Below are positions 1 to 64,000 of a stretch of 64,000 nucleotides of DNA, piece by piece. Position 1 is the stretch's first letter. Each line of letters begins with the position of its first letter. The notes under the pieces are model-generated. The model did no database searches, was not told where the DNA came from, and saw nothing but the letters and a program-made list of their open reading frames with translations. The stretch is from Domibacillus sp. DTU_2020_1001157_1_SI_ALB_TIR_016 (lineage in GTDB: Bacteria > Bacillota > Bacilli > Bacillales > Domibacillaceae): positions 2,873,501 through 2,937,500 of the forward strand of contig NZ_CP135439.1 in the NCBI RefSeq assembly GCF_032341995.1, given 5' to 3'. A program made the position numbers and the translations under genes.

Positions 1-822
1 TCCTTTAACGGTCCATCTTGCTTCAATATGAAACGCTCCATTTTGAATATCGAGGGAAGCAACGATTGATTCGATCATCACCCATACACTTTCTTCTATC
101 TCATCTGGAATGTCAGTCATGACGCCATATCCGGTGATAATAAACCGGCGTCCTTTGGTAATTTCCTGTTCGATTACTGCCGCAATCATAATTTCACCCT
201 TGTACACGATCACTTCAAATAAATATTGCTCTCCTTTAATGTATTCTTCCACAATCAGATCTTCACCAGGATACTTTTCCCGCAGCTTGATAATATTTCG
301 GCGTAACATCCATTTATTTTTAGACAGGAGCACATCCTTTGATCCTGTAGACTTCGGATATTTGACCATAACAGGGTAAGTAAAGCGGACTGGAACAACC
401 ATATCCTGGACAGGTATTCCGCTCTCTACAAGAAAAAACGCCGGGGTGTACGGCTGGTGCGCAAAATGTTTACGCGTTTCTTCTTTGTTTTCCATAATAA
501 AGATGGCTTCTGTCGATAACACGTTGTCACAAAAGCGATCCGCTAAAAGAGATGCCGTGTGCACGCAGCGATCGACAAAACTTACGACCGCTGCAATCAC
601 ATGTCCTTTCTCCTGCAGCGCTTCAATATGCTCTGCCAGCATATCTACATTTGTAATATCAGCAAAAATAAGCTGATGCACATCCGGGTACTTTTCCCGC
701 TGCTGCATCTGAATTTCCCGATTCGTAAAAACAACTGTAAAATATCCCGCCTTTTCGGCTGCTTTTACAGCTTCCCTGCTGGAGCTCGATTTATTGACAC
801 CAATAAAAACAATGGTTTTCAT
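1..822 (-). CDS. ATP-grasp domain protein, C-terminus cut by window edge
   Basis: The reading frame is open from an ATG at 820-822 to base 1, giving 274 codons without a stop, so the 3' end lies outside the window. The N-terminus (MKTIVFIGVNKSSSSREA) looks like the Rossmann-like pre-ATP-grasp domain. An ATP-grasp-type lysine segment (PVMVKYPKS) falls near residue 150 and an acidic EEYIKGEQY segment near residue 190, as in carboxylate-amine ligases. Such enzymes join a carboxylate to an amine or amino acid through an acyl phosphate. The substrate cannot be told from this fragment. It is transcribed away from the MFS/MarR pair and appears monocistronic at its 5' end. Confidence 0.75.
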   Translation of the reverse strand, partial: MKTIVFIGVNKSSSSREAVKAAEKAGYFTVVFTNREIQMQQREKYPDVHQLIFADITNVDMLAEHIEALQEKGHVIAAVVSFVDRCVHTASLLADRFCDNVLSTEAIFIMENKEETRKHFAHQPYTPAFFLVESGIPVQDMVVPVRFTYPVMVKYPKSTGSKDVLLSKNKWMLRRNIIKLREKYPGEDLIVEEYIKGEQYLFEVIVYKGEIMIAAVIEQEITKGRRFIITGYGVMTDIPDEIEESVWVMIESIVASLDIQNGAFHIEARWTVKG

Positions 823-948
823 CCGCTGCACCTCTCTGTTTTCCAGCATTCAAGCTTCCTTATAGCGTATGACCTATTTTCAATTTGGCATGGTCATTCG
901 CCATGCATTGAACAAAAAGGCACGGCTTTTCATGCGGATGATCTGGAA

Positions 949-995
949 AATTTTAAAAAAGCCTGCCGGCATCGAACGAAGCGATGCCGGCAGGC
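949..995 (-). terminator. Rho-independent terminator of the MFS gene
   Basis: A perfect 14-bp inverted repeat (961-974 with 982-995) surrounds a short loop. On the minus strand it is followed by a T-rich run (TTTTTTAAAATTTT). It sits just past the stop of the MFS gene. Confidence 0.85.
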
Positions 996-1002
996 GGGCA
1001 GT

Positions 1003-2193
1003 TTATAGCTGAGGAAACTGTTCTGTCTCCCTTTTGTTTTTTTGTACAAAATAATAAACAATCACACCGGCAAGCACGTATACCGCACACGCAGCATAAA
1101 GCATTTTAAACCCGAGGCCGGATGCCACAACCCCCATAACAAAGGATCCAAAGCCGATGCCAAGGTCAAAAAGAGACAAAAATGTCGCTGTCGCCAGCGC
1201 TTTTTTCTCAGGCCGCGCCTTTGATATGGCAATCGTTTGAAAGCCAGGGAATAAAGTGCCCCAGCCAAGCCCGATCACCCCTGCTGCAATCAGAAACAGA
1301 CCGGCTCCGCCAGCCTGGCTCAGCAAAAGCAGCCCCGCTGCGAATACAACAATCGACGGATAGACGATGGCATTGGCACCATAACGGTCAAACCAGCGGC
1401 CGGTAAACGGACGGGACAGTACAATAACAACCGCATACACAACAAAAAAGAAGCCCGATATGGCACCAATATGCAGCTCTTCGGCATAAACCGAAACAAA
1501 GGATAAAATAGCTGAATACACAATGGCGAAAAATGTACCGGTCAGCGCGATTGGCAGAGCAGACTTTTCAATTAAATTCCCCGGAGACAGATCAAGCTTA
1601 AACCGTGCAGCAGGCTCCCGGCTGACCGCTTTCTCATTTTTCAATGACAAACCGATCACCAGCGCAATCAAAGCTACCGCTGCACACACGATAAAGCCCG
1701 CTTGAATACTCCATTTGTTCATAATGGCAAGCCCCGCAAACGGGCCGATCGCCATAGCCAGGTTCATGGACATTACATAGTAGCCCATTCCCTCTCCCCG
1801 GCGCGAATTTGGAATAATATCTGCGACGACAGCGCCGGCTGCGGTAGTCGCCATCCCAAAGCCAATACCGTGGAAGAACCGAAGCACAAGGAGCGCTGTA
1901 AGTCCATTTGTGAACGGGTATAAAACCGAGGCTGCAAAAAAGATCACAAGTGACGCGATCAATACTTTTTTCTTGCCGAAATACTCGACCCATTGTCCAG
2001 AAATGAACCGGATTAAAATCGCTGAAATTAAAAAGACGGTTGTGGCCAGTCCTGCTTCACTTTCCGTGCTGTTTAATTCGTTCAATACATAAACGGGCAG
2101 CGTGACAAGCAGAAAATAAAACGTCATAAATAAGAAAAAGTTTGTTAATGAGATGCTGATAAAATCTTTTGTCCATAGAGCTGGTTTATTCAT
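1003..2193 (-). CDS. MFS efflux transporter
   Basis: 396-residue membrane protein with about twelve hydrophobic segments, the usual size for a 12-TM major facilitator. The MFS loop 2-3 motif is visible as GQWVEYFGKKKVL near residues 66-78, and a related RPFTGRWFDRYG lies in the second half. It probably expels a drug or metabolite by proton antiport across the cytoplasmic membrane; the substrate is not predictable. The start overlaps the end of the upstream MarR gene by 8 bases, so the two are translationally coupled. This regulator-pump arrangement suggests derepression by the pump's own substrate. Confidence 0.85.
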   Translation of the reverse strand: MNKPALWTKDFISISLTNFFLFMTFYFLLVTLPVYVLNELNSTESEAGLATTVFLISAILIRFISGQWVEYFGKKKVLIASLVIFFAASVLYPFTNGLTALLVLRFFHGIGFGMATTAAGAVVADIIPNSRRGEGMGYYVMSMNLAMAIGPFAGLAIMNKWSIQAGFIVCAAVALIALVIGLSLKNEKAVSREPAARFKLDLSPGNLIEKSALPIALTGTFFAIVYSAILSFVSVYAEELHIGAISGFFFVVYAVVIVLSRPFTGRWFDRYGANAIVYPSIVVFAAGLLLLSQAGGAGLFLIAAGVIGLGWGTLFPGFQTIAISKARPEKKALATATFLSLFDLGIGFGSFVMGVVASGLGFKMLYAACAVYVLAGVIVYYFVQKNKRETEQFPQL

Positions 2194-2614
2194 GCAAATC
2201 CCCTTTCATTTTTCCAAGCCAATCATGAAGTACCAGCTGAACAAGCGTACGCTGTTTCCACGGTACCTGCTCAAGCAGGCGGTCATTCATCGTTAAAATG
2301 GCTTTCTCCCATTCCGGATATGCCTCATGCGCTTTGTCCGTTAAGTGAATCACTTTTACCCGCTTGTCTTCGCCCGGCACCTGCTGTACGTATCCCTGCC
2401 TGGCAAGGCGCTGAATCGTCCGGGTCATCGGTGGTGCTTCAACCGCCAGGTATTCACATAGCGCAGACTGCGGCATGGCCCCTTTTGTTTTCAGTACAAA
2501 TAAAACCGCCCACTGTGCACTGTACAGACCGAACGGATGCAGCGTTTCATTCACTTGTTTAGTCAGCGTGCGAGACAGCTGATGAATCGTATGAAATAGC
2601 TCATGTGTTTCCAT
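2186..2614 (-). CDS. MarR family transcriptional regulator
   Basis: 142-residue winged-helix regulator. I take the ATG at 2612-2614 (METHELFHTIHQL) because a GGAGG lies about seven bases upstream; a longer TTG start at 2626 would overlap that ribosome site. The centre (SALCEYLAVEAPPMTRTIQRL) fits the MarR recognition helix, followed by a wing (GEDKRVKVIHLTDKA). It is the first gene of an operon with the MFS pump. An inverted repeat just upstream, placed next to the -10, suggests autorepression. Confidence 0.88.
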   Translation of the reverse strand: METHELFHTIHQLSRTLTKQVNETLHPFGLYSAQWAVLFVLKTKGAMPQSALCEYLAVEAPPMTRTIQRLARQGYVQQVPGEDKRVKVIHLTDKAHEAYPEWEKAILTMNDRLLEQVPWKQRTLVQLVLHDWLGKMKGDLHE

Positions 2615-2630
2615 TCCATCCTCCAATTGA

Positions 2631-2652
2631 TTACTTAGGTAACTAAATTATA
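2631..2652 (-). promoter_or_regulatory. -10 element and putative MarR operator
   Basis: On the minus strand a TATAAT (2647-2652) is followed after four bases by TTACCTAAGTAA (2631-2642), with inverted TTAC/GTAA arms. Its position over the likely transcription start fits autorepression by the MarR protein. The -35 is not clear. Confidence 0.5.
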
Positions 2653-2683
2653 ACATGATTCTTCGATACACGAAATACTTTCT

Positions 2684-2717
2684 ATAAAAAAAGCTGCTTC
2701 GGTATCACCGAAGCAGC
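2684..2717 (-). terminator. Terminator downstream of dgkB
   Basis: Stem GCTGCTTCGGT / ACCGAAGCAGC with a 3-4 base loop (2692-2717), followed on the minus strand by a run of T. Confidence 0.85.
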
Positions 2718-2722
2718 CCATA

Positions 2723-3640
2723 TTAATAAATGCGGTCCTGTGGACGAAGCTTTTCGATTGGTGCAAAAACGTCAAGATGGCGGTATAAATTTTCAAAATC
2801 AGCCGGAATCTCGCCGCCAAGCTCCCCGTCAAGATTAATCAGTAACGGTTCCGATGATTGAACATGAATGCGGCTTGCTTTTGTATAAATAACATGAGGG
2901 TCATTTAAATGATCTCCCCGCAGGGCAAGGCTCGCAATTCGGATAAATTCAGCCAGGTTGGTTTTCTTTAAGATAATCAGCGTAAATAAACCATCGTTAA
3001 CAGATGAATCCGGCGCCAGCTTTTCAAAACCGCCGACTGAATTCGTCAGCCCGATTAAAAAAAGAAGAGATTCTCCTTCAAACACTTCACCATCATATTC
3101 AATTCTAATATCTGTCGGCTTGATCGAAGGCAGCATCTCGATACCTTTTAAATAATAAGCAAGCTGGCCGAGCATCGTCTTCAGCTTGCTTGGCACTTCA
3201 TACGTAAGCTCTGTTAAACGGCCGCCCCCTGCAATATTAATGAAATAGCGCTCATTCATGCGCCCGACGTCCACCGGAATGGTTTCACCGGCTGTGATCA
3301 CATCGATGGCTCCTTGAATATCACGCGGAATATGCAATGCCCGGGCGAAGTCATTGGTCGTGCCCATTGGAATCACGCCGAATTTCGGACGATGCTCCTG
3401 GCCGGCCAGGCCATTCACTACTTCATTTAACGTTCCATCGCCGCCCGCTGCAATGACAACATCGAATTTCCGTTCCGTGGCGATTCGTGCTGCTTCGGTC
3501 GCATCTCCTTCTCCCGTTGTTGCATGCGCGGAAGTTTCATATCCGGCTCTTTCAAGCTTTTCGAGCGCTTCCGGCAAATGCTTGCGGAACAATTCGCGCC
3601 CAGAGGTTGGATTGTAAATAATTCGTGCTCGTTTCGTCAT
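2723..3640 (-). CDS. dgkB: Diacylglycerol kinase DgkB
   Basis: 305-residue soluble lipid kinase of the DAGK_cat fold. It phosphorylates diacylglycerol to phosphatidic acid, recycling diacylglycerol released by lipoteichoic acid synthesis. The nucleotide loop GGDGT is at residues 66-70 and NPTSG at 10-14; a second GTTNDFAR motif follows. I choose the ATG at 3638-3640 (MTKRARIIYN); the longer TTG-initiated frame to 3682 would overlap the upstream gene. In B. subtilis dgkB lies close to gatCAB, and here it is a few kilobases from gatCAB. Confidence 0.9.
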   Translation of the reverse strand: MTKRARIIYNPTSGRELFRKHLPEALEKLERAGYETSAHATTGEGDATEAARIATERKFDVVIAAGGDGTLNEVVNGLAGQEHRPKFGVIPMGTTNDFARALHIPRDIQGAIDVITAGETIPVDVGRMNERYFINIAGGGRLTELTYEVPSKLKTMLGQLAYYLKGIEMLPSIKPTDIRIEYDGEVFEGESLLFLIGLTNSVGGFEKLAPDSSVNDGLFTLIILKKTNLAEFIRIASLALRGDHLNDPHVIYTKASRIHVQSSEPLLINLDGELGGEIPADFENLYRHLDVFAPIEKLRPQDRIY

Positions 3641-3662
3641 CTTTATCCCAGTCTTTCTGCTA

Positions 3663-4226
3663 TTAATATAATCGTTCCGCAAGCGTTGTTTTTATGCTGC
3701 GGTATATTTCCTGCCAGATCGATTCGTCCGTGCGGTAGGTTTCTGTCAATGCCTGGATCATGTCACGGCTCTTTTTCTCGAAATCTTCATGGTCACGCGG
3801 CGGCAGCGATGAACGGTACTGTGTGACCATTTCCTGCACGGCTGGAGCACGCGGTCCCCATACGGCCTGCTCCGCTCCTTCTTCGTTTATAAAAATAAAA
3901 ATAGGAATTGCCCGTGATGTTCCATTTGTTAAATACTGGTCCATCAGCTCCAGATTTTCATCGCGGTGCAGCATACGGACTTCCATCTTTGCTGCTTTTG
4001 CCATGGCAAGCAGAATCGGAATGTTCACCATAGCGTCCCCGCACCAGTCTTCTGTGAGGACAATGACACGCCAATTGGCTTCGCTTACTTTATCAATAAG
4101 AGAAGCTTCTTCGCTCGATAAGTGAAAATTTTTTAATACATAAAGAAGATTTTCTTTATGCTCCGACATATTGTTTATATAGTCCTCAGGTGTCAGTCCT
4201 TTTTCAAACCATTCCTGCAGATTCAT
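3663..4226 (-). CDS. Thioredoxin family protein with single-Cys WCGD motif
   Basis: 187-residue cytoplasmic protein, no signal peptide. The central part matches a thioredoxin fold: a strand RVIVLTED, then W61-C62-G63-D64, then a helix, and a cis-Pro-like segment (SRAIPIFIF) near 108-114. The second cysteine of the usual WCGPC motif is missing, so classical dithiol exchange is unlikely; it could act as a monothiol protein or a bacillithiol-linked partner. It ends 22 bases before the dgkB start and may be cotranscribed with it. Specific function unknown. Confidence 0.75.
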   Translation of the reverse strand: MNLQEWFEKGLTPEDYINNMSEHKENLLYVLKNFHLSSEEASLIDKVSEANWRVIVLTEDWCGDAMVNIPILLAMAKAAKMEVRMLHRDENLELMDQYLTNGTSRAIPIFIFINEEGAEQAVWGPRAPAVQEMVTQYRSSLPPRDHEDFEKKSRDMIQALTETYRTDESIWQEIYRSIKTTLAERLY

Positions 4227-4304
4227 TTTTCGTTCCTCCGTTACGGATTTTCAAAACATCCTATCCTCCATTATGCACAAAAACGGCCGATTTGACAAAA
4301 TCGG

Positions 4305-4333
4305 TTGATTTCAAGGAGGCACAATTCTATAAT
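4305..4333 (+). promoter_or_regulatory. Sigma-A promoter of argCBD
   Basis: TTGATT (4305-4310), 17-base spacer, perfect TATAAT (4328-4333), 61 bases before argC. Confidence 0.65.
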
Positions 4334-4364
4334 GAAGAAGAATAAATTAATAAATATTAATAAT

Positions 4365-4381
4365 TATAAATAAAAATACAA
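4365..4381 (+). promoter_or_regulatory. ArgR (AhrC) box
   Basis: TATAAATAAAAATACAA resembles the Bacillus ARG box (consensus CATGAATAAAAATKCAAK). It lies between promoter and ribosome site, within an AT-rich stretch holding similar half-sites (AATAAATTAATAAATATT at 4341-4358). This fits repression by ArgR with arginine. Confidence 0.6.
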
Positions 4382-4393
4382 AGGAGTTTTACC

Positions 4394-5431
4394 ATGAAAG
4401 CATCAGTCATCGGCGCTTCCGGCTACGGAGGAATTGAACTTATACGCCTTTTATCCAATCATCCACATTTTGAGCTGCACGCTGTTTATTCATCCAGCAA
4501 AGACGGCGTTCCTGTTACAGAAGAGTATCCTCATCTTGCCGAGATTTGCCCGCTTCCCTTAACGAAAATTGATACAGAAGCGATCAAACAGGAGTCAGAC
4601 GTTGTATTTTTAGCGGTTCCTTCCGGCGCAGCCGCTGCCCTTGCCCCCCAGCTTGCCGGCGGACGGGCCAAAGTCGTCGATTTATCCGGAGACCTTCGCT
4701 TAAAAGAAACAGAAGATTATAAAAAGTGGTATAAAAAAGACCCGGCTCCAAAAGAATTTGTCGCCGATGCCGTGTACGGGCTGACAGAATGGAACCGCGA
4801 AAACATTAAGTCGGCATCCGTTCTATCCAATCCGGGCTGTTATCCGACAGCAGCGCTTTTAGGGCTTGCTCCCGCTGTACAAAACGGTGTAATTGATATG
4901 AAAAATATTATTATTGATGCCAAATCCGGTGTATCGGGTGCTGGACGCGGCTTGTCTCCGATCGTTCATTTCGCGGAGATGAATGATAACTTCCGCATTT
5001 ATAAAGTAAATGAACATCAGCACATTCCGGAAATTGAGCAGCAGCTTTCCTGGTGGAGCGAATCAGCCGCCCCCATTACGTTTTCTACCCACCTTCTGCC
5101 GGTATCCCGTGGAATTATGGCAACGATGTATGCACCGCTCACACGCGATATGACAACAGAAGAAGCACATGCTCTTTATGCTGATACCTACAAAAACGAT
5201 CCATTTGTCCGTGTCCGCCCAGTGAAACAGTTCCCTGGCATTAAAGAAGTAGCCGGTTCAAACTTCTGTGATATTTCTGTTGATGTGGATACACGCACGA
5301 ACCGTCTTGTAATCGTGTCCGTTATCGATAACCTTGTAAAAGGTGCAGCGGGACAAGCCGTTCAAAATGCAAATATTATGTTTGGATTCGAAGAAACATC
5401 GGGGCTTAAAGGCTTTCCGATGTACCCATAA
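4394..5431 (+). CDS. argC: N-acetyl-gamma-glutamyl-phosphate reductase ArgC
   Basis: 345 residues. It reduces N-acetylglutamyl phosphate to the semialdehyde with NADPH in arginine biosynthesis. The NADP loop IGASGYGG is at residues 7-14 and the catalytic cysteine is C149 in NPGCYPTAA. An acid-base histidine candidate lies in VNEHQHIPEIEQ. First gene of an argC-argB-argD operon, with a good AAGGAG ribosome site. Position and motifs are as expected for full-length ArgC. Confidence 0.97.
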   Translation: MKASVIGASGYGGIELIRLLSNHPHFELHAVYSSSKDGVPVTEEYPHLAEICPLPLTKIDTEAIKQESDVVFLAVPSGAAAALAPQLAGGRAKVVDLSGDLRLKETEDYKKWYKKDPAPKEFVADAVYGLTEWNRENIKSASVLSNPGCYPTAALLGLAPAVQNGVIDMKNIIIDAKSGVSGAGRGLSPIVHFAEMNDNFRIYKVNEHQHIPEIEQQLSWWSESAAPITFSTHLLPVSRGIMATMYAPLTRDMTTEEAHALYADTYKNDPFVRVRPVKQFPGIKEVAGSNFCDISVDVDTRTNRLVIVSVIDNLVKGAAGQAVQNANIMFGFEETSGLKGFPMYP

Positions 5432-5444
5432 GAGGAGGAGACCG

Positions 5445-6209
5445 ATGAAAACAGTAGTCGTAAAATGCGGCGGCAGTGTGTTAAAAGAATTGTCACAAAG
5501 CTTTTTTGACAGCATGAACGCGCTGATCGCCGATGGATACAAAATTGTGTTTGTTCACGGCGGCGGCCCGGAAATTAACGCTATGCTCGAGAAAATGAAC
5601 GTAAAAAGCGAGTTTAAAAACGGCCTGCGCGTTACGTCAGAGGAAGTGCTTCAGGCAGCGGAGCTTGTTCTTTCCGGAAGCATGAACCGGAAACTGGTCC
5701 GTATGCTTGAAGCACAAGGTATTCCGGCTATCGGTGTACAGTCAAGCGACCAGGGTATCCTTCAGGCTGACTTTATTAACCAGGAAGAACTCGGGTTTGT
5801 CGGCGACGTAACAGCTGTTAACAAAGAAGTGCTCCAGCTGTTCCTTGAAGCCGGCCTCCTTCCCGTTCTGACACCGATTGCGAAAGGTCCAGACGGAACG
5901 GTGCTGAATGTGAATGCAGACCATGCAGCAGGCGCGGCTGCTTACACTCTTGAGGCAGACCACCTTCTTATGGTGACAGACGTGCCCGGTGTTTTAAAAA
6001 ATGGTGAACTGATTCCATCTCTCACTGCTTCCCAAACAAACGAACTTATTGATTCCGGTGTAATCAGCGGCGGGATGATCCCAAAAGTTCATACTGCCCT
6101 GAAAGCACTCGAAAGCTGCGGACATGTTCATATTGTCTCTGGCAAAAAACCGTTCTACGAAAATGAAACGTGGCATGGCACTTTATTTCAAAAGGAGGAA
6201 ACAGTATGA
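5445..6209 (+). CDS. argB: Acetylglutamate kinase ArgB
   Basis: 254 residues. It phosphorylates N-acetylglutamate, step two of arginine biosynthesis. Amino-acid-kinase motifs are KCGGS (residues 6-10) and HGGGPEIN (about 31-38). The ATG at 5445 follows AGAGGAGGAG; a longer open frame from 5343 would run inside argC and is rejected. It begins 13 bases after argC. In most Bacillus operons argJ lies between argC and argB, but here it is absent. Confidence 0.96.
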   Translation: MKTVVVKCGGSVLKELSQSFFDSMNALIADGYKIVFVHGGGPEINAMLEKMNVKSEFKNGLRVTSEEVLQAAELVLSGSMNRKLVRMLEAQGIPAIGVQSSDQGILQADFINQEELGFVGDVTAVNKEVLQLFLEAGLLPVLTPIAKGPDGTVLNVNADHAAGAAAYTLEADHLLMVTDVPGVLKNGELIPSLTASQTNELIDSGVISGGMIPKVHTALKALESCGHVHIVSGKKPFYENETWHGTLFQKEETV

Positions 6210-7345
6210 GTCATTTATTTCCTACATATGCAAGATGGGATGTTACACCCGTCAAAGCAAAAGGCTCTTATTTAACAGCAAAAGGTGGCAAGGAATATTT
6301 AGACTTTACATCCGGCATCAGCGTATGCAACCTTGGCCACGCACCGGACAACGTCAAAACAGCAGTTGAAGAGCAGCTGAATCAGTTTTGGCATACGTCA
6401 AATTTGTTTCAAATTGAGCTGCAGGAAAAAGTAGCGAAGCAGCTGACAGACGCGTCAGGGCTCGATCTTGTGTTTTTCGGAAACAGCGGCGCTGAAGCAA
6501 ATGAAGCAGCCATTAAGCTTGCCCGCAAATCAACTGGCCGTACAAAAGTGATTACATTCGTTGATTCATTCCATGGCCGCACTTTTGCCACGATGGCGGC
6601 GACCGGCCAGGACAAAATTAAAACCGGCTTCGGTCCCATGCTCGAATCATTTGAGTATGTCACCATGAATGATCTTGATTCCTTGACAGCTGCCCTTGAT
6701 GACAATACCGCAGCCATTATGTTTGAAGTGATTCAAGGTGAAGGCGGTATTAATGAAGGAAATGCAGACTTTTTAAAGCAAGCCGAAAAACTGGCTCATC
6801 AAAATGGCTCTCTTGTTATTATTGATGAAATCCAGACAGGCATCGGCCGTACCGGAAAGCCATTTGCTTTTCAGCATATCGGCTTGAATCCGGATATTAT
6901 TTCGGTTGCAAAAGGAATTGCGAGCGGCTTCCCTCTCGGTGCGATTATCGGTAAAGCGTCCCTTGCCGAAGCGTTTTCTGCCGGTTCACACGGCTCGACA
7001 TTCGGCGGCAACCCGGTGGCTCTTGCAGCGGCCAAAGAAACATTGAACACCATCTTTGACGAATCCTTTTTGGCCGACGTAACCCAAAAAGGCGAACTGA
7101 TTCACTCGCTGCTCGAAGAAGCACTAAAAGAGCAGCCTATCTTTAAAAAGCTCAAAGGAAGAGGCTTAATGGTAGGTATTGAGCTGAATGAAGAAGCGGG
7201 GCCGTTTTTAGCCAAAGCGCGTGAACAAAACCTGCTTATTTTAACAGCCGGTACTCATGTAATCCGCCTTCTTCCGCCTCTTACCGTAACAGAGGATGAA
7301 ATTAAAGCAGCTGTGAACGTGATCACCCATATTTTAACCAATTAA
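6206..7345 (+). CDS. argD: Acetylornithine aminotransferase ArgD
   Basis: 379 residues, class III PLP aminotransferase converting N-acetylglutamate semialdehyde to N-acetylornithine. The Schiff-base lysine is K236 in SVAKGIASGFPLGA; FGNSGAEANEAA near the N-terminus binds the cofactor phosphate. The ATG overlaps the argB stop (ATGA), so the pair is translationally coupled. The operon ends here at a terminator; argF, carA, carB and argJ are not in the window. Confidence 0.95.
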   Translation: MSHLFPTYARWDVTPVKAKGSYLTAKGGKEYLDFTSGISVCNLGHAPDNVKTAVEEQLNQFWHTSNLFQIELQEKVAKQLTDASGLDLVFFGNSGAEANEAAIKLARKSTGRTKVITFVDSFHGRTFATMAATGQDKIKTGFGPMLESFEYVTMNDLDSLTAALDDNTAAIMFEVIQGEGGINEGNADFLKQAEKLAHQNGSLVIIDEIQTGIGRTGKPFAFQHIGLNPDIISVAKGIASGFPLGAIIGKASLAEAFSAGSHGSTFGGNPVALAAAKETLNTIFDESFLADVTQKGELIHSLLEEALKEQPIFKKLKGRGLMVGIELNEEAGPFLAKAREQNLLILTAGTHVIRLLPPLTVTEDEIKAAVNVITHILTN

Positions 7346-7377
7346 AAAAAGCGGTCTCCATTCGGAGACCGCTTTTT
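7346..7377. terminator. Bidirectional terminator between argD and esterase
   Basis: AAAAAGCGGTCTCC / GGAGACCGCTTTTT with loop ATTC, between two converging genes; A and T runs flank it on both strands. Confidence 0.9.
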
Positions 7378-8149
7378 ACAATACTTTTCGAAATGCCGAC
7401 TGTTTTTGGATGGTTTCTTCAATAAATGCAGCAGCTTCTTCCACGATGCGGCCGGCATCATAATCCATGGTGGCTACATGGTAAGAATTTCGCAGTGTGA
7501 CGATTTTCTTTTGTTTGGATGAAATCGCCTGGTAAATAAACGATGTGTTTTCTGGCGGCACGACGTGATCTACTGCTGATTTGATGCAAAGCGCCGGCAC
7601 GCGGACACGGTGCAGTACGCCTGGCACCTCTTTCATGAGCTTTTGCAGCTCGCGCACAGAAGCAACAGGTGCTTCTTCGTACGTGATTTCATGGACGCCG
7701 TCTTTTTTAATATCCGGCGCCCCTTCCGGAATAAAACGAGGAGCCGGATCATACTGCAAGTAATCAAGTGACGGCAGTGTAAGAGCTGCATTAATCGTAA
7801 TAATGCCTTCAATGTCCTGATGAGCGGCTGCAAATTTAAGCGTCAGTGTGCCGCCCATGGACTGCCCCATTAAGAAAATACGCTTGCCGCGCTTTTTCAA
7901 AAAGCGATAGGCGTTTGAATAGCTGTTATACCAGTCGTCATGTGTGCATGTTTCCATTTCTTCCTGGTGCGTGCCGTGGCCTTTCAGTCTTGGAGCAACA
8001 ACCGAAAATCCTTTTTGGTTTAATGCTTCGGCTACCTCCCGGACACTTTGCGGCGTACCAATAAATCCATGGGAAAGAACAATACCAATTTCATTTCCTT
8101 CTAAATAAAATGACTCAGCACCTGGGATTACAGTATATTCTCTGCTCAT
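7376..8149 (-). CDS. Alpha/beta hydrolase, carboxylesterase type
   Basis: 257 residues, cytoplasmic, of the Est30/YvaK-like monoacylglycerol-lipase/carboxylesterase family. The oxyanion HG is at 27-28, the nucleophile elbow GQSMGG puts catalytic Ser at 97, and likely Asp194 (SAVDHVVPP) and His224 (SYHVATMD) complete the triad. Expected to hydrolyse short acyl esters or monoglycerides. It stands alone, facing argD across a shared terminator. Confidence 0.88.
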   Translation of the reverse strand: MSREYTVIPGAESFYLEGNEIGIVLSHGFIGTPQSVREVAEALNQKGFSVVAPRLKGHGTHQEEMETCTHDDWYNSYSNAYRFLKKRGKRIFLMGQSMGGTLTLKFAAAHQDIEGIITINAALTLPSLDYLQYDPAPRFIPEGAPDIKKDGVHEITYEEAPVASVRELQKLMKEVPGVLHRVRVPALCIKSAVDHVVPPENTSFIYQAISSKQKKIVTLRNSYHVATMDYDAGRIVEEAAAFIEETIQKQSAFRKVL

Positions 8150-8282
8150 TATCCGGCCCTCCGTTTTAATTCCGATTATTTTTATAAGATATATACACTT
8201 TAACGGATTTTATCCGACAAGTCAAGTTGGAATTAACATAAAAAGAAAACCGTTCGATTGAAAAGACGGTGCTATTACATAC

Positions 8283-8320
8283 AAAAATGGCGCGATTGGA
8301 GTTCAATCGCGCCATCCTGT
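8283..8320 (-). terminator. Terminator of the gatCAB operon
   Basis: Perfect 11-bp stem TGGCGCGATTG / CAATCGCGCCA (8288-8298, 8304-8314) followed on the minus strand by TTTTTG. Confidence 0.88.
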
Positions 8321-8331
8321 CTGATCATTTA

Positions 8332-9759
8332 TTATCTTTTTTGAATTTCTTCTACAAGCAGCTTATTGATCGCCTGCGGATTCGCCTGCCCTTTGGACGC
8401 TTTCATAATTTGTCCAACAAGGAAGCCGATCGCTTTTTTCTTGCCTTCTTTAAAGTCGGCAATAGACTGTGGGTTCGCATCTAAAGCGTCGTTTACGAAT
8501 TTTAAAAGCGCTGATTCGTCAGAAATTTGCACAAGGCCTTTTTCTTTTACGATCGCTTCGGCATCGCCGCCGTTTTCAATAATTTCTTTAAACACGGTTT
8601 TAGCGATTTTAGAAGAGATGGTTCCTTCTTCAAGCAATTTAATCATACCCGCAAGGTTCTCTGGTGTCAGCTTTGTTTGAGCCAGTTCTTTGTTCTCTGC
8701 GTTCAAGTACGCCGGCACTTCACCCATCATCCAGTTAGAAGCAAGCTTTGCTGCAGCACCGGCTGCTACCGTTGCTTCAAAGAAATCGGCAATGTCTTTT
8801 GACATCGTCAAAATTTTCGCGTCATGCGCCGGCAGTCCAAGCTCTTCCATGTAACGCTTTTTGCGTGCATCCGGAAGCTCTGGAATTGACGCGCGAACAC
8901 GCTCTTTCCATTCGTCATCAATGTAAACAGGAAGCAGATCCGGTTCCGGGAAATAACGGTAATCATCTGATCCTTCTTTTACACGCATCAAAACGGTTTT
9001 GCCTGTTGATTCATCAAAACGGCGTGTTTCCTGCTCCACTTTTCCGCCTGAAGATACAACTTCCGCCTGGCGTTTTTCTTCATATTCAAGCCCTTTACGC
9101 ACGAAGTTAAAGGAGTTTAAGTTTTTTAATTCTGTTCTTATCCCAAATTCTTCCTGTCCAAATGGACGGATCGAAATGTTTGCGTCACAGCGAAGCGATC
9201 CTTCCTCCATTTTACAGTCGGATACTTCTGTATATTGAATAATCGCTTTTAATTTTTCTAAAAATGCATAGGCTTCTTCGGGCGTGCGAATATCTGGTTC
9301 GGATACAATTTCTACAAGCGGTGTTCCCTGGCGATTATAATCGCAAAGAGAATGCTTGCCGGCATGCGTCAGCTTGCCCGCATCTTCTTCTAAATGAAGA
9401 CGAGTGATGCCGATGCGTTTTGTTTCACCGTTCACTTCGATTTCTACCCATCCGTGTTCGCCGATCGGTTTATCATTTTGTGATATTTGGTATGCTTTCG
9501 GGTTGTCTGGATAGAAATAATTTTTCCGGTCCCAAATGGATTCCTCGGCGATTTCGCAATTGATGGCCATGGCTGCTTTCATTGCGAATTCCACCGCTTT
9601 GTCATTCATCACCGGCAACACGCCTGGATATCCAAGGTCAATCACCGTTGTATTCGTATTTGGCTCCGCGCCGAAATGGGCCGGGGCCGACGAAAAGATT
9701 TTTGAGTTTGTTTTTAATTCAACGTGGACTTCAAGTCCAATCACCGTTTCAAATTGCAC
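8332..9759 (-). CDS. gatB: Asp-tRNA(Asn)/Glu-tRNA(Gln) amidotransferase subunit B
   Basis: 475 residues. GatB binds mischarged Glu-tRNA(Gln) or Asp-tRNA(Asn), phosphorylates the misacylated residue and transfers ammonia supplied by GatA. It starts with GTG ([15 protein letters not shown]) behind AAAGGAGGGG, 15 bases after gatA. The N-terminal cradle domain with the [10 protein letters not shown] segment and the C-terminal YqeY-like helical tail (roughly residues 330-475) are both present. Third gene of gatC-gatA-gatB. Confidence 0.97.
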
Positions 9760-9774
9760 AGGTGGTCCCCTCCT

Positions 9775-11223
9775 TTACAGCTTCGGCTTTTCTTTATGGA
9801 AATCAGTTGCCTGCTCGTACGCATGCGCAACACGGTATACGTTCTTTTCATCGAAATGGCGTCCAATAATCTGCAGGCCAAGCGGCAGCCCGTTTTCTGC
9901 GAATCCGCATGGAACGGAAATACCCGGTACGCCAGCAAGGTTTACTGGAATCGTTAAAATGTCATTTGCGTACATTGTTAACGGATCGTCGATAATTTCG
10001 CCGATTTTAAACGCCGGTGTTGGTGTTGTAGGGCCGATGATCACGTCATAGCTTGCGAACACATCTTCAAAGTCTTTTTTAATCAGTGTGCGCACTTGCT
10101 GCGCTTTTTTATAATACGCGTCGTAGTAGCCTGAGCTTAGCGCAAACGTACCAAGCATAATCCGGCGTTTTACTTCGTCGCCGAAGCCTTCTGCACGTGT
10201 TTTTTTGTATAAATCGATTAAGTTTTCTGCGCCTTCTGCACGGTAGCCGTAGCGGATACCGTCAAAACGGGCCAGGTTGGATGACGCTTCAGATGACGCG
10301 AGCAGGTAGTACGTAGCCACGCCGTATTTTGAATGCGGAAGAGATACTTCTTCCCACGTAGCACCAAGCCCTTCCAATACTTTCAGCGCCGCAAGAACAG
10401 ACTGTCTTACTTCTTCTGAAACACCTTCTCCAAGGTATTCTTTCGGTACAGCAATGCGCAAGCCTTTAATGTCGCCTGTCAATCCGGCAGCAAAGCTTTC
10501 AGCCGGCACATTCGCCGAAGTAGAATCGTACGGATCAACCCCGACAATCGCTTCTAAAAGATGCGCATTGTCTTCTACGTTGCGTGTAATAGGCCCAATC
10601 TGGTCAAGAGACGATGCAAAAGCAATCAAGCCAAAGCGGGATACGCGTCCGTATGTAGGTTTCATGCCGACTACGCCGCAGAAAGAAGCCGGCTGGCGAA
10701 TCGATCCGCCTGTATCTGAGCCAAGTGAAAACGGTACTTCGCCTGCTGCAACAGCCGCAGCAGAGCCGCCTGATGAACCGCCTGGCACGTGAGCTAAATT
10801 CCATGGGTTACGTGTTTTTTGGAAGCTTGAGTTTTCCGTTGATGAGCCCATCGCAAATTCGTCCATGTTTAACTTGCCGACTGTAATTGTTCCGGCTTCA
10901 CGAAGCTTATTTACCACGGTTGCATCATAAATCGGGTCAAAGTTGTGAAGGATTTGGCTGGCAGCAGTCGTGCGGAGTCCTTTTGTAACGATATTATCTT
11001 TTATGCCAATCGGAATCCCTGATAAAATACCGGTTTTCCCTGCACCTTGTGCTTCTTCCGCCTGCTTGCGGGCACGCTCTTCATCTAATGCAAGAAATGC
11101 TTTTACATCTCCGTCTACAGCGGCGATGCGTTTGAATGATTCATCCACAAGATCCGGAATCGATACTTCTTTTTTGTCGATCATCGATTGAATCTCGGTT
11201 AATTTGTGATCAAATAATGACAC
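9775..11223 (-). CDS. gatA: Asp-tRNA(Asn)/Glu-tRNA(Gln) amidotransferase subunit A
   Basis: 482 residues, amidase-signature glutaminase that frees ammonia from glutamine for the GatB site. The Ser-cisSer-Lys triad is visible: K75 (PIGIKDN), S150 (PGGSSGGSA) and S174 ([11 protein letters not shown]). It starts with GTG behind AAGGAGGAG, between gatC and gatB, 13 bases from gatC. Confidence 0.97.
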
Positions 11224-11235
11224 GGTCTCTCCTCC

Positions 11236-11526
11236 TTACTCGATAATGGACGGAACTCGAATTTGGCCGTCCTGCTGATCCGGTGCATTTTTCAATACTT
11301 CTTCCCGGTCTAGTCCTGGTGCCGATTCGTCTTTCCGCAATACATTCTTCATATTTAAAACGTGTGATGTCGGCTGCACGTTTGATGTATCCAGTTCATT
11401 CAGCTGCTCGGCAAATGTAATGATCGCATCGAGCTGTTCTGTAAATGTATGCACTTCTTCGTCCGTAACCGCAAGGCGCGCCAAATGGGCCACGTGCCGG
11501 ACTTGTTCTTCTGAAATTCGCGTCAA
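11236..11526 (-). CDS. gatC: Asp-tRNA(Asn)/Glu-tRNA(Gln) amidotransferase subunit C
   Basis: 96 residues, the belt subunit that stabilises GatA on GatB. It starts at a TTG behind GGAGGTGG, giving [18 protein letters not shown], the canonical GatC N-terminus. First gene of the gatCAB operon. Confidence 0.95.
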
Positions 11527-11612
11527 TGGAATCCACCTCCGTAAAAAATTTGTACGCTAATAATTGCACAAAGTCTATTTTACCATGATTTCAGCCCGCG
11601 TGAACAAAAAGA

Positions 11613-11645
11613 AGAACCGCCCTCCAAAATGAAGGCGGTTCTTAT
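11613..11645 (-). terminator. Terminator of aceA
   Basis: AAGAACCGCC / GGCGGTTCTT imperfect hairpin with T-rich minus-strand tail (TTCTTCTTTTTG), 50 bases past the aceA stop. Confidence 0.75.
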
Positions 11646-11693
11646 CTATTTTACATCCCCCAATGCAAGACAAATCCCTTTGTTCGTGGCTGA

Positions 11694-12983
11694 TCAGTTT
11701 GTTTGAAATTGTTCTTCTTCTGTTGACCCTTTCAATGCTGTTGTAGAAGACTGGCCTCCCGTTACCGTCATCGACACGGCATCAAAATAGCCAGTCCCTA
11801 CTTCACGCTGGTGCCGGGTCGCTGTGTATCCATCTTTTTCCGCTGCAAACTCCGCCTGCTGAAGTTCCGAGTAAGCACTCATTCCTCGGTCTTTATATCC
11901 GTTTGCAAGCTGGAACATGCTGTAATTCAACGTATGGAAGCCGGCAAGTGTAACAAACTGGAATTTGTAACCCATTTTCCCAAGTTCCATTTGGTATTTC
12001 TCAATGGTTTCATCATCGAGTTTCGCTTTCCAGTTAAAGGAAGGCGAGCAGTTGTACGCAAGCAATTTGTCCGGGAATTTTTCATGAATGGCATCCGCAA
12101 AGCGCTGTGCATCCTCCAGATTCGGTTCGGATGTTTCGCACCAGATCATATCTGCATATGGCGCATAGGCAAGACCGCGTGCAATGGCTTGATCAAGGCC
12201 CGCTTTCGTCTGGAAAAAGCCTTCAGATGTGCGTTCACCTGTAATAAACGGAGCATCAGCCGGATCGATGTCACTGGTGATCAGGTCCGCTGCATCTGCA
12301 TCTGTACGTGCGATTAAAACCGTTGGCGTCCCCATTACATCTGCTGCAAGGCGTGCCGCAATTAAGTTTCGTACAGCCGTTTGTGTCGGCAGGAGTACTT
12401 TCCCCCCCAGATGCCCGCATTTTTTCTCTGAAGAAAGCTGATCCTCAAAGTGGACACCTGCTGCACCCGCTTCAATCATCCCTTTCATCAATTCAAATAC
12501 ATTAAGCTGTCCCCCAAAGCCAGCTTCAGCATCGGCTACAATTGGAGCGAAATAATCAGTGGAATGATTACCTTCCATATGCGCGATCTGGTCAGCACGC
12601 TGAAGCGCCTGGTTGATTCGCTTTACAACATTTGGCACGCTGTTTGCCGGATACAAGCTTTGATCGGGATACATATGGCCTGAAAGATTGGCATCGGCAG
12701 CGACTTGCCAGCCGCTTAAATAAATCGCTTTCAAACCTGCTTTTACCTGCTGTACAGCCTGGTTTCCCGTCAGGGCACCGAGTGCATTCACGAAGCCTTC
12801 TCCTGTTACCAGACTCCATAGTTTGTCAGCGCCGCGCTGAGCCAATGTATGCTCGATATCGATGGAGCCGCGAAGCTTGATCACTTCTTCTGCCGAATAA
12901 GGCCGTTTAATCCCTTTCCATCTAGCATCGTTTTCCCATGATTGTTGAAGCTGATTCACCCGTGCTTGATCCGTATTCCCCAT
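11694..12983 (-). CDS. aceA: Isocitrate lyase AceA
   Basis: 429 residues. It cleaves isocitrate to glyoxylate and succinate, the first step of the glyoxylate bypass for growth on acetate or fatty acids. The catalytic loop KKCGHLGGK is present with Cys189. The length matches short bacterial ICL-1 enzymes. No malate synthase gene is adjacent, and the gene appears monocistronic. B. subtilis 168 lacks this enzyme, so it marks a lineage difference. Confidence 0.96.
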
Positions 12984-13031
12984 TTTAAAACATCCCCTTT
13001 GTTATAAAACAGATTGTTTATTACAATTTGT

Positions 13032-13060
13032 ATTATATAACAGTATACTTTGCTTGCCAA
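13032..13060 (-). promoter_or_regulatory. Sigma-A promoter of aceA
   Basis: On the minus strand TTGGCA (13055-13060), a 17-base spacer and a perfect TATAAT (13032-13037). Immediately downstream is an ATTGT-n5-ACAAT inverted repeat that could be an operator. Confidence 0.6.
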
Positions 13061-13088
13061 CCCATTTTTTAAAAAATTCAAAAAAATA

Positions 13089-13120
13089 AAGCCGGAAGAA
13101 TAAATTCTTCCGGCTTTTCA
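13089..13120 (-). terminator. Terminator of the ZIP transporter gene
   Basis: GCCGGAAGAA / TTCTTCCGGC stem with loop TAAA, followed on the minus strand by TTTATTTTTTTG. Confidence 0.85.
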
Positions 13121-13122
13121 TT

Positions 13123-13932
13123 TTATAAAAGAAGCAATAAACTGAGCGCCATAACAGCCATCCCGGAGACAATCCCGTAAATGGCGAGATGTGTCTGGTC
13201 GTACTTTTGGGCAGCCGGGAGCAGTTCATCAAGTGAAATAAACACCATAATGCCGGCAACACCAGCGAAAATCATGCCAAACATCGTATCTGTTAAATAA
13301 GGCATTAAAACGATCCAGGCTACAAGCGCTCCTACCGGCTCTGAAAGGCCCGACAAAAAGGACCATTTAAATGCTTTTTTACGGCTTCCTGTCGCAAAAT
13401 ACAGAGGTACAGCCACTGCAATGCCTTCTGGAATATTATGAATGGCAACTGCTACTGCAATCGCGATACCGAGAGCTGGATCCTGAATGGCCGATGCAAA
13501 AGTTGCAATGCCCTCCGGAAAATTGTGAATGGCAATGGCGATCGCAGTGAAAACCCCCATTTTTTTGAGCTTGGCGTATTCATCCCGCTCCGGCTCTTTA
13601 TGAAATTCTTCTACTGTTTTCGTTTCGTGCGGATTTTCGGTTGACGGAATAAACTTGTCGATCACAGCGATCACAGCAATGCCGGCAAAAAAGCCGATGA
13701 CGGTCAGCCAATAGCCCGTTTTCTCCCCGTGCTCTAAAACAAGCGCATCCTTCGCTTTTACAAAAATTTCGATCATCGAGACGTAAATCATCACACCCGC
13801 TGAAAAACCAAGCGCCCAGGCGAGAAACTTTGTGTTTGTACGTGAGGTGAAAAATGCCAGCGCACTGCCGATACCTGTTGCAAGACCAGCGAATAATGTT
13901 AAACCGATTGCCAGCAGTACATTCTCATCCAT
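13123..13932 (-). CDS. ZIP family divalent metal transporter
   Basis: 269 residues with about eight membrane segments, similar to ZupT. The paired metal-site motifs H136-N-F-P-E-G and H165-N-I-P-E-G sit in TM4 and TM5. It imports zinc or other divalent cations such as Fe or Mn; the ion cannot be decided here. The ATG at 13930-13932 follows GGAGGAGGG; a longer frame upstream lacks a ribosome site. Single gene with its own terminator. Confidence 0.88.
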   Translation of the reverse strand: MDENVLLAIGLTLFAGLATGIGSALAFFTSRTNTKFLAWALGFSAGVMIYVSMIEIFVKAKDALVLEHGEKTGYWLTVIGFFAGIAVIAVIDKFIPSTENPHETKTVEEFHKEPERDEYAKLKKMGVFTAIAIAIHNFPEGIATFASAIQDPALGIAIAVAVAIHNIPEGIAVAVPLYFATGSRKKAFKWSFLSGLSEPVGALVAWIVLMPYLTDTMFGMIFAGVAGIMVFISLDELLPAAQKYDQTHLAIYGIVSGMAVMALSLLLLL

Positions 13933-14004
13933 ATGCGCCCTCCTCCATCTTTTTTTATTAGTGTATGCCATGTGTTGCTTATGCGCAACTTTTTTTGTTG
14001 AGGC

Positions 14005-14048
14005 AAATAAAAAAACCTGATCTCATCCAGCTGGATGAAATCAGGTTC
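14005..14048 (-). terminator. Terminator of camS
   Basis: AACCTGAT / ATCAGGTT and inner CATCC/GGATG arms form an interrupted hairpin with a T-run on the minus strand just past the camS stop. Confidence 0.75.
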
Positions 14049-14052
14049 TTCC

Positions 14053-15222
14053 TTATTCGTAAATATGAACATACGGTTCTTTCGCGTTTGCTTCCTTCAC
14101 AATAAGCGCTTCCGGGCCGCCTGTTGACGTAATACTTACTTCAACCGGAATGTATGCCGGAAAATGCTCCATCACAAGGCCGGTTACATACTGCGAAAAG
14201 CCAATCGCTTCCGCTTTTCCGTAAAACTGAATTGGAATCTCAATTTTCAAGCTTGTCAGTTCTTCCCCGCTGTAAAGTCCACGCCCAATTACACCGTTTG
14301 TGCCATCAAAATAAGATTCAATATCCTGCTTAAAGTTAGCGAAATACGTAGAGTCTTCCCGGTGGTCTTCTTCTGCAGAGCCGGATGGGAACAATACGTA
14401 TTTTTCATTGATCGCTTTCCAGTCGGATGTATCCGCATCACCTGAATCAAGATGGGTATAAGCAATAAAATTCCCTGCTGTTACCGAGTTTTGCGGCGCC
14501 TGCTTAAATAAAGCAATTGTGATTGGAATGTTTTTTGTTTTGTCCATCGCACGGAGGCGCGAAGCTACTTCCGCAGCAATTTTCTTGCCTTCTCTTTCAA
14601 CCGTTTCGTCATCCATTTTAAATTCGTACTGTGCGCCGTATTCTTCCTTTTGATAATAATGAACGGAATTAAGCGCAAGCCCGATCACCATACCGTCGAG
14701 CTGCAAAGAGTTATCCTCTTTTTTCGTTAAATAGTCCTGCTCCATAATATGAGCCAAGTAAATCGGTGCTCTTTCGTTTCTTTCATCAACGGACCCTTCC
14801 CCTGTATCTATTGGATTCAGCCCAAGATTCTCTTTTGCTGTCAGCTCGTTTTCTTTCAACTGTGCATCTGTATACTTTCTGCTCAGCCAGGACCGGATCA
14901 CATCTTCATCCAGCACCTGTCCTTCCTGAAAGAAAAATTGCTCTGGGGAAAAATTCTCCTGTGCAATCCGCATTAAGCCCGTTTCAAATTCAGCAATATC
15001 ATAGCGTGTGTTTAAATTGGAAACGACAAGGCCACGCGCTTTGCCCGGTTCAAACGGTACAATCGTGCGGTAATAACTGTCCGAGATTTGGTAGGTTGGA
15101 ATAACAGATGTTTTTTCCTCTCCATCTCCCTGTGTTACTTCATCATTGTTTTGCAGCGCCGGCGCGCATCCACCCATAAGCAGCATGGCGGATACTGCCG
15201 CCAGGACCCATTTCTTTTTCAA
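14053..15222 (-). CDS. camS: CamS family lipoprotein (sex pheromone precursor-like)
   Basis: About 389 residues, with an N-terminal lipoprotein signal (KKKWVLAAVSAMLLMGGC) whose lipobox LMGGC anchors the protein outside the membrane. Homologues (YerH in B. subtilis) are always found behind ligA; in staphylococci and enterococci the signal peptide yields a plasmid pheromone, but the mature protein's role is unclear. I favour the TTG at 15220-15222, six bases behind AGAGGTGG; a GTG at 15231 would overlap that site. Last gene of pcrB-pcrA-ligA-camS. Confidence 0.88.
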   Translation of the reverse strand: MKKKWVLAAVSAMLLMGGCAPALQNNDEVTQGDGEEKTSVIPTYQISDSYYRTIVPFEPGKARGLVVSNLNTRYDIAEFETGLMRIAQENFSPEQFFFQEGQVLDEDVIRSWLSRKYTDAQLKENELTAKENLGLNPIDTGEGSVDERNERAPIYLAHIMEQDYLTKKEDNSLQLDGMVIGLALNSVHYYQKEEYGAQYEFKMDDETVEREGKKIAAEVASRLRAMDKTKNIPITIALFKQAPQNSVTAGNFIAYTHLDSGDADTSDWKAINEKYVLFPSGSAEEDHREDSTYFANFKQDIESYFDGTNGVIGRGLYSGEELTSLKIEIPIQFYGKAEAIGFSQYVTGLVMEHFPAYIPVEVSITSTGGPEALIVKEANAKEPYVHIYE

Positions 15223-15234
15223 AAAAGCCACCTC

Positions 15235-17271
<2,037 letters not shown>

Positions 17272-17339
17272 TCACGTGGGTTACAAAGGCGCTGCCGCAG
17301 GACGCGGCGTGTACGGCCTTCGATTCTTTAAATCGGTTT

Positions 17340-19532
17340 TTATATCTTTTCAATCGGTGCGAATTGTGCAAGAAGCCGCTTAATGCCGGTTGGACTCGGA
17401 AACGCAATGTCCAGCTCTGTGCTGTCGCCGTTTCCTTTTACCGCCACAACGGTTCCTGTTCCCCATTTTTTATGCGCCGCTTTATCGCCAACCCTCCACT
17501 CCAGCCCTGCCGCCGCACTCGTTTGCGGGCGTGTTACAGCCGGACGTGTTTTTTGGCCAAACGGCATCGCTTTTCGCGGCTGTCGTTTCGGATTCTCTGA
17601 TTCAAGCAGATCCTCTGGAATTTCGCTGATAAAGCGCGACACAGGATTCATGTTTGTTTTTCCGTATAGTGTCCGCATCTCTGCATTGGTCATATACAGC
17701 TCTTCTTCCGCACGGGTAATCCCGACATACGCAAGACGGCGTTCTTCTTCCATTTCTTCATCATCCATAAGCGAGCGGCTGTGAGGAAAGACGCCTTCTT
17801 CCAGTCCAATCAGGAATACAACGGGGAATTCAAGCCCTTTAGCGGAATGAAGCGTCATAAGAACGACGGATTCTGCCGGCCCTTCTTCTTTGCCGAGCTG
17901 GTCGATATCCGCAACAAGCGCCAGATCTGTTAAAAAAGCAATAAGCGTTTTGTCTTCGTTTGATTCTTCAAAAGACTTTGTGACAGATAAAAACTCTTCG
18001 ATATTTTCGATCCGTGTCTGCGCTTCAATTGTTTTTTCCGCTGCAAGCATGTCCACGTACCCGGTCCGGTCAATCACTTCTTCTACAAGCTCGGAGACAG
18101 ATAAGTATTCCTGCTGCTGCGTATAAGCATGAATCAGATCACGAAAATCAGCTGCTGCATTCGCCGCTTTACCGCTTAAACCAATAAAATCGACTTCTGC
18201 AAGAGCCCTAAACATGGAAATGTCGTTCTCCTGCGCGTAGCGGGCAATTTTATCAAGTGACGTGGAACCAAGGCCCCTCTTCGGCACATTAATGACACGC
18301 GACAAGCTGATATCATCATCCGGATTTGCAATCAAGCGCAAATACGCGAGCAGGTCTTTAATTTCCTTCCGATCATAGAATTTAATACCGCCGACGATCG
18401 TATAGTCAATGTTTGACTTCATCAGTGTTTCCTCAATCAAACGCGACTGGGCATTTGTGCGGTACAAAACAGCAAAATCAGACGGCTTTCTTCCCGTGGC
18501 GGAAAGCTCTTTTATTTTACCGGCCACAAATTCAGCTTCTGTCCGTTCGCTGTCAGCCCGGAAATAAGCGATTTTTTTCCCATCCACATTTTCAGTCCAA
18601 AGCTTTTTCGGCTTTCGGTTGGAATTGTTTTCAATCACTTCATTCGCTGCCTGTAGAATCCGTCCTGTTGACCGGTAGTTTTGTTCAAGAATAATCGCTT
18701 TTGCATGCGGATAATCTTTTTCGAAAGATAAAATATTCGCAATATCCGCACCGCGCCAGCGATAAATGCTCTGATCACTGTCGCCGACTACGCACAAATT
18801 TTGAAAACGGCTCGCCAGCTGCTTCACAAGGGTGTACTGCGATTTATTCGTATCCTGATACTCATCCACGTGAATATACTGAAATTTGCGCTGATAAAAC
18901 TCCAATACTTCCGGCACCCGCTCAAACAGGCGGATCGTCAGCATAATCAAATCGTCAAAATCAAGCGCATTGTTTTTCTTTAAGCGCTTTTCATATTCCG
19001 TGTACACATCAGACGTGACTTTATCCATATAGCCGCCCTGCTGGCGCGCAAACGCCGCCGCATCCACTAAAATGTTTTTAGACGAGCTGATCGCGCCAAG
19101 CAGCGCCCGCGGATCAAACTTTTTTGGATCAATGTTTAAATCTTTTAAAATGCTTTTAATGACCGAAAGCTGATCTGCTGTATCTAAAATTGTAAAATTC
19201 CGGCTGTAGCCAATCCGGTCAATATCCCGGCGTAAAATACGCACACACATGGAGTGGAATGTCGACATCCAGATTTCTTCAGCTGCACCGCCGAGCAGTG
19301 CACCAATTCGGTCTTTCATTTCGCGCGCCGCTTTATTGGTAAACGTAAGCGCCAAAATGTTATAGGGATTGATTTCTTTTTCAACAATTAAATAGGCAAT
19401 CCGGTGTGTCAGCACCCGGGTTTTGCCTGAGCCCGCTCCAGCCATAATCAGGAGCGGCCCTTCTGTTGTTTTAACGGCTTCCTGCTGCTGCGGATTCAAG
19501 CCATTTAATAATCGATCTGTTAAAAATTGCAT
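17340..19532 (-). CDS. pcrA: ATP-dependent DNA helicase PcrA (UvrD/Rep)
   Basis: 730 residues, superfamily 1A 3'-5' helicase acting in repair, replication restart and RecA removal. Walker A GAGSGKT is at residues 32-38, and DEYQD (Walker B), [10 protein letters not shown] and the GITRAEEEL motif follow. A flexible linker (about 650-690) precedes the C-terminal Tudor-like RNA polymerase-binding region ([18 protein letters not shown]). Between pcrB and ligA, as in Bacillus. Confidence 0.97.
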
Positions 19533-19572
19533 CCTGCCACCACCATTTAGAACGTTTGTTCTTTATTATACA

Positions 19573-20265
19573 CTATTTTTGAACCGCCGTGACGGTTTTT
19601 AATGCTTCTTCCGGCTTTTCATAAACCGCATTTCCGACAACGACTACATCCGCATACTGCCCGATTTCTTTTGCCTGCCGGGCTGTTTGAATACCGCCTC
19701 CGTAGAAAAACACGGTTTCGGTTTCTTTTAACACTTCGGCTGCTTGCTGCACGGCTTCAACATCACCATACGTGCCGCTGTATTCCAAATAAAAAACAGG
19801 CAGCTTCCATAAGTGGCCGGCCAGACGTGCATATGCAATGATATCCTCCGTATCCGGCTTCTCGGAAACACCAGTCAGTTTCGCTGCCTTGCAATCAGGG
19901 TTCGCAATACAATAGCCCTCTACAATTAATTCACCCGGGTCCATTAAATCGCCGTATTCTTTCATCGCTTCCACGTGCAGTCCGGTAATCCATTCGGCCT
20001 GGCTCGTATTTAAAACGGTTGGAATCAAATACAAATCAAAGCCCGGCGTTACGATTTCAAGTGACGATACTTCCAGTACGCACGGAAGCGGAAAGCGGCG
20101 CACCCGTACCATTAAGTCCAGTACATTATCCAGCGTAACGCCATCTGAACCGCCTACTACAATAGCATCCGTTCCAGATTCGCATACACGTTCGAGCAAT
20201 TCATCATCTATCGGTTTATTCGGATCTAATTTAAACACATGCCGCCATTCGCGAACATCATACAT
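19573..20265 (-). CDS. pcrB: Heptaprenylglyceryl phosphate synthase PcrB
   Basis: 230 residues, TIM-barrel prenyltransferase that joins heptaprenyl diphosphate to sn-glycerol-1-phosphate, giving an archaeal-type ether lipid in Firmicutes. Phosphate-site motifs VVGGSDGV and YGGGIQTARQA are visible. I choose the ATG at 20263-20265 (MYDVREWRHVF), eight bases behind GGAGG; the ATG at 20280 overlaps the ribosome site. Confidence 0.94.
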   Translation of the reverse strand: MYDVREWRHVFKLDPNKPIDDELLERVCESGTDAIVVGGSDGVTLDNVLDLMVRVRRFPLPCVLEVSSLEIVTPGFDLYLIPTVLNTSQAEWITGLHVEAMKEYGDLMDPGELIVEGYCIANPDCKAAKLTGVSEKPDTEDIIAYARLAGHLWKLPVFYLEYSGTYGDVEAVQQAAEVLKETETVFFYGGGIQTARQAKEIGQYADVVVVGNAVYEKPEEALKTVTAVQK

Positions 20266-20300
20266 GTGCACTGCCTCCATTCATTCAACTACAACTTCGT

Positions 20301-20309
20301 ATTATATCA
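20301..20309 (-). promoter_or_regulatory. Extended -10 promoter of the pcrB operon
   Basis: TGATATAAT on the minus strand, an extended -10 (TGnTATAAT), 36 bases before pcrB. No strong -35 is seen, as allowed for extended -10 promoters. Confidence 0.55.
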
Positions 20310-20335
20310 TGAAACAGCGCCCGCTTCATTCGTTC

Positions 20336-20352
20336 AACGAAACGGTTTCGTT
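20336..20352. promoter_or_regulatory. 17-bp palindrome upstream of pcrB promoter
   Basis: AACGAAACGGTTTCGTT, an 8-bp perfect inverted repeat around one central base, about 30 bases upstream of the -10. It looks like a dimeric repressor or activator site; the cognate regulator is unknown. Confidence 0.45.
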
Positions 20353-20400
20353 TTGCTTCCTTAATTTATACTCTTTAAAAAAAGCCTTCTCTGTATACAG

Positions 20401-20433
20401 AAAAAAGCAGCTCTTAAAAGAGCTGCTTTTTTG
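20401..20433 (-). terminator. Terminator of yerC
   Basis: AAAAAGCAGCTCTT / AAGAGCTGCTTTTT stem just past the yerC stop; long A and T runs flank it on both strands. Confidence 0.9.
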
Positions 20434-20435
20434 TT

Positions 20436-20732
20436 TTATTCTTTATCATATACGCGCTTCAATACGAATTCATAGCCGTCATTTCCATAGTTTAAGCATC
20501 GTTTCACACGGGAAATAGTAGCGGTTGATGCACCGGTTTCCGTTTCAATTTTATGATAGGTTTTGCCTTCTTGAAGCATCCTTGCTACTTCAAGACGCTG
20601 GGCCAGTGACTGGATTTCATTTACTGTGCACAGATCATCGAAAAATCGATAGCATTCTTCCAGATCCTTCAGCGAGAGGACAGCTTGAAACAGCTGGTCC
20701 AGCTCCCTCCCCCGCAACTTATCTATCTGCAT
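20436..20732 (-). CDS. yerC: YerC/TrpR-like DNA-binding protein
   Basis: 98 residues, helix-turn-helix of the TrpR/YerC family (segment IETETGASTATISRVKRCL near 65-83). Homologues are conserved beside pcrB/pcrA in Bacilli; the regulated target is not established. I take the ATG at 20730-20732; the TTG at 20738 would extend into the yerB stop. It starts three bases after the yerB stop, so the two are probably cotranscribed. Confidence 0.88.
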   Translation of the reverse strand: MQIDKLRGRELDQLFQAVLSLKDLEECYRFFDDLCTVNEIQSLAQRLEVARMLQEGKTYHKIETETGASTATISRVKRCLNYGNDGYEFVLKRVYDKE

Positions 20733-20734
20733 AA

Positions 20735-21709
20735 TCAACTTCCATTCCCTTCACCATCTATTTCTACCTTTACTGCTTTATTTAATCCTCTTGAGGCCGG
20801 TACTATATGAATCCACGTTTTTCCTGTTACAAAAGCAGGACCGCTTTCTGTATTAGGCACGATACGTCCATCCTGATTGCGCCATTTCACCAGGTTCATG
20901 ACACCTTCTTGAAAAAGAAACGCATCTCCACCAGAGGTTAAATCAATATCCAGACGCCCTTTTGCATCGACAACACGATGGTCCGCTTCGATGACGAAAA
21001 CATTATCTGCTTTGATCTCTGCCCCATCTATCGTCCGGCGGTATTGATCGCCATCATACTCATATCTTGATTCGAATAAATCATTTGATGACGGCCGAAT
21101 AGAAAACGCTTCTGCCGGGTCACCGGTCAGCGACGCTGCTTCCTTCTTCGATAAAAAAGCCAGCCGCGACGGCGCGTCATTTAAGCTGTAGCCTTTTTCT
21201 TCCGCAACATGGAACGCTTCCTTCATATCTACGTATGAATTATGCGGTGCTTTCCGGGACGGGTCCCGCTTAAACACATCGCCATCATGCTGGATACCAT
21301 TAACCTGATCTACTTCACCGGACAGCAGCATCTCCTGTGCTTCTGGACTATAGCCGTGGGCTAAAAACAGTGCATCGTACCCTTTAGAAAGCTCGACAAG
21401 ATAATCGCGTGCGCTCCGTACAGGCCCCGCTTTATCTGGATATTCGCTTTGATAGATGGCTAAAAAACGAGTGATGCCGCCTTCTGTCAAAATTTCATAT
21501 ACAATATCCGCTTTCTCAAGAGCCGTCTGTGGACGGGCTGACGGATGATTGCTAATCACGACCGCTACAGCCCGGTGTGCATTATCTGATGATTGAATGC
21601 CTGTTAAAGGATTGAGCTCACTTTTTTCATTCTTGCTGGCAGGCTCGGCACTTGAACATCCGCTGATTAAAACGGCTGCTGCAGCCATTGCCATCCATTT
21701 TTTTCTCAT
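20735..21709 (-). CDS. yerB: DUF3048 lipoprotein YerB
   Basis: 324 residues. An N-terminal lipoprotein signal ends in LISGC (Cys18), so it is exported and lipid-anchored. The rest matches the DUF3048 family (NPLTGIQSS..., RPQTALEKADIVYEIL, GPVRSARDYLVEL). The biochemical role is unknown. In B. subtilis it is next to yerA and yerC, as here. Confidence 0.9.
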   Translation of the reverse strand: MRKKWMAMAAAAVLISGCSSAEPASKNEKSELNPLTGIQSSDNAHRAVAVVISNHPSARPQTALEKADIVYEILTEGGITRFLAIYQSEYPDKAGPVRSARDYLVELSKGYDALFLAHGYSPEAQEMLLSGEVDQVNGIQHDGDVFKRDPSRKAPHNSYVDMKEAFHVAEEKGYSLNDAPSRLAFLSKKEAASLTGDPAEAFSIRPSSNDLFESRYEYDGDQYRRTIDGAEIKADNVFVIEADHRVVDAKGRLDIDLTSGGDAFLFQEGVMNLVKWRNQDGRIVPNTESGPAFVTGKTWIHIVPASRGLNKAVKVEIDGEGNGS

Positions 21710-21743
21710 ATCGACACTCCGAAAATAGTTTTACTTTACTATT

Positions 21744-23480
21744 TTAACGCATTATCGTTGGAAAGAGTATCGTTTTCTTCATAACGTCATATATCCCCTG
21801 CGAGGTAAGGCGAATATAAGGCAGGTGAGTGGACGTTAAAAACAGCAGTGAATAGATGGGATCTTCATATGGATAGCCGCGCGCTGACAGCAGTTCCCGC
21901 AGCTTGGCTTCTTGTTCCATTACCGTTTCAAACGGCTGATCCGACATGATGCCGGACAGTGTAAGCGGGATTTCATGAATGATTTTTCCGTTCTCTGCAA
22001 GCACAATGCCTCCGCCCAGTTCTTTCACCCGGTCAAATGCCCGCTTCATTTCCTCTTTGGATGAACCAATCAAAACAATATCCTCCGTGCTGGAAAACGA
22101 GGAGGCAAATCCCTGCACGTTTGTAGCAAACCCTTTGATAGTTGTGTTTACCCGCCACTTTCCTTCATAATCGAGGAGAACGAGGTAATTTTGGTCATGC
22201 TCCATATAAAAATGCTCTCCAGCCACATCTTTCACGACACTGCATGGCTTGGTGATGACATTGTTGACCATTTCTATACCAAACGGCATCGAAAATTGCA
22301 AATCATCCTCCCGTAGTTCCCAATCGAGCCGCATTTTCGTATGCCCGAACCGCTGCCAGGCAACAGGCGGGAATGGACTCGCTTCCTGGCCGCTTTTTTT
22401 CACCCACATGCCTCTTGACAGCACTGCTTCCGGTGTTGGGTCAAATTCACTTGTTAAAATGTTTACACTTGCCAGGCGTCCAGGTGCAATCATGCCATGT
22501 ATATGTTCCATGCGATAATAACGAGCAGCGTTATATGACGCCATATGATATGCATCGATAGGCGGCACCCCATTTTCGATGGCGATGCGGATTAATTTAT
22601 CGGTCAGCCCGTCCCTACAAAAAACAGGCGATGGACCGTCTGTTGTCAGCATCATCATGTCGTACTGATCGAGGTCAAGCTCTTTCATCTCTGTCAGCAG
22701 GTTTTCAAGATCCGGACGGATGGATGAATGACGGAGTGTGACCATCATGCCATTCATCAGGCGCTTTCTTACGTCTTCTCCGGTCATCGATTCATGATCG
22801 CCGTCCGCTCCAAACAAGGTCATCTTCGTCAATGTTTTTTCCGAGGCACCAGGGAAATGCCCTTCGATCCGCTTATTAGCTGCTTTTGTTTCCTGCATCC
22901 AATACAGCATCATATCGTCTCCATCTAAAAGCTTGGGCCAGCCGGTCAATTCACCGCCTTGAATGACACATTCATTTTTCAGCCAGGCACTTACCGTGCC
23001 GTTTGCAAAAACGTCATCTTCATTTTCAATTTCGGTTTGGGCATCATACCGGCACCACCAGTACATCGAAACCGGCTGCTTATTCAGCTCTTCAATTAAA
23101 GAAAACGCTTTCTTTTTTGTAAGGGCCAGCATCATCATCAAGTTGTCATTGATAAGAGTGGTCGTTCCGCGCTTTGCCGCATATTCAGAAAAGGTTTTTG
23201 GATTGTAAATTAAAAAGGGGTGAACGTGCGGTTCAATATAGCCGGGCACGATCGTTTTTCCGGTGCAGTCAACGATCTCATCCGCATGGTCCGGAAGGTC
23301 GTCTCCGATGTAGACAATACGGTTTTCATAGATCCAGATGTTTCCCTGCAGCCAGCGCTTCATAGCTGAATGAAGATAACGCGCATTCTTCAAAACAAGC
23401 GTCGGCGCTTTTTTACGGTCTACTACGGCAACCTGTTCACGTATTTTTTTGTTTCTCCATCTATGTGTTAAATCAGACAT
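21744..23480 (-). CDS. yerA: Adenine deaminase-like amidohydrolase YerA
   Basis: 578 residues, amidohydrolase superfamily. The metal motif EPHVHPF lies near residue 90 and later DG/HS motifs match the adenine deaminase branch; a C-terminal adenine-deaminase-type domain follows (GGGIVLAENGKI). Likely deaminates a purine or purine-like base in the cytoplasm, but YerA-type proteins are not proven adenine deaminases. The ATG at 23478-23480 (MSDLTHRWRNK) follows AAAGGAAC; the upstream extension to 23561 is rejected. Confidence 0.85.
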   Translation of the reverse strand: MSDLTHRWRNKKIREQVAVVDRKKAPTLVLKNARYLHSAMKRWLQGNIWIYENRIVYIGDDLPDHADEIVDCTGKTIVPGYIEPHVHPFLIYNPKTFSEYAAKRGTTTLINDNLMMMLALTKKKAFSLIEELNKQPVSMYWWCRYDAQTEIENEDDVFANGTVSAWLKNECVIQGGELTGWPKLLDGDDMMLYWMQETKAANKRIEGHFPGASEKTLTKMTLFGADGDHESMTGEDVRKRLMNGMMVTLRHSSIRPDLENLLTEMKELDLDQYDMMMLTTDGPSPVFCRDGLTDKLIRIAIENGVPPIDAYHMASYNAARYYRMEHIHGMIAPGRLASVNILTSEFDPTPEAVLSRGMWVKKSGQEASPFPPVAWQRFGHTKMRLDWELREDDLQFSMPFGIEMVNNVITKPCSVVKDVAGEHFYMEHDQNYLVLLDYEGKWRVNTTIKGFATNVQGFASSFSSTEDIVLIGSSKEEMKRAFDRVKELGGGIVLAENGKIIHEIPLTLSGIMSDQPFETVMEQEAKLRELLSARGYPYEDPIYSLLFLTSTHLPYIRLTSQGIYDVMKKTILFPTIMR

Positions 23481-23676
23481 ACCAATCGTTCCTTTCAAAA
23501 TGAGATCGCTTTCAAATGTGCGATTGAACTCCATCGTAACATAGATCACACAGTAAAGCATTAAAGAATCATCGATTTTGTGAAAAAAGTTCGAACTTTT
23601 GGCAAGAAACTTGCATTAGTCTGATTTTCGGGACAAATCAGGTAAATTGCCTTCTTTTTTTGTCCCGATTTAACGC

Positions 23677-23709
23677 AAAAAAGCAGGGGAAACTCCCCCT
23701 GCTTTCTTT
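23677..23709 (-). terminator. Terminator of the purine operon
   Basis: AAGCAGGGG / CCCCTGCTT stem starting at the purD stop. Confidence 0.85.
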
Positions 23710-24975
23710 TTATAAACGGGCTTTCGCAATAGCGCGGCTGCCGATATCCTTACGGAAAAAGAAATGTTCCGTATCGATATGCTGCATTTTTTCATACGCG
23801 TTTTGCTGAGCTTCAACCGGGTTTGCTCCACTTCCTGCAACAAGAAGCACACGGCCGCCATTCGCGCGGATAACATCTCCATCTGCATACGTGCCAGCGT
23901 GGATAACAGATCCGGCATCAATAGCCTGGAGCCCTTTGAGCTCATTGCCTTTCTCGTATGCTTCCGGGTAGCCTTTTGCTGCCAGAACAATACCGAGAAC
24001 GGATTCTTCTTTCCAAGCGAGTTCAGGGTCTCTGCCATCAAGCACATCAAGCATCACCTGAACAAGATCATTTTCAAGACGCGGCAGTACAACCTGCGTT
24101 TCCGGATCACCAAAACGAGCATTAAATTCAATCGTTTTCGGTCCTTCTTCTGTAAGCATTAAACCTGCAAAAATAATGCCCGTAAACGAACGGCCTTCCG
24201 CAACCATGCCTTTTGCGATCGGACGGATAATTTCTTCTACAGACTGATCATTAATAGCCTGTGAGATGTGCGGAACTGGCGAATAAGCACCCATTCCGCC
24301 TGTGTTTGGGCCTTCATCGTTATCAAATGCGCGCTTATGATCCTGTGCAGCTTCCATCGGATACACATTTTCGCCATGAACAAAAGCCATAAGAGAATAT
24401 TCTTCTCCCTGCAAAAATTGCTCTACGACAACGCGCGCAGAAGCATCACCGAATTTTTTATCGAGCATCATGTCATCTAATGACGCAAGTGCTTCATCCA
24501 TCGTCATTGCAACGGTTACGCCTTTTCCTGCTGCCAAGCCATCTGCTTTCAGCACGATTGGCGCACCTTCTTTTTCAATATATGCTTTCGCTGCATCATA
24601 GTCTTCAAATGACTGATAGCGTGCCGTTGGAATGTTGTACTTTTCCATCATCATTTTTGAAAAAGATTTGCTGCCTTCTAAAATAGCCGCGTTTTGTTTC
24701 GGACCAAATACTTTCAGCCCCTCGCCTTCTAAATAATCCGTAATACCAGCAGAAAGCGGATTTTCAGGGCCGACAATCACAAGGGCCACGCCTTGCTCCT
24801 TCGCAAAAGCAGCAAGGTCAGCAAAGTTCATTTCGTCGATATTCACAATGCTTGCATCCTGTGCGATCCCGGCATTTCCTGGCGCGCAGAAAACGGTTTC
24901 GACAAGCGGGCTCTCCGCCACTTTTTTACAAATGGCGTGCTCGCGTCCGCCACGTCCTACAACGAGTACGTTCAT
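23710..24975 (-). CDS. purD: Phosphoribosylamine-glycine ligase PurD
   Basis: 421 residues, ATP-grasp enzyme making GAR from phosphoribosylamine and glycine (step 2 of purine synthesis). N-terminal VVGRGGREHAI, the ATP-grasp lysine segment PIVLKADGLAAGKGV and the metal-site segment IEFNARFGDPE are visible. Last gene of the pur operon, 15 bases after purH. Confidence 0.98.
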   Translation of the reverse strand: MNVLVVGRGGREHAICKKVAESPLVETVFCAPGNAGIAQDASIVNIDEMNFADLAAFAKEQGVALVIVGPENPLSAGITDYLEGEGLKVFGPKQNAAILEGSKSFSKMMMEKYNIPTARYQSFEDYDAAKAYIEKEGAPIVLKADGLAAGKGVTVAMTMDEALASLDDMMLDKKFGDASARVVVEQFLQGEEYSLMAFVHGENVYPMEAAQDHKRAFDNDEGPNTGGMGAYSPVPHISQAINDQSVEEIIRPIAKGMVAEGRSFTGIIFAGLMLTEEGPKTIEFNARFGDPETQVVLPRLENDLVQVMLDVLDGRDPELAWKEESVLGIVLAAKGYPEAYEKGNELKGLQAIDAGSVIHAGTYADGDVIRANGGRVLLVAGSGANPVEAQQNAYEKMQHIDTEHFFFRKDIGSRAIAKARL

Positions 24976-24990
24976 GAGAAAAGCCCCCTC

Positions 24991-26526
24991 TTAATGTTTG
25001 AAATGGCGAATACCTGTCATTACCATTGTAATGCCGTATTCATCCGCTTTTTTAATGGAATCTTCATCCCGGATTGATCCACCCGGCTGAATAATAGCTG
25101 TAATACCCGCTTTGGCAGCCGCTTCAACAGTGTCATCCATTGGGAAGAATGCATCTGAGGCAAGAGCGGCTCCTTTTGCTTTTTCACCAGCCTGCTCAAG
25201 CGCAATTTTCGCTGCACCAACACGGTTCATTTGTCCCGCACCAACACCAAGTGTCATTTTGTCGTCGGACACAACAATTGCGTTTGACTTAACATGCTTC
25301 ACAACTTTCCAGCCCAGTTTCATGGCTTTCCATTCTTCTTCTGTTGGCTGGCGTTTCGTCGCAACTTTTACGTCTGCATCCGCAAGAGACAGTTCATCCA
25401 AATCTTGCGAAAGCAAGCCGCCTTCAACAGATGTGAGTACTTTTTCGCCTTTTTTGCCGTTTGCGAAATCAAGTGTTAGGAGGCGGATGTTTTTCTTTTG
25501 AGACAGTATGTCAATCGCTTCTGCATCAAAAGACGGCGCCACAATGATCTCAAGGAAAATCTCATGCAGCTTTTGGGCAAGCTCTTTTGATACAGGGCGG
25601 TTCAATGCCACAATACCGCCGAAAATAGAAGTTGGATCTGCTTCATATGCACGGGCATATGCTTCTTCAATCGTTTCTCCTGCTCCAACACCGCAAGGAT
25701 TCATGTGCTTCACGGCTACCGCAGCCGGCTCGTCGAATTCTTTTACGATTTGAAGGGCAGCGTCTGTATCACGGATATTATTATATGAAAGCTCTTTTCC
25801 ATGCAGCTGATCAGCTTGTGCCACAGAGAAAGAAGAGCCAAGCGGCTGTGAATAAAACGCTGCTTTTTGATGCGGGTTCTCGCCGTAGCGGAGCGATTGC
25901 TTTAATTCATACGTAACAGTCAGCTTTTCAGGGTTTTCTTCCCCGGCAAGATCCGTCATAAAGCCGGCAATCATCGCATCATACGCAGCTGTATGGCGGA
26001 ACACTTTTGCAGCAAGCTTCCGGCGCGTTTCAAGCGTTGTTTTACCTTCGCCTTTCAGTTCAGACAGCACTTGATCGTAATCACTTGAATCCACAATTAC
26101 AGTCACATATTCGTGGTTTTTCGCAGACGCACGAAGCATGGCCGGGCCGCCGATGTCGATGTTTTCAATCGCATCTTCTGTTGTGACATCCGGCTTTGCG
26201 ATCGTTTGCTGGAATGGGTACAAGTTCACGCAGACGATATCGATTGGCTGAATATTGTGCTCTTCAAGCTGCTTTTGATGATCCGGCTCGCCGTGTTTCG
26301 CAAGCAGGCCGCCGTGAATGAACGGGTTCAGCGTTTTAACGCGGCCTTCTAGAATTTCCGGAAACCCGGTTACATCTGTTACGCCTTTTACCGGTACACC
26401 TGCTTCTGCAAGCATTTTTTTCGTGCCGCCTGTTGAAACAATTTCATAGCCAAGCGCCGCAATTTCTCTCGCAAATTCAGTTACGCCGCTTTTATCTGAT
26501 ACGCTGATTAATGCGCGTTTCGTCAT
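24991..26526 (-). CDS. purH: AICAR transformylase / IMP cyclohydrolase PurH
   Basis: 511 residues, bifunctional enzyme for the last two steps to IMP. The N-terminal MGS-like cyclohydrolase domain (about 1-190, SVSDKSGV... GGTKKM) precedes the transformylase domain with the KHMNPCGVG motif (about 260). It overlaps the purN stop by four bases. Confidence 0.98.
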
Positions 26527-27110
26527 TGTGTTTGTTCCTCCCTATGTTGGTTCAAAAGTTTGGTGATTACATTCGGATAAAGGCTGTGTTCAATCCGTTG
26601 AATGGCAGTCTGTACATCGCTGCGCGTCATGCCGGAATCAATTCGTACACATTCCTGATCAATGATCGGGCCGGTGTCCATCCCTTCATCAACAAAGTGA
26701 ACGGTAACGCCGGATATTTTCACCCCTGCGTCAAACGCCTGGCCGATCGCATCTTTTCCGGGAAAAGCCGGCAGAAGAGACGGGTGAATGTTTACGATCC
26801 GGTTCCGGTATGCATTCAGTAAAACAGGGCCGATCAAACGCATATAGCCGGCTAGAAAAATAAATTCAACTCCTGCCTCCTGCAAGCGGTCCACAATTTC
26901 ACTCTCAAACGCTGCTTTTGATTCGTATTGTTTCGGCTGAAATGAAAACGCCGGGATGTCGAGTGCTTTTGCACGTTCAAGTACATATGCATCCGGTTTA
27001 TCGCAGACGAGCAAGGCGATTTCAGCAGGAACCTTTCCTGCTGCCACCGCCTCGGCAATTGCCTGCACGTTGCTTCCGCTGCCGGATGCAAACAAGGCAA
27101 TTTTCGTCAT
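26523..27110 (-). CDS. purN: GAR transformylase PurN
   Basis: 195 residues, transfers formyl from 10-formyl-THF to GAR. Catalytic Asn-His-Asp elements are seen in [13 protein letters not shown] and [11 protein letters not shown]. The ATG overlaps the purM stop by four bases. Confidence 0.97.
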
Positions 27111-28132
27111 TGAACGGTAACTCCTTCGCCGCTCACAACACGTCCGATTGTATAAGCTGTTTCACCAGCTGCTTCGAGTGCTGCTTTTACGTTTGCTTCT
27201 TCTTCTTTCGATACAATCAATACAAATCCAATACCCATATTGAAAATATTGTACATTTCCTGGCGGTCAAGCTCTCCATACGTCTCCAGTACATTAAAAA
27301 TGTCCGGTACCGGCCATGAACCAGCTTCAATTGAAGCGCCAAGGCCTTTTGGCAGAGCACGCGGAATGTTTTCCACAAATCCGCCGCCTGTAATGTGCGC
27401 CATCCCGTTTACAGCCGCTTGCTTTAGTGCGGATAGAACCGGCTTCACATAAATACGTGTTGGTTCAAGAAGCGCTTCTCCAAGCGGAACTGAAAGACCT
27501 TCTACCTGCGCGTTTACATCAAGGTTATGTGTTTCAAAGAAAATTTTGCGAACGAGTGAATAACCGTTGCTGTGAATCCCGCTCGATGCGAGACCGATCA
27601 GCACGTCGCCTTCTTTTACGTTTTCACCTGTTACAACGCTGCTCTTTTCAACAGCGCCAACCGTAAATCCGGCCATATCGTATTCTTCCTCATCATAAAG
27701 TCCCGGCATTTCTGCTGTTTCTCCGCCAATAAGGGCACAGCCCGCCTGCTCACAGCCGTCCGCTACTCCTTTAACGATTTGTTCGATTTTTTCCGGCACT
27801 GCTTTGCCGCATGCAATATAATCAAGGAAAAACAAGGGCTCTGCTCCCTGTACGACAACATCGTTGACACACATGGCTACACAGTCGATGCCAATCGTAT
27901 CATGCTTATCCATCATAAACGCAAGCTTTAGTTTTGTGCCGACGCCATCTGTTCCGGAAACAAGAACCGGCTCCTTTAACTGCAGTGATGACAGATCAAA
28001 CATGCCCCCGAAACTGCCGAGCGCTCCCATTACACCGGCGCGCTTCGTCCGCTCTACATGTTTTTTCATCCGTTCTACCGCTTCGTACCCTGCCTCGATG
28101 TTTACACCGGCTGCTTCATACGATTTTGCCAT
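27107..28132 (-). CDS. purM: AIR synthetase PurM
   Basis: 341 residues. It closes FGAM to aminoimidazole ribotide with [12 protein letters not shown] and GGETAEMPG are characteristic of the PurM/PurL fold. The ATG at 28130-28132 follows AGGAGG; a GTG frame to 28153 would overlap purF and its ribosome site. Confidence 0.97.
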
Positions 28133-28146
28133 TTTTGTTCCTCCTG

Positions 28147-29580
28147 TTAGCACATGACTTCTTTATCATGCGGATGCTGTGTATCTGGGAAAATCTCCGT
28201 CGGGTATTCCCCTGTAAAGCAGGCCATGCACTGGCCGCATTCGCCAAGCTCGCTTTTGCGATGGCCGATTGCTTCAATCGTGCCCTCTACGCTTAAATAC
28301 GTAAGAGAATCTGCTCCGATCAGTTCACGTAATTCTTCATTTGTATAGTGTGCAGCGATCAATTCGCCTTTTTCAGATGTATCAATTCCATAAAAGCATG
28401 GATGCTTAATGGCTGGCGAGCTGATTACGACGTGTACTTCTTTTGCGCCGGCTTCTTTGAGCATTGTAACGATCCGTCTGCTCGTTGTGCCGCGGACAAT
28501 CGAGTCATCTACCATAACCACTTTTTTGCCTTCTACAACCCCGCGTACAGGAGAAAGCTTCATTTTAACCCCCTGCTCACGAAGAGACTGGGACGGCTGA
28601 ATAAATGTCCGGCCAACGTAACGATTTTTAATTAAACCAAGCTCATATGGAATACCTGTTGCTTCTGCAAAACCGATAGCAGCAGAAATACTCGAATCTG
28701 GTACTCCCGTGACAACATCGGCTTCCAGTACCGCTGGATCTACTTCTTGTGCCAGCATCTTACCGAGGCGTTTACGGGCACTATGAACATTCACGCCATG
28801 AATATTACTGTCCGGACGGGAGAAATAAACATATTCCATTGTGCACATTGCGTCACTGATCGCTGCGGCAAACTGTTCAGAATGAAGACCGTCTTCATTA
28901 ATGGTAATTAATTCACCCGGCTCCACATCACGTAAAAACTCAGCACCAATAATATCAAAGGCGCACGTTTCAGAGGCAACCACATAAGCATCGCCAAGTT
29001 TGCCGATTGAAAGCGGGCGCAGCCCTTGTGGATCAAGTGCTACATGCATTTCGTTTTCCGTCATGACAAGAAACGCATAAGCTCCTTTTACCATGGAAAG
29101 AGCTGTCTTCAAACGGTCTTTGATCGTGCCATATGTGCTGCGGCGGATTAAGTGTGCCAGTACTTCAGTGTCAGACGTTGTCTGGAAAATGCTTCCCTGA
29201 GCTTCCAGTTCACGCTTCAGCGATGTAGCATTGACAAGGTTTCCGTTATGCGCAAGCGCCAGGCTGCCTGTTTGAAAGTGGAACAGGAGCGGCTGTACAT
29301 TTTGGTAGCCGCCGCCTCCTGCTGTTTGGTAACGAACATGCCCAATGGCTGCTGTTCCTGTTAAACCGTTGATAATATCCTGGTTGAAAATTTCTGTAAC
29401 AAGCCCTTCACCTTTATGGCCGCGAAGGCGTTCTCCGTCGCTCATCACGACGCCGGCGCCTTCTTGTCCGCGGTGCTGTAAGCTTTGCAGGCCGTAATAT
29501 GTGATTTGTGATGCATTTTCGTGTCCAAAAACCCCGAAGACGCCACACTCTTCATTTAAGCCTCTGAGTTCAGCAAGCAT
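28147..29580 (-). CDS. purF: Amidophosphoribosyltransferase PurF
   Basis: 477 residues, first committed enzyme: PRPP plus glutamine to phosphoribosylamine. The N-terminal 11 residues are a propeptide ending before catalytic Cys12 (EECGVFG). [14 protein letters not shown] is the PRPP loop. Cysteines in [10 protein letters not shown] match the 4Fe-4S ligands of the Bacillus type. It overlaps the end of purL by 25 bases. Confidence 0.98.
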
Positions 29581-31790
29581 GGAATAGCTCCTTTCCAGGC
29601 ATCCTCCAGTTCACTAACCGGTGCCTGTACCACTTCTTCTCCGTTAATTGAAATTGATGCCAATGGCTGAGCTGTTACTTCACCAATTTGTTTTGCATCC
29701 TGTACGGCTGCTTCAAACGCTTCTTTGTTTTCTGGCTTCACTGTAATGACAAAGCGTGACTGTGTTTCTGCAAATAGGGCAGCCGTTGCTTCACCTTGAA
29801 GAGAAACGCGGGCACCAAGACCTGTGCCGAATAATTTTTCAACAAGTGCTACGGCAAATCCACCTTCTGAAATATCATGAGCTGATTGAACAAGGCCCGA
29901 CTGAATAGCCACAAGAAGTGCATCCTGGCGTGCTTTTTCCACTGTCAAATCAATCGCTGGTGATTTACCGAAAATTTCGCCGCCGTTCGTCATTTTTTGC
30001 AGCTCGCTGCCGCCAAATTCGTTCGCAGCGTCTCCAATTACGTATACAAGGTCACCAGCCTGCTTCGCTGCTTGTGTCGTAATATGATTCACGTCTTCAA
30101 TCAATCCGACCATGCCGATAATTGGTGTCGGGTAAATAGCTGTACCGTTTGTTTCATTATAAAGAGATACGTTTCCGCCGATAACCGGTGATTGAAGCGC
30201 AAGACACGCTTCACTAATTCCGTCTGCTGACTGCTCAAGCTGCCAGAATACGCCTGGATTCTCAGGGCTTCCGTAGTTTAAGCCGTCTGTAATCGCAAGT
30301 GGACGGGCACCAGAAGCTACGATATTACGAGCCGCTTCTGCCACGGCAATTTTACCGCCTGTTTTTGGATCAAGGTAAATGTAACGTGCGTTACAGTCTG
30401 TTGTCATCGCAAGTGCTTTGTTTGTGCCGCGCAGACGGATTACCGCTGCGTCTGATCCTGGTGCTACCACTGTATTTGTACGAACTTGGTAATCGTATTG
30501 GTCATACACCCACTCTTTGCTTGCAATCGTCGGCTGCTGAAGCAATTTCACAAGTGTTTCTTTGTAATCTGTAACGTCCGGTGTTACGTCTTCCATTGCC
30601 TGGAATGTACGGAAGTATTCTGGCTCTGCAGATGGCTTGTGGTACACTGGTGCATCTTCTGCCAGCGCATCAACCGGTACTTCTGCTGCTACTTCGCCTT
30701 TATGAATCAAACGAAGCATTTTGTCGTCTGTTACAACACCAACTGATGCCGCTTCAAGACCGTATTTCGCAAAAAGATCTTCGATTTCTTTTTCATGTCC
30801 TTTTTTCACAACGATCAGCATGCGCTCCTGTGATTCAGACAGCATCATTTCATATGGTGTCATGCCTGTTTCGCGCTGCGGAATCAAATCAAGGTTCATT
30901 TGGATACCTGATCCGGATTTTGACGCCATTTCTGCTGACGAGCTTGTTAAGCCGGCAGCACCCATATCTTGAATGCCGACAAGAACGTCTTGATGGTTGT
31001 AAATAAGCTCAAGGCATGCTTCTAAAAGCAATTTTTCCATGAACGGGTCGCCAACCTGTACCGCTGGGCGTTTTTCATCTGAGCTTTCGCTTAGTTCTTC
31101 TGAAGCGAATGTTGCACCGTGAATACCATCGCGGCCTGTTTTCGCTCCTACATACATTACGGTGTTGCCAACGCCTTTTGCCTGACCTTTTTGAATATCT
31201 TTATGATCAATGAGTCCCACACACATTGCGTTCACAAGCGGATTGCCGTCATAAGACGGATCAAAGCCGATTTCACCGCCGACTGTTGGGATCCCGATGC
31301 AGTTTCCGTAACCGGCAATACCGGCAACAACTTCTTCAAACAAATACTTTACACGTGCTGTTTCAAGTTCACCGAAACGAAGTGAGTTTAAAACCGCAAC
31401 CGGACGGGCACCCATTGAGAATACATCACGGATGATACCGCCGACACCTGTTGCTGCGCCCTGGTATGGCTCAATAGCAGATGGGTGGTTATGACTTTCA
31501 ATTTTAAACGCAACGGCCTGACCGTCACCGATATCAACGATACCAGCGCCTTCACCCGGTCCCTGCAAAACGTGCTCGCCTTTTGTCGGGAAACGGCTTA
31601 AAACAGGTTTGGAATTTTTATAGCTGCAATGCTCTGACCACATAACCGAGAAAAGACCTGTTTCTGCGTAGTTTGGCAGACGGCCAAGAATTTTTTCTAC
31701 TTTCGCAAATTCTTCATCCGTTAAGCCCATTGTGCTGTATAGTTTTTCGTCTTTAATTTGCTGTGGATTTGGTTCAAGCATTAACGACAT
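29556..31790 (-). CDS. purL: FGAM synthase subunit PurL (small type)
   Basis: 744 residues, the synthetase subunit that makes FGAM with PurQ and PurS. This is the short Gram-positive form without a fused glutaminase. ATP-site motifs [11 protein letters not shown] near the N-terminus and [11 protein letters not shown] in the middle are visible. It overlaps purQ by 17 bases. Confidence 0.98.
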
Positions 31791-32457
31791 GAGAATTCCT
31801 CCAGTGCTTTACAATTGATTGGAAAAGTTTAAGGCCATCCGCGCTGCCAAGAAGTTCATCAACAGCCCGCTCCGGATGCGGCATCATGCCAAGTACGTTG
31901 CCTTTTTCGTTTGTGATACCTGCAATATCAGAAAGGCTTCCGTTTACATCGCTCGCATATGTGAAGGCAATTTGATTGTTTTCCTTCAGTTTTGCCAGTG
32001 TTGCTTCGTCACAGTAGTAGTTTCCTTCACCGTGTGCAACTGGAATGCTGATTTTTTCGCCTTTTTCGTATAAAGAAGTAAACATCGTTTCATTATTTTC
32101 AACAGACAGCTCTACCGTCCGGCAAATAAACTTTAAATTTTTGTTGCGAAGCATAGCTCCTGGAAGAAGGCCTGATTCAAGCAAAATTTGAAACCCGTTG
32201 CAGACGCCAAGAACCGGCTTGCCCGCTTCCGCAGCACGTTTAACTGCGGCCATTACGTTTGACATGTGAGCGATCGCGCCTGAACGCAGGTAGTCTCCGT
32301 ATGAAAAGCCTCCTGGAAGCAAAATACCGTCATATTCATCAAGGTTGTCCGCATCATGCCAGACAAGATCAACCTGCTCGCCTAATTCGTCTTTTACTGC
32401 ATGGTACATGTCTACATCACAGTTGGATCCTGGAAATACGATGACTGCAAATTTCAC
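31774..32457 (-). CDS. purQ: FGAM synthase glutaminase subunit PurQ
   Basis: 227 residues, class I glutamine amidotransferase supplying ammonia to PurL. Cys86 in VLGVCNGFQ is the nucleophile and PHPERAVDE near the C-terminus gives His and Glu. Starts with GTG overlapping the purS stop (GTGA). Confidence 0.97.
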
Positions 32458-32708
32458 TGTTTCGCACTCTCCTCGATTTCATATCGGTAATCTTCAATAA
32501 CCGGGTTTGACAAAAGTTTTTCACATACTTCTTTTACTGTGCCCTCTACGTCACGAACAGAATCATCGAATTGAAGCTCCATGTATTTGCCGATGCGCAC
32601 TTCTTCTACTCCTTGGTAGCCAAGGTTTGACAGAGATTGCTGTACTGCTTTTCCTTGCGGGTCTAATACACTTTCACGAAGTGTTACATAAACTTTCACT
32701 TTATACAT
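32454..32708 (-). CDS. purS: FGAM synthase subunit PurS
   Basis: 84 residues, the small bridging subunit between PurL and PurQ. The N-terminus [19 protein letters not shown] is diagnostic. It overlaps purC by one base. Confidence 0.97.
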
Positions 32709-33421
32709 TATAGAGTTCCTCCAAGTCGATTGTAGATTTCGGTATATGCTTCTGTCAGTCCGCCAAGATCCCGGCGGAACAAGTCTTTATCGAGTTTGCG
32801 ATTTGTGCCTTTTTCCCATAAGCGGCATGTATCCGGCGAAATTTCATCGGCCAGCAGAATGCTTCCATCCTTTTGACGGCCAAATTCGATTTTAAAGTCA
32901 ATGAGGTCAACACCCATTTCGCTAAACAATGGAATGAGTACATCGTTTACACGAAGAGCTTCTTTTTTCAAAATTTGCACTTCTTCAGGTACTGCCACGT
33001 CAAGCAGACGGATATGATCTTCTGTTAAGAGCGGATCACCGAGGTCATCGTTTTTGTAATAAAACTCAACGATTGGCTCTTTAAACCGCACACCTTCTTC
33101 AAAGCCGAGGCGCTTGGCAATGCTGCCAGCAGCAACATTGCGCACCACAACTTCAAGCGGAATAATGTCAACATGCTTCACAAGCTGCTCGTTTTCAGAC
33201 AGCTGCTCAACAAAGTGAGACTGAATACCCTGCTCGGCGAGCTTCTCAAACAATAGCCCTGTGATTAAATTATTTAAGCGGCCTTTACCGTCGATTTCTG
33301 CTTTTTTCTCACCATTAAAAGCAGTCGCTGAGTTTTTATATTCGATCCAGACGATCTCTTCCTGGTCTGTTGCATAAATGCGTTTTGCTTTTCCTTCGTA
33401 GAGCTGCTTGCCTTTTTGCAT
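32708..33421 (-). CDS. purC: SAICAR synthetase PurC
   Basis: 237 residues. It joins aspartate to CAIR with ATP. LYEGKAKRIYATD at the N-terminus, VRNVAAGSIAKRLG and LADEISPDTCRLW are signature segments. Confidence 0.97.
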   Translation of the reverse strand: MQKGKQLYEGKAKRIYATDQEEIVWIEYKNSATAFNGEKKAEIDGKGRLNNLITGLLFEKLAEQGIQSHFVEQLSENEQLVKHVDIIPLEVVVRNVAAGSIAKRLGFEEGVRFKEPIVEFYYKNDDLGDPLLTEDHIRLLDVAVPEEVQILKKEALRVNDVLIPLFSEMGVDLIDFKIEFGRQKDGSILLADEISPDTCRLWEKGTNRKLDKDLFRRDLGGLTEAYTEIYNRLGGTL

Positions 33422-33449
33422 GATGTGATCCTCCCAGGTTCCGGTTTAA

Positions 33450-34742
33450 TTAAAGACCAATGCGGTCAAAAATCGTGTCGACATGTTTGATGTGGTAGTT
33501 ATAGTCAAAGCAGTCAGCAATTTCTTCCGGTGTTAATTTCGATGTGATCGTTTCATCCGCTTCTACAAGTGAACGGAACTGAACTTGCTTGTCCCATGCT
33601 TCCATCGCCCGCGGCTGTACAGTGTCATAAGCTGCTTCACGCGCCATGCCTTTGTCGATCAGAGCAAGAAGAATACGCTGTGAGTAAATAAGACCAAGCG
33701 TACGGTCCATATTGCGCTTCATGTTTTCCGGGAATACCGTCAAGTTCTTCACAATGTTGCCGAAACGGTTCAGCATGTAATTCAAGGCAATCGTTGCATC
33801 CGGCAGAATCACGCGCTCTGCAGATGAGTGGGAGATATCGCGCTCATGCCAAAGCGATACATTCTCGTAGGCTGTAACCATGTGGCCGCGAATCACACGC
33901 GCAAGGCCAACCATGTTTTCAGATCCGATTGGATTACGTTTATGCGGCATCGCTGATGAGCCTTTTTGTCCTTTTGCAAATGCTTCTTCTACTTCGCGTG
34001 TTTCCGACTTTTGCAGGCCGCGAATTTCCGTTGCGAATTTTTCGATAGATGCAGCAACGAGTGCAAGAGTAGCCATATAATGTGCATGGCGGTCACGCTG
34101 AAGAGTCTGTGTTGAAACCGGTGCTGGTTTCGTACCCAGCTTTTCGCAAACATATTGCTCAACGAACGGATCGATGTTTGCGTATGTGCCGACTGCACCA
34201 GAGATTTTTCCGTACTGAACGCCGTCAGCTGCGTCGTTAAAGCGCTCAAGGTTACGTTTCATTTCTTCATACCAAAGGGCCATCTTCAAGCCAAAAGTTG
34301 TCGGTTCTGCATGAACACCGTGTGTACGGCCCATCATTACCGTATGTTTATGTTCAATCGCTTTGTCGCGAAGGATGTCGATAAAGTTCTCAATGTCTTT
34401 ACGCAAAATGTCGTTCGCCTGCTTTAATAGATAAGAAAGGGCTGTGTCGACTACATCTGTTGACGTTAATCCGTAATGCACCCATTTGCGTTCTTCTCCA
34501 AGTGTTTCGGATACAGCGCGGGTAAATGCCACTACGTCATGGCGTGTTTCTAGTTCAATTTCGCTAATGCGGTCGATGTCAAAGCTTGCATTTTCACGAA
34601 GTTTTTGAACATCTTCTTTCGGGATTTCACCAAGCTCAGACCATGCCTCGCAAGCTAAGATTTCTACTTCAAGCCATGCTTTGAATTTGTTTTCTTCTGT
34701 CCAGATGCTGCCCATTTCAGGTCGTGTATAGCGTTCGATCAT
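33450..34742 (-). CDS. purB: Adenylosuccinate lyase PurB
   Basis: 430 residues, fumarase/aspartase family, cleaving SAICAR and adenylosuccinate. The flexible signature loop [16 protein letters not shown] (about residues 260-275) is intact, and [11 protein letters not shown] carries the catalytic His. Confidence 0.98.
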
Positions 34743-34770
34743 TAGTTGTCATCCTCCGATTAATCGTCGT

Positions 34771-35907
34771 TTATTTTGTCCAAATCCGGCTTTCCTGGAT
34801 TTCGGTTAAGGTTTCATCAATATTGTCCGTCAAAATGGTTACATGCCCCATTTTCCGTTTTTCTTTTGCTTCGTCTTTTCCGTATAAGTGAATGGACCAT
34901 TCAGGCTTGTCTACAATGGCGCTCACAATACCCTCTACATGTTCACCGAGCACATTAACCATGACAGCTGGCTTTAAAAGCGCTGTGCTTTTAAGCGGCC
35001 AGTTGCAAACAGCGCGGATGTGCTGGCCAAACTGGGAGATTCCGCACGCTTCGATCGTATAATGCCCGGAGTTGTGCGGCCGCGGTGCCAATTCATTAAT
35101 GTAAATGCCGCCTTCTTCTGTTACAAACATCTCAACAGCCAGGGTGCCGACAAGGGACAGCGCCGATGCAATGCTCTCTGCTGCCTCATGTGCAGCTCGC
35201 TCGGTTTCTTTCGAAATACGGGCCGGTACAATTGATTCGTGCAGAATGTTATCTACGTGAATGTTTTCTGCCACTGGGAAAAATGTCGTTTCCCCTTCTG
35301 GATTTCGTGTCACAATGACGGATATTTCTTTTTGGAATGGAATCCATTGTTCAAGTACACAGTCACCGTGCGTAAGCAGCTTGGCTGCTTCTGATGCCTG
35401 GTTCACTTCTCTTAACACAAACTGCCCTTTGCCGTCATATCCGCCAGTTGCCGTTTTCAGTACAGCCGGCAAGCCGAGCGCCTCGATTCCTTCCAGCAGA
35501 TCAGACTCGGTCCGAATCACCCGATAAGGGGCGACCGGCACCCCTGCATTCGAGATCGCTTCTTTTTCGTAAACGCGGTTTTGCGTAATACGGATCAGCT
35601 CTGCTCCCTGCGGAATATGGGCCGTGTTCATCAGCTCTTTTAAGCCTTCATAATCGATATTTTCAAATTCGTAGGTGATCACGTCACTTACCTGTGCCAG
35701 GCGCTGAAGTGCGTCCTGGTCATTGTAAGGCGCTTGGATGACGATATCCGCTGTCTGCGTGCATGGGGCTCCTTCTGCCGGTTCAAGAACTGCGATACGA
35801 AAGCCCGCTTCTTTAGCGGCCAGTGCCATCATACGTCCTAATTGTCCGCCGCCGATGATGCCAATCGTTTTTCCCGGTTCAATGATTTTTCTAGCCAAGC
35901 TGATCAC
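34771..35907 (-). CDS. purK: N5-carboxyaminoimidazole ribonucleotide synthetase PurK
   Basis: 378 residues, ATP-grasp enzyme making N5-CAIR from AIR and bicarbonate. N-terminal [13 protein letters not shown] and ATP-grasp segments ([14 protein letters not shown]) are clear. The GTG start at 35907 overlaps purE by 17 bases and has a weak ribosome site, so the exact start is uncertain; coupling to purE is likely. Confidence 0.95.
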
Positions 35908-36379
35908 TGCTTTCGAGGACCGTTTTTTCTGTTTCCTTCCGGCGCTTGTCCAACCGCGCCGCTACACCTGTGTCTGCGATCGACAAAATTTGCGCCGCCA
36001 GCAAACCGGCATTGGTTGCACCGGCTTTGCCAATCGCTGTTGTAGCAACAGGCACGCCGCCCGGCATTTGAACGATAGAAAGAAGAGAATCAAGTCCATT
36101 TAACGCTTTTGACTGAACAGGGACGCCGATAACCGGCAAAGTCGTTTTTGCTGCCGTCATGCCTGGCAGATGAGCAGCCCCTCCTGCTCCCGCAATGATT
36201 ACTTTAATTCCTCGCTCCCGTGCCGCTTCGGCATATTCAAACATCAAATCAGGGGTGCGGTGTGCGGACACTACTTTCTTTTCATAGGGAATGTCAAGTT
36301 CATCGAGTACGTCACATGCATGCTTCATTGTTTCCCAATCTGATGTGCTTCCCATAATAACGCCAACTTCAATCGTCAT
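35891..36379 (-). CDS. purE: N5-CAIR mutase PurE
   Basis: 162 residues, class I PurE converting N5-CAIR to [20 protein letters not shown] and [12 protein letters not shown] are the family motifs. First gene of the twelve-gene operon, behind GGAGG and the guanine riboswitch. Confidence 0.97.
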
Positions 36380-36410
36380 CTTGATCCTCCATTGTGAGAT
36401 TTTTTTACAT

Positions 36411-36462
36411 AAAAAAACGGGCAGACCGCTTCTCCGGTAAAAAGGAGAAAGCGATTCGCCCG
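36411..36462 (-). terminator. Riboswitch-controlled terminator before purE
   Basis: A long hairpin with arms CGGGC...TTCTCC / GGAGAAG...GCCCG followed on the minus strand by TTTTTTT. It is the expression platform of the upstream purine aptamer; ligand binding should favour this hairpin. Confidence 0.85.
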
Positions 36463-36488
36463 TAGTCGATCGAGAGTACGAATGCTTT

Positions 36489-36558
36489 CCCCATAGTCGG
36501 CTCGTTTACGGCGGCCGGTAGAAACTCGCGGGCCATATTCCCGCTATTATATGAGGTG
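36489..36558 (-). ncRNA. Purine (guanine-class) riboswitch aptamer, pur operon
   Basis: The minus strand has the conserved purine aptamer core: ATATGG, GTTTCTACC, CCGTAAA and GACTATG, with P1 arms CCTCAT/ATGGGG closing it. The C in GACTATG is the specificity base (C74 in xpt numbering), which reads guanine or hypoxanthine rather than adenine. Together with the terminator it shuts off pur transcription when purine bases are plentiful. Confidence 0.95.
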
Positions 36559-36575
36559 CTTTATTTGTCCTCTAC

Positions 36576-36605
36576 ATATTAACAACCGATCGAAGGGGTT
36601 GTCAA
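36576..36605 (-). promoter_or_regulatory. Sigma-A promoter of the pur operon
   Basis: TTGACA (36600-36605) and TAATAT (36576-36581) on the minus strand, 18-base spacer. Confidence 0.75.
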
Positions 36606-36608
36606 CAA

Positions 36609-36652
36609 AAAATCGAACGATATTTATCACTTATATTTTAATGTTCGTATTT
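36609..36652. promoter_or_regulatory. PurR box pair of the pur operon
   Basis: Two inverted PurBoxes with core CGAAC: one on plus (36614-36618), one on minus (36643-36647), 24 bases apart between cores, upstream of the -35. This matches the B. subtilis PurR site design (14-bp boxes 16-17 apart), where PurR represses unless PRPP is high. Confidence 0.8.
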
Positions 36653-36845
36653 AAGTCATTATTTTTCCTTCAAAGACGATTTCACGACCAATCGGCACAT
36701 GAATTGTTTCCCCGTTTTCCTTCCGTTCTTCAAAAAGGGGCTTTTCCATCCGCCGCACCGGCATATAGCCTTCACGCTTCATTCGTTCGAGGCACTCATC
36801 AATCGTTTCGTTTTCCTGCACGTAAAAATTCTTTTTTTTGCTCAT
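36651..36845 (-). CDS. yebG: NETI motif protein YebG
   Basis: 64-residue small cytoplasmic protein with the [17 protein letters not shown] segment that names the NETI family. Function unknown. It overlaps yebE by four bases and lies just upstream of the pur promoter, the same place as in B. subtilis. Its 3' end coincides with the distal PurR box. Confidence 0.88.
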
Positions 36846-37384
36846 TGCATCAATTTTCCCCTTCTCACTTGTTTTACCCAGAAGCCGCCATGGATAGTTT
36901 TCGGTTCAAAAGCAATAATAAATGCTTTTGGGTCAAGGTCTTTAATTTTCTCATACAGCTTCAGCTCATATTTACGCGGCGTCAAAATCTGCATTGCCAT
37001 CCGTTCGCCTTCAAGCCCGTTCGCTGCCCAGCTGGTCACTCCGTAGCCTTCCTGGCGCAATTGCTTCGGCAGGTCTTTATCATATTCCTTTGTGATCACA
37101 TTCACCGTAATATATCCAAGCGCCAGCTTTTCCTCGATCTTCATGCCAACGATCACTCCGACACCGTAGCCAACCGCATAAGCAATCAAGTTTTGAATTT
37201 CGTTTAAGTTATCGAGCACCAGCCCAAGACCTACAACATAAATAACAACCTCAATCGTACTGACAAAAGCGGCTGTGTAGCGATAGCCCTTTAGAGTCAA
37301 AATCATGCGGATCGTAAAAAATGAAACGTATACAATATTGATCAGCAAAATAATGACAACCATTAGTAACGCATTATCCATCAT
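36842..37384 (-). CDS. yebE: UPF0316 (DUF2179) membrane protein YebE
   Basis: 180 residues, three N-terminal transmembrane segments (about 5-95) followed by a cytoplasmic DUF2179-like domain (about 100-180). Function unknown. Cotranscribed with yebG by a 4-base overlap. A second in-frame ATG follows the first directly. Confidence 0.88.
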
Positions 37385-37432
37385 CGTGATTCACTCCTCT
37401 TTCCCGGCAGTTTACCATATTGCCGCTCATTA

Positions 37433-37465
37433 AAAAAGCCTCAGCCAAATGATTGGCTGAGGCAG
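37433..37465 (-). terminator. Terminator of ptsG
   Basis: GCCTCAGCCAA / TTGGCTGAGGC hairpin with a T-run on the minus strand, just past the ptsG stop. Confidence 0.85.
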
Positions 37466-37473
37466 ATTGCTTC

Positions 37474-39540
37474 TTATTTAATAGTGATGATGTTCTCGTC
37501 GCCATTTTTCACTGTTCCCGGCTTTTCAACCGTTACGGATTGACCTTCTGCAAGGTTTGTGAAAATAATCGGCGTGATCGTCGATGTGGCATTTTTCGCA
37601 ATGTAGTCCAGGTCCACTTTAAGAAGCGGCTGGCCTGCTTTGACTTCATCACCTTCTGATACAAGGGCTTCAAAACCTTCCCCGTTCAGCTTTACTGTAT
37701 CGATACCGAAGTGAATCAAGATTTCGCGCCCACTGTCCGCAGTAATACCAATCGCATGCTTTGTCGGGAAGACGTTAATGATTTTACCGTTTACCGGAGA
37801 TACGACTGTACCATCGTTTGGCTTGATCGCAAAGCCGTCACCCATCATTTTTCCAGCGAAAACAGGGTCCGGTACTTCTGTAATTGGCAGAAGTTCACCT
37901 GAAATAGGTGCTACAAACTTATCTTCTATATCATTGCGGATTGCAGCTGGCGCCGCGTTTTCCACTTCTTTTTGCACTTCCTGGTCCGGTTTTACGGTTG
38001 CTGTTGGACGAGGCTTGTTGCCTTTCATAATGTCCGCCATTTGGTGGCGAAGACCGTCTGATTTCGGTCCAAAGATAGCCTGAATGTTGTTGCCCACTTC
38101 AAGGACACCTGCTGCTCCAAGCTGTTTCAAACGTTTTTTATCAACGTTGCCAATATCATTTACAGATACACGAAGACGTGTGATACAAGCGTCAAGGTTC
38201 ACAATGTTTTCATTTCCGCCCATTGCATCCAGAATCTCATATGGAAGGTCGCCTGCTACAACAGCTGGTCCCTCTTCATTATCTTCGTCTTCTGTCTCAC
38301 GTCCTGGTGTTGCCAGGTTAAACTTGCGGATCGCAAAACGGAAACCGAAGTAGTAAATAACCGCAAATACAAGACCTACTGGAATAACAATCCATGCATT
38401 TGTTTGCGGGTTTAAAAGACCGAATAGTGTATAGTCAATCAAACCGCCTGAGAATGTCATACCAATTTTTACATCCAGCAAGTTCATTGTCATAAATGAC
38501 AGACCCGCAAAAATCGCGTGAACTCCGAACAAAACAGGTGCTACGAACAAGAATGAGAACTCAAGCGGCTCTGTAATCCCTGTTAAGAAAGATGTTAATG
38601 CAGCAGAACCCATAAGGCCGGCTACTACTTTTTTACGCTCCGGACGCGCTTCATGATAAATTGCAAGCGCTGCTGCCGGAAGACCGAACATCATGAATGG
38701 ATATTTACCAGTCATAAATGTACCAGCTGTTAAGTTTTCAACACCGTCACGAATCTGCGCCATAAACATTGGCTGGTCACCACGAACGATTTCACCCGCC
38801 GCAGTTGTGTACTGGCCAAATTCATACCAGAACGGTGAATAGAAAATGTGATGAAGGCCAAATGGAATTAAGCTTCGTTCAATTACACCGAAAATAAAAG
38901 CAGATAGGGCAAGATTACCTTCTAACAGTACGTGTGAAAAGGCATTTAAGCCACTTTGAATTGGCGGCCAGATCACAATCATAAGAAGACCGAGAATTAC
39001 TGCTGAAGCCGCTGTTGCAATCGGAACGAACCGTTTGCCTGCAAAGAATCCTAAGTATGATGGTAATTCAATGTTAAAGAATTTGTTGTACATGAAAGCG
39101 GCAATCGCTCCCACGATAATCCCTCCGAATACACCGGTTTGCAGGGATGGAATTCCAAGAATAAGCGCATAAGCAGGGTTGCCGCCTTCTAGAACAGCGA
39201 TTTTCTCCAAGCCTAGTGCTGTCCCCATTGTGGCGTTCATAATTAAATATCCGACGATCGCCGCAAGACCGGCAACACCGTCACCGCCTGCAAGACCAAT
39301 TGCTACACCGACTGCAAAGAGTATCGGCAAGTTTCCGAAAACAATGTCACCTGAGTTTTCCATAACAGACGCGACTGTAACAATCCAGTCAGCTGTTAAA
39401 AACGGTGCTAAATCAGTTAAAGCTGGGTTTTGCAGCGCATTACCAAACGCAAGCAAAAGTCCGGCAGCCGGCAAAATCGCAACAGGCAGCATAAGTGCTT
39501 TACCGATTTTCTGAAGCACACCGAAAAGCTTTTTAAACAT
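37474..39540 (-). CDS. ptsG: Glucose-specific PTS enzyme IICBA
   Basis: 688 residues: membrane EIIC (about 1-400), EIIB with phosphocysteine C452 ([10 protein letters not shown]) and EIIA at the C-terminus with phosphohistidine H610 (LIHFGIDTV) and H595 nearby (PTKHAIGIT). It imports and phosphorylates glucose. The start [10 protein letters not shown] at 39538-39540 follows GGAGGAAA. Expression is controlled by the GlcT/RAT leader immediately upstream. ptsH and ptsI, which follow ptsG in B. subtilis, are absent here. Confidence 0.96.
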
Positions 39541-39604
39541 GTGTGTTTCCTCCTCTATATTGAATAGTATGTGCATTTCAAAGATGAATCAGACAGACAA
39601 GCAC

Positions 39605-39688
39605 GAAAAAAGGCATGAGAAAAGAAGACATCAGAAAATAGAAGTCCTAATAAACCCCTATTTCCCTGTATCTCCTTTACTCATGCCT
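39605..39688 (-). terminator. Leader terminator of ptsG
   Basis: Long-range hairpin GGCATGAG / CTCATGCC closed over about 60 bases and followed on the minus strand by TTTTTTCG. It overlaps the RAT element, so GlcT binding prevents it forming. Confidence 0.85.
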
Positions 39689-39708
39689 GATCGTATCAGT
39701 AACACGTA
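39680..39708 (-). promoter_or_regulatory. RAT (ribonucleic antiterminator) for GlcT
   Basis: ACGTGTTACTGATACGATCA on the minus strand closely matches the B. subtilis ptsG RAT, and it overlaps the 5' arm of the leader terminator. Confidence 0.9.
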
Positions 39709-39721
39709 AAGAACAATGTAA

Positions 39722-40564
39722 TTATTTCATTTTTGTCTGTATCCGCTGCAGATGCATCGTTAAATAAACCGCTTCCGCATCATACACGGGATGTTTTAAT
39801 GTCTGCTGCATCACCTTGATCAGCTTCCACGACAAATTATAACACACAGGATATTCCGCTTTCAATAGGTTTGCGATTTTTTCCGGTTCCTCGACTTTTT
39901 CCCCGCGGACTACCCGTTCAATCGTATATCGTATATGGCGTACAAGGCGCATATAATCAATGCTTTCTTTGTCGAGCTCCACTTCAAGCTGAGATTCGAT
40001 CATTCCAACTAATGTCGCCATCAGCTCAGAATGGCGGCTTAAATCCTTCACATCTTTATTGGCAACCGCACTATGAATATGAAGGGCAATAAAGCCGGTT
40101 TCCCCTTCTGGCAGTTTAATCGTCAGCTTGCTGTTAATCAGCTTTGTAACCTCTTCTGCTATTTCATACTCAAACGGATAGAGCGCTTTCGTTTCCAGCA
40201 AAAACGGGTTGCTAATGCCCATGCCGCGCATCATGCGATTTACCGCAAACAACAGGTGATCTGTCAGGCCGACGTGAATGTGCTCGTTCAGCGTTTCCCC
40301 TACCCGCTCACGAATAAGTTCCACTGCCGCGATAATGACTTTCAACGTTTCATCATCCAAGTGAGGCAGCAGCTTTTTATACTGCTCCTGCTCGCTCCGG
40401 TCCTTTAATACAAACAGCTTTTCCACCGAGCTACGCACAATGCTGTCTCCCTGCTGCCTGCCAAAACCGATCCCTCTGCCGATCAGCACAACCTCTGTCT
40501 CATCAGTGGTGGCTGCAATGAGCACATTATTGTTTAGTGCTTTTTTCACAAAAAATTTTTCCAT
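39722..40564 (-). CDS. glcT: Transcription antiterminator GlcT (BglG family)
   Basis: 280 residues: N-terminal RNA-binding CAT domain (about 1-60, KKALNNNVLIA), then PRD1 and PRD2 with conserved histidines (HVGLTDHLLFAVNR; TMHLQRIQ). When glucose flows through PtsG the unphosphorylated EIIB allows GlcT to dimerise and bind the RAT, opening ptsG transcription. It is directly upstream of the ptsG leader. Confidence 0.95.
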   Translation of the reverse strand: MEKFFVKKALNNNVLIAATTDETEVVLIGRGIGFGRQQGDSIVRSSVEKLFVLKDRSEQEQYKKLLPHLDDETLKVIIAAVELIRERVGETLNEHIHVGLTDHLLFAVNRMMRGMGISNPFLLETKALYPFEYEIAEEVTKLINSKLTIKLPEGETGFIALHIHSAVANKDVKDLSRHSELMATLVGMIESQLEVELDKESIDYMRLVRHIRYTIERVVRGEKVEEPEKIANLLKAEYPVCYNLSWKLIKVMQQTLKHPVYDAEAVYLTMHLQRIQTKMK

Positions 40565-40616
40565 AGCACATCCTCGTTGTTCTTCTTTTTTTACAGTATA
40601 GCATGAGGGCGACGTA

Positions 40617-40651
40617 AAAAAACACCTCTCTGTTTGGCAGAGAGGTGTTTT
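40617..40651 (-). terminator. Terminator of pbuG
   Basis: AAAACACCTCTC / GAGAGGTGTTTT hairpin with A and T runs on both sides, five bases past pbuG. Confidence 0.88.
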
Positions 40652-40655
40652 GGGA

Positions 40656-41990
40656 CTATTTTAAAAATACAAAATAAAGCACAAATACCACAAATAAGAA
40701 ATACATAATTGGATGGATTTCTTTTCCGCGCCCTTTCATGAGCATCGTGATCGGATAGAACACAAAGCCCATTGCAATTCCGGTTGCAATACTGTAAGAA
40801 AGCGGCATTGCAATAATTGTGAAGAAAGCAGGAACGGCAATTTCAAATTTTGTCCAATCAATTTTACCAAGTACGGATACCATCAGCACCCCAACAATAA
40901 TAATAGCCGGAGCTGTTACATGAGTTGTAATGACGGACAAAAGCGGGAAGAAAAACAACGAAAGCAAGAAAAGAATTCCTGTTACCACTGCTGCAAGTCC
41001 GCTTCGTGCGCCTACCGCTACACCGGCAGAAGATTCAATATATGCTGTTGTCGTAGACGTACCGAGCAGTGAACCCACTGTTGTGGCAGAGGCATCTGCC
41101 ATTAACGCTCTGCCTGCACGAGGCAGTTTATTGTCTTTCATTAATCCTGCCTGGTTTGCAACGGCTACAAGAGTGCCGGCCGTGTCAAAGAAGTCTACAA
41201 ATAAAAACGTTAAAACAATAATAAGCATTTGAAGCGTGAAAATTTCATCTGGTTTTTGGAAAATATTTTCAAGCGCCACACCAAATGTCGGTGCAATGCT
41301 TGGAGCGGCAGAAACAATCTTGGCCGGCAGTTCTACCAGGCCGAAAATCATGCCAACTACTGCTGTAATGAGCATCCCATAAAAGATGCTTCCGTTAATG
41401 CCCTTGGTCATCATAATAATGGTAATGATTAAACCAAAAATCGTTAACAAAGTCGGCGCAGAATGGATATCTCCTAGGCCAACTAAAACAGCATCATCAT
41501 TCACAATAATCCCGGCATTTTGAAAACCAACAAATGTAATAAATAAGCCAATCCCTGCCCCAACAGCATATTTCAATTCAATTGGAATGGCATTAATGAT
41601 GGTTTCCCTGAGCCCGGTCAGTGTAAGGGCAATGAAAATAAGTCCGGAAAACAAAACACCTGTCAGTGCTGTCTGCCATGGAATTTCATATGTCAGCATA
41701 ACGGTATAAGCAAAAAATGCGTTAAGTCCCATCCCTGGCGCAAGACCAATCGGATACTTCGCTAAAAGCCCCATAATCAGTGATCCAACTGCAGCCGCAA
41801 TAGCCGTAGCTGCAAAAACGGATCCGTGGTCCATGCGCATCGCATCCGGTAAATCCGGTATGGATTGCAGCGACAGCGTCATCGGATTAACGACCAAAAT
41901 ATACGCCATAGACAAAAATGTTGTCAATCCGCCAATAATTTCACGGCGGTACGTAGTGCCAAGTTCATCCAATTGGAAAAACTTTCTCAT
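40656..41990 (-). CDS. pbuG: Hypoxanthine/guanine permease PbuG
   Basis: 444 residues, AzgA-like NCS2 permease with about 12-14 membrane segments. It imports guanine and hypoxanthine with protons. The start MRKFFQLDELGTTYRR (ATG 41988-41990) is behind AAGGGAG; the same frame stays open to 42170, but that part covers the riboswitch and is not coding. It is controlled by PurR and a guanine riboswitch, matching its role in salvage. Confidence 0.94.
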   Translation of the reverse strand: MRKFFQLDELGTTYRREIIGGLTTFLSMAYILVVNPMTLSLQSIPDLPDAMRMDHGSVFAATAIAAAVGSLIMGLLAKYPIGLAPGMGLNAFFAYTVMLTYEIPWQTALTGVLFSGLIFIALTLTGLRETIINAIPIELKYAVGAGIGLFITFVGFQNAGIIVNDDAVLVGLGDIHSAPTLLTIFGLIITIIMMTKGINGSIFYGMLITAVVGMIFGLVELPAKIVSAAPSIAPTFGVALENIFQKPDEIFTLQMLIIVLTFLFVDFFDTAGTLVAVANQAGLMKDNKLPRAGRALMADASATTVGSLLGTSTTTAYIESSAGVAVGARSGLAAVVTGILFLLSLFFFPLLSVITTHVTAPAIIIVGVLMVSVLGKIDWTKFEIAVPAFFTIIAMPLSYSIATGIAMGFVFYPITMLMKGRGKEIHPIMYFLFVVFVLYFVFLK

Positions 41991-42021
41991 TCTTTTTTCT
42001 CCCTTCGATCTTATATACGAA

Positions 42022-42056
42022 CGAAAAATACCCGGAGCAGTGGATGCTCCGGGTAC
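42022..42056 (-). terminator. Riboswitch terminator before pbuG
   Basis: ACCCGGAGCA / TGCTCCGGGT perfect hairpin followed on the minus strand by ATTTTTCG; expression platform of the aptamer. Confidence 0.88.
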
Positions 42057-42101
42057 GACTAACAAAGGAATATAGAAAGAGACATTCTCTTTCCATTCAT
42101 T

Positions 42102-42168
42102 CGTAGTCGGACCATTTACGGCAGTCCGGTAGAAACTGTCAAGCCTTATTCTCGACGATATACGATGC
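42102..42168 (-). ncRNA. Purine (guanine-class) riboswitch aptamer, pbuG
   Basis: Minus strand contains ATATCG, GTTTCTACCGG, CCGTAAA and GACTACG, the purine aptamer core; C in GACTACG predicts guanine specificity. P1 arms CGTA/TACG close the element. Confidence 0.94.
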
Positions 42169-42194
42169 ATGTAAAAGTAATAATGTACTCTTTC

Positions 42195-42223
42195 ATTTTA
42201 CTGATATACCATTCGTTCGTCAA
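42195..42223 (-). promoter_or_regulatory. Sigma-A promoter of pbuG
   Basis: TTGACG (42218-42223), 17-base spacer, TAAAAT (42195-42200) on the minus strand. Confidence 0.7.
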
Positions 42224-42227
42224 TACA

Positions 42228-42271
42228 AAACACGAACGAAAAATATTTTTTTATGTTTTTTGTTCGTTTAT
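42228..42271. promoter_or_regulatory. PurR box pair of pbuG
   Basis: CGAAC on plus (42233-42237) and on minus (42262-42266) with 24 bases between cores, the same geometry as before purE. The distal box touches the guaA stop codon. Confidence 0.75.
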
Positions 42272-43821
42272 TCCCACTCGATTGTTGCAGGCGGCTTGCT
42301 CGTAATGTCATACACAACGCGGTTTACGTGTGCGACCTCGTTGACAATACGTGTAGAAATCACTTCAAGCACATCCCATGGAATACGCGCCCAATCCGAT
42401 GTCATACCGTCAATGGATGTTACGGCACGGATACCTACCGTGTAATCATATGTGCGCGCATCTCCCATAACCCCTACGCTGCGGATGTCTGGAAGTACAG
42501 TGAAGTACTGCCAAATTTCACGCTCAAGACCATGATTGGCGATTTCTTCGCGCAAAATCGCATCAGATTCACGAACAATTTCCAATTTTTCTTCTGAAAT
42601 CGCTCCAAGCACACGGATACCCAGTCCAGGACCTGGGAACGGCTGGCGCCAAACGATGTGTTCTGGAATACCAAGCTCTGTTCCAAGCGCGCGCACTTCA
42701 TCTTTAAACAGCGTGCTAAGCGGCTCAATCAGCTTAAACTGCATATCTTCCGGCAGTCCGCCTACGTTGTGGTGCGATTTAATTGTCTGCGCCGTAGCTG
42801 TACCACTTTCGATAATATCTGTGTAAAGTGTTCCCTGCGCCAGGAATTCAATACCTTGAAGTTTTGATGCTTCATCATCAAAAACGTAAATAAACTCGTT
42901 ACCGATAATTTTCCGTTTTTGTTCTGGATCTGATACGCCTGCCAGCTTGTTCATAAAGCGCTCTTTCGCATCAACTTTAATAATATTAATGTTAAAGCCA
43001 TTAGCAAATGTATCCATAACCTGCTCAGCTTCCCCTTTACGAAGAAGGCCGTGGTCAACAAAAATACATGTTAACTGATCGCCGATTGCTTTATGGATCA
43101 AAACCGCTACAACAGATGAATCTACACCGCCGGACATCGCGCAAAGCACTTTTTTATCGCCCACGATTTGGCGGATTTTTTCCACTTCGATTTCAACGTA
43201 GTTTTCCATAGACCAGTCGCCTGTGCAGCCACATACACCAAATACAAAGTTCTTTAAAAGATCGTTTCCGTATACGGAATGCTTTACTTCCGGATGGAAT
43301 TGAACTGCGTATAGGTTTTCAGCTTTATTGCTCATTGCAGCAATTGGGCATGATGGACTTACTGCATCAACTGTAAAACCAGCTGGTGCTTCTGTTACAA
43401 GGTCGCTATGGCTCATCCAGACAACCTGTTCGTTCGGAAGATCTGTAAATAGAGCAGACTCATTTTGAACGGTAATAGCGGCTTTTCCGTATTCACGGTG
43501 CGACGCTTTTGAAACTGTACCGCCAAAGTGTTTTGTCATCAGCTGCATACCGTAGCAAATACCGAAAATCGGCACATTCAAGTCAAAAATGCGCTCATCG
43601 CAGTGAAAGGCGTCATCTGCGTATACACTGTTTGGGCCGCCTGAGAAAATAATCCCTGTCGGATTGATCTCTTTGATTTCTTCAACTGTAATAGTGTGCG
43701 GATGAAGCTCGCTGTATACACCAAATTCACGAATACGACGTGTGATCAACTGGTTGTACTGGCTTCCAAAGTCAAGTACAAGAATCATTTCCTGGTGCTG
43801 CAATTCTGATTTCCCTGTCAT
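42268..43821 (-). CDS. guaA: GMP synthase (glutamine-hydrolysing) GuaA
   Basis: 517 residues. It aminates XMP to GMP. The N-terminal class I amidotransferase has Cys89 (FGICYGMQ); the ATP-PPase domain carries [10 protein letters not shown] (about 229-238); the C-terminal dimer domain ends in KPPATIEWE. Followed by pbuG as in B. subtilis. Confidence 0.97.
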
Positions 43822-44020
43822 AATTTTACTCTCTTCCCTTCAATTCCGTATTATCGGAAACATTTATCTATTTTTTGTTCGTGTTCACACATTTTGACCT
43901 CATTTTATATGGTTCAATGGAGCCGGTCAAGGTATTGTTCTGTTTATTGAAAATTCAAAAAGTAAAAACACGCCCCGCTCTGCGGCGGATACCGTTTACA
44001 TCATTTTTTGTTCACATAAA

Positions 44021-44058
44021 AAAACTTTCCGGCGTCAGCCGGAAAGTTTTAGTTTTTC
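44021..44058 (-). terminator. Terminator of nadE
   Basis: AAAACTTTCCGGC / GCCGGAAAGTTTT with loop TGAC, overlapping the nadE stop. Confidence 0.88.
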
Positions 44059-44876
44059 CAGAAATCATCAAATACCGTAATCGGAAGATGGCGTTTATGG
44101 CGTGTTTTTGTAAAATGCGCCTCGATTTTTTCAGCTGCCTCAGCTGGAATTTCTTTTCCTTCAAGGTAGTCATCAATTTGTTCATACGTTACACCGAGCG
44201 CCACTTCATCTGGGATCAGCGGTTTATTGTCTTCAAGGTCAGCAGTCGGTACTTTCATATACAAATGCTCCGGTGCACCGAGCTCCTTCAGCATAGAACG
44301 GCCCTGGCGCTTATTTAAACGGAACAACGGAACAACGTCGGCTGCCCCGTCACCAAACTTTGTATAAAAGCCGGTAACAGCTTCCGCCGAATGGTCCGTT
44401 CCGATCACTACCGCTCCTTTTGCTGCAGCGATCGCATACTGCACTTTCATTCGCTCACGCGCTTTATCATTTCCTTTTATGAAATCAGAAATCTCAATGC
44501 CGGCGGCTTCAACGGCCGCTTCGCTGGCGTCCACCGCTCCTTTAATATTAACCGTCAGGCGCTCATCCGCTCCAATAAAGTCCATAGCAGCCTGTGCATC
44601 CGGCTCGTCTTTTTGAACTCCATATGGAAGGCGGACGGCATAAAAGGTATAATCCTTGCCAGTTTCTTCACGAAGCTCTTCCACTGCGAGCTGCGCAAGG
44701 CGCCCGGCAAGCGTGGAATCTTGCCCCCCAGAAATTCCGAGCACGTATCCTTTCAGGAAAGGATACTGGCGGAGATAGTCTTTAAGAAAATCAATGCTTC
44801 GGCGAATCTCTTTTTGTGGATCGATTTGCGGCTGTACTTGCAGCTCTTCAATGATTTCTTTTTGTAATTCACGCAT
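44049..44876 (-). CDS. nadE: Ammonia-dependent NAD+ synthetase NadE
   Basis: 275 residues, homodimeric enzyme amidating deamido-NAD with ammonia. The PP-loop SGGQDST is at 49-55 and KxDxxP-type segments follow ([14 protein letters not shown]). There is no glutaminase domain. Monocistronic with its own terminator; start behind AAAGGGG. Confidence 0.96.
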
Positions 44877-45033
44877 GATACAAGAAGTCCCCTTTCATTT
44901 CTAGTTCTTTCTAGTATCATACCACTTCCGCATGTGAATCAACCAACAAAAGCAAAAGTTTATGCCTCTCCTCCAAATCGGCATTTAAAAAAATAATGTA
45001 CATCTATGTATGAAAAGAAAGCAATTATCAATA

Positions 45034-45066
45034 CTAAAAAAGAGGACAGCCAGATGGCTGCCCCTC
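45034..45066 (-). terminator. Terminator of the DUF1540 gene
   Basis: GGCAGCCATCTGGCTGTCC hairpin followed on the minus strand by TCTTTTTTAG. Confidence 0.7.
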
Positions 45067-45071
45067 CATTT

Positions 45072-45227
45072 TTACACTTCTGGTACGAATGTTTTACAAT
45101 CAGTTTCTTCCTGGTTGGAGGCCTGCTTGCCTTTATGACTCACTACGTAAATGGCCTCTGCTCTACATTTGTTTCCAGAACCCCAGTATTTGCAGTTGTT
45201 TACTTCACAAAGAACATCTTTCGCCAT
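45072..45227 (-). CDS. DUF1540 small cysteine protein
   Basis: 51 residues, MAKDVLCEVNNCKYW..., with four cysteines (7, 12, 21, 44) in the DUF1540 pattern, which suggests a small metal-binding fold. ATG 45225-45227 behind GGAGGTG; the longer frame upstream to 45275 covers the ribosome site. Function unknown; homologues are common in spore formers. Confidence 0.85.
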   Translation of the reverse strand: MAKDVLCEVNNCKYWGSGNKCRAEAIYVVSHKGKQASNQEETDCKTFVPEV

Positions 45228-45354
45228 TTGCTTACACCTCCTGGTCCTTAGTATGACCAAAGCGGATGGTATCATACTTCATTTTAACGTTTGGCCCCGC
45301 GTTGTTCAGGGAACAGGCGAAACGATAATACGACATTAAACGGAGGCCAAAATC

Positions 45355-46290
45355 ATGGACAATGAACAAGTAGACGTTGTCATTGCAGGCGGCGGACCGG
45401 GCGGTTTAAATGCGGCACTCGTTTTGGGCAGGTCTTTGAAAAAAGTGCTTGTGATTGATGAAGACAGGCCAAGAAACAGTGCCACACTAAGATCGCACGG
45501 TTTTTTAACAAGGGACGGAGCCAGCCCGGATGAAATTCGCGAAATTGCCAGAGAACAACTAAAAACGTATCCAAATGTTACTTTTATAAAGGATGTCGTG
45601 GAAGATGTTGAACGAAAAAATGGCCTCTTTATAGTAAAAACCAAAAATGGAAAAATGGCTTCCGGCAGAAAAATGATTTTCGCAACCGGTATGAAGGACC
45701 ACCTGCCCGATATTCCGGGGCTTGATAAAGTATATGGAAAAACGGTTTTTCATTGCCCATACTGTGACGGCTGGGAACGGCAGCACGATCCGATTGCTCT
45801 TTTTGCAGACGGAAAAGCTCTTCTACCGTTCGTTAAACTCATTTTCAACTGGAGTAAAGACTTAATCGTTTTTTCGAACGGGCCGGCTGGAATAACAGCA
45901 GAAGAAAAGAAACAGCTCATGCATTACAATATTCAGCTGATTGAAACACCTATCGCTAACCTGCAGTCGACGGATGGACAATTGGAAAATGTGGTTTTGC
46001 AAAATGGGGACAGCATCCGCCGCACCGGTGGCTTTATGGCTTCTACCGGAGAACAACAAGGCTCCTCTCTTCCCGCCCGGCTTGGCATTCGGCTCAATGA
46101 TCAACATGAATATGTGACCGGCCAGCACGGACAAACAGAGATCAAGGATTTGTTTATTATTGGCGATGCTAAAAACACCTTTACGAGCCTGGTCGGTGCA
46201 GCAAGCCAGGGCTATGAGGCAGCTGTGAAAATAAATGGGGACTTTGCGGCAGAAAACTGGGCCGACGGCTTAAAAACAACTTCTCATTAA
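45355..46290 (+). CDS. FAD-dependent thioredoxin reductase-like oxidoreductase
   Basis: 311 residues of the pyridine-nucleotide disulfide oxidoreductase fold. FAD loop AGGGPGG at 11-17, redox pair C134-P-Y-C137 (HCPYCDGWE), and C-terminal FAD motif FIIGDA. The NADPH-binding glycine motif normally found after the CxxC segment is weak (ALFADGKALLPF), as in GliT/HlmI-type dithiol oxidases, which use oxygen rather than NADPH. Could therefore be a thiol oxidase rather than a thioredoxin reductase. Followed by an osmC-type gene on the same strand. Confidence 0.8.
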   Translation: MDNEQVDVVIAGGGPGGLNAALVLGRSLKKVLVIDEDRPRNSATLRSHGFLTRDGASPDEIREIAREQLKTYPNVTFIKDVVEDVERKNGLFIVKTKNGKMASGRKMIFATGMKDHLPDIPGLDKVYGKTVFHCPYCDGWERQHDPIALFADGKALLPFVKLIFNWSKDLIVFSNGPAGITAEEKKQLMHYNIQLIETPIANLQSTDGQLENVVLQNGDSIRRTGGFMASTGEQQGSSLPARLGIRLNDQHEYVTGQHGQTEIKDLFIIGDAKNTFTSLVGAASQGYEAAVKINGDFAAENWADGLKTTSH

Positions 46291-46385
46291 GCTCATTCGA
46301 TAAGCATCACCAGCGGATTTTGCGTTTAAATTTTCCGAACTGCGGCAAGCTATACAGGCATGCCATACAACAGGAGGATCGATAC

Positions 46386-46832
46386 ATGGATTTAAAAGAT
46401 AAAATGACTTTTCATGTAACCGGTACGACGGAAAAATTAAAAACGACAATTCAATCAAAGCAGCATACGATCATATTGGATGAGCCGCCGGCAGTCGGCG
46501 GAGGCGACAAAGGCTCCGATCCCCTTTCTTATCTTCTCGCTTCTTTAGCTGGATGCGAAAATATTATCGCGTATATGGTGGCACAGGAAATGAATTTTGA
46601 CCTTCAATCCATGGAGATGGATGTAAAAGGCGTACTTGATCCGCTCGGTATGCGGGGAGAGCCAGGAGTTCAAGTGTTTTTCGAAAAAGTTTCCTTTAAA
46701 GCAAAGGTTTCCACAAGCGAATCGGAAGAACGCCTTGCGGAATTAAAAGAAAAAACCGACGCCCGGTGCCCGGTGCTGACGATGATGAAGGCAGCCGGCA
46801 TTGAATTAGAAACCGAATGGGTAAAAGCGTAA
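46386..46832 (+). CDS. OsmC family peroxide/redox protein
   Basis: 148 residues with the two conserved OsmC cysteines, C57 (LAGCEN) and C128 (ARCPV), which reduce organic peroxides in Ohr/OsmC enzymes. ATG at 46386 behind AGGAGG; the open frame further upstream lacks a ribosome site. It probably forms a redox pair with the preceding FAD enzyme, 95 bases upstream. Ohr, OsmC and YhfA-like branches cannot be separated here. Confidence 0.85.
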   Translation: MDLKDKMTFHVTGTTEKLKTTIQSKQHTIILDEPPAVGGGDKGSDPLSYLLASLAGCENIIAYMVAQEMNFDLQSMEMDVKGVLDPLGMRGEPGVQVFFEKVSFKAKVSTSESEERLAELKEKTDARCPVLTMMKAAGIELETEWVKA

Positions 46833-46840
46833 ATGATATC

Positions 46841-46877
46841 CAAGTCAGCCCAATTGAATCATTTGGGCTGACTTTTT
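46841..46877. terminator. Bidirectional terminator between osmC-type gene and SCO gene
   Basis: AAGTCAGCCCAA / TTGGGCTGACTT hairpin followed by TTTTTT on plus, between converging genes. Confidence 0.88.
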
Positions 46878-47455
46878 TATTCGATTAACTGTATAAGATG
46901 CGCGGCTGCTTTTTCAATATCTACTCTTTTGCTGCCCGATGCCATATCATGAACGGCTCTTATCCGGCCATCCGCGTCTACCATGTACATGGAAGTTGAA
47001 TGCGTAATGACACCCTCCCCGCTTTTTTCATATATCATGTTAAATTGCTCAGCGTATTCTCTCGTTTGCTGTTCAGTGCCGCGCAGAAACAGCCAGTTTG
47101 ATGATTGAATATCAAAGGCTTCCTTATATTGCAAAATGACTGGGACGGTATCAAACGCCGGATCAAGCGTAACAGATAAGATACTATACTGCTCTTCTTC
47201 TATTCCTTTTTCCGCCAATGCCCGCTGAAGCTTTTTTAAATCCTGTATCGTAAAAGGGCAGACGTCCGGGCATTTTGTATAAAAAAACGACACAAGCATC
47301 GGCTTGCCGCTTACCGAAAAGTCATTTCCGCTTACCTCCTGCATTGAAAAATCATCCACTTCACCGAGCTTGGGCAGTGCTGACAAGGAAGTCCATACAT
47401 AATAAAAGAAAAAACACCCTATAACAACAGCAGCGGCGAGTGCAGCTTTCTTCAT
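46877..47455 (-). CDS. SCO1/SenC family copper protein
   Basis: 192 residues: an N-terminal membrane anchor (about 4-25) and an extracytoplasmic thioredoxin-like SCO domain. Copper ligands are C62 and C66 (KCPDVCP) with His152 (THSTSMY). SCO proteins deliver copper to cytochrome oxidase CuA. Here it stands beside a multicopper manganese-oxidase cluster and no cytochrome oxidase genes, and the mnx operon of Bacillus SG-1 is reported to contain a related protein (MnxC). So copper loading of MnxG is an attractive alternative role. Downstream of two small membrane protein genes. Confidence 0.85.
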   Translation of the reverse strand: MKKAALAAAVVIGCFFFYYVWTSLSALPKLGEVDDFSMQEVSGNDFSVSGKPMLVSFFYTKCPDVCPFTIQDLKKLQRALAEKGIEEEQYSILSVTLDPAFDTVPVILQYKEAFDIQSSNWLFLRGTEQQTREYAEQFNMIYEKSGEGVITHSTSMYMVDADGRIRAVHDMASGSKRVDIEKAAAHLIQLIE

Positions 47456-47472
47456 CGCATCTACCCTCCTTT

Positions 47473-47925
47473 CTACATGCGAAGTGAATAGCGAATAGAT
47501 AACAGGATGCAGGCATGAAAGCAGGCAGCTGCAAATGGAATGGTGTACAGATCAATGGCGGCGGCTGATTCGACCGGTATTCTGCATAAAGCCGGATTTT
47601 GTAAAACAGCGCCCAGCATGGTGCCCATTGCCCCTCCCATTAACCCATTAAACACCCCATTTAATGGAGCTGGATGTTTTAACAGAGTGCCGAACCTCCA
47701 GCCAATCCATAGGCCGATCAGCAGGGAAGCTGCGTAAAAACCAGGAAAAAGCAAAATAAGGCACATGCTGAAGAAAAAAGAAGCGAGCATCGTAATCGTC
47801 ATACAAAGAACCATTGTAAAATGGTCGTCAAAAAGCATCCGCTTCCTCTTTAATAGGTGATATATCCGATACAGTTCTATTCCGTTCCAGCTGCTTAATA
47901 GAAGAATAAAAGCCAAGTTTGTCAC
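47473..47925 (-). CDS. Small membrane protein, paralogue of the next upstream gene
   Basis: About 150 residues with four predicted membrane segments. It aligns by eye with the gene at 47922-48341: both have a KRKR-type basic loop after TM1 and a glycine-rich NGxxxGxMxxMLGxV segment (here FNGLMGGAMGTMLGAVL). I place the start at a GTG whose last bases overlap the upstream stop (GTGA); a longer frame to 47988 would overlap the upstream gene by 67 bases. No function recognised. Confidence 0.6.
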   Translation of the reverse strand: MTNLAFILLLSSWNGIELYRIYHLLKRKRMLFDDHFTMVLCMTITMLASFFFSMCLILLFPGFYAASLLIGLWIGWRFGTLLKHPAPLNGVFNGLMGGAMGTMLGAVLQNPALCRIPVESAAAIDLYTIPFAAACFHACILLSIRYSLRM

Positions 47926-48341
47926 GACCTTTGAATTGAGATCATCACTAAAAGAAGACAGGCAAAAAAGACGGCGTGAATAAACCAAATCAACTGTCCG
48001 GGCATATCTATGACAGATCCGAGCATAGGGGCCATTAAGCCGGTAATAAATCCATTTATCACTCCCGCTAAAAAGGCCTGGTAATCAAAAAGCAATCCAA
48101 ACAGAGCTCCTAAAAGAATCCCTAGGGCCGCAGCAGTGATCGTAACGAGTGTAAAATGAAAAGGAAAAGCAATAACAAGCATAAGCCCGGCAAGCAGGGC
48201 CGAAAAACCGCCCGCTGCTTGACTAATATTCATTCCAAGCTGAATACCAATTCGTTTTTTTCGGCGGAATATGTACATAAATAGGGCGGTGTACACGAAT
48301 AAGTCCACACATAAAAAAGAGAATAAAGTAAGTGTGTTCAC
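47922..48341 (-). CDS. Small membrane protein (tandem paralogue)
   Basis: 139 residues, four hydrophobic segments, with INGFITGLMAPMLGSVI matching its neighbour. Starts with GTG behind GAGGTG. First gene of a three-gene unit with its paralogue and the SCO protein, so a role in membrane handling of copper or in oxidase assembly is possible but only inferred from position. Confidence 0.65.
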   Translation of the reverse strand: MNTLTLFSFLCVDLFVYTALFMYIFRRKKRIGIQLGMNISQAAGGFSALLAGLMLVIAFPFHFTLVTITAAALGILLGALFGLLFDYQAFLAGVINGFITGLMAPMLGSVIDMPGQLIWFIHAVFFACLLLVMISIQRS

Positions 48342-48447
48342 CTTTACACCTCACCTTCGCAGGCTGAATGCGTTAGAAACAGCTGTCCGACATGTTACGC
48401 TTATAGCTATGCAAACATGCCAGTGAATATCTCTGTTCCATACTAAT

Positions 48448-48474
48448 AAGACCTCCATCTCAGCTGGAGGCCTT
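48448..48474 (-). terminator. Weak hairpin downstream of the zinc-ribbon gene
   Basis: AAGGCCTCCA / TGGAGGTCTT with one wobble pair; no good T-run follows, so termination is uncertain. Confidence 0.35.
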
Positions 48475-48494
48475 ATGAAATACTTTCGAAAATA

Positions 48495-49133
48495 TTATTC
48501 TGCTTCGATCATAACAAAGTCTTTAAATGAAAAGACAACCGTTGTTACGGCTGTGCCTGCTGCCGGCTCTTCTTCTTCCTCTTCAAGCCCCAGCACATCC
48601 AGTTCATCTACTACTGGTTCCGCTGCTTCTGCGCTGTAGGCAACCGCGTTGAACAGCACCTTTGCATCAAGGTCCTCGCACATAACCGTGACACGGATTT
48701 CAAAGGAAAGAACAGGTGTCGCTAAAGGGCCGCCTGTTAATAAGTCTGCGAAAAAGTGCTGCGTCTGGCAGCTAGTTACTTTCACTTTTTCCGCTGGCAT
48801 AACCGGCACAACCATTGCTTTCATTGGAACGGCCATACCAGGAGGTGTCGTTGTAAGTCCAGCGGAAACAGCCGGATCACCCCAGTTTAAAACTTCTACT
48901 TTCACAAGACAATTATCAAAACCTGTGGCAGATACCCATAGCTCCTGAGCAGCTTGAGCACCTCCAGCTGTTGAATTCGAAATAGGTCCTGACGTATACA
49001 CCTTTTTATGCATTTTCTTTTTGCATTCCATATATTCATCCTCCTCTTCGTCATAATAAGCACCGCAGTGCTCGCAGCGTTCTTCATCATAATCGTTTTC
49101 TTTTTTACAGTAATCACATTTCCAGCTATCCAT
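48495..49133 (-). CDS. Zinc-ribbon protein, probable spore surface protein
   Basis: 212 residues. The N-terminus has a CxxC...CxxC zinc ribbon (C6, C9, C20, C23) followed by an acidic stretch, then a beta-rich part beginning SGPISNSTAGG and ending with an E-rich segment and VVFSFKDFVMIEAE. No enzyme family is recognised. A sigma-K-like promoter directly upstream and divergence from the mnx operon suggest a coat or outer spore protein made late in the mother cell. Start ATG behind GGGAGG. Confidence 0.65.
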   Translation of the reverse strand: MDSWKCDYCKKENDYDEERCEHCGAYYDEEEDEYMECKKKMHKKVYTSGPISNSTAGGAQAAQELWVSATGFDNCLVKVEVLNWGDPAVSAGLTTTPPGMAVPMKAMVVPVMPAEKVKVTSCQTQHFFADLLTGGPLATPVLSFEIRVTVMCEDLDAKVLFNAVAYSAEAAEPVVDELDVLGLEEEEEEPAAGTAVTTVVFSFKDFVMIEAE

Positions 49134-49183
49134 CTATTGCTTTCCTCCCTTCTTTTTGAATGCCAGCTTTTCTCTTGGCTCTA

Positions 49184-49212
49184 TATCGTATGAACACTCT
49201 TATAATCACGTA
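49184..49212 (-). promoter_or_regulatory. Sigma-K-like promoter of the zinc-ribbon gene
   Basis: CATACGATA (49184-49192) on the minus strand fits the sigma-K -10 CATAnnnTA exactly, with the AC of the -35 (49210-49211) 17 bases upstream. Confidence 0.65.
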
Positions 49213-49318
49213 TAATGCGTGCAACCAATTTTTACACTTTTACGTGTAAATAATTTTTCTCTTTCAAAAGACCGAACGGACTTCAAAGCTGATTTCTGTT
49301 TCACCTAATTTTTTGTAA

Positions 49319-49349
49319 GAATATTTGTCCTGCATTCGCACATATAAAT
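49319..49349 (+). promoter_or_regulatory. Sigma-E-like promoter of the mnx operon
   Basis: GAATATT (49319-49325) and CATATAAAT (49341-49349) with a 15-base spacer resemble the sigma-E pattern KMATATT / CATACANTA. The -10 half is imperfect; overlap with sigma-K is possible. Confidence 0.45.
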
Positions 49350-49379
49350 TTGCTGTAGTTTTGCAGAAGGAGGAGATCA

Positions 49380-50144
49380 ATGAAAACACGCATGAGATTT
49401 GATCAATACCTTTCCACCCTGCTCGAAAAAAGAAAACTTGAAATAACAGAAAAACATGAATCCCTTGAGGAAAAAGAAGGATTCAGTTCTCCCGCCGGAG
49501 CAGCTCCCACAGAAGAAATAAGGCTATTTAACGAATACAAGGAACAAGCCAATCTTCTTCAAATTGCAAATGCCGTTCCCGAAAGAAGAAAGTTTTTAAT
49601 GCTGAAAAAATTTTTAAAGATGCGGCGGAACCAGCAAGTGATTGTGCGTCTGAAAAAAGGTAATCAAATCTTTGAAAAAACAGGAAAAGTAAACACGGTT
49701 GGCCGTGATTTTGTGATGCTGACCAATGCAAAGGAGCGGATTTGGATGCCGTTTCGCACGATTGAGTCCGCTAATATTCCGACGGGAGTCCCTCTGTATT
49801 CCACCTCTCATCAAAATTTGATTTACGATAATCAATTAAAGGAGCGGCTGCTTTACCGCTTCGGTGAGACAGTTGCTTCGAGGGATGTATTAGTCCAGCA
49901 ATTTTACGAAGAAACACTTTTAACCAATTTAAATTCCTGGAAGTCCTTATGGGTAAAGGTCGAAACTGAACAAAAAGTTTCATTCGGAAAAATAGAGGAT
50001 ACGGACAGCGAAACCCTCCGACTGTCTTTTTGGAAAGAAAAACATGAAATGGATGCTGCGCATATTGTCTCCGTTCAAAGCATACGTTACATAAGTCTGC
50101 TTCCATTAATTGTAACAAGGCTGTACAAAAGAGTTTTCAGGTGA
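49380..50144 (+). CDS. Sm-like coat protein, first gene of mnx operon (MnxD position)
   Basis: 254 residues, no signal peptide. Coiled, charged N-terminus (about 1-75), then a small-barrel pattern: QVIVRLKKG, GKVNTVGRDFVMLTN, IWMPFRTIESAN (about 82-135). A conserved block LLYRFGETVAS follows near 157-167, and a second barrel-like half (KVSFGKIEDTDSETLRLSF) near 200. It is paralogous to the gene at 55533. In the mnx operon of Bacillus SG-1 three or more genes precede mnxE, so by position this could be MnxD, but I did not recognise it by sequence. Confidence 0.65.
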   Translation: MKTRMRFDQYLSTLLEKRKLEITEKHESLEEKEGFSSPAGAAPTEEIRLFNEYKEQANLLQIANAVPERRKFLMLKKFLKMRRNQQVIVRLKKGNQIFEKTGKVNTVGRDFVMLTNAKERIWMPFRTIESANIPTGVPLYSTSHQNLIYDNQLKERLLYRFGETVASRDVLVQQFYEETLLTNLNSWKSLWVKVETEQKVSFGKIEDTDSETLRLSFWKEKHEMDAAHIVSVQSIRYISLLPLIVTRLYKRVFR

Positions 50145-50217
50145 ATGTGTTCCCGTTTTTCCTGCCTCACCCATCACACGTCTCGCTCTTGAATTCTTTT
50201 AGTAAAGGAGAGATAGC

Positions 50218-50730
50218 ATGCGCAACAAAAAAGACGAAAAAGAAAAACAAGACGAAAACCTGATTGCCGAGGAAATTGAAACGGCAGCGTTGAAGAACGA
50301 AAACACCGAGGAAGAGCTGGAGATAGCAAAGGAAAACACCGAACAAAAGGAACATGCAGAAGATCAAGAAAACGAGGAAAAAGACAAGCCGGATAATGAA
50401 GACGAGGACGAAGAGGATAAAGACGAAGATGGTGATGAAGACGAAGATGATGAAGACGAATTTTTTGAAGAATTGACCGGTTTGTTAGGCCAAAGTGTGT
50501 TGATTATTACTGAAGCGTCTCAATTAAATTTGCTAGGCCAGACATTCAGGCCTATTTTTTGCGGCCCTATTGTTGAAGTGGAGCGAGGCCACCTGACGAT
50601 TGATCCGGTCACCATTAAAATTTTAAATGCGCCATTTTTCCAGTTCCCAACGCCGCTGTCCATTCCTTTTGAAAGGATTGCCCAGCTGACGCCTTGTTTT
50701 GATTGTAGCGAGCGGTTCCCGCTTATTTAA
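50218..50730 (+). CDS. mnxE: MnxE, small subunit of the Mn oxidase complex, with acidic extension
   Basis: 170 residues. The C-terminal half (about 83-170: QSVLIITEASQLN, LGQTFRPIFCG, TIKILNAPF, LSIPFERIAQ) is recognisable as the MnxE family, the small copper-binding subunit that assembles with MnxF and MnxG. The first 82 residues are an added low-complexity tail almost entirely E, D, K, N and Q, with an unbroken acidic run around 61-82. Known MnxE proteins are about 12 kDa, so this tail is unusual. Three cysteines (115, 160, 163) may bind metal. Second gene of the operon. Confidence 0.75.
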   Translation: MRNKKDEKEKQDENLIAEEIETAALKNENTEEELEIAKENTEQKEHAEDQENEEKDKPDNEDEDEEDKDEDGDEDEDDEDEFFEELTGLLGQSVLIITEASQLNLLGQTFRPIFCGPIVEVERGHLTIDPVTIKILNAPFFQFPTPLSIPFERIAQLTPCFDCSERFPLI

Positions 50731-50757
50731 AGCCAGGAAGAAAGGAAGTGTAAGAAA

Positions 50758-51054
50758 ATGACGTCAAGACGTTCTGCTTCAAATTCCGATAACGTTATGC
50801 ATGATATGGCGCTTGTGGATTATTTTAGAGCCTCTATTGGACAGAGGGCTTTTATAATGACTCCTTCTTATCCCTTTATGTTTATCGGTGAAATTGTTTC
50901 CTTAATAGGAGACCAGGTGGAGCTTGCAGTCGAAACCACCCATTTTGCCCAGCTGGAAAACCGAAACTGGCTCATTCACATTCACAATATCGAAGTGTTT
51001 TATATCGAGTTTCCCGGCGATCCGCGCATCCCAGAGTTAAATGACATGCTGTAA
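50758..51054 (+). CDS. mnxF: MnxF, small subunit of the Mn oxidase complex
   Basis: 98 residues. Segments GQRAFIMTPSYPFMFIGE, ETTHFAQLENRNW and HIHNIEVFYIE match my knowledge of MnxF from marine Mn-oxidising Bacillus. The predicted fold is a small Sm-like beta barrel, as in MnxE. MnxE and MnxF form a ring-like accessory assembly that stabilises MnxG and binds extra copper. The histidines (THF, HIH) are candidate ligands. It ends 14 bases before mnxG. Confidence 0.8.
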   Translation: MTSRRSASNSDNVMHDMALVDYFRASIGQRAFIMTPSYPFMFIGEIVSLIGDQVELAVETTHFAQLENRNWLIHIHNIEVFYIEFPGDPRIPELNDML

Positions 51055-51068
51055 CGAGGAGGAAAACA

Positions 51069-54000
51069 ATGATACGTCGTTATCATGTAGTCGCGATTCC
51101 CATCCGGATGGTGGTCAACAATTTCGGTGACCATAATCCGGATGGGCAGATGTATGTGTTAAAGGAAAATGAAGCAAAAGTAAAAGAGCTGATTCGCAAA
51201 AATCCCTTTACACCGGTAGAGCTCGTACAGCCGCTTACGATCAGAGCGAACGAAGGTGATGTTGTTGAAATTCTTTTTGAAAACCAGCTTCCTTTTGCAG
51301 CGGGCATGCATTTTCAAGATCTCGATTATAACGTGTTAACGTCAGACGGAGCTAACGTCGGCTTTAATCCGAGCTCGCTCGCTGAATGCGGCGAACAGCT
51401 TCTTTACAGGCTGGATGCCACGTTTGAAGGAATTTGTTTTTTCACCGATGTCGGCAATGTATCGAGTACGGAGGATGGCTCCAGCATCCAGGGTCTTTTC
51501 GGTACATTGCTCGTTGAAAAAAGAGGTTCCTGGTGGACCGATCCGGTAACAGGCGGACCGATCAACAGCGGCGCGTTTGCGGATATTCATCATCCTTTCC
51601 TTCCCTCCTTCCGTGAGTATGCATGGTTTTTCCATGATGAAATGGAAGTGAATGATTTAACGGGCAACCGGCCGCTGAACCCGATGACCAATCAGGAAGC
51701 CGAATCGTTTCACGGTGTGAACTACCGATATGAACCGCTTCATAACCGCTTGAAACTTGTAGAAGAAGGTGTTGTGTCTCCCGAGGTTGAAGGAGAAGAA
51801 GTGCATCATGACTCCTGGATGTTTGGCGACCCTGCAACACCGATTCTGCGCGGGTACAAAGGCGACCCTGCTGTGATCCGCTTAATTCATGCAGCATCCA
51901 AAGAAACACATGTTTTTCATTATCATGTGCACCAGTGGCTGAGAGACCCAGGAAATGTTAACTCTGAAATTGTGGATGCACAGGCGATCAGTCCTCAGTC
52001 CCACTATAGCATCCGGCCTTTATATGGACTTGGCAGTCTGCAGGGCGCGATTGGAGATGCGATTATTCACTGCCACTTGTATCCCCATTTCGAAGCTGGA
52101 ATGTGGGGAATGAACCGTGTTTTTGATACATTGCAGGATGGAAGCCAGTGCTATCCAAATGGCGAGCCCATTGCACCGCTTCAGCCGCTTCCTGATTGTC
52201 CTTGCCCGCCGCGCCCCACAAAAGAAAGGCCGGGATTCCCGAACTTCATTCCCGGAAAAGTCGGCTGCAAGGCGCCAAGGCCTCCTCTCGGCATTGTCGG
52301 CGGCCGGGAAATGACAGAGCTTGAAAGAAATGCCGCTGTCCCAAACGCCAGACCGGGAGCTGTTTTTGCGGATCCGTGTATGAAAAATCCGGTCGTTGAA
52401 GAGTTCAATATATCGGTGATTGAACTGCCGATTGTTTATAACAAACAGGGCTGGTACGACCCAAAAGGAAGAATATATGTGCGGGATGAAGATCTGGATG
52501 ATGTGCTGTCCGGAAAAAAGGAGCCTGAACCGCTTGTGCTGCATGTAGCGGCCGGTACGTGCATTCGAATTAATTACACCAATCGGCTGCCTCATATTTT
52601 GGATGGCGACGCGTTTCAGCTGGTGACCCGAACGTATGAGACCGGTTTTCATATTCATTTCGTTAAATTTGATGTTCTTGTAGGCGACGGCGCTAACGTA
52701 GGCTGGAATTACGACAGCTCCGTTTTACCAAATGAAACGATACGATATGAATATTTTGCCGATACAGAATTGAAAGCCTTTTTTGTTCATGATCATTTGT
52801 ATCCTGTTTCTCACCAGCAGCATGGCATTTTTGGAACGGTTGTTGTGCAGCCGCGCTTTTCTCAATTTTTGGATTCTAAAACAGGTGAAGAAACAGATAA
52901 GGGAGCCGAAATTACTGTCCGCCACCCATTGATCGCTGATTATCGTGATTTTACACTGTTTGTCCAGGATTTCGCCATGTTATTTGATAAAGACGGCTGT
53001 CCGATTCAGCCGCCACAGTTCCCCGGCTCACAGGATGATCCCGGTATTTTTGCAGTCAATTACAGAAATGAGCCGCTGCAGTTCCGGCTTGGGAAAGACT
53101 GTGACCCTGCCTACTCTTTCAGCTCTTATGTAAATGGAGATCCCTTCACCCCCGTTTTCCGGGCTTATGAAGGAGATTCCATCCGCATTCGGCTGCTGCA
53201 GGGTGCCCAGGAAGAATCGCACAGCTTTAACTTACACGGCTTAAGATGGAAATCAGAACGGCCCAGCAATGATTCCCAGATCCGGTCACAGCAGCATATT
53301 GGCATTTCAGAGTCTTTTACGTTTGAAATGGATATTCCAAGAGCCGGCGATTATTTATGGGCTTTTGAAACAGAAGAAGATGTGTGGAATGGTACGTGGG
53401 GGCTTATTCGTGCATACGATCAGGAAGTAGATCATCTCATATCGCTGTCAGACCGGCCTTTGCCGGAACCACGAACAAGGCCGCTGCCTGAAGTAACCGG
53501 AAAGCCGCCGGCTCCCGCTGATCCGCAGTCTACCCTTCCGCCTGAAGTAGCGCACAATGCGCCGATTCGCCGATACAGTGTTGTTGCTTTTCAAACGCCG
53601 ATTTTATACAACTCGTTTGGGGACCATGATCCATTTGGCATCGTGTTTGCTTTAGAAGAAGACGTAGATGATATTCTGTCAGGCAGAAAAAATCCGGAGC
53701 CGCTTGTGCTTAGAGGTAATTCTGGTGAGTTAGTCGAAGTTACCTTAACCAGCCAGCTCAAGTTTGACTTGTTCCCATTCCCGGATGGCATTCATCCTTA
53801 CCCACCAGTAAAAGAGCAGGCTTTTTATCCGCCGTCTCTTCGGATTTCCCTGCACGTCAATATGCTTGATTACGATGTTACGACTTCAAGCGGCGGCACG
53901 GTCGGTTTTAATCCTGACCAGACAGTGGGGCCTGGTGAAACGATTACGTACCGCTGGCATGTGCAGGACAGCATGGGCACCTGCGCCATGTGGGATATGG

Positions 54001-54719
54001 CTGACCTGCGTAATCACCGCTCCTTTGGAACATTTGGGGCTTTTATAGCGGAACCGCGCTTTACCACTTATCTTGATCCTTATACGCTGGAGCCTGTGCA
54101 AACAGGCACAAATGTGCTGCTTCAACACCCACTCAACGACAGGTATAGAGAATTTGTTTTAGTGATGCATGACGGTGTTCGTTTAGAAGATAAGCATGGT
54201 AAAGTGATTATCGATCCACTTGACGGTGTCATTCCAAAACCGGACCCTGAAGACGATGAAGTAGACACATATGATTTTGGTTCGCGCGGTTTTAATTACC
54301 GGACGGAACGGCTGATTAACCGCTTTAGAAAACACCCTGTTTTAGGTGACTTATTTAGTTCAGAAATTCACGGTGATCCAGCCACACCTGTTTTTGAAGC
54401 GTATCCCGGTGACCCTGTTGTTGTCCGGCTCACTACCCCTTCGGAACGCAGAAGAAGCCATACATTCCACATTCACGGACACAACTGGAAATTCGATCCG
54501 AGAGATATAGACTCCCGGATTGATTCATTCACAGGCCATATGGTTGTAGGTGTAACAGAAGATTTGCTTTTAATTGGCGGTGCCGGAGGAACGTATAACT
54601 ATCCGGGGGATTATATGTACCGGGCCGGCAATATTCGCTGGGATATCGAACAGGGAATGTGGGGAATCATCCGGGTTCACAGCAAAGTACAGCCCCATTT
54701 GCCGCCTTTATCTCATTGA
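51069..54719 (+). CDS. mnxG: MnxG, multicopper oxidase for Mn(II) oxidation
   Basis: 1216 residues (3651 bases), the exact size class of MnxG and far larger than laccases or CotA. It oxidises Mn(II) to Mn(IV) oxide at the spore surface using oxygen. Six cupredoxin repeats are suggested, as in ceruloplasmin. Copper motifs: H281-x-x-H284-x-H286 and H334-C-H336-x3-H340-x4-M345 (domain 2), H528-I-H530 and H574-D-H576 (domain 3), an extra H718...H723, and H1131-x-x-H1134-x-H1136 with M1197 at the C-terminus. No signal peptide, consistent with mother-cell assembly. The motif order is permuted relative to laccases. Confidence 0.9.
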   Translation: MIRRYHVVAIPIRMVVNNFGDHNPDGQMYVLKENEAKVKELIRKNPFTPVELVQPLTIRANEGDVVEILFENQLPFAAGMHFQDLDYNVLTSDGANVGFNPSSLAECGEQLLYRLDATFEGICFFTDVGNVSSTEDGSSIQGLFGTLLVEKRGSWWTDPVTGGPINSGAFADIHHPFLPSFREYAWFFHDEMEVNDLTGNRPLNPMTNQEAESFHGVNYRYEPLHNRLKLVEEGVVSPEVEGEEVHHDSWMFGDPATPILRGYKGDPAVIRLIHAASKETHVFHYHVHQWLRDPGNVNSEIVDAQAISPQSHYSIRPLYGLGSLQGAIGDAIIHCHLYPHFEAGMWGMNRVFDTLQDGSQCYPNGEPIAPLQPLPDCPCPPRPTKERPGFPNFIPGKVGCKAPRPPLGIVGGREMTELERNAAVPNARPGAVFADPCMKNPVVEEFNISVIELPIVYNKQGWYDPKGRIYVRDEDLDDVLSGKKEPEPLVLHVAAGTCIRINYTNRLPHILDGDAFQLVTRTYETGFHIHFVKFDVLVGDGANVGWNYDSSVLPNETIRYEYFADTELKAFFVHDHLYPVSHQQHGIFGTVVVQPRFSQFLDSKTGEETDKGAEITVRHPLIADYRDFTLFVQDFAMLFDKDGCPIQPPQFPGSQDDPGIFAVNYRNEPLQFRLGKDCDPAYSFSSYVNGDPFTPVFRAYEGDSIRIRLLQGAQEESHSFNLHGLRWKSERPSNDSQIRSQQHIGISESFTFEMDIPRAGDYLWAFETEEDVWNGTWGLIRAYDQEVDHLISLSDRPLPEPRTRPLPEVTGKPPAPADPQSTLPPEVAHNAPIRRYSVVAFQTPILYNSFGDHDPFGIVFALEEDVDDILSGRKNPEPLVLRGNSGELVEVTLTSQLKFDLFPFPDGIHPYPPVKEQAFYPPSLRISLHVNMLDYDVTTSSGGTVGFNPDQTVGPGETITYRWHVQDSMGTCAMWDMADLRNHRSFGTFGAFIAEPRFTTYLDPYTLEPVQTGTNVLLQHPLNDRYREFVLVMHDGVRLEDKHGKVIIDPLDGVIPKPDPEDDEVDTYDFGSRGFNYRTERLINRFRKHPVLGDLFSSEIHGDPATPVFEAYPGDPVVVRLTTPSERRRSHTFHIHGHNWKFDPRDIDSRIDSFTGHMVVGVTEDLLLIGGAGGTYNYPGDYMYRAGNIRWDIEQGMWGIIRVHSKVQPHLPPLSH

Positions 54720-54757
54720 CATTGATAAGAGTAAACGATTTGTTTCCTTTTTACATG

Positions 54758-54794
54758 GAAAAGCGGTATTCCATAGGGGATACCGCTTTTTTTC
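54758..54794 (+). terminator. Terminator of the mnx operon
   Basis: AAAAGCGGTAT / ATACCGCTTTTTTT hairpin 39 bases after the mnxG stop. It also lies just past the end of the converging gene at 54805. Confidence 0.88.
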
Positions 54795-54804
54795 ATACAG
54801 CTTG

Positions 54805-55260
54805 TCAGCGGAATTTATCAATCCGTTCTACCCATTTGATTTGATCAAATTGAACAAGAAACACTTTTTTCTTGACTTCATGCTTATGCTTTTCTTTTTT
54901 CACTTTCACAACAATCTCAATAAAATCATTGCCTACAAAAGTAATTCTTCCTTGAACAATCTTTTCTCCTTCAAGGGCAACCTTCACATGCTCACCGATC
55001 AGCTGCCGAAAGCGAAACGCCATGCTGCTTCTTAATCCGCTCAAGCGGATGCGAAAGCGATCGTCGCACAAACATCTATCCATAAAATGACGGTTACCAT
55101 CTCCATGTCCACAGCGGCTGCATGAACACTGATGACGGAAATCGTGGTGCTGGTGTTGGTTGTGCGAATGAAACCGGCTGAAGGAATCGCCTTTATTGCA
55201 GCCGCAGGAATGTTGATGGTGTTTTCCAAAATCTTGACAATCGCAGTTTAGTATACTCAT
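54805..55260 (-). CDS. His/Cys-rich protein with C-terminal Sm-like domain
   Basis: 151 residues. The first ~70 residues hold about 14 histidines and 10 cysteines in clusters (CDCQDF, HHQHSCGCN, HNQHQHHDFRHQ, CSCSRCGHGDG), a clear metal-binding or cross-linking region. The C-terminal part (about 85-151: EHVKVALEGEKIV, GRITFVGNDFIEIVV, VFLVQFDQIKWVER) has the Sm-like barrel pattern shared with the mnx-flanking genes. Convergent with mnxG and preceded by a sigma-K-like -10. Probably a metal-loaded spore coat protein; ATG behind AAAGGAGG. Confidence 0.7.
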   Translation of the reverse strand: MSILNCDCQDFGKHHQHSCGCNKGDSFSRFHSHNQHQHHDFRHQCSCSRCGHGDGNRHFMDRCLCDDRFRIRLSGLRSSMAFRFRQLIGEHVKVALEGEKIVQGRITFVGNDFIEIVVKVKKEKHKHEVKKKVFLVQFDQIKWVERIDKFR

Positions 55261-55358
55261 ATTTTTCCTCCTTTCCCATTAAAGTGAAGTGTTCGGACTG
55301 AGAAAAGCGCAGGCTGTAAACCGTTTCTCTCTTTTATCTGCTTCTCACAGCCTACTAT

Positions 55359-55367
55359 TATCCTATG
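55359..55367 (-). promoter_or_regulatory. Sigma-K-like -10 upstream of the His/Cys-rich gene
   Basis: CATAGGATA on the minus strand fits CATAnnnTA exactly; the AC at -35 is not found at the usual distance. Confidence 0.45.
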
Positions 55368-55436
55368 CTTAACTAGTAAATCCGAATAAACTACCGCCCC
55401 CTCTTTTCAGAAAAAAATAGAATTATTTTCCAAGTC

Positions 55437-55463
55437 ACCAGTGAAAAACGATCACATACGATA
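55437..55463 (+). promoter_or_regulatory. Sigma-K-like promoter of the gene at 55533
   Basis: AC (55437-55438), 16-base spacer and CATACGATA (55455-55463), the same -10 as before the zinc-ribbon gene. Confidence 0.65.
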
Positions 55464-55532
55464 TGAAGAAAGCATAACGTTGTTTTTTTACATGTGATAA
55501 AAAGGAAAGCTTGAGCAAAAGGAAGTGATCCT

Positions 55533-56399
55533 ATGCAGGAACATTCTGATTTTGATGATTCTTTTGATCATGAAGAGTGCTGTTCAAAAAGCGAAAACAG
55601 GCCGGCTTTTCCGTCACCTCCCTCTTGTCTCCCTGAGAGACAGCAGGCGAAGCTTGAAGCTAAAATCGAGGAAGCCAATACCCTGCTGCTGAATCTTGCT
55701 TTGTCGAACGAACAGTCAGAAGAAGGACGAAGAGTATCATTTGAAGGACTAGTCGGCCAATGGGCAGAAGTTGTGCTTACGCGTGAAGGAGAAGCAGGAC
55801 TGCCTGCTGTTAAAAAAGGGAATCGAATAAAAATAAAAAACAGTAAAGAAAGTTTATTTAAGAAAAAGCTGGCAGCGAGAAAGCGCAGAAAAAGACGGGC
55901 TGTCCGGCCGAAAGCGCATGCCGGCAAAAAAAAGCTGCCGCAAGTAACGCTGCCTAAAAGCAGCGTGCTTCTTTACAAGCAATCCGGCCGTGTTCAGCTG
56001 GCTGGACGTAATTTCGTGCTCCTCAAGAAAAAAGAGCAGGAAATGATCATTCCTTTTTCAAAAATACAATCGATCAAGTCCTTTACACGCCATCGCGGAC
56101 TCGATAAAGATCCAGCTTTGCTTGATATTGACCCGGCACTTCGACGTGCACTTATGTTTAAATTCGGAGAAACGGTTGCTTCTTCTCCCGAATTGATTCA
56201 CCTTTTCTTTAAAATGACACTCCCTATTTTCTTATTGGGTTATATCGACAAAAAGGTAAATATTGTATTAGCCAGAAATAACATAGCCGGCCATATTCAT
56301 GAAGTGGATGAAGAAACAGTTACGATCGTCACAGCTAAAAGAAAGCAACGTGTAATTCCTTTGGATTCCATTTATTTGATTGTTTCATCATCCCTCTAA
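55533..56399 (+). CDS. Sm-like coat protein, paralogue of the first mnx operon gene
   Basis: 288 residues. A Ser/Pro/Cys-containing acidic N-terminus leads to a barrel-like region (QWAEVVLTREGEAG near 72) interrupted by a very basic insert (KKKLAARKRRKRRAVRPK, about 110-128). The barrel resumes with VQLAGRNFVLLKKK and MIIPFSKIQSIKS. The block LMFKFGETVAS (about 209-219) and the C-terminal GHIHEVDEETVTIVT match the gene at 49380. No enzyme function; sigma-K-like promoter directly upstream. Likely spore coat. Confidence 0.68.
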   Translation: MQEHSDFDDSFDHEECCSKSENRPAFPSPPSCLPERQQAKLEAKIEEANTLLLNLALSNEQSEEGRRVSFEGLVGQWAEVVLTREGEAGLPAVKKGNRIKIKNSKESLFKKKLAARKRRKRRAVRPKAHAGKKKLPQVTLPKSSVLLYKQSGRVQLAGRNFVLLKKKEQEMIIPFSKIQSIKSFTRHRGLDKDPALLDIDPALRRALMFKFGETVASSPELIHLFFKMTLPIFLLGYIDKKVNIVLARNNIAGHIHEVDEETVTIVTAKRKQRVIPLDSIYLIVSSSL

Positions 56400-56719
56400 T
56401 AAAGCAGTTGTTATCTTTTCGTAATTTTTCTTCTCCAGATCCGTTTTATACTGACTGCTCCGACTCTTCAGTGATAAAAAAAGGCCGGCCCCTTTCAAAC
56501 GAAGGGGCCGGCCTTTTTTTATTGCCCAAACTCCTGAATCCTTAAAAAGCAAAAAACAAAATAAATTTAAATATTTTCACCGCCAACTCCACATCCTACG
56601 TAAAGGCATGACCAATCAGTGATGGTCCATCCGCTCATTGTTTACCCGGTATTGCGCTCTTATTGTATGCAGGAAAGCATAACGGCCACGATTTTAAAGA
56701 TGGAGGAGGAACGAACACG
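56400..56719. other. Intergenic region
   Basis: 320 bases: the first part holds a strong terminator, and the remainder before 56720 shows no gene. A GGAGGAGG ribosome site precedes the next gene, but I found no convincing promoter. Confidence 0.6.
56476..56521 (+). terminator. Strong terminator after the gene at 55533
   Basis: Perfect GGCCGGCCCCTT / AAGGGGCCGGCC stem flanked by A7 and T7; works on plus and would also act in reverse. Confidence 0.92.
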
Positions 56720-58180
56720 ATGAAATATGTATCAGCATTGTTAATAAAATTTGTCATGGTAACGCTCGTTCTTTGGATTATTCTAGGCGGATTCTTTAAT
56801 ATTTCCTTGGGTGACATCTTCACAATAAGCGTTGTGCTCACTGCTGCCGGATTTCTGATTGGGGATTTATTTATTTTACCGAAATTCGGAAATCCTACAG
56901 CATCTGCTGCTGATTTCGTCTTAACACTTATCGTTGTTTGGCTGCTGGGAGCCCTTTTATTTGAACCGCGTATTTCATTATGGGCAGCCGCTCTTTTATG
57001 TGCCGTTGTCATTGCGATTGGCGAGTATTTTTTCCATATGTATATGCTCAAGCAGGGACCCGCTGGACAATCTCAGCAAAACAAGAAAAAGGCCGGCGGC
57101 CAAAATGCTGGCAAAAACGCCAACCAGGCTGTATCCACTTTCAAATATCAAACCGAAGCTGGCTCCGATATGGCGGTTCGACCGAATGTCAACAAAGCCA
57201 ATATTGAGCAACAAGGCGCCGTCATTCAAGATCAAAAAAAGAAAACCATTTCAGTGGACCGATATCAAACCGAAGCCGGCTCCGATATCTCTGTAAAACC
57301 GGCTGACGAGCAAAATAAAAAGAACAAACAAGGCGAAGCGGCAAAGTCTGAGAAAAAACAAAAAGACTCAACCAGCCAATACGGGACAGAAGCTGGCCTT
57401 GATATGTCCTTCGCTTCCCGTATTCAAAAAACCGGGAAGAACAGCAAGAAGGGCGTGTCAGCACAATCTGAGAAAAACCAGCAGAATTCGTCTGATCAGT
57501 ATGGCACAGAAGCCGGTTCCGATATGTCCGTTACTTCCGGCAATAAAAAAGCCGGGCAAAGCAACAAGCAGGGCGGCTCGGCACAATCTGGGAAAAATCA
57601 GCAGAATTCATCCGATCAGTATAGTACAGAAGCCGGCTCGGATACATCCTTTACTTTCGGTAATCAAAAACCTGGACGGAGCAACAAACAGGGCAGCTCG
57701 GCACAAACTGGAAAAAGCCAGCAAAATGCATCGGGTCAATATAGTACAGAAGCTGGCTCGGATACGTCTTTTACTTTCGGCAATCAAAAACCCGGACGGA
57801 GCAACAAACAGGGCAGCTCGGCACAAACTGGAAAAAGCCAGCAAAATGCATCGGATCAATATAGTACAGAAGCCGGTTCCGATACATCCTTCACGTTCGG
57901 CAATCAAAAACCGGGACGAAGCAACAAACAGGGCAGCTCGGCACAAACTGGAAAAAGCCAGCAAAATGCATCGGATCCGTATGGCACAGAAGCTGGGTCT
58001 GATATGTCTGTTGCCTCTTCTAACCAAAAAACCGGTATGAGCAATAAACAAGGGCAGCCGTCACAGTCCGGAAAAGCGGATCAAGGCTCAAGCGATCCAT
58101 ACGGTACAGAAGCCGGCTGTGAGCTGACTATTATAGATGTACCAAGAAAACGCAAGAAGATGAACCTGAAACGAAAATAA
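56720..58180 (+). CDS. DUF2512 membrane protein with SASP-like repeat tail
   Basis: 486 residues. The first ~115 form a four-TM DUF2512 domain (YndM-like; MKYVSALLIKFVMVTLVLW, GDLFILPKFGN). The remainder is a hydrophilic tail rich in Q, N, S, K and G with nine copies of a Y-x-TEAGSD motif starting at residues 145, 184, 223, 263, 303, 343, 383, 423 and 463. This resembles gamma-type small acid-soluble spore proteins, whose TEFASE sites are cut by the germination protease GPR. I infer a membrane-anchored, protease-releasable store. Ordinary DUF2512 proteins lack such a tail. ATG at 56720 behind GGAGGAGG. Confidence 0.7.
   Translation: MKYVSALLIKFVMVTLVLWIILGGFFNISLGDIFTISVVLTAAGFLIGDLFILPKFGNPTASAADFVLTLIVVWLLGALLFEPRISLWAAALLCAVVIAIGEYFFHMYMLKQGPAGQSQQNKKKAGGQNAGKNANQAVSTFKYQTEAGSDMAVRPNVNKANIEQQGAVIQDQKKKTISVDRYQTEAGSDISVKPADEQNKKNKQGEAAKSEKKQKDSTSQYGTEAGLDMSFASRIQKTGKNSKKGVSAQSEKNQQNSSDQYGTEAGSDMSVTSGNKKAGQSNKQGGSAQSGKNQQNSSDQYSTEAGSDTSFTFGNQKPGRSNKQGSSAQTGKSQQNASGQYSTEAGSDTSFTFGNQKPGRSNKQGSSAQTGKSQQNASDQYSTEAGSDTSFTFGNQKPGRSNKQGSSAQTGKSQQNASDPYGTEAGSDMSVASSNQKTGMSNKQGQPSQSGKADQGSSDPYGTEAGCELTIIDVPRKRKKMNLKRK
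57141..58134 (+). repeat. Tandem repeat, nine units of 117-120 bp
   Basis: The period is 117 bp for the first two steps and 120 bp for the rest. Copies at about 57660-57980 are nearly identical at DNA level, and outer copies have diverged. The whole array is in frame inside the DUF2512 gene. Confidence 0.92.
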
Positions 58181-58191
58181 AGCAGGACCAC

Positions 58192-58229
58192 ATAAAGCCA
58201 ATCCTTTATTAAAAAGGATTGGCTTTATG
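58192..58229. terminator. Bidirectional terminator between DUF2512 gene and uvsE
   Basis: ATAAAGCCAATCCTTT / AAAGGATTGGCTTTAT between converging genes. Confidence 0.88.
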
Positions 58230-58283
58230 TTTTGGCACCTGTTTTAAAAATCAAATATACGTTTATACATATTCTTCTTTCCT

Positions 58284-59255
58284 TTATCCCTGCATATAAA
58301 AGCTGGCTCCATCCACTTGTTCAATTCCTGCTTTTTTCAATTCCCTCACCAAGGCAAAAAGGGCATTATCTTTTTGTTTCGCTTCAATCATGACATCGAT
58401 TTGCGGCACGCTTCCTTTCACACGATGAAGAAAATGCAGAAATTCCTTTTCATCAATAAAATCCGCATGGGCTCTGAAATCTTCTTCTGACTTTGGACTC
58501 GACATATGCATTTTCACTGGCAGCGCAGAGGATTGCCATGTAGCGGTGACGCGCTCCCATGCCGCCTCCCATTCTGCTTCCTTTTCATGGTTGGCTGCAT
58601 GGTGATGATAATCGAACACCGCCGGAACACCAAGCTTTTCACATAAGTACAGCGTTTCATTGATCGTGAAGGTTTTATCATCATTTTCAAGCATTATCAT
58701 GCGCTGCAAAGGAGCGGGAAGAAGCCCCCAATTTTCCACAAACTGCTCGAGTGCCGCTTCTTTGTCACGATAGCCGCCGCCTACGTGTACGACACATCGA
58801 TGTTCAGGGGCAATCCCCATTCCTTTTAACAGCAGCCGGTGCATACGGAGTGTTTGAACAGCCGTTTTTAAAATATCAGGTTTTGGCGAGTTTAACACAA
58901 CAAAATGATCCGGATGAAAGTCAATCCGCATGTCCTGATGCTCTTTTAAATACGAGCGAATCGCCTTCAAGCTTTCTCCGAGCGGCTTTATGTAATTCCA
59001 ATCCGAAAGTTCCGGGTGATTCGCCATTGGAATCAGTTTGGAACTAAGCCGAAAAAAGTGGATATCATGCGCTGCATTGTGCCGAAGCAGCCGCAGACAA
59101 TTGTGGAGATTTGACATCGCAATGCGTTCTAGTTTATGAATGGCCGCTTCCCTGTTCCCAATTTTTGAAAACTGGGCATGGGTCATTGTTTGAGAAGGAG
59201 AACCATTTTGAACATTCATGCTCATAGCTGCGTAACCGAGACGGACCAGCGTCAT
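58284..59255 (-). CDS. uvsE: UV DNA damage endonuclease UvsE
   Basis: 323 residues, TIM-barrel UVDE family. It nicks DNA 5' to UV photoproducts to start alternative excision repair. RLGYAAMS at the N-terminus, RIDFHPDHFVVLN, VVHVGGGYRDK, LENDDKTFT and FDYHHHAAN carry the metal ligands and are the family hallmarks. Single gene, useful for spores exposed to sunlight. Confidence 0.93.
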   Translation of the reverse strand: MTLVRLGYAAMSMNVQNGSPSQTMTHAQFSKIGNREAAIHKLERIAMSNLHNCLRLLRHNAAHDIHFFRLSSKLIPMANHPELSDWNYIKPLGESLKAIRSYLKEHQDMRIDFHPDHFVVLNSPKPDILKTAVQTLRMHRLLLKGMGIAPEHRCVVHVGGGYRDKEAALEQFVENWGLLPAPLQRMIMLENDDKTFTINETLYLCEKLGVPAVFDYHHHAANHEKEAEWEAAWERVTATWQSSALPVKMHMSSPKSEEDFRAHADFIDEKEFLHFLHRVKGSVPQIDVMIEAKQKDNALFALVRELKKAGIEQVDGASFYMQG

Positions 59256-59376
59256 TCTTTCACCCCTTTTCTTTCTATTTTATCCAAAATAAAAGACGGC
59301 ATACCCGTCAGAAAGAAAGAACACTTTTCAATATTTTTTGCCCTTTGTCCTCATACTACGTTTTGAGGTGAAAAAT

Positions 59377-60564
59377 ATGTACAAACTGTTATCTCATAAT
59401 GACCTGGACGGTGTTTCATGCGGGATTTTAGCAAAGCTTGCCTTTGGCTCTGATGTGAGTGTCCGCTACAATTCCATTTCCGGACTAAACCAGGAAGTCG
59501 AATGGTTTTTAGAAAATGGAGATCCGGACACGTTTCTGTTTATTACCGATTTATCCGTGAACGAAGAAAACGAAGAAAAGCTGAACCAGTTTTATCAAAA
59601 CGGCGGAAAAGTTCAGCTGCTCGATCACCATCAAACAGCACTGCACCTGAACAACTATAAATGGGGACAGGTCGTTATAGAGGAAAAAGAAGGCCGTCCG
59701 GCTTCAGCGACTTCTTTGTTCTACGAGTACCTGCTGAAATATGAGCACCTTACACACTCGGCAGCGGTAGCTGAATTTGTGGAGCTCGTCCGGCAATATG
59801 ATACGTGGGATTGGGAAAAGCTCAACAATCGAAAAGCCCAGCGGCTGAACGCCCTTTTCTTTTTAGTCTCTATCGATGAATTTGAAGAAGCAATGCTGAA
59901 CCGGTTGAACACAGGCGACCACTTTTTCTTTAATGACTTTGAAGAGAAAATTCTGGATATGGAAGAAAGAAAAACAGAGCGATACATCCGCCGGAAAAAG
60001 CGCGAGGTTATACAGGCCTATGTCCACGACCAATGGGCCGGTGTTGTCCATGCGGAATCGTACCATTCTGAGCTGGGCAATGAACTAAGCAAAGAGTTTT
60101 CCCATCTCGATTACATCGCCATCATCAGTGTGGGCAGCAGGCGGATCAGTCTCCGGACTATTCACGATGACGTTGATGTTTCGCGCACTGCCGGGCTTTT
60201 TGGCGGGGGCGGCCATGCAAAAGCCTCGGGCTGCTCTTTATCAGCAGAAGCGTTTGAGCTGTTTGTAACAGCTGTATTCGGCCACGAGCCGCTCAAAGAA
60301 GATGCGAAACGTAACCGCTACAACCTGCCAGACAGTTCTTTTGGCGCCCTGTACACAAATAGGCAGAATGATGGCTTTTTACTGCATCCTCTGTCTTCTG
60401 AACAATGGGGTATTGAACAAAATCATGAACAGCGGCCGGAAACGTTCACCAGCTTCGAAGAAGGAGAACGTTTTTTAAAACGGCAGGAAGCCGTCTGGCT
60501 GGCTCGTGACGAAGTATTTGTTCAGTATTTAATGAATGCGAAAAAACGCCACTCTACTCATTAA
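59377..60564 (+). CDS. DHH family phosphoesterase
   Basis: 395 residues. DHH domain metal motifs: SHNDLDGVS (D9, D11), ITDLSVNEE, LDHHQTALH; the DHHA1-like domain has GGGGHAKASGCSL. Such enzymes hydrolyse short RNA, pAp or cyclic-dinucleotide products; the long C-terminal tail beyond DHHA1 (about 310-395) is not a domain I recognise. ATG at 59377 behind GAGGTG; an upstream open frame is rejected. Function within the family undetermined. Confidence 0.85.
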   Translation: MYKLLSHNDLDGVSCGILAKLAFGSDVSVRYNSISGLNQEVEWFLENGDPDTFLFITDLSVNEENEEKLNQFYQNGGKVQLLDHHQTALHLNNYKWGQVVIEEKEGRPASATSLFYEYLLKYEHLTHSAAVAEFVELVRQYDTWDWEKLNNRKAQRLNALFFLVSIDEFEEAMLNRLNTGDHFFFNDFEEKILDMEERKTERYIRRKKREVIQAYVHDQWAGVVHAESYHSELGNELSKEFSHLDYIAIISVGSRRISLRTIHDDVDVSRTAGLFGGGGHAKASGCSLSAEAFELFVTAVFGHEPLKEDAKRNRYNLPDSSFGALYTNRQNDGFLLHPLSSEQWGIEQNHEQRPETFTSFEEGERFLKRQEAVWLARDEVFVQYLMNAKKRHSTH

Positions 60565-60565
60565 A

Positions 60566-60606
60566 AAAACCGTCCATCCTTTTACAGCAGGGATGGACGG
60601 CTTTAT
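60566..60606. terminator. Terminator between DHH and YdcF-like genes
   Basis: AACCGTCCATCC / GGATGGACGG hairpin with A-run before and T-rich tail after. Confidence 0.85.
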
Positions 60607-60611
60607 TTACA

Positions 60612-61313
60612 CTAAAACAAGACCTTCATTCGTCTCTTGATACCCTCTAACGGCCGGCTTACCACATAGCCTATGTACAAAAACACTTCCCGGCAGAGAA
60701 ACGGCATTTGGCTGTTGATCGTTTGATAAGCGGACGTTTGGGCAGGTGACGAATAAGCATTTATTCCGATTGTTTCCGCCAAAAGCATAGCACGCTTCAT
60801 ATGCAGCGGATCACTTACAAGCGCAAAAGTTTTCAGCTTTTTTTCTTTCGCCAGCTCGTAAGCATATTGAAGGTTTTCTTCCGTAATGGCGGATTCTGTT
60901 TCAATCAAAATGTCATCCGCCTGTACGTCTTTCTTCATCGCATAGTCTCTTGCCGCCTCCGATTCCGCTGTTTTCTCTCCACTGCCTCTTCCGCCCGTAA
61001 AAATCAGCTTTTCCACATATCCATTCTTATACAGCCAAAGGGCATGATCGACTCTTTCACGCAAAACAGGCGATGGCTTGCCGTTCCAGACCGCAGCGCC
61101 GAGTACAATAGCGGCATCTGCCTTTTGATATTCCACCTGGCTGCCGAAAGACCAGATGCGGAATGCTGTGAAGGCTGTTATCAGCAGACCGGCCGCCCCA
61201 AAAATGATCACAAGCTTCATCCATAATTTGTTGAACAAAAGTCTCCATCCTTTTTTGTGAGGCAAATATTCCCCACATCCAATATTTACTATTTTAATGT
61301 ATATTCTCATCAT
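60612..61313 (-). CDS. YdcF/SanA family DUF218 protein
   Basis: 233 residues at most. A membrane anchor lies near 30-50 (MKLVIIFGAAGLLITAF), then an extracytoplasmic DUF218 domain with AAIVLGAAVWNGKPS, FTGGRGSGEKTAESEAA and VSDPLHMKRA. In E. coli the relatives SanA and ElyC affect envelope integrity; activity unknown. The start is uncertain: the ATG at 61313 lacks a good ribosome site, and starts nearer MKLVII are better placed. Confidence 0.82.
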   Translation of the reverse strand: MMRIYIKIVNIGCGEYLPHKKGWRLLFNKLWMKLVIIFGAAGLLITAFTAFRIWSFGSQVEYQKADAAIVLGAAVWNGKPSPVLRERVDHALWLYKNGYVEKLIFTGGRGSGEKTAESEAARDYAMKKDVQADDILIETESAITEENLQYAYELAKEKKLKTFALVSDPLHMKRAMLLAETIGINAYSSPAQTSAYQTINSQMPFLCREVFLYIGYVVSRPLEGIKRRMKVLF

Positions 61314-61335
61314 TGAAAACCGCTCATTTTAATAA

Positions 61336-61383
61336 AAAAAAAACGATCATCCTCTTTCATTAATAAAGGATGATCGTTTTTTC
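61336..61383 (-). terminator. Terminator of the glnK-amt operon
   Basis: AAAACGATCATCCT / AGGATGATCGTTTT hairpin with long A/T flanks, just past the amt stop. Confidence 0.88.
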
Positions 61384-61385
61384 AA

Positions 61386-62693
61386 TTATTTGACTGCTGC
61401 TTTTTTGTTATGAATAGGCGCTACTGTAATACCTGTTGTTTCTTCAAAATCATACAAGCTGGTTGGCACATCGGTAAAACGCTCCAACTCGTTGTAAGCC
61501 GGAATCCCATGAAAAGACATATCCAGCCCTTCCTCTTCTTCCCGTTCACTTACACGCAAACCAACTGTTTTCTCACAAATGACCGCCATCATATTTCCGG
61601 CAGCCAGACCCCAGACAACCACTACCGCCGCTCCCAGCACTTGAACACCGAGCAGCTTGGCATCTCCTGTTGTAAAAAGACCTTGAGAAGAATCAAACAA
61701 ACCAACAGCGATTGTACCAAACACCCCGTTGAACCCGTGGACCGCTACTGCTCCAACAGGATCATCTACTTTTAAGCGGTCAACAAGCAGTGTTGCATAA
61801 ATGACAATGATGCCGCTGACCGCCCCAATGACGATGGCGCTCCAGCTTTCCACAAATGCACAGCCGGCTGTTACGGCTACAAGACCGGCAAGTACTCCGT
61901 TCATCGTCATACTCGGATCTGCTTTACCAAATTTGCTCATTGTCAGTAAAAGAGCTGTCGTTCCACCGCTCGCTCCCGCCAGCATAGTGTGCAGGGCAAT
62001 CGCTGCTAAGGAAGCATTGGTTGCATCAAGTGTACTCCCCGCGTTAAACGCAAACCAGCCGAACCATAAAATAAAAGCGCCGGCAGACGCTAACGGAATA
62101 TTACTTGGTGCAAATACGTTGACGCTGCCATCTGAATTAAACCGGCCTTTTCTTGCTCCTAAGCGCTTTGCCATTGCAAATGCCGCAAAGCCGCCAAGTG
62201 CATGAATTGCCGCAGAACCGGCAAAGTCCTTCATACCGAGCTGTGCCAGCCAGCCGTCGCTGTTCCAAATCCAATGGCCGGACAGCGGATAAACAAGGAC
62301 ACAAATCATCGCTGCTGTTAACATGTATGCTTTAAAGCTCATTCGTTCTGCTACTGCGCCGGATACAATAGATACGCAGGCAACCGCGAAGCCCATTTGA
62401 AACAACACAAATGCCGCACTAGGCAGGTCGATGGATAGAGCAATATTTTCCGGGCTGCCAAACAAGCTTGTCCCAATCAAACCAAATGCATCTTTTCCAT
62501 ACATAATGCCAAATCCGACCATCCAAAACGCCAGTGCGCCAATTGTTAAATCGACAAAAATTTTCATCGTCACATTGACCGCGTTTTTTGTCCGCACAAA
62601 ACCTGCTTCCAGTAAACTAAAGCCGCCTTCCATAAACAGCACCATAGCGGCTGCGATGACGACCCAGATTGTATTCAAATGGATGACTTCCAT
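61386..62693 (-). CDS. amt: Ammonium transporter Amt (NrgA)
   Basis: 435 residues, 11-TM ammonium channel. LEAGFVRTKN near the N-terminus, AGSAAIHALGGFAAFAMA with pore His, and AVAVHGFNGVFGT with the second pore His are visible. The C-terminal cytoplasmic tail has the SEREEEEGLDMSFHG segment that contacts PII. Overlaps glnK (TGATG). Confidence 0.95.
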   Translation of the reverse strand: MEVIHLNTIWVVIAAAMVLFMEGGFSLLEAGFVRTKNAVNVTMKIFVDLTIGALAFWMVGFGIMYGKDAFGLIGTSLFGSPENIALSIDLPSAAFVLFQMGFAVACVSIVSGAVAERMSFKAYMLTAAMICVLVYPLSGHWIWNSDGWLAQLGMKDFAGSAAIHALGGFAAFAMAKRLGARKGRFNSDGSVNVFAPSNIPLASAGAFILWFGWFAFNAGSTLDATNASLAAIALHTMLAGASGGTTALLLTMSKFGKADPSMTMNGVLAGLVAVTAGCAFVESWSAIVIGAVSGIIVIYATLLVDRLKVDDPVGAVAVHGFNGVFGTIAVGLFDSSQGLFTTGDAKLLGVQVLGAAVVVVWGLAAGNMMAVICEKTVGLRVSEREEEEGLDMSFHGIPAYNELERFTDVPTSLYDFEETTGITVAPIHNKKAAVK

Positions 62694-63055
62694 CAGCTTC
62701 GTCCTCCCTGCTTCACATCATCAATTTCAACGTCCGGCTGGCCTGTACGAATATTATAAGCTTCTAGAATTGGGTACACATAAATTTTTCCGTCTCCGTC
62801 TTCCCCTGTTTGAGCAGACTTGATAATCGTATCGATCGTCGGCTCTACCATATAATCAGATAAAATGATTTCCAGCTTTACTTTCGGATGCAGTGTGACT
62901 TTGTAGCTTTTCCCCCGATACACTCCTTGTGTATCTTTTTGTTTCCCCCTGCCTACTACTTGCGAGACTGTAAAACCCGTAACACCAATATGTTTTAACC
63001 CCTTGATTGTTTCCGTGATTTTTTCTGGCCGAATAATCGCTTCGATTTTTTTCAT
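62693..63055 (-). CDS. glnK: PII-type regulatory protein GlnK/NrgB
   Basis: 120 residues. It senses nucleotides and 2-oxoglutarate and gates the Amt channel. The T-loop VYRGKSYKVTLHPKVKLEII has the conserved Tyr in VYRG, and the C-terminus has TGEDGDGKIYVYPI. ATG at 63055 behind GGTGAGGG; the GTG at 63064 overlaps that site. First gene of glnK-amt, with a GlnR/TnrA box in its leader. Confidence 0.93.
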   Translation of the reverse strand: MKKIEAIIRPEKITETIKGLKHIGVTGFTVSQVVGRGKQKDTQGVYRGKSYKVTLHPKVKLEIILSDYMVEPTIDTIIKSAQTGEDGDGKIYVYPILEAYNIRTGQPDVEIDDVKQGGRS

Positions 63056-63068
63056 GTCCCTCACCCTT

Positions 63069-63085
63069 TGTTAGATTTCCTAACA
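63069..63085. promoter_or_regulatory. GlnR/TnrA box
   Basis: TGTTAGATTTCCTAACA matches TGTNANATTTTNTNACA at all but one position. It lies 14 bases before the glnK ATG. Confidence 0.82.
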
Positions 63086-63099
63086 TAGATTTGTTCATA

Positions 63100-63127
63100 A
63101 TTATAACAAGATATTTCATAGAGTCAA
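63100..63127 (-). promoter_or_regulatory. Sigma-A promoter of glnK-amt
   Basis: TTGACT (63122-63127), 16-base spacer, TATAAT (63100-63105) on the minus strand. Confidence 0.65.
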
Positions 63128-63292
63128 TGGTTTCATCTGGAAGTCCCTTGAAAAAGATCATCTTGAATCAACATATTGAAGAGAAAAACATGCTAATCTA
63201 CTTCCCCCTTACGTTTGTTCTTTTTTAAAAAAGGAAAAACAGTGAAGAAGAATAAAAACGCAGTTTATAACAGCGAAAAGGAGTGACGTGTT

Positions 63293-63523
63293 ATGGCAGA
63301 CAAAAAAGAGCCGGAGGTTCATACTGTTCCAAATTCAAACGGCGGCTGGGATAACAAACAAGGAGGAGAAACGATCAGCCATCATTCAACCAAAGCGGAA
63401 GCGGAAAAGGACGGGCGTGAAAAAGCGAAAAAAGATAAAACAGAACATAGAATTCATAAAAAAAATGGACAAATCGGAGAATCAAACAGCTACGGACATG
63501 ATCCCTATCCCCCGAAAGGATAA
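63293..63523 (+). CDS. DUF2188 domain protein
   Basis: 76 residues, strongly charged. HTVPNSNGGWDNKQGG, then a helical KAEAEKDGREKAKK, and IHKKNGQIGESNSYGHDPYPPKG at the C-terminus match DUF2188. Function unknown. Behind AAAGGAG; followed by a terminator. Confidence 0.88.
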   Translation: MADKKEPEVHTVPNSNGGWDNKQGGETISHHSTKAEAEKDGREKAKKDKTEHRIHKKNGQIGESNSYGHDPYPPKG

Positions 63524-63539
63524 CCGTTTCTTTTATAAT

Positions 63540-63575
63540 AGGAGAGCCACTCAAGCAGGCGGCTCTCCTTTTCTC
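63540..63575 (+). terminator. Terminator of the DUF2188 gene
   Basis: GGAGAGCC / GGCTCTCC hairpin followed by TTTTCTC. Confidence 0.78.
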
Positions 63576-63694
63576 TATGCATTCGCAGCTGTTACCCTCT
63601 GTTTTCTTTGAGTATGAAAAGTGCGTTGAAGAGGGAGAAAGAAGGTGGCATACTGAAGCTACGTCATCTCTTAAAAAAGTGAGGAAATCCGAAC

Positions 63695-64000
63695 GTGAAA
63701 TCAGCACAAAACGAAGCAGGAATATGGGACCTGACTGCCTTTAAACTGCTTCCTTCCGCCAAGCCCCCTCCTTTCCACGGCCATACGGTTCGCCAAACGG
63801 TCTCGCCTTTCTTTTGGCGGACGAAGCTGCGTCCATTTGTACTGGAACAGCAAGGAAAACAATGCGGCATTTGCGGATGGAAACCCGAGCAGGAGCAGGA
63901 TATGCGGCACCTTCACCTTCATGAAGTGGAGGAATACGACTTTACGAACAAGGTGTGCCACCTGCTCGACATCCAGCTTATTTGCCGAAAATGCCACGCT
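63695..64000 (+). CDS. HNH-type protein, C-terminus cut by window edge
   Basis: 102 codons to the edge. The GTG at 63695 is the first usual start after an in-frame TGA (63680-63682) and has GAGG ten bases upstream. The visible end has CGICGWKP, LHLHEVEEYDF and LICRKCH, a C-x2-C / H-x-H-E / C-x2-C-H layout found in HNH-type nuclease-like proteins. The zinc and HNH residues seem present, but the last part is missing, so nuclease activity is not shown. Confidence 0.6.
   Translation, partial: MKSAQNEAGIWDLTAFKLLPSAKPPPFHGHTVRQTVSPFFWRTKLRPFVLEQQGKQCGICGWKPEQEQDMRHLHLHEVEEYDFTNKVCHLLDIQLICRKCHA

What the first reader, a model, noticed from the sequence alone, without database searches (positions are those of the whole stretch)
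49319..54794. A complete-looking manganese-oxidase (mnx) operon
The sequence shows a 1216-residue protein with all four multicopper oxidase motif types plus extra histidine pairs, preceded by two short genes I recognise as MnxF and MnxE. Established knowledge: MnxEFG from marine Bacillus spores is an unusual complex able to take Mn(II) to Mn(IV). Here the operon is shorter (D-like, E, F, G), with a sigma-E/K-like promoter and a terminator. Inference: this organism oxidises Mn(II) at its spore surface.
Basis: partly seen in the sequence, partly recalled or inferred. Interest (0 to 1): 0.85.

Follow-up and report, generated by a model that had tools for sequence, protein, structure and literature searches.

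The report
Complete manganese-oxidase gene cluster in Domibacillus
This stretch of a spore-forming bacterium's genome holds a complete set of genes for a known enzyme complex that turns dissolved manganese into solid manganese oxide, plus two uncharacterised neighbour genes that usually travel with it; it is a good new example of a known system, not a new kind.

Summary
MnxG (51069-54719) matches the solved Bacillus PL-12 MnxG over its full length and is 71% identical to SG-1 MnxG. The two short genes match solved MnxF and MnxE. Eleven putative copper ligands are identical in 83 of 83 MnxG ORFs aligned.

One statement is wrong: the operon is not "shorter". Homologues of mnxA, mnxB and mnxC (SCO1-like) lie just upstream on the minus strand, so all seven genes are present, split into divergent ABC and DEFG units.

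New here, to my knowledge: (1) two unnamed genes, H (paralogue of MnxD) and I (His/Cys-rich tail plus barrel), recur beside mnx loci. In a 24-genome survey D/H occur in exactly the 9 genomes with MnxG, and I in 8 of those 9. (2) Models of D and I resemble Sm/Hfq-type barrels and solved MnxF, suggesting a shared fold. (3) The genome has a second MnxG (84% identical), in a Domibacillus clade lacking an adjacent mnxE, with mnxF damaged in 3 of 4, yet under purifying selection.

Spore-surface Mn(II) oxidation is very likely but untested. New member of a known kind; moderate interest.

The parts
46877..47455 (-). mnxC homologue, SCO1/SenC copper chaperone-like, CPDVC motif
   Evidence: Pfam SCO1-SenC 3.1e-27; 38.5% to the SG-1 ORF between B and D; a CxxxC somewhere in 43 of 43 family members
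47473..47988 (-). mnxB homologue, small putative membrane protein; true start uncertain (listed ORF overlaps mnxA)
   Evidence: HMM family B, next to A as in SG-1
47922..48341 (-). mnxA homologue, small putative membrane protein
   Evidence: 45% over 100 aa to the first SG-1 ORF; map
48495..49133 (-). [not shown]
   Evidence: 7 HMM hits among 80 loci, the window included, all Domibacillus; A2L_zn_ribbon E 0.017, below cut-off
49319..49349 (+). putative sigma-E-like promoter GAATATT-15-CATATAAAT
   Evidence: sequence; six-locus alignment; pattern count
49380..50144 (+). mnxD homologue, two predicted small barrels
   Evidence: 42% to SG-1 mnxD; AF2 pLDDT 79
50218..50730 (+). mnxE with an acidic N-terminal extension (78 residues, 39 D/E)
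   Evidence: 9bxa_B E=1.8e-35 over residues 80-170; composition
50758..51054 (+). mnxF
   Evidence: 9bxa_E E=1.7e-34
51069..54719 (+). mnxG, 1216-aa multicopper oxidase
54757..54792 (+). intrinsic terminator between mnxG and the convergent gene I
54805..55260 (-). gene I: His/Cys-rich tail plus one predicted Sm-like barrel
55533..56399 (+). gene H: paralogue of MnxD
   Evidence: hhalign D-H 99.8%

Best explanation
A bona fide mnx gene set of the SG-1/PL-12 type. MnxE and MnxF are expected to form the E3F3 hexamer bound to one MnxG, which takes Mn(II) through Mn(III) to Mn(IV) oxide with O2 via its T1 and trinuclear coppers. MnxC (SCO1-like) plausibly delivers copper. MnxD and the companions H and I are predicted small-barrel proteins that may scaffold or metallate the complex in the spore coat. 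A sigma-E-like promoter would switch on DEFG in the mother cell. Shown: homology, conserved ligand positions, gene order, co-occurrence. Predicted: folds of D and I. Inferred: assembly, localisation, activity, and the roles of A, B, C, D, H and I.
For: Full-length match to solved MnxG, and matches to solved MnxE and MnxF. SG-1 locus L056 carries the same seven gene families in order A-G, plus H and I. 11 putative copper ligands identical in 83 of 83 ORFs. The MnxG tree (quick method) places the window's copy among Domibacillus copies within the Bacillota set. A sigma-K gene without internal stops, over the family cut-off. Literature: mnxEFG is the minimal active set, complex MnxG-E3F3, oxidation carried out by spores in PL-12 (PMC5622069: introduction, metal-binding section and discussion read).
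Against: No activity, expression or spore data for this strain. The sigma-E assignment rests on a short consensus, was not recovered upstream of 34 mnxD genes outside the genus' main group nor of Domibacillus tundrae. MnxE's acidic extension is absent from the solved complex. H and I have no experimental function.
Confidence: 0.88

Rival explanations
1. An mnx-derived complex whose main physiological substrate is not Mn(II) (for example Fe(II), Cu(I) or phenolics), with Mn oxidation incidental or lost.
For: No substrate data here. Multicopper oxidases are often promiscuous (general knowledge, recalled). Mn-specific residues could not be tested.
Against: 71% identity to MnxG of the Mn-oxidising strain SG-1 over the full length, 11 of 11 tallied ligand positions kept, and E and F retained.
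Confidence: 0.1
2. A decayed or silent mnx locus kept by chance.
For: A second copy elsewhere in the genome has no mnxE and a split mnxF.
Against: All mnx reading frames of the window cluster are open; MnxG dN/dS 0.046-0.068 in four pairs with other Domibacillus main copies.
Confidence: 0.02

Closest known systems
MnxEFG complex of Bacillus sp. PL-12 (PDB 9bxa, titled 'Structure of Mnx H340A complex'; PMC5622069)
   Same: MnxG full-length, MnxE and MnxF homologous
   Different: Window MnxE has a ~78-residue acidic extension; the solved chain has Ala at 340, where all 83 ORFs have His, explained by the entry's title, H340A
mnx gene cluster of Bacillus sp. SG-1 (read here in L056)
   Same: Homologues of seven consecutive genes A-G and of the two flanking genes H and I
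   Different: SG-1 has A-G on one strand; the window has C, B and A divergent from D-G
Pseudomonas-type MnxG (NCBIfam NF041487; the link to Pseudomonas is my inference from its length)
   Same: Name and multicopper-oxidase repeats
   Different: 326 bits against a cut-off of 3100, model length 1894: a different, longer family (lengths of 1941-1970 for Pseudomonas entries in the table of PMC3600357, passages seen)
Sm/Hfq-type small barrels, including GerQ (8zra)
   Same: Predicted folds of D and I
   Different: Two barrels in D; His/Cys-rich tail in I; no RNA-binding evidence sought

Membership tests
Bacillus-type MnxG | full-length similarity to characterised MnxG | tested here: met
   2209 bits to 9bxa_A over 1-1214; 71% to SG-1
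Bacillus-type MnxG | T1 and trinuclear copper ligands | tested here: met
   11 putative ligands identical in 83 of 83 ORFs; assignment to T1 or trinuclear site is by motif recall, not from coordinates
Mnx complex | adjacent mnxE and mnxF | tested here: met
mnx operon of SG-1 | seven genes mnxA-G | tested here: met
   all seven homologues present, in two divergent units
mnx operon of SG-1 | single co-directional operon | tested here: not met
   A, B and C on the minus strand
Mnx complex | Mn(II) to Mn(IV) oxidation | not testable with these tools
   needs enzyme or spore assay
mnx operon | sporulation, mother-cell expression | tested here: inconclusive
   sigma-E-like element and sigma-K gene present; no expression data
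NF041487 MnxG (long type) | curated score cut-off 3100 bits | tested here: not met
   326.5 bits
Sm/Hfq-like fold for MnxD and I | five-stranded small barrel resembling solved Sm-like chains | tested here: inconclusive
   [not shown]

The most novel reading that the evidence does not exclude
The mnx system is larger than the described seven genes. It is a biomineralisation module built largely from one repeatedly duplicated Sm-like barrel family (D, E, F, H, I), in which the undescribed H and the His/Cys-rich I work with MnxEFG in the spore coat. In Domibacillus a second MnxG has escaped its own MnxE and works with E and F supplied in trans, or without them.
Probability: 0.35. Interest if true: 0.6.

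Novelty: new member of a known kind. Interest (0 to 1): 0.4.

Why it matters
Mnx is a rare biological catalyst that makes a Mn(IV) mineral, and the roles of its accessory genes are largely unknown. A comparative map that ties two unnamed genes to MnxG, predicts a shared fold for some accessory proteins, and shows a conserved MnxG lineage without its own MnxE gives concrete gene-deletion and co-expression tests. For the locus alone, the result is a solid annotation of a known system in a genus where I found little on it: of 11 papers holding both 'Domibacillus' and 'manganese' (listing), the two ranked first were searched for mnx and hold no such word; the other nine were not opened.

Tried and rejected
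The long-type MnxG (NF041487) was rejected by score. Generic two-domain laccase kinship: the 2209-bit hit is MnxG, the next PDB hit 34 bits. An initial worry that PL-12 lacks the T1 histidine at 340 was resolved by the PDB title H340A; the paper search for MnxG with H340A found 0 papers. Profile comparison did not support D-F (0.5%) or E-D (9%) homology by sequence, and was weak for I-F (30%) and I-D (65%); E-F reached 82%, so a single family rests on fold models, not sequence. MnxE's fold was not predicted, and 9bxa chains are not among the 50 rows shown by VIA-align for D or I. Pfam hits of the barrel proteins are weak: DUF150_C in 14 of 34 H, 3 of 35 D, 1 of 33 I and 2 of 37 F members at E <= 0.01. 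Neighbours of the second MnxG (a 100-aa and a His-rich 138-aa ORF, L003) were tested as a conserved module: not found beside L005, L006 or L008. The generic sigma-70 scan was uninformative (10 sites against 9.9 expected) and the terminator scan (12 against 7.7) did not list the hairpin found by folding; a strict sigma-E pattern over the whole window missed the site because of one base and gave 2 matches elsewhere against 0.82 expected. The paper of the 9bxa structure was not among the papers listed (2 of 2; 20 of 62); the 1996 SG-1 paper is not held, so seven genes mnxA-G, the SCO1-like nature of MnxC and a sigma-K promoter in SG-1 are recalled. That H and I are undescribed rests on database names (I: 'hypothetical protein' where named, 7 hits; H: 50 hits, mostly 'hypothetical protein' or unnamed, with single 'LSm family protein', 'sRNA-binding protein', 'ribosome maturation factor RimP' and 'Spore coat protein') and on searches, whose open-access library lacks most subscription journals.

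Full report
WHAT IS THERE. Four plus-strand ORFs lie at the stated place: 254, 170, 98 and 1216 aa. The last is MnxG: phmmer against PDB sequences gives 9bxa_A 'MnxG' over residues 1-1214 with 2209 bits; the next PDB hit has 34 bits. The 98-aa and 170-aa proteins match chains 9bxa_E (MnxF, E 1.7e-34) and 9bxa_B (MnxE, E 1.8e-35, through residues 80-170). SG-1 MnxG (L056) is 71% identical and the nearest listed relative, Domibacillus robiginosus (L015), 94%. Pfam finds Cu-oxidase_3 and Cu-oxidase_2.

COPPER SITES. Of 86 MnxG ORFs found in the window, L003 and the 78 fetched loci, the 83 longer than 1100 aa were aligned; three shorter pieces (L078, two of L081) were left out. H281, H284, H286, H334, C335, H336, H340, H528, H530, H574 and H576 are identical in 83 of 83, as are H718, H723, H1136 and H1138. 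The layout HxxHxH / HCHxxxHxxxxM in one domain and HxH / HxH in the next is what a T1 plus trinuclear centre needs (motif knowledge, recalled). The PDB chain has Ala at 340 because the entry is the H340A mutant (title). The 78 loci are the best of 146 candidate stretches, so the most distant relatives are not in these counts.

NOT A SHORTER OPERON. In SG-1 seven plus-strand ORFs run A, B, C (SCO1-like), D, E, F, G. The window has homologues of A, B and C at 46877-48341 on the minus strand, and D is 42% identical to the SG-1 D. So the set is complete but split into divergent units. Of 71 loci with an E-adjacent MnxG, A/B lie upstream on the same strand in 30, on the opposite strand in 24, and are not found within 6.5 kb upstream in 17. 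C is not found within the fetched stretch in 28 of these 71, upstream on the opposite strand in 6 (all Domibacillus, the window included), downstream in 14, and counted as same strand upstream in 23; one of the 23 (L058) really lies at the downstream end of G (with the map).

CONTROL ELEMENTS. A sigma-E-like element (GAATATT-15-CATATAAAT, 49319-49349) precedes mnxD. It lines up in six Domibacillus loci. A pattern finds it within 150 bases upstream of 4 of 39 mnxD genes against 0.42 expected: 4 of 5 Domibacillus genes in that list (not D. tundrae L057) and 0 of 34 others; gene starts were taken mechanically, so some upstream stretches may be misplaced. The terminator at 54757-54792 folds with z -7.5. 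The genome has a sigma-K gene without internal stops, over the family cut-off.

TWO COMPANION GENES. HMM maps of 80 loci (78 fetched plus the window and L003) show two more recurring genes. H (window 55533-56399) is a paralogue of D (hhalign 99.8%); D and H cross-match and were separated by position only. I (window 54805-55260, minus) has a His/Cys-rich N-terminal part and a barrel; over whole proteins the medians are 7.6% His and 7.5% Cys in 64 members. Among 60 MnxG copies counted with E and F adjacent and at least 6.5 kb on both sides, 57 have at least one D/H gene, 44 at least two, 54 have I, 49 A/B and 40 C. In the 24 genomes that the tool holds for the window's family MnxG is found in 9 (9 of 13 in its genus, 0 of 11 outside), D/H in the same 9, I in 8 of those 9 (not G018), and none of the other 15 has D/H or I at E <= 1e-6. 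In the window's own genome D, H and I occur only at this locus. Because the 9 genomes are one genus, linkage and shared descent are not separated by that survey; the wider 60-copy count helps but was gathered by way of MnxG. H and I are mostly unnamed or hypothetical.

MnxE EXTENSION. Window MnxE has 78 extra N-terminal residues, 39 of them Asp or Glu. Among the 14 longest MnxE ORFs, extensions about 40% or more acidic occur in the seven Domibacillus genes (window, L004, L007, L009, L010, L015, L068) and Mesobacillus persicus (L014); the other six are 30% or less. The Domibacillus tundrae mnxE (L057, 96 aa) has none. A Mn(II)-gathering or nucleating role is speculation.

SECOND MnxG. The genome's other contig carries a second MnxG, 84% identical. 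There tblastn finds F split across two frames and no D or E (frames), and mnxE occurs once in the genome. The tree groups it with MnxG from L005, L006 and L008 (support 95, quick method). All four have F but no E beside them, and none of the four has A, B, C, D, H or I within 6.5 kb. F looks whole only in L006; it is split in L003, changed at its end in L005 and short at its start in L008; draft-sequence error cannot be excluded. Yet these MnxG genes are full length without internal stops, keep all 16 positions checked, and have dN/dS 0.068-0.077 in four comparisons within the clade, against 0.046-0.068 for four comparisons among main copies and 0.073 between window and second copy; dS is near or above 1 in several pairs, so these ratios are rough. 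The three genomes concerned also hold an E-F-G locus (window, L004, L068), so sharing E and F in trans is the simplest reading. Of all 83 copies, 68 were counted with E and F, 4 with F only, 7 with neither (one of them, L069, has only 215 bases upstream held), and 4 with E only; those 4 do have F, missed because the listed MnxG ORF overlaps it.

VERDICT. A real, complete mnx cluster of the known SG-1/PL-12 kind. Published work seen: PMC5622069 (abstract, introduction, metal-binding section, discussion and passages); passages of PMC3600357, PMC3039467, PMC12679158 and PMC8894767. Others were seen in listings only. Spore Mn(II) oxidation is likely but not shown.

Noticed in passing
L003:8711-12361 (-), own genome contig C1: Second, 84% identical MnxG without mnxE and with a split mnxF; part of a Domibacillus clade under purifying selection.
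   Followed up: yes
L003:13100-13950: Fragments resembling phage terminase genes (recognised by eye in the frames) lie upstream of the second mnxF, suggesting relocation next to prophage remains.
   Followed up: no
L003:7467-7883 (-): His-rich 138-aa protein (YmaF-like by eye) downstream of the second MnxG; not found at L005, L006 or L008.
   Followed up: partly
window 56663-58180: DUF2512 membrane protein followed by a 40-residue tandem repeat (120-bp units, about 5 copies); beside mnx in L004, L010 and L015 too.
   Followed up: partly
[not shown]
   Followed up: partly
window 36474-36574 and 42084-42184 (-): Two purine riboswitches 5.6 kb apart.
   Followed up: no
window 17266-17332 (-): Bacillaceae-1 RNA, just over the gathering score.
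   Followed up: no
L009, L011, L021, L023, L044: Two MnxG genes within a few kilobases of each other in five genomes, in L009, L011, L021 and L044 one of them without its own E and F.
   Followed up: partly
PMC12679158 (passages): In a coking-soil bioremediation study Domibacillus made up 69.81% of the community in one treatment (N20) and fell in the combined Mn-oxidiser treatments; the paper does not mention mnx.
   Followed up: no
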